Source of the DNA: Polyangiaceae bacterium | GTDB taxonomy: Bacteria > Myxococcota > Polyangia > Polyangiales > Polyangiaceae | Assembly (NCBI GenBank): GCA_025936205.1 | Contig: JAICTU010000260.1 | Coordinates: 1-12,716, forward strand | DNA length: 12,716 bases | Reading direction: 5' to 3' | Part shown: one piece after another, positions 1 to 12,716 of the stretch | Numbering within the stretch: the stretch's first letter is position 1 | Layout: the number at the start of each line of letters is the position of its first letter | Made by a program: the position numbers and the translations under genes | The notes under the pieces: generated by a model | Databases searched by the model: none | What the model saw: the letters and a program-made list of their open reading frames with translations, nothing else | What the model was told of the DNA's origin: nothing

Positions 1-30
1 AAAACGAGGTTTCCATGGAAACCTCGTTTT
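1..30. terminator. Perfect 30-bp palindrome, probable bidirectional intrinsic terminator
   Basis: The first 30 bases equal their own reverse complement. They can fold into a 13-bp stem (AAAACGAGGTTTC on the left arm) around a CATG loop. An A-tract opens it and a T-tract closes it, so it reads as stem plus U-run on either strand. It lies 154 bp past the stop of the minus-strand gene at 184-729 and could end that transcript, as well as a plus-strand one from outside the window. Only one edge of its context is visible, so the T-run on the minus strand may extend beyond position 1. A protein-binding palindrome is an alternative. Confidence 0.6.
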
Positions 31-183
31 GTGCTCGCCGAGGGGGACTCCCGAACGGGAGGCGGTGGATGCGCGCCACGGGGCCGCCCGGCAGTGGGCT
101 CATACTGGGGACGCACGGGGCCTGGCAGGGGCGAGCCCCTTCTTCGAAGCCTCAGTGCTGCGAGCGCAGGCGCGCCCGGCGGC

Positions 184-729
184 TCACTCGCCGCGCCAGG
201 GATTGTGCGGGTCGAGCTGGCGCGGGTGGCGCAGCAGCAGGTTGACGGCGTTCTTCCAGTCGCTGGAGAGCCTGCCCACCGTGGTCTCGTCGTCGCGCAC
301 TTGCTTCGCCCAGTAGCGGAGCTGCGCCTTGGGGTCCCCGTCGCCCGGCGCCGCGCAGCTGGCGGCTGCCATCGGGCGATCGAAGCCGCGGCTCACCAGC
401 TCCTGGTTTTCCAGGGAGAGCTCGCGATTGCGCGAAGCGAGCTCTTCGTAGCGCGCCTTCGCGGCGCTCAGCTCCGAGGACTTTTCCGCGCGTCTGCCGC
501 TGCGTTCGGCCTCGAGCTCCTTGATGCGTTGCTCGAGCTGGGCGATGCGGTGTTGCGCGCCGTCCTCCGTGCTGGTGTCCAGGTCCGCGTTCGCGTCCGG
601 CGCGAAGGAGTTGACCCAGCGGTTGGGCTCGGCAGCGCGGGCGACGAGCCCCGGACCTGCCGAGATGATGAACCCGACCGATACACACGCCACCACGATC
701 AGACCGCGACGAACATCCAACATGGGCAC
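184..729 (-). CDS. Exported coiled-coil protein of unknown function
   Basis: I do not recognise this 181-residue protein. Residues 7-33 form a signal peptide: two arginines, a hydrophobic stretch (LIVVACVSVGFII), then a small-residue cleavage region ending VARAA. The mature protein should therefore be periplasmic, or tethered if the signal is not cut. Residues about 58-115 are a charged heptad-like segment rich in E, R, K, L and Q (AQLEQRIKELEAE), which suggests a coiled coil. The C-terminal 60 residues hold a short conserved-looking helix region (YWAKQVRDDETTVGRLSSDW). The start at 729 is GTG; an in-frame ATG at 723 would drop two residues and keep the signal intact. Neither has a convincing ribosome site. 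It lies 139 bp beyond the end of the cbi operon on the same strand, so co-transcription is possible but not shown. Confidence 0.72.
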   Translation of the reverse strand: MPMLDVRRGLIVVACVSVGFIISAGPGLVARAAEPNRWVNSFAPDANADLDTSTEDGAQHRIAQLEQRIKELEAERSGRRAEKSSELSAAKARYEELASRNRELSLENQELVSRGFDRPMAAASCAAPGDGDPKAQLRYWAKQVRDDETTVGRLSSDWKNAVNLLLRHPRQLDPHNPWRGE

Positions 730-868
730 CTATAGACAGCGTAGCACAGGGCATGGAGCGCGCCGCTCGCCACACGGTAGTTGAAATCTGCTCCTCATGG
801 GGACTGTAACAGCGTGGAACACCGGAGCCCTTTCGCGGGCAGCGGGCTGCGCGGAGCCGAGCCCAACT

Positions 869-1696
869 TCAGTGGCAGCGCAGGGCGCTGGCGGCTTCTG
901 CCAGCGTGAGCGGCAGGGGGCAGCTGGTGTCCGATTCGTGCAAGCGCAGCCAGAGCTCTGCCGCCCAGGGCGCTCGCACACGCGCGCGCTGCAGCAGTGC
1001 GGTCTGGCGGAACACTTCGCGCGGCGGGCCGTCGGCGACGATGCGCTGGTCGGCGAGCAGCAGGATGCGGTCGGCGAACAGCGGCACCAGATCGACGGCG
1101 TGCGTGGCGAGCAGCAGGCTGGCGCGTCCGGGGCCGCTGGCGCCGGCGATCAGCTCCAGGAAGCCGAGCTCGCCCAGCGGGTCGAGGCCGGCGGTGGGCT
1201 CGTCGAGCAGCAGCAGGGAGGGCTGCATGGCGAGCACGCCCGCCAGGCAGGCCCGCTTCTTCTCGCCGAAGCTGAGCGCTTCGATCGGGCGGTCGCGCAG
1301 CTCGAGCACGCCGAGCTGGCGCAGAGCGTGTTCCACGCGCCGCGCGCTTTCAGCGGGGGAGTGGCCCTGATTTTGCGGGCCGTACAGCGCGTCTTCCCAG
1401 ACGGTGGTGCCGAACAGTTGGTCGTCGGGGTTCTGGAAGACGAGGCCGGCACCGGCTTCGACGGCGCGCGTCGGATCAGAGGTGGTGTCGCGCCCCGCGA
1501 TCCGCACGCGGCCGCGCGTCGGCGGCAGCAGGCCGACCAGCGTCTGCAAGAGGGCCGTCTTGCCCGCGCCGTTGCCGCCGAGCAACGCCACGCGCTCGCC
1601 GGGGTTCAAGTGCAGGCGTACGTCTTCGAGCGCGGGAGCGCCGCCGCGATAGCCGAGCTGAGCGCACTCGAGCAGCAGCGCGGGCGTTTCGCTCAC
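869..1696 (-). CDS. cbiO: CbiO-type ATPase of a cobalt/nickel ECF transporter
   Basis: This 275-residue protein is the cytoplasmic ATP-hydrolysing subunit that drives metal uptake by CbiMNQ. All ABC motifs are present: A-loop Tyr16, Walker A GGNGAGKT at 40-47, Q-loop Gln88 in FQNPDDQLF (a form typical of CbiO/EcfA), signature LSFGEKKR at 141-148, Walker B LLLLDEP at 161-167, and H-loop His199. Length fits the family. The open frame runs far upstream, but the start is taken as GTG at 1696, because it overlaps the cbiQ stop in a GTGA tetranucleotide. A purine-rich GAGAGG also lies 9 nt before it, and the protein then begins directly with the ABC fold. The gene is last in the operon and probably depends on coupling to cbiQ for translation. 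Only one ATPase gene is present, so a homodimer is expected. Confidence 0.93.
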   Translation of the reverse strand: MSETPALLLECAQLGYRGGAPALEDVRLHLNPGERVALLGGNGAGKTALLQTLVGLLPPTRGRVRIAGRDTTSDPTRAVEAGAGLVFQNPDDQLFGTTVWEDALYGPQNQGHSPAESARRVEHALRQLGVLELRDRPIEALSFGEKKRACLAGVLAMQPSLLLLDEPTAGLDPLGELGFLELIAGASGPGRASLLLATHAVDLVPLFADRILLLADQRIVADGPPREVFRQTALLQRARVRAPWAAELWLRLHESDTSCPLPLTLAEAASALRCH

Positions 1697-2460
1697 CAGG
1701 GAGCGCCTCTCGACAGGAGCAAGCTGGCGCCAAGCACCGCGCAGGAGAGCGCAGCGAGCCGGCGATTGCCGCGGCTCTCCGCCGCCCAGGGTGCGCGCTC
1801 GGGCTCCGCGCGGTAGCCGCGCAGCTGCATGGCCTGTCCGGTGAGCACCGATTGATCGAGCGCGCGCGCCAGCGTCAGCCCCGCGAGCACCCCCGAGGAC
1901 TGCAAGCTGCGCCGCCAGCCGCGGTAGCCGAGCCGCAGCGTCTGCGCTGCGCGTGCGGTGTCCATGCTCTCGCGCAGCACCGAGACGTAGCGGCGCGCGA
2001 GGCTCAGGATCTCCAGCAGCGCCGGCGGCAGGTGCAGCCAGGCGAGCGCGCGCTCCAGCTCCAGCCAGGGCGTGGTGGAGGTGAGCCAGGCCGCGATCGA
2101 GACGGCCCCGAGAATGCGCGCGCCGAGCAGCGAGGCCGCCTGCAGGCCCGGCTGGGAGAGGACGATCTCGAAGCCGAGCAGCGAGAGCGGGATGGCGGGT
2201 CCCTCGCGCGTGAGCAGCGCGCGCAACACCAGCGCCACGCAAGCCGAGAACAAGCCGGCGCTCAACGGGCGCAGCAGGCTGCGCAGCGGCACACCGAGCG
2301 CCAGCAGCGAGCCCACGGTGCAACCCGCGATCCAGAGCGGCGCGGCGGGACGCGCCGCGGACAGCACGCACAGCCAGCCGAGCAGCGCGGCGCACAGCTT
2401 CAAGCGCGCGTCACAGCCGAAGGGGAAGCGCCGCGGATCAGGCAGCCCGCGACTTCGCAT
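1693..2460 (-). CDS. cbiQ: CbiQ-type transmembrane (T) component of a cobalt/nickel ECF transporter
   Basis: This 255-residue membrane protein is the scaffold that links the metal-binding CbiM to the ATPase. After a short N-terminal stretch comes DARLKL, matching the D-P-R-x-K start seen in EcfT/CbiQ proteins, followed by several hydrophobic segments. In the C-terminal cytoplasmic half there are two Arg-Gly coupling motifs. One is LRLGYRG near residue 170 and the other is AMQLRG at 210-215, the A-x-x-x-R-G pattern that docks in the ATPase groove. A last hydrophobic segment (LAALSCAVLGASLLL) closes the protein. The ATG at 2460 lies 23 nt inside the upstream cbiN frame, and the stop shares a GTGA overlap with cbiO. 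The start could lie slightly later, but DARLKL must be included. Confidence 0.9.
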   Translation of the reverse strand: MRSRGLPDPRRFPFGCDARLKLCAALLGWLCVLSAARPAAPLWIAGCTVGSLLALGVPLRSLLRPLSAGLFSACVALVLRALLTREGPAIPLSLLGFEIVLSQPGLQAASLLGARILGAVSIAAWLTSTTPWLELERALAWLHLPPALLEILSLARRYVSVLRESMDTARAAQTLRLGYRGWRRSLQSSGVLAGLTLARALDQSVLTGQAMQLRGYRAEPERAPWAAESRGNRRLAALSCAVLGASLLLSRGAPW

Positions 2461-2758
2461 GGCTCGGCTTCTCGTCGATGCGCTCGACGAACAGCATGCG
2501 GTAGTAGTAGCCGAACACGCTGCCGCCGACGATGCCCGCGCACAGGAACAGGAACAGCGCGAGATCGCCTTCCATCTCGAACCAGAGCGGGCGGGGCGCG
2601 CGACCGGCCTCGGCCGCGACCTTCTCGATCACGGATTCATCGATGCCGGACCAGCGCGCGGCGGGTTCAGCAGGTGTTGCAGCGGACGGTGTCTCGGCGT
2701 GGGCGCTCGCGCCGACGAGACACAGCGCGAGGAGCGCCTGCCGGAGCCCGCGCATCAT
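2438..2758 (-). CDS. cbiN: CbiN-like small membrane subunit of a cobalt/nickel ECF transporter
   Basis: This 106-residue protein has an N-terminal hydrophobic segment (ALLALCLVGASAHA, residues 8-21). An extracytoplasmic loop follows, then a second membrane segment at about 65-86 ending in GYY. The loop and second helix follow the CbiN pattern: a G-x-D (GID at 38-40), an acidic/Ala helix, a Pro-Leu-Trp, then E-G and a small-residue helix AGIVGGSVFGYY. CbiN is known to help load metal into CbiM. The start ATG at 2758 overlaps the cbiM stop in ATGA; a second ATG follows at once at 2755. Its position between cbiM and cbiQ is the canonical M-N-Q-O order and adds strongly to the call. The first segment ends AHA-E, so it might be a cleaved signal and not a stable helix. 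The charged C-terminal tail looks lineage-specific. Confidence 0.75.
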   Translation of the reverse strand: MMRGLRQALLALCLVGASAHAETPSAATPAEPAARWSGIDESVIEKVAAEAGRAPRPLWFEMEGDLALFLFLCAGIVGGSVFGYYYRMLFVERIDEKPSHAKSRAA

Positions 2759-3564
2759 GACGCGCCCCCGACGAGACGCGCAGGCAGTACGTCGAGCCGC
2801 TCCAGGATGTCGCGCCGGCGGCGATACAGGAACGATACGGCTCCGGCGCTGAGCACGCCCTCCAGGATGCCGAGCGGCAGCTGGGTCGGCACGAAGGCCG
2901 CGCCCACGGTCAGGAACAGCTCACCGAACGGGCGGGCGCCGTGCAGCGCGGAGGCCAGCTCCAGCGCGGTCACCGTGTAGGTGGCCCAGTCCGAGAGCAG
3001 GCCCGCCAGGAACGCGGCGAGCCAGGGCCGCGCGCCGAAGCGCAGCGCCGCGTGGAAGGTGAAAAAGCCGACGAACGCGCCCGCGATGCCCATCGACAGC
3101 ACGTCGGCGCCGAGCGTGGTGATGCCGCCGTGCGCGAGCAACACCGCCTGGAGCAGCAGCGCCACGACCGTGACCAGGATCGTCATCCAGGGCCCGATCA
3201 GGATCGCGCCGAGCCCGGTGCCGCAGGGATGCGAGCAGGTGCCGGCGGTGGGCACCGGAATCGGCATGCAGGAGATGAGAAACACCGCGGCCGCGACCAT
3301 CGCCACCAGCGGGCGATAGAACAGATCGTCCTTGGCGCGGCGCTTGTAGAGGCGCAGCGCCAGCGCCACGAACGGCAGCGCCACGGCCGTCCAGAGCGCG
3401 GCCCAGGGCAGCGGCAGGATGCCCTCGGCCAGGTGCATGGCGTGCGCGGTGCGCGGTGCGATCCAGAGCACGCTGCCTGCCGCGATACCGGCCACCTGCT
3501 GCCAGCGGCGCGCTTGCTTCGAGCAGGGGCTGGAGGCATGCGGAGCGAGGAACGGCGCGAGCAC
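2755..3564 (-). CDS. cbiM: CbiM/NikM-type metal-binding substrate component
   Basis: CbiM binds Co2+ or Ni2+ on the outer face of the membrane and passes it inward. The core starts MHLAEGILP, directly after a signal-like segment ending TAHA. In NikM/CbiM the mature Met1 and His2 form part of the metal site, so cleavage after AHA would expose exactly that pair. A further conserved site, PTAGTCSHPCG, follows; its His is residue 70 counted from mature Met1, close to the third ligand of the family (His67 in NikM). Multiple hydrophobic helices and the motif GLGAILIGP complete the fold. The GTG at 3564 is chosen because it gives a leader with basic residues (KQARR), a hydrophobic core and the AHA site, in 269 residues. 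The frame is open to an ATG at 3699, but that start overlaps the pirin gene by 74 nt and adds a disordered-looking tail. Metal specificity cannot be read from sequence alone. Confidence 0.88.
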   Translation of the reverse strand: MLAPFLAPHASSPCSKQARRWQQVAGIAAGSVLWIAPRTAHAMHLAEGILPLPWAALWTAVALPFVALALRLYKRRAKDDLFYRPLVAMVAAAVFLISCMPIPVPTAGTCSHPCGTGLGAILIGPWMTILVTVVALLLQAVLLAHGGITTLGADVLSMGIAGAFVGFFTFHAALRFGARPWLAAFLAGLLSDWATYTVTALELASALHGARPFGELFLTVGAAFVPTQLPLGILEGVLSAGAVSFLYRRRRDILERLDVLPARLVGGAS

Positions 3565-3625
3565 GGCCGGACCGTGGCCCCTTCCTGCCGGCGCCGTCAA
3601 TCGCTTTTGCGGCGCGTCGCCTGGA

Positions 3626-4882
3626 TCAGACGGCGCGTTCTTTGCGGCCGTCGGCGTGGATCGCGAAGCGGCCGCTGTCGCGCGAATGCACTGGGTCACT
3701 TTTGGGCCAGGGCCAACCGCCGAATTGAGTGCGCTGATAGTCTGTTCTGGCCTGGGCGATGCCTGCGAGATCGTTCATCACGAACGGACCCCGCGCGACC
3801 ACCGGCTCCCCGATGGGGCGCCCGGCGAGCAGCAGCACCTCGGTCTCGCTCGGACCGCTCGTCAGCGTGACGGGCACGCCCCGGCGCAGACGCACCGCCG
3901 TCTGCAGCGGGATCTCGCGCTGCCCGACGCGCAGCCCGTTGCCTGCAAAGAAGTACAGCGTGCGATCGCTGCGCGGCCCCGCCGCGGGCAGCTGGAACTG
4001 CGCGCCGGCTTCCATGCGCAAGGACCAGATGGCCACGTCGGCATCGGGCACGGCCGCCCACGAATCGGGAGGCGGCGCGGGCGGCGCCGCTTGCCCAAAC
4101 TTGCCGGCGATCACCCGCAGCACGGTGGCGCGCCCCGCCGCGTCGCGCTGCTCGAGGCGCGGGATCTGGCTGTCCCAGAACATGGAGAAGTACGGCTTCG
4201 CGAACTTGCTGCGCGCCGGCAGATTGAGCCAGATCTGAAACAGCTCCGTCGGGTTCTCGCCGCCTTGCTCGAGCAGCGGGAACATCTCCGCGTGAGCGAT
4301 GCCGGCGCCGGCGGTGAGCCACTGCACGTCACCCTCACCGTAGCGCGCGGTGGCGCCCAGCGAGTCCGAGTGATCGATGTAGCCGCGGCGCGTGACCGTC
4401 ACCGTCTCGAAGCCGCGGTGCGGGTGGCGCGGAAACCCCGGCACCACCTCGCCGTGATACATGCTCCAGCCGTCCTTGCCCGCGAAGTCTTCGCCGATGT
4501 TGCGGCCCGCGAGCGACCCTGCCGGCCCGAGCTCGGCGTTGCCGGCGGGATAGCGGTCGTGATGGTGCACGCAGAACAGGAACGGATCGAACGTGGGCCA
4601 GGGGGGAGCACCGAGCTCGAGCAGCGAGAGCACGGGGTCATTGCCGGGCGTGCCTGTTGCAGCGTGGGACGCTGTGCGGCGCCCGGGCTCGGCGCTCGGC
4701 GCGGGGCCGCTCTCACGCGGCGCGCGGGGCGTCCCCGTAGAATCACAGCCGGGCAGGGCCGTGCTCAGACCCAGCGTGCCGGCGAGCAGGAACTCGCGCC
4801 GTTCGAGCCGGCGGTCCCGCGGATGGGCCGGGTCCGAGGCCTCCGCTCGAGGGATATCCTTCTGAAAATCGCGCCGATCCAT
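3626..4882 (-). CDS. Pirin-family cupin with Tat-like lipoprotein signal
   Basis: This 418-residue protein has a two-domain pirin core. All four classical metal ligands are present: His153 and His155 in HPHRGFETVT, then His197 and Glu199 in GIAHAE. The family-typical C-terminal GPFVMND and DYQRTQFGGWPW follow. Bacterial pirins bind Fe or other metals; some oxidise quercetin, others regulate metabolic enzymes in the cytosol. This one appears exported instead. Residues 27-46 read E-R-R-E-F-L-L, a short hydrophobic run and LPGC, that is a twin-arginine-like signal ending in a lipobox (Cys46). A Pro/Ala-rich linker of about 45 residues follows. The start is ATG at 4882, because an AGGAG lies 5 nt upstream and the signal lies near the N-terminus; the frame itself is open to 5044. 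The protein is longer than cytosolic pirins (about 230-300 residues) because of the signal and linker. It sits just upstream of cbiM on the same strand. Confidence 0.88.
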   Translation of the reverse strand: MDRRDFQKDIPRAEASDPAHPRDRRLERREFLLAGTLGLSTALPGCDSTGTPRAPRESGPAPSAEPGRRTASHAATGTPGNDPVLSLLELGAPPWPTFDPFLFCVHHHDRYPAGNAELGPAGSLAGRNIGEDFAGKDGWSMYHGEVVPGFPRHPHRGFETVTVTRRGYIDHSDSLGATARYGEGDVQWLTAGAGIAHAEMFPLLEQGGENPTELFQIWLNLPARSKFAKPYFSMFWDSQIPRLEQRDAAGRATVLRVIAGKFGQAAPPAPPPDSWAAVPDADVAIWSLRMEAGAQFQLPAAGPRSDRTLYFFAGNGLRVGQREIPLQTAVRLRRGVPVTLTSGPSETEVLLLAGRPIGEPVVARGPFVMNDLAGIAQARTDYQRTQFGGWPWPKSDPVHSRDSGRFAIHADGRKERAV

Positions 4883-4887
4883 TGCTG

Positions 4888-4892
4888 CTCCT
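4888..4892 (-). promoter_or_regulatory. Ribosome binding site of the pirin gene
   Basis: AGGAG on the minus strand lies 5 nt before the ATG at 4882. It decides that start over upstream in-frame starts reaching 5044. Confidence 0.7.
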
Positions 4893-4961
4893 GCTCTCGT
4901 TTCAGTCTGCGCCAGTGGGCAGAGCGGAGCAAGCCACCTCTTCGGCGGTGAGATGCCAGAA

Positions 4962-4989
4962 AAGGTACGAAAGGCCGGAAACCCGTCAA
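4962..4989 (-). promoter_or_regulatory. Possible sigma70-type promoter for the pirin gene
   Basis: On the minus strand TTGACG (4989-4984, five of six to the -35 consensus) is followed after 16 nt by TACCTT (4967-4962, three of six to the -10 but keeping the key TA...T). It lies in the divergent spacer between the pirin gene and darP, and would give a leader of about 75 nt. In GC-rich myxobacteria such matches are weak evidence. Confidence 0.3.
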
Positions 4990-5052
4990 CTTCCTGCGAG
5001 GCTAGAGCCTTCCAGCGTGACAGCGGTGACGCTGCGTGCCACACCCCACGAC

Positions 5053-5631
5053 ATGCGGAAACTGTCGGATCGCCTGCGCGAAGCAGCCAAGGCCGCGGCC
5101 GATGATCGCGACCTCACCTCGCGCTCCGACCTGCGCCGCGAACAGAACGCGCGCGAAACCCTGCTCAAACGCCTGGCGGTCGACCTCGTGCGGCTCACGC
5201 CCAAACAGCTCGAGCGCCTGCAGCTCAACGAACTGCTGCTCGACGCGATCACCCACGCCCAGGCGCTCAGCAACGAAAAGGCCAAGAACCGCCAGATTGG
5301 CGTGGTGCGCCAGAACCTGCGCGACGAACCCGACGACGCTCGCTCGCTGCGCGAACGCCTGGCGGCACTGAAAGACGGCGTCCTCCCGAGCATCGCGCCG
5401 CGCGCCCCCGAGCCGGAGCTGAACGAGGACGTTGAAAGCTGGGTCGAACGCTTCATCGCCGACGGCGATACGGCGATCGAGGAGTTCTTGGGCTCGTATC
5501 CGGAGGCGGACCGCCAGGCGTTGCGCCAGGGGACGCGCGCGGAGGCGAGGGCGCGAGACGTGGGCGCGGGGAGCCCGGCGGTGCAGCGCGCGGCCGCGCG
5601 CTTGCGGGAAGAGATCGCGCGCTGGGTTTGA
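5053..5631 (+). CDS. darP: DarP/YjgA (DUF615) ribosome-assembly factor
   Basis: This 192-residue all-helical protein matches the DUF615 family, close to the 183 residues of E. coli YjgA. DarP associates with late 50S precursors and supports large-subunit maturation in the cytoplasm. Characteristic stretches are SRSDLRRE (residues 23-30), a leucine-rich helix with LTPKQLERL (48-56), the basic helix AKNRQIGVVRQNLRD, and a C-terminal part with WVERFIADGDTAIEEFL and YPEADRQALR. These line up with E. coli KSEIKRDAEELKRLG, RRRQLQLIGKMLR, DQGDDAIAEVL and WPDADRQQLR. The frame is open back to 4882, overlapping the pirin start, so the true start is internal. The ATG at 5053 gives the family length, though without a clear Shine-Dalgarno; GTG codons at 5018 and 5027 are alternatives. 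The gene stands alone, divergent from the pirin gene. Confidence 0.87.
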   Translation: MRKLSDRLREAAKAAADDRDLTSRSDLRREQNARETLLKRLAVDLVRLTPKQLERLQLNELLLDAITHAQALSNEKAKNRQIGVVRQNLRDEPDDARSLRERLAALKDGVLPSIAPRAPEPELNEDVESWVERFIADGDTAIEEFLGSYPEADRQALRQGTRAEARARDVGAGSPAVQRAAARLREEIARWV

Positions 5632-5661
5632 TCCGATCGACGTGGGGATGAAGGGCTCGGT

Positions 5662-5702
5662 GCCGAGCGGACACTGAGCGACCCTAGGAGGGCCCGCTCG
5701 GC
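5662..5702 (+). terminator. GC-rich stem-loop after darP, weak terminator candidate
   Basis: GCCGAGCGG at 5662-5670 pairs perfectly with CCGCTCGGC at 5694-5702. A smaller CCCT/AGGG stem (5682-5692) sits in the 23-nt interior. It starts 30 bp past the darP stop, a normal place for a terminator, but no T-run follows, so it is not a standard Rho-independent site. Confidence 0.3.
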
Positions 5703-6278
5703 GATGGGGGAGCGCCCGGGTGATCGCCTGCCTGCCTGGCTGCACCGTTGTCGTAGCTCGCCCTGGTCGACCCACTGAGAAGATCCTTCTGGGTCACATC
5801 GACCTCTCCACAGCGCGGCCTTGTTGCGGATTGCGCGCGTTGCCGATGGCCTTCGAACGTCATCTGGTGGGCTCGTCAGCGAGCGGACGCTGGCCGTCGA
5901 CAGGAGCGCCCGCTGGGCGGCGGCGTGCTGGCGACTGAGCTAACGATGCTTTGCGAGGGATGCGGAGCGTGATGTCGCGGTGTGGACTCTTGCGCCGAGC
6001 GATGTGCACACCTCCGAATTCCAGCTGCGCGGTGTGGGCGTTCGTTGCGGAGTGCCGAGCAGAGTTGTCACAGCAGCAGCGAGCAGTGGGCTACGCGACG
6101 CGAAGTGCGGCACAGTGCCCGCTCTCCCTGAACTCCAAGCAACCTTGGCATGCTTGCCAGGGCGAGCGCTGTGTGGCGAGCGTGGGGCCGTAACTGGATA
6201 GTGACTTCTTGCACGGTCGGGCGCATGTGGATTGTCTGAGGACGACGTGACGAAGGAGTGGGCGTCGCCAAAAACGGT

Positions 6279-6309
6279 TCGACAAAGCTGCGCGTGGGTC
6301 GTCTACACT
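6279..6309 (+). promoter_or_regulatory. Possible sigma70-type promoter for the kinase operon
   Basis: TCGACA (6279-6284, five of six to -35) and TACACT (6304-6309, four of six to -10) are separated by 19 nt, slightly long. Transcription would begin near 6316, about 35 nt before the ATG at 6351. That would rule out the upstream in-frame GTG at 6258. Confidence 0.3.
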
Positions 6310-6350
6310 TCGTGCCCATTCCGGGTGGGGCGGGGTGCCGCCTGAGCTTC

Positions 6351-8048
6351 ATGGCGAGTACCAGTAAACGTAGTCCGGTGGCTCCGGGGCAGCAGCTCGC
6401 GGGGAAGTACCGCGTCGAGCGCGAGATCGGCGCGGGCTCGATGGGTGTGGTCGTGGAGGCCTGGCACATCGAGCTGGATCAGCGCGTGGCGATCAAGTTT
6501 CTGTATCCGGAGTTTGCCAGCAATCGGGAGGGAGCGGAGCGGTTCCGGCGGGAGGCGCGGGCGTCGGCCGGGATCGAGAGCGAGCACGTGGCGAAGGTGC
6601 TCGACATCGGGACGCTGGATGAGGGGCACACGCTCTATTACGTGATGGAGTTTCTGCGCGGGCACGACCTGTCGCGGGAGCTTGCTCTGCACGGTCCGTT
6701 GCCGGTGCGGAAGGCCGTCGATTATGTGCTGGAGACGTGCGATGCGCTGGAGGAGGCGCACGCGAAGGGGATCGTGCATCGCGATCTCAAGCCCGCGAAT
6801 TTGTTCCTGGTGGAGCGGCCCAATGGCGAGCAGATGGTCAAGGTGGTGGACTTTGGCATCTCGAAGATCACCGGCAGTGCGTCGCGGCAGTTTTCGCTGA
6901 CGGATACGTCGATCATGATGGGGTCGCCAGCGTACATGTGCCCGGAGCAGCTGGAGTCGTCGCGCAACGTGGACGCCCGCGCGGACATCTGGTCGCTGGG
7001 GGTGATCTTGCACGAGTTGATCGTGGGGGAGATCCCGTTCCGGGGCGAGTCGGTGCCGCAGCTGGTGGGGTCGATCTTGCTGGGCAAGCGGATGTCGTTG
7101 ACGGTGTTGCCCGGTGTGCCGGCGGAGCTGGACGCGGTCGTGGAGCGGTGTCTGCGTCAGAACCGCGAGGATCGGTTCGCCAGTGTTCACCAGCTGCGCG
7201 AGGCGCTGATCCCGTTTTCGACGCTGGGGCGGCGGGCTCCGTCGAGCGTTCCGGCGGCAGTGAGCTCCAGCGGCGTGAGCTCGCGGGCACGGGTGCTGGG
7301 CACGCCCGTGACGCCGGTTCCAGCTTCTCACTCGGGCGCGCTGATCGCGCCGGTTCCCGCCAGCGATGAACCCGTGGGGTCGCTCATGTTGAATTCGGCG
7401 GGTGTGCCGCCCGAGCTGGAGCCGGACGCGCTCCAGGGGGCGGGCCTGAAAAGTAGTGGTTCGGCTCCCGTCTCGTGGGGAGGGACTCAGCGCGCTCAGA
7501 CCTGGAGGCAAGCGATGTTCCGTCGTGGATTGCCGGCTGCACTGTTTGCGGCGCTGGCGCTCGGAGCGGCCTACTGGGTGCTGCGCGTGCGCACGGGGCC
7601 CGCTGCCAAGTTGCCAACGGCGGCGGCAGACGTGGGTTCGTCGGAGGCGGAGCGTTCCGCCGGCGTACGGTCCGCATCGCTGGCGAAGCCCGCGGAGAGC
7701 GCAGGCGAGAGTGCCGCGGACCAGCCGGTGGTGAGGGCGCTGAAGCCTGTGCCGCCGGTGGAGGCCGCGCCAGCTCCCGAGCATCCGAGTTCTGCGGGGG
7801 TAGCCCGCACCCCGACCGAGGAGGCGCCGTCAGCTTCCGAGGCGCGCGTGGCACCGGCCACTGCCGAGCGAGCCAAGGCACCCGCGAGTGCGCCGAAGCC
7901 GGTCAAGCCCAGCGCTGGAAAGGCGCCCGCCGCAGCGCGCCCGGACAGCGCGGCCGCCGGCAGCGCCTCGGAGGCGCGGGATGCGAAGACGACCCGACCG
8001 AGCTTTCTGAACAGGTTGGAGGGGCAGGACTATGGAGGGCGCGAGTGA
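6351..8048 (+). CDS. Transmembrane Hanks-type Ser/Thr protein kinase
   Basis: This 565-residue protein has an N-terminal cytosolic kinase domain (about 20-280). Its catalytic set is complete: glycine loop GAGSMG 27-32, Lys49 in VAIK, Glu68 in the C-helix, HRDLKPAN 143-150, DFG 167-169, activation loop with several Ser/Thr, and DIWSLG 212-217. The HRD arginine suggests control by activation-loop phosphorylation. The loop ends CPE (197-199) where APE or SPE is usual. A Ser/Ala/Pro-rich linker leads to one membrane segment (about 391-410, LPAALFAALALGAAYWVL), after which about 150 residues of low-complexity Pro/Ala/Ser/Glu form an extracytoplasmic tail with no recognisable sensor domain. Start: ATG 6351 gives the usual short lead before the kinase fold. 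A GTG at 6258 is in frame, but its GAAGGA abuts it too closely. The stop overlaps the next gene in GTGA. Substrates are unknown; the two coupled genes are the natural candidates. Confidence 0.93.
   Translation: MASTSKRSPVAPGQQLAGKYRVEREIGAGSMGVVVEAWHIELDQRVAIKFLYPEFASNREGAERFRREARASAGIESEHVAKVLDIGTLDEGHTLYYVMEFLRGHDLSRELALHGPLPVRKAVDYVLETCDALEEAHAKGIVHRDLKPANLFLVERPNGEQMVKVVDFGISKITGSASRQFSLTDTSIMMGSPAYMCPEQLESSRNVDARADIWSLGVILHELIVGEIPFRGESVPQLVGSILLGKRMSLTVLPGVPAELDAVVERCLRQNREDRFASVHQLREALIPFSTLGRRAPSSVPAAVSSSGVSSRARVLGTPVTPVPASHSGALIAPVPASDEPVGSLMLNSAGVPPELEPDALQGAGLKSSGSAPVSWGGTQRAQTWRQAMFRRGLPAALFAALALGAAYWVLRVRTGPAAKLPTAAADVGSSEAERSAGVRSASLAKPAESAGESAADQPVVRALKPVPPVEAAPAPEHPSSAGVARTPTEEAPSASEARVAPATAERAKAPASAPKPVKPSAGKAPAAARPDSAAAGSASEARDAKTTRPSFLNRLEGQDYGGRE
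8034..8039 (+). promoter_or_regulatory. Ribosome binding site deciding the start of the second kinase-operon gene
   Basis: GGAGGG inside the end of the kinase gene lies 5 nt before GTG at 8045 and 11 nt before ATG at 8051. Spacing favours the GTG, which also overlaps the kinase stop in GTGA. Confidence 0.55.
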
Positions 8049-9148
8049 GCATGACTAGCGCGAGAGACCAGCGTTGGAGGGAGGGCACGAGGCTCGCGAG
8101 AGCGCAGTTGCTCGCGCTCGCCGTGGTGGGAGCGGCTGCTCCTGCGGCCGTGGCGCAGACGAATGCGCAGCAGAAGGCGGCGGCAGAGGCGTTGTTCGAG
8201 GACGCCAGCAAGCTGATGGAGGAGGGGCAATACGGCGCCGCGTGCGAGCGCTTCGAGCAGAGTCAAAAGGCGGATCCGGGGGTGGGTACGCTCTTGAATC
8301 TGGGCCGTTGTTACGCGCTGACGGGCAGGCTCGCCAGCTCCTGGGCGATCTACCGCGAGGCAGCTTCAGCTGCGCGCGCTTCGGGTCAAGGGGATCGCGC
8401 GCGCGTGGCGGAAGAGAACGCGCGCGAGCTGCGGCCGCGGCTGTCCGAGCTGGCGTTGCTCGTGCCGCCCTCGCAGCCACGGGGCTATGAGCTGCTGATG
8501 GATAACAACCTGGTGTCTTCGGTGCAGTTCGGGTTGTCCGTGCCGGTGGATGCCGGTCAGCACCTGCTGGTGGCGCGGGCACCGGGTTATGAGCAGTGGT
8601 CGAGCGTGATCCAGGTGGGCGGCAGCGGCGCGCACAAGACGGTGCAGATCCCGTCGCTGACGCCGCTGGTGGAGCCTGCGTCAGCGCCACCAGTGGACGC
8701 CGCGCCGAGCGCACACTTCGCAGCCCCTTCCGCTGTGAATGCGGTAGGGCCGGCGGCGGACGCAGGCAGCTCCGGCAGTGGGAGCGGGCAGAGATGGACC
8801 GGCTTGATCGTCGCCGGCGGTGGACTGGTCGCAGTCGGTGCGGGTGTCGGGTTCGGTCTGCACGCCAGGGGCCTGGACGACGACGCCAAGAAGCTGTGCG
8901 GCGCGCAGGGCTGCTCTACCCCGCAGGGCGAGGATCTGAACGAGAGCGCTCGCAACTGGGCGACAGCGGCGAACGTGGCCTACGCGGCGGGTGGGGTGGC
9001 GCTGGTCACCGGCGCCATCCTGTATTTCACGGCACACGATTCTCCGAAGACGGCGCACGGTGGGTCGTGGCAGGTGGTGCCGGTGCTGGGCGGGCTTCCC
9101 GGTGGCTCCGGCAATGGCTCCGGCGTCGTCGTGGATGGGACGTTCTGA
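8045..9148 (+). CDS. Envelope protein with TPR-like and PEGA-like regions and two membrane segments
   Basis: This 367-residue protein has a signal peptide (about 15-37, LLALAVVGAAAPAAVA, then Q). A helical TPR-like region follows at about 43-128: ALFEDASKLMEEGQYGAACERF, then TLLNLGRCYALTGRLASSWAIYREA, the small/large residue spacing of tetratricopeptides. At about 136-205 is a beta-rich stretch resembling PEGA, with VPVDAGQHLLVARAPGY as its core. A Pro/Ala linker, a Gly-rich membrane segment (252-272), a short loop with Cys285 and Cys290, a second membrane segment (308-329) and a Gly-rich tail complete it. TPR and PEGA parts should face the periplasm, where they could bind other proteins or peptidoglycan. 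Start is GTG 8045 (ribosome site and overlap); ATG 8051 is the alternative. It is coupled to the kinase before it and to the cysteine-module gene after it (TGATG). The biochemical role is unknown. Confidence 0.85.
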   Translation: MSMTSARDQRWREGTRLARAQLLALAVVGAAAPAAVAQTNAQQKAAAEALFEDASKLMEEGQYGAACERFEQSQKADPGVGTLLNLGRCYALTGRLASSWAIYREAASAARASGQGDRARVAEENARELRPRLSELALLVPPSQPRGYELLMDNNLVSSVQFGLSVPVDAGQHLLVARAPGYEQWSSVIQVGGSGAHKTVQIPSLTPLVEPASAPPVDAAPSAHFAAPSAVNAVGPAADAGSSGSGSGQRWTGLIVAGGGLVAVGAGVGFGLHARGLDDDAKKLCGAQGCSTPQGEDLNESARNWATAANVAYAAGGVALVTGAILYFTAHDSPKTAHGGSWQVVPVLGGLPGGSGNGSGVVVDGTF

Positions 9149-10482
9149 TGGCGGCGCTGAAGCTGGGCCCGCGCAGGCTGCTCTGTGGCCTGCTCTTCTG
9201 TGGCACGGGAGTGCTGCTCGCGTTTGGTTGCGTGATCGACGAGCGCAAGTACAACCCGGAGCTGGCGGCCCCCGATGAGGGGACGAGCGAGTTTGCGTTG
9301 TTGCCCAAGGCCAAGCCCGCACAGTGCGAACAATATTGCCGGACGGTGAAGGCCAATTGCACCGGGAGCTATGCGGTCTACCTCGATGATGACAAGAACC
9401 AGGACGGGATCCCCGATGACTGCATGGCGATCTGTCAGCGGCTGCCCGCTGGCAACGAGACGAGCGACAAGGCCAACTCGATCTCCTGCCGGCAGACGCA
9501 GGCCGTTGCGGCCTCCAGCGAGCAGAGCGTCGAAGCTTGCTCGGGGGCGGGCCCGGGCGGCAACAGTCGCTGCGGAGACACGTGCCAGGCGTACTGTCAT
9601 CTGCGCAACGAGATCTGCGGTGAGCAGCCCGGGCAAGACCTCGACTATGATCACTGTCTGCGAGGCTGCGGCGCACTGGAGCCGGGTGACGTCTACGACT
9701 CCGACCCGATGGCGAGGAAAGACACGCTGCAGTGCCGCCTGAACCACCTGGTTTTTGCCAGTCGCAGCCCGGGCGACGCGATGGTGCATTGTCCTCACAC
9801 GTTTTATGTTCCACAGCGAGGAGCTGACCTGGATCCGCCCTGCGCGGATCAGGCGGGGACGCCGGGCGACTGCGAGAAGTACTGCGCGCTGGTCATGAAG
9901 TCCTGTACGGACTCCAACAGCGTGTACGAGAGCCAGGGGCAGTGCCTGGCCGTGTGCAAAGCCTTCCCTCTGGGCAAGGCCGAAGAGACCGGCTCCAAGC
10001 CGGGAGAAAACACGGTCGCCTGCCGCCGCTATCACGCCTATGCATCGCTCGGGCTGGACGGTCCCGTGGTCCACTGCCCGCACGCAGGCCCCACGGGCGA
10101 CGGCCACTGTGGGGACCCCCCAGCGGACGACAACTGCTTCTCCTATTGTCGGATTCTGAAGCGTGCCTGCACCGCGCGCTTCTACCAGGACTACATGACT
10201 GGGCCGCCTCCGGCGAGCCTCGCGGATAACGCCGACGTCGACGACCTGGGCCTGTGCATGGCCAGCTGTCAGATGGTGGCCGGCAGCGGCGCCAATAGCG
10301 GCTATTCGGTGGAGCGCGCCCCCGAAATCTCCGATCTCGACGACAGTGATCCGCAGGGCGACCGGGGGGACGTGCTGCAGTGCCGCGTGTTTCACGCGAT
10401 CCGAGCCCTGGCGGGGAGCACCGGGCTGCTGCCGAATCCCGCAGAGTGTGCCGCAGCCTTCGGCGACACGGAGTGTAAGTAG
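9148..10482 (+). CDS. Secreted four-module cysteine-rich protein, putative lipoprotein
   Basis: I do not recognise a named family. The 444-residue protein begins with a signal peptide (RRLLCGLLFCGTGVLLAFGC). It ends in a lipobox-like Cys28, though the -3 residue is Ala, not Leu, so lipidation is uncertain. The rest is four tandem modules (60-142, 146-232, 242-321, 330-443), each with eight cysteines spaced C-x3-C-x6-C...C-x3-C...CR...C...C. The two invariant spacings hold in all four. Modules 2-4 add H in CRxxH, and modules 2 and 3 add HCPH. The even count and export point to disulfides, while the His residues leave metal binding or heme open. Module 1 carries an acidic loop resembling calcium-binding repeats (DDDKNQDGIPDD, 80-91). 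The ATG at 9148 shares one base with the previous stop (TGATG), so translation is coupled to the kinase unit. Confidence 0.85.
   Translation: MAALKLGPRRLLCGLLFCGTGVLLAFGCVIDERKYNPELAAPDEGTSEFALLPKAKPAQCEQYCRTVKANCTGSYAVYLDDDKNQDGIPDDCMAICQRLPAGNETSDKANSISCRQTQAVAASSEQSVEACSGAGPGGNSRCGDTCQAYCHLRNEICGEQPGQDLDYDHCLRGCGALEPGDVYDSDPMARKDTLQCRLNHLVFASRSPGDAMVHCPHTFYVPQRGADLDPPCADQAGTPGDCEKYCALVMKSCTDSNSVYESQGQCLAVCKAFPLGKAEETGSKPGENTVACRRYHAYASLGLDGPVVHCPHAGPTGDGHCGDPPADDNCFSYCRILKRACTARFYQDYMTGPPPASLADNADVDDLGLCMASCQMVAGSGANSGYSVERAPEISDLDDSDPQGDRGDVLQCRVFHAIRALAGSTGLLPNPAECAAAFGDTECK
9325..10476 (+). repeat. Four tandem eight-cysteine protein modules
   Basis: Modules span 9325-9573, 9583-9843, 9871-10110 and 10135-10476. 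Cysteines fall at residues 60, 64, 71, 92, 96, 114, 131, 142; 146, 150, 157, 170, 174, 196, 215, 232; 242, 246, 253, 266, 270, 292, 310, 321; and 330, 334, 341, 370, 374, 412, 434, 443. The repeats are conserved in cysteine spacing but not in DNA sequence, so the duplication is old. Confidence 0.88.
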
Positions 10483-10528
10483 CGGAGAAGGGCGGCGTCG
10501 CTGCAGGGTTCAGCAGCCGGGGCGGATT

Positions 10529-10627
10529 GGGGACCCGCCGACGGACAGGTTCGACCACCAGGTATCAGCAACTACACGAGTCCCCAGCAGTGCGGGGTAT
10601 CCACGCAATCTCAGTCGAACCTGCCCG
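10529..10627. repeat. Nested inverted repeat, possible structured RNA
   Basis: A 14-nt arm at 10542-10555 (CGGACAGGTTCGAC) pairs with 10614-10627 at 13 of 14 positions. Inside, CCCC-a-GC (10582-10588) can pair with GC-GGGG (10591-10596) as a bulged hairpin. A competing pairing joins GGGGAC (10529-10534) with GTCCCC (10580-10585). The outer arms enclose 58 nt. It lies within 150 bp of the end of the cysteine-module gene. It could be a 3' UTR structure, a small RNA or a remnant of a small repeat element. Confidence 0.45.
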
Positions 10628-10784
10628 TGGCGAGCACGTCCTTCAACTAGCAAGCGACATGCCTCTCGACGCGAAAGGCGCGCAGGCAAGGAATGGCCGG
10701 CAATATGGCTGCATGCCATCGAGCACCGGTGCTCGTTGCGGCGCGGAGCCCGGCTACTTTTGAGCCGCGTGTGACAAAAGGAGC

Positions 10785-10808
10785 CAGCGCGGTCGCTGTT
10801 CTTTTTTT
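10785..10808 (+). terminator. Intrinsic terminator of the kinase operon
   Basis: A perfect 5-bp stem CAGCG/CGCTG with a CGGT loop (10785-10798) is followed at once by TTC and seven T. It is oriented to stop plus-strand transcripts about 300 bp past the cysteine-module gene. On the minus strand the same stem is followed by CTCCTTTT after a short gap, so it may also stop the response-regulator transcript. The stem is short. Confidence 0.55.
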
Positions 10809-10831
10809 GCGGGCGACCTCGCACCCCCGAG

Positions 10832-12164
<1,333 letters not shown>

Positions 12165-12190
<26 letters not shown>

Positions 12191-12716
12191 CCTGTGCTCG
12201 GTGGGGCAAATAGAGTCGGAAGGTCGAGCCTTCGTCGGGCGCCGAAGCCACCTCGACGAAGCCGCCGTGTTCGCGCACGATGTCGCGCGCCACGCTCAGG
12301 CCGAGCCCGGTCCCTTCACCGTTGGTCTTGGTGGTGAAAAACGGCTCGAAGATCTGCTCTCGAGAATCCGGGCTGATACCGGGGCCTTGATCCCTGACGG
12401 AAAGCACCACGTATTCACCCTGCGCACCGCTCTCGTCGCAGCGTCCCTCGGTGCTCACTCCCAGAGAAACCTGGCTGCCAGAGCGACTGGCCTGGATGGC
12501 ATTCAGCACCAGGTTGATCAATGCCTGCTGCAGCTGCCCGGGGTCCGCGAACAGCTTGGCCTCCGAATCCTGCTGCTCCACGAGCAGGCTCACTCGCTGC
12601 TGCTCCGCCAGGCCGCGCAGCAGGTCATAGACCTGCCGCACCAGGTCCGCCGCGGGAAGCCACATGCGCCGGGGCGGCTTGCGGCGCGCGTAGTCGAGGA
12701 TGCCGCGCACGATCTG
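12165..12716 (-). CDS. Sensor histidine kinase, C-terminal part (gene continues past the window)
   Basis: Only the last 183 residues are visible; the frame is open to the window edge at 12716. The first visible residues (QIVRGILDYARRKPP) match the end of a HisKA dimerisation helix just after the phospho-acceptor histidine, which lies outside. The ATPase domain follows with N-box INLVLNAIQAS, G1 box VRDQGPGIS, F-box EPFFTTK and G2 box GTGLGLSVARDIVREHGG, then the usual FRLYLP end. It should phosphorylate the downstream NtrC-type regulator, whose gene it overlaps by 26 nt. The sensor domain and membrane topology cannot be known from this window. The GTG at 12710 is not a real start, since it lies within HisKA. 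Confidence 0.92.

What the first reader, a model, noticed from the sequence alone, without database searches (positions are those of the whole stretch)
6351..10482. Coupled kinase, TPR/PEGA-like and cysteine-module unit as a candidate undescribed envelope system
Three plus-strand genes overlap by 4 nt (GTGA) and 1 nt (TGATG). They encode a transmembrane Ser/Thr kinase with a disordered external tail, an envelope protein with TPR-like and PEGA-like regions, and an exported protein of four eight-cysteine modules. The overlaps are seen directly; that the products act together is inference. The kinase lacks a recognisable external sensor domain, so the two partners could supply sensing or scaffolding.
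Basis: partly seen in the sequence, partly recalled or inferred. Interest (0 to 1): 0.75.

Follow-up and report, generated by a model that had tools for sequence, protein, structure and literature searches.

The report
Sensorless kinase with conserved tail tag
In soil-dwelling myxobacteria a signalling kinase without a sensor of its own carries a short conserved label at the outer end of a floppy tail, and usually sits beside a partner gene that probably reads that label, with an extra cysteine-rich protein added in some lineages; this suggests one way such bacteria might wire up their many kinases.

Summary
In detail: kinase 6351-8048, TPR/beta-domain protein 8045-9148 and cysteine-rich protein 9148-10482 overlap by 4 and 1 nt. 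The unit is conserved: of 29 loci with the four-module Cys protein, 28 have the TPR gene directly upstream and 27 of 28 assessable ones have the kinase.

New: the kinase's outward tail is hypervariable (median identity 25%, against 56% for the kinase domain) but ends in an invariant C-terminal motif, [FY]GGR plus one or two residues, in all 26 readable triad kinases. Searching for the motif alone found 42 tag-ended membrane proteins (two not kinases); 35 have a TPR/PEGA-type gene within about 1.4 kb, and 14 of these have no Cys gene on the stretch, though 13 of those genomes have one elsewhere. So the tag goes mainly with the TPR gene; the Cys protein is an accessory. Two other kinase/TPR pairs keep their own tags, LFDDRK and DLNDPH.

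Best reading: the tag docks the kinase onto the TPR domain in the periplasm, supplying the missing sensor in trans. Binding is inferred, not shown.

The parts
6351..8048 (+). Transmembrane Ser/Thr kinase, 565 aa: kinase domain (res 20-280), juxtamembrane linker, TM segment, disordered tail inferred to be extracytoplasmic, C-terminal tag
   Evidence: Pfam Pkinase 158 bits; TM and tail
7527..7583 (+). Transmembrane segment of the kinase (residues 393-411)
   Evidence: hydropathy maximum after the kinase domain
7584..8024 (+). Low-complexity P/A/S/T/E-rich tail, hypervariable among relatives
   Evidence: median pairwise identity 25% among 25 triad kinases against 56% for the kinase domain
8025..8045 (+). 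C-terminal tag QDYGGRE-COOH, this lineage's form of [DEQP][FY]GGR-x
   Evidence: 26 of 26 readable triad kinases end in [FY]GGR plus one or two residues; 83 of the 120 listed best kinase homologues
8034..8039 (+). GGAGGG, likely Shine-Dalgarno of the TPR gene, here overlapping the tag's GGR codons
   Evidence: sequence; codons vary elsewhere, so it does not explain the tag
8045..9148 (+). Exported TPR/PEGA-like protein, 367 aa (GTG start; ATG at 8051 also possible)
8156..8440 (+). TPR helices (residues 38-132), proposed reader of the tag
   Evidence: AF2 pLDDT over 90 in nearly all of this part; Foldseek matches to peptide-binding TPRs, none at E<=0.001; profile match to solved TPRs
8444..8647 (+). 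Beta domain, PEGA-like/transthyretin-like (residues 134-201)
8783..9031 (+). Predicted helical hairpin, probably in the membrane (residues 247-329)
   Evidence: AF2 helices 247-284 and 293-329
9148..10482 (+). Putative lipoprotein of four eight-cysteine modules, 444 aa; carries the precomputed Pfam label PF28386
9229..9231 (+). Invariant lipobox-like cysteine C28 (AFGC)
   Evidence: invariant in 41 rows; loose lipobox in 35 of 41, strict in 9 of 41
9325..9573 (+). Cys module 1 (res 60-142)
9583..9843 (+). Cys module 2 (res 146-232)
9871..10110 (+). Cys module 3 (res 242-321)
10135..10476 (+). Cys module 4 (res 330-443)

Best explanation
A trans-sensing kinase unit. Shown by sequence: a membrane kinase without a sensor domain carries a variable tail whose last 5-7 residues are conserved, and it is usually encoded beside an exported TPR/beta-domain membrane protein; in a subset of genomes a lipoprotein-like protein of four (or two) eight-cysteine modules is the third gene. 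Inferred: the tail is a periplasmic tether and the C-terminal peptide plugs into the TPR groove of the partner; the partner (beta domain plus membrane hairpin) and, where present, the Cys protein, perhaps held in the outer membrane, perceive an envelope or extracellular state and hold or cluster the kinases, which switches trans-phosphorylation on or off. Different tag/TPR pairs in one genome would keep parallel kinases insulated; tagged kinases without a TPR neighbour would share a partner made elsewhere.
For: Triad conserved with changing flanks. Tag in 26 of 26 readable triad kinases while the tail diverges; codons vary and the downstream gene often begins tens of nt or more away, so it is not a ribosome-site effect. 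Tag-only searches of 183 genomes: 60 places against 14 in the reversed controls; 42 are ends of membrane-anchored proteins, 35 of them with a TPR/PEGA-type gene within about 1.4 kb, three divergent; 14 of the 35 have no Cys gene on the stretch. Two tag-ended proteins are not kinases (one with cyclic-nucleotide-binding domains, one with no known domain), yet keep TM, tail, tag and TPR neighbour. Tagged kinases without a TPR neighbour (L193, L194, L199, L200) lie in genomes that have a triad elsewhere; L199/L200 and L193 fall outside the triad clade, and the tree needs at least 6 changes of tag state on supported branches. Two other kinase/TPR pairs keep other tags: LFDDRK, 5 places, and DLNDPH, 6 places, 0 in the reversed controls. 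Two near-identical kinases beside a Cys gene but no TPR gene (L014, L016) end in KNPY instead. The TPR model resembles C-terminal-peptide-binding TPRs of Hop, CHIP, Tah1 and Tom71.
Against: No binding was tested; the peptide was not co-folded with the TPR. Foldseek matches to peptide-binding TPRs are weak (none at E<=0.001), and any short TPR may find them. By my hand alignment to recalled Hop residues, the carboxylate-clamp Lys of helix A1 is a Phe here. TPR position 85 (Tyr in 26 of 27 triads, Asn in 6 of 10 other pairs) does not track the tag's F/Y cleanly. Seven of 42 tagged genes have no TPR gene on the fetched stretch; two of the three divergent TPR genes are about 1.2-1.4 kb away, so a gene may lie between. 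13 of the 14 genomes of tagged pairs without a neighbouring Cys gene have a Cys-module match elsewhere, so the Cys protein is not fully excluded. L009 has TPR and Cys genes but no kinase; L081 has kinase and Cys but no TPR between. Among the shorter Cys genes, half (16 of 32) had no TPR gene upstream by the script, and one tag there is FGAR. Other kinase/TPR pairs in one Sorangium genome end in 15 different ways, only two of which were followed. The Cys protein's place rests on a lipobox-like motif alone.
Confidence: 0.6

Rival explanations
1. The tag is read by another periplasmic protein, such as a PDZ-type or C-terminal-tail protease that trims or degrades the kinase; the TPR neighbour is there for another reason.
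For: A short invariant C-terminus on a disordered tail is also what processing proteases read (general knowledge). Tagged kinases without a TPR neighbour on the stretch exist: L193, L194, L199, L200, L247, L248.
Against: 35 of 42 tag-ended genes lie near a TPR/PEGA-type gene, some divergent, which a general protease would not explain; two other kinase/TPR pairs have other conserved tags.
Confidence: 0.15
2. The tag is read by the Cys protein, encoded next door or elsewhere, and the TPR protein is only an assembly factor.
For: All readable four-module triads carry the tag. 13 of the 14 genomes with a tagged gene and TPR neighbour but no Cys neighbour have a Cys-module match elsewhere.
Against: Those 14 genes keep the TPR gene, not the Cys gene, beside them, and one of the genomes (G096) has no Cys match; two near-identical kinases beside a two-module Cys gene without TPR lack the tag (L014, L016).
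Confidence: 0.1
3. The motif is a by-product of DNA constraint at the gene junction (Shine-Dalgarno GGAGG read as Gly-Gly-Arg) and the triad is an ordinary operon.
For: In the window GGAGGG does encode part of the tag.
Against: Other loci use GGC/GGT/GGG codons, the TPR profile starts up to 366 nt downstream, three TPR genes are divergent, and D/E-F/Y before GGR is not explained.
Confidence: 0.03
4. Conserved operon acting together, but the tag serves folding, export or membrane insertion of the tail rather than partner docking.
For: The tag sits at the translocated end of the tail; it is also on two non-kinase proteins.
Against: 51 other Sorangium kinase C-termini inspected have no such motif; two other TPR pairs have their own conserved tags.
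Confidence: 0.12

Closest known systems
PASTA-type receptor Ser/Thr kinases (PknB/PrkC)
   Same: Hanks-type kinase domain, TM, outward C-terminal part; best NCBIfam match is PknB_PASTA_kin
   Different: 247.5 bits against a cut-off of 450, matching the kinase part only; no PASTA match; outward part is disordered with a C-terminal tag
Hop/CHIP/Tah1/Tom71 TPR domains that bind C-terminal EEVD-type peptides
   Same: Short TPR domain paired with a conserved C-terminal peptide on a flexible tail; the model resembles them
   Different: Exported bacterial protein with a beta domain and probable membrane hairpin; tag is DFGGRR-like, not EEVD; clamp Lys on helix A1 not conserved (hand alignment, recalled residues)
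Myxococcus xanthus multikinase-associated TPR protein MkapB (recalled; 0 occurrences in the listing)
   Same: TPR protein that partners Ser/Thr kinases in a myxobacterium (recalled)
   Different: Recalled as a two-hybrid partner of several kinases; no exported TPR/PEGA architecture or C-terminal tag known to me; not compared here
Pfam PF28386 (precomputed label; model and name not available here)
   Same: The Cys protein and all 54 hits bear the label
   Different: The label gives no function; the three-gene context and module anatomy are described here
PD-T4-6 anti-phage kinases (PADLOC)
   Same: Kinase domain scores up to 262.6 bits
   Different: Most listed matches lie over the kinase domain; partner genes and tag are not part of that system as I recall it

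Membership tests
Hanks-type Ser/Thr kinase | Pkinase domain over the curated cut-off | tested here: met
   158.1 bits against 31.7
PASTA receptor kinase (PknB/PrkC) | Extracellular PASTA repeats; PknB_PASTA_kin cut-off | tested here: not met
   No PASTA in the Pfam scan; 247.5 bits against 450
TPR protein | TPR repeats over the Pfam cut-off | tested here: inconclusive
   TPR_16 19.3 bits against 32.7; family profile matches solved TPRs, best 2.4e-18; TPR helices in the model
PEGA domain (PF08308) | Match to the Pfam model | tested here: not met
   No PEGA match at E<=1 for the window protein; homologue P0174 carries PF08308; beta domain modelled
Carboxylate-clamp TPR | Conserved Lys/Asn/Lys/Arg clamp residues (recalled) | tested here: inconclusive
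   Hand alignment to recalled Hop residues: helix A1 Lys is Phe51; position 85 Tyr or Asn; Arg118 conserved in 27 of 27
Bacterial lipoprotein | Signal peptide with lipobox Cys | tested here: inconclusive
   Invariant Cys28; loose lipobox 35 of 41, strict 9 of 41; window AFGC is non-canonical
PF28386 | Match to the model | not testable with these tools
   Precomputed label on P0001, 100% identical to the window protein; no match in the Pfam copy
PD-T4-6 defence kinase | Anti-phage function, defence context | tested here: inconclusive
   Kinase domain matches; Pfam names of window neighbours are cobalt transport, pirin, DarP and a two-component system; function not testable

The most novel reading that the evidence does not exclude
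Bacteria of the order of Sorangium wire many sensorless membrane kinases, and other membrane effectors such as a cyclic-nucleotide-binding protein, to periplasmic TPR/PEGA-type receptors through a peptide code: each receptor family reads its own C-terminal tag (FGGR-x, LFDDRK, DLNDPH and others), effectors without a receptor gene beside them plug into one encoded elsewhere, and cysteine-module lipoproteins, whose modelled fold found no match in the PDB, are added as outer sensors.
Probability: 0.4. Interest if true: 0.87.

Novelty: new variant of a known kind. Interest (0 to 1): 0.72.

Why it matters
Two myxobacteria, Sorangium among them, had the highest numbers of eukaryote-like kinases of the genomes analysed by 2010 (opening of the abstract of PMC2887360, seen in the listing). 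How such kinases receive signals and avoid crosstalk is, to my knowledge, largely open. A five-to-seven-residue, easily mutated tag that co-occurs with a neighbouring receptor-like gene makes that question directly testable: peptide binding, tag swaps between paralogous pairs, and prediction of kinase/receptor partners from sequence alone. It would also give a role to a large class of unexplained TPR/PEGA-type proteins and a context for the PF28386 cysteine modules.

Tried and rejected
Own-genome search: no genome is held. Natural kinase-TPR fusion as proof of partnership: L068, L125 and L205 looked like one open frame, but in L068 and L205 the tag lies in another frame than the kinase domain, and in L125 a signal peptide of the TPR gene seems to lie inside the frame (by eye); not used as evidence. 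Shine-Dalgarno artefact: rejected. Defence reading (PADLOC PD-T4-6): kinase-domain similarity. Plasmid search for the Cys protein: no match. Phylum-wide tag search with a looser pattern: matches in 82 of 377 genomes, reversed control in 66 by my count; of 27 loci opened (about 1.5 kb each side), none had a tag-ended kinase or a TPR hit; the other places were not opened unless known. Literature: (listings and abstract openings only; no paper was read) showed nothing on this unit. One search searched three tag strings and PF28386 and found 0 papers in the open-licence PMC library; subscription papers and preprints are not covered.

Rows left out of counts: L001 (contig starts inside the TPR gene) from kinase counts; L068 (tag in another frame) from readable C-termini, but kept among the 42; in the tag tallies, places ending in TGG (not a stop; 7 of 36, 3 of 24), two FGGS variants not opened, four places not at the end of an ORF of 50 aa or more (L195, L196, L202, L232) and two short ORFs without a kinase (L197, L201). 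After checking, I moved the 'Cys protein reads the tag' rival from 0.08 to 0.10 because of Cys matches elsewhere in 13 of 14 genomes, and the protease rival from 0.17 to 0.15.
Full report

Is the unit conserved? A scan of GTDB contigs with the Cys alignment gave 19 loci. A search of 183 genomes of the order of Sorangium (Polyangiales by my recall; the call does not name it) found Cys modules in 97 and the four-module form (E<1e-75) in 24 (at most 10 candidates per genome were scored). I fetched 40 wider neighbourhoods, 15 of four-module and 25 of shorter Cys genes, chosen from the listed places. Among 61 Cys rows in all, 29 are four-module (window included). Of these, 28 have the TPR gene directly upstream on the same strand (exception L081). 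The kinase stands upstream in 27 of 28 assessable loci: L009 lacks it, L001 starts inside the TPR gene, and L068 and L071 were read by eye because the automatic rule missed them. Distances from the TPR stop to the start of the Cys profile run from -36 to +135 nt over the 28. Flanking genes are not shared beyond sublineages (in one lineage glycine-cleavage genes). Of the 32 shorter Cys rows, 16 have a TPR gene upstream by the script and 10 of those a kinase; 9 of these 10 kinases end in [FYL]G[GD]R plus 0-1 residues, one in FGARQ. The other 16 have no TPR upstream, and two of these (L014, L016, near-identical) have a kinase directly before the Cys gene. A phylum-wide even sample (377 genomes, at most 5 candidates scored in each) has Cys modules in 98, but the full four-module match only in genomes already in the order-wide set; elsewhere matches are partial or in long repeated frames.

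The tag. Every one of 26 readable triad kinases ends in [FY]GGR plus one or two residues. Over 25 of them (one per locus) GGR is invariant, the preceding aromatic is F in 24 and Y in 1 (the window), and the residue before is D 19, E 3, Q 2, P 1. The tail between TM and tag has a median pairwise identity of 25%, the kinase domain 56%. In L068 the tag lies in another frame than the kinase domain, by an apparent frame break in the record. Codons vary and the TPR profile starts up to 366 nt after the kinase stop, so the Shine-Dalgarno sequence that overlaps the tag in the window does not explain it. In the protein database, 83 of the 120 listed best homologues of the kinase (of 7228 hits) end in [FY]GGR-x; the others end in different strings, some of them recurrent, or are short. 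Close relatives of the window share DYGGRE.

What the tag goes with. Two DNA patterns for [DE]FGG[RS]-x-stop, blind to neighbours, gave 36 and 24 places in 183 genomes, against 12 and 2 in the reversed controls by my count. Of these 60 places, 42 are ends of membrane-anchored proteins: 20 loci known from the Cys search (19 triads and L081), 5 further of the first kind (L193, L194, L198, L199, L200) and 17 of the second. 39 have a kinase domain (in L068 and L234 in another frame than the tag); L198 is a contig-end fragment with only TM, tail and tag; two are not kinases: L240 has cyclic-nucleotide-binding domains, L233 no known domain (their TM segments were judged by eye). A TPR/PEGA-type gene lies within about 1.4 kb in 35 of 42, three times divergent (L239 directly, L237 and L238 about 1.2-1.4 kb away). 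It is absent from the fetched stretch in L081, L193, L194, L199, L200, L247 and L248. Of the 35, 14 have no Cys gene on the fetched stretch (L198, on a short contig, not counted); but 13 of those 14 genomes have a Cys-module match elsewhere. So the tag follows the TPR gene as a neighbour rather than the Cys gene, though a distant Cys protein is not excluded. The four tagged kinases L193, L194, L199 and L200 lie in genomes that have a triad elsewhere (G010, G008, G004, G006). On a tree of 103 kinases the tag state (loosely, [FYL]G[GD]R plus 0-2 residues) needs at least 6 changes on supported branches; L199/L200 lie far from the triad kinases, while L194 is a near relative of L081. Long branches make exact placement unsure.

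Other tags. In one Sorangium genome 51 other kinase C-termini were read from 40 fetched stretches, none FGGR-like; 15 of these kinases have a TPR-profile gene downstream and end otherwise. Two of those ends were followed: LFDDRK-stop occurs at 5 places in 183 genomes and DLNDPH-stop at 6, none in the reversed controls. 10 of the 11 show a kinase domain (L205 in another frame), L281 only a tail; 4 of 5 and 5 of 6 have the TPR gene within about 1.5 kb. Most of these genomes are close relatives, so this is weaker than the FGGR case, though the 100 residues before DLNDPH have a median identity of 47% (5 sequences).

Mechanism. Shown: order, conservation, tag, association with the TPR gene. Inferred: the tail is periplasmic (a TM segment after a cytoplasmic kinase domain), the tag docks in the TPR groove, the partner senses, and the Cys protein extends the unit towards the outer membrane. 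The TPR model resembles TPRs that bind free C-termini of Hsp70/Hsp90, but without a strong score, and the classical clamp Lys of helix A1 is not there by a hand alignment to residues I recalled. I put 0.6 on the whole explanation: about 0.9 on the tag being functional, 0.65 on the TPR protein being its reader, 0.4 on the Cys protein being an outer-membrane sensor.

Known or new. Receptor kinases with fused sensor domains (PASTA) and C-terminal-peptide-binding TPRs are known; a bacterial membrane kinase whose sensor is joined in trans through a conserved extracytoplasmic C-terminal tag did not appear in seven literature searches of the open-licence PMC library (listings only). I file it as a new variant of a known kind.

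Noticed in passing
L010 5201-9143 (+) and 13754-17060 (-): Two kinase-TPR-Cys triads face each other in one locus, with different tag ends (FGGRR and FGGRRY).
   Followed up: partly
L014 6457-8468; L016 2059-4085: Kinase directly before a two-module Cys gene, without a TPR gene; these near-identical kinases end in EAPRKNPY instead of the FGGR tag.
   Followed up: partly
L007 9058-9930 (-); L071 3081-3965 (+); L072 8106-8984 (-): A small convergent kinase beside the triad in one lineage, ending in SPY/PPY.
   Followed up: no
P0180, P0194, P0286, P0232, P0234, P0233, P0235, P0236, P0245, P0276, P0280: Further recurrent kinase C-termini ([QK]Y[KR]PECL, YNPLDHL, DPAL..R, NPLAIELK) that may be additional tag families.
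   Followed up: no
L240 1816-4026 (+); L233 2547-4556 (-): Non-kinase membrane proteins (one with cyclic-nucleotide-binding domains) carry the same kind of tail and tag and a TPR neighbour.
   Followed up: partly
G124 C249:6723, G127 C18:11926, G128 C39:28849: EFGGRQ-stop places in three genomes of the order, not opened; possibly further tagged genes.
   Followed up: no
G278 contig 91 near 178976-181756; G366 contig 94 near 246874-248595: Long open frames (1776 and 957 aa) with repeated Cys-module matches: the module is also used in tandem arrays in other genomes of the phylum.
   Followed up: no
window 869-3699 (-): Cobalt-type transporter genes: CbiQ and CbiM by Pfam, with an ABC ATPase-like frame that I judged by eye.
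   Followed up: no
window 10832-12716 (-): Sigma-54-type response regulator and a histidine-kinase ATPase part, an ordinary two-component pair, downstream of the triad on the other strand.
   Followed up: no
TPR/PEGA family C-termini: Many TPR/PEGA-type proteins end in a strand-like motif G-x-[FWL], e.g. GGTF(E), GGRF, RGTW; its role is unknown.
   Followed up: no
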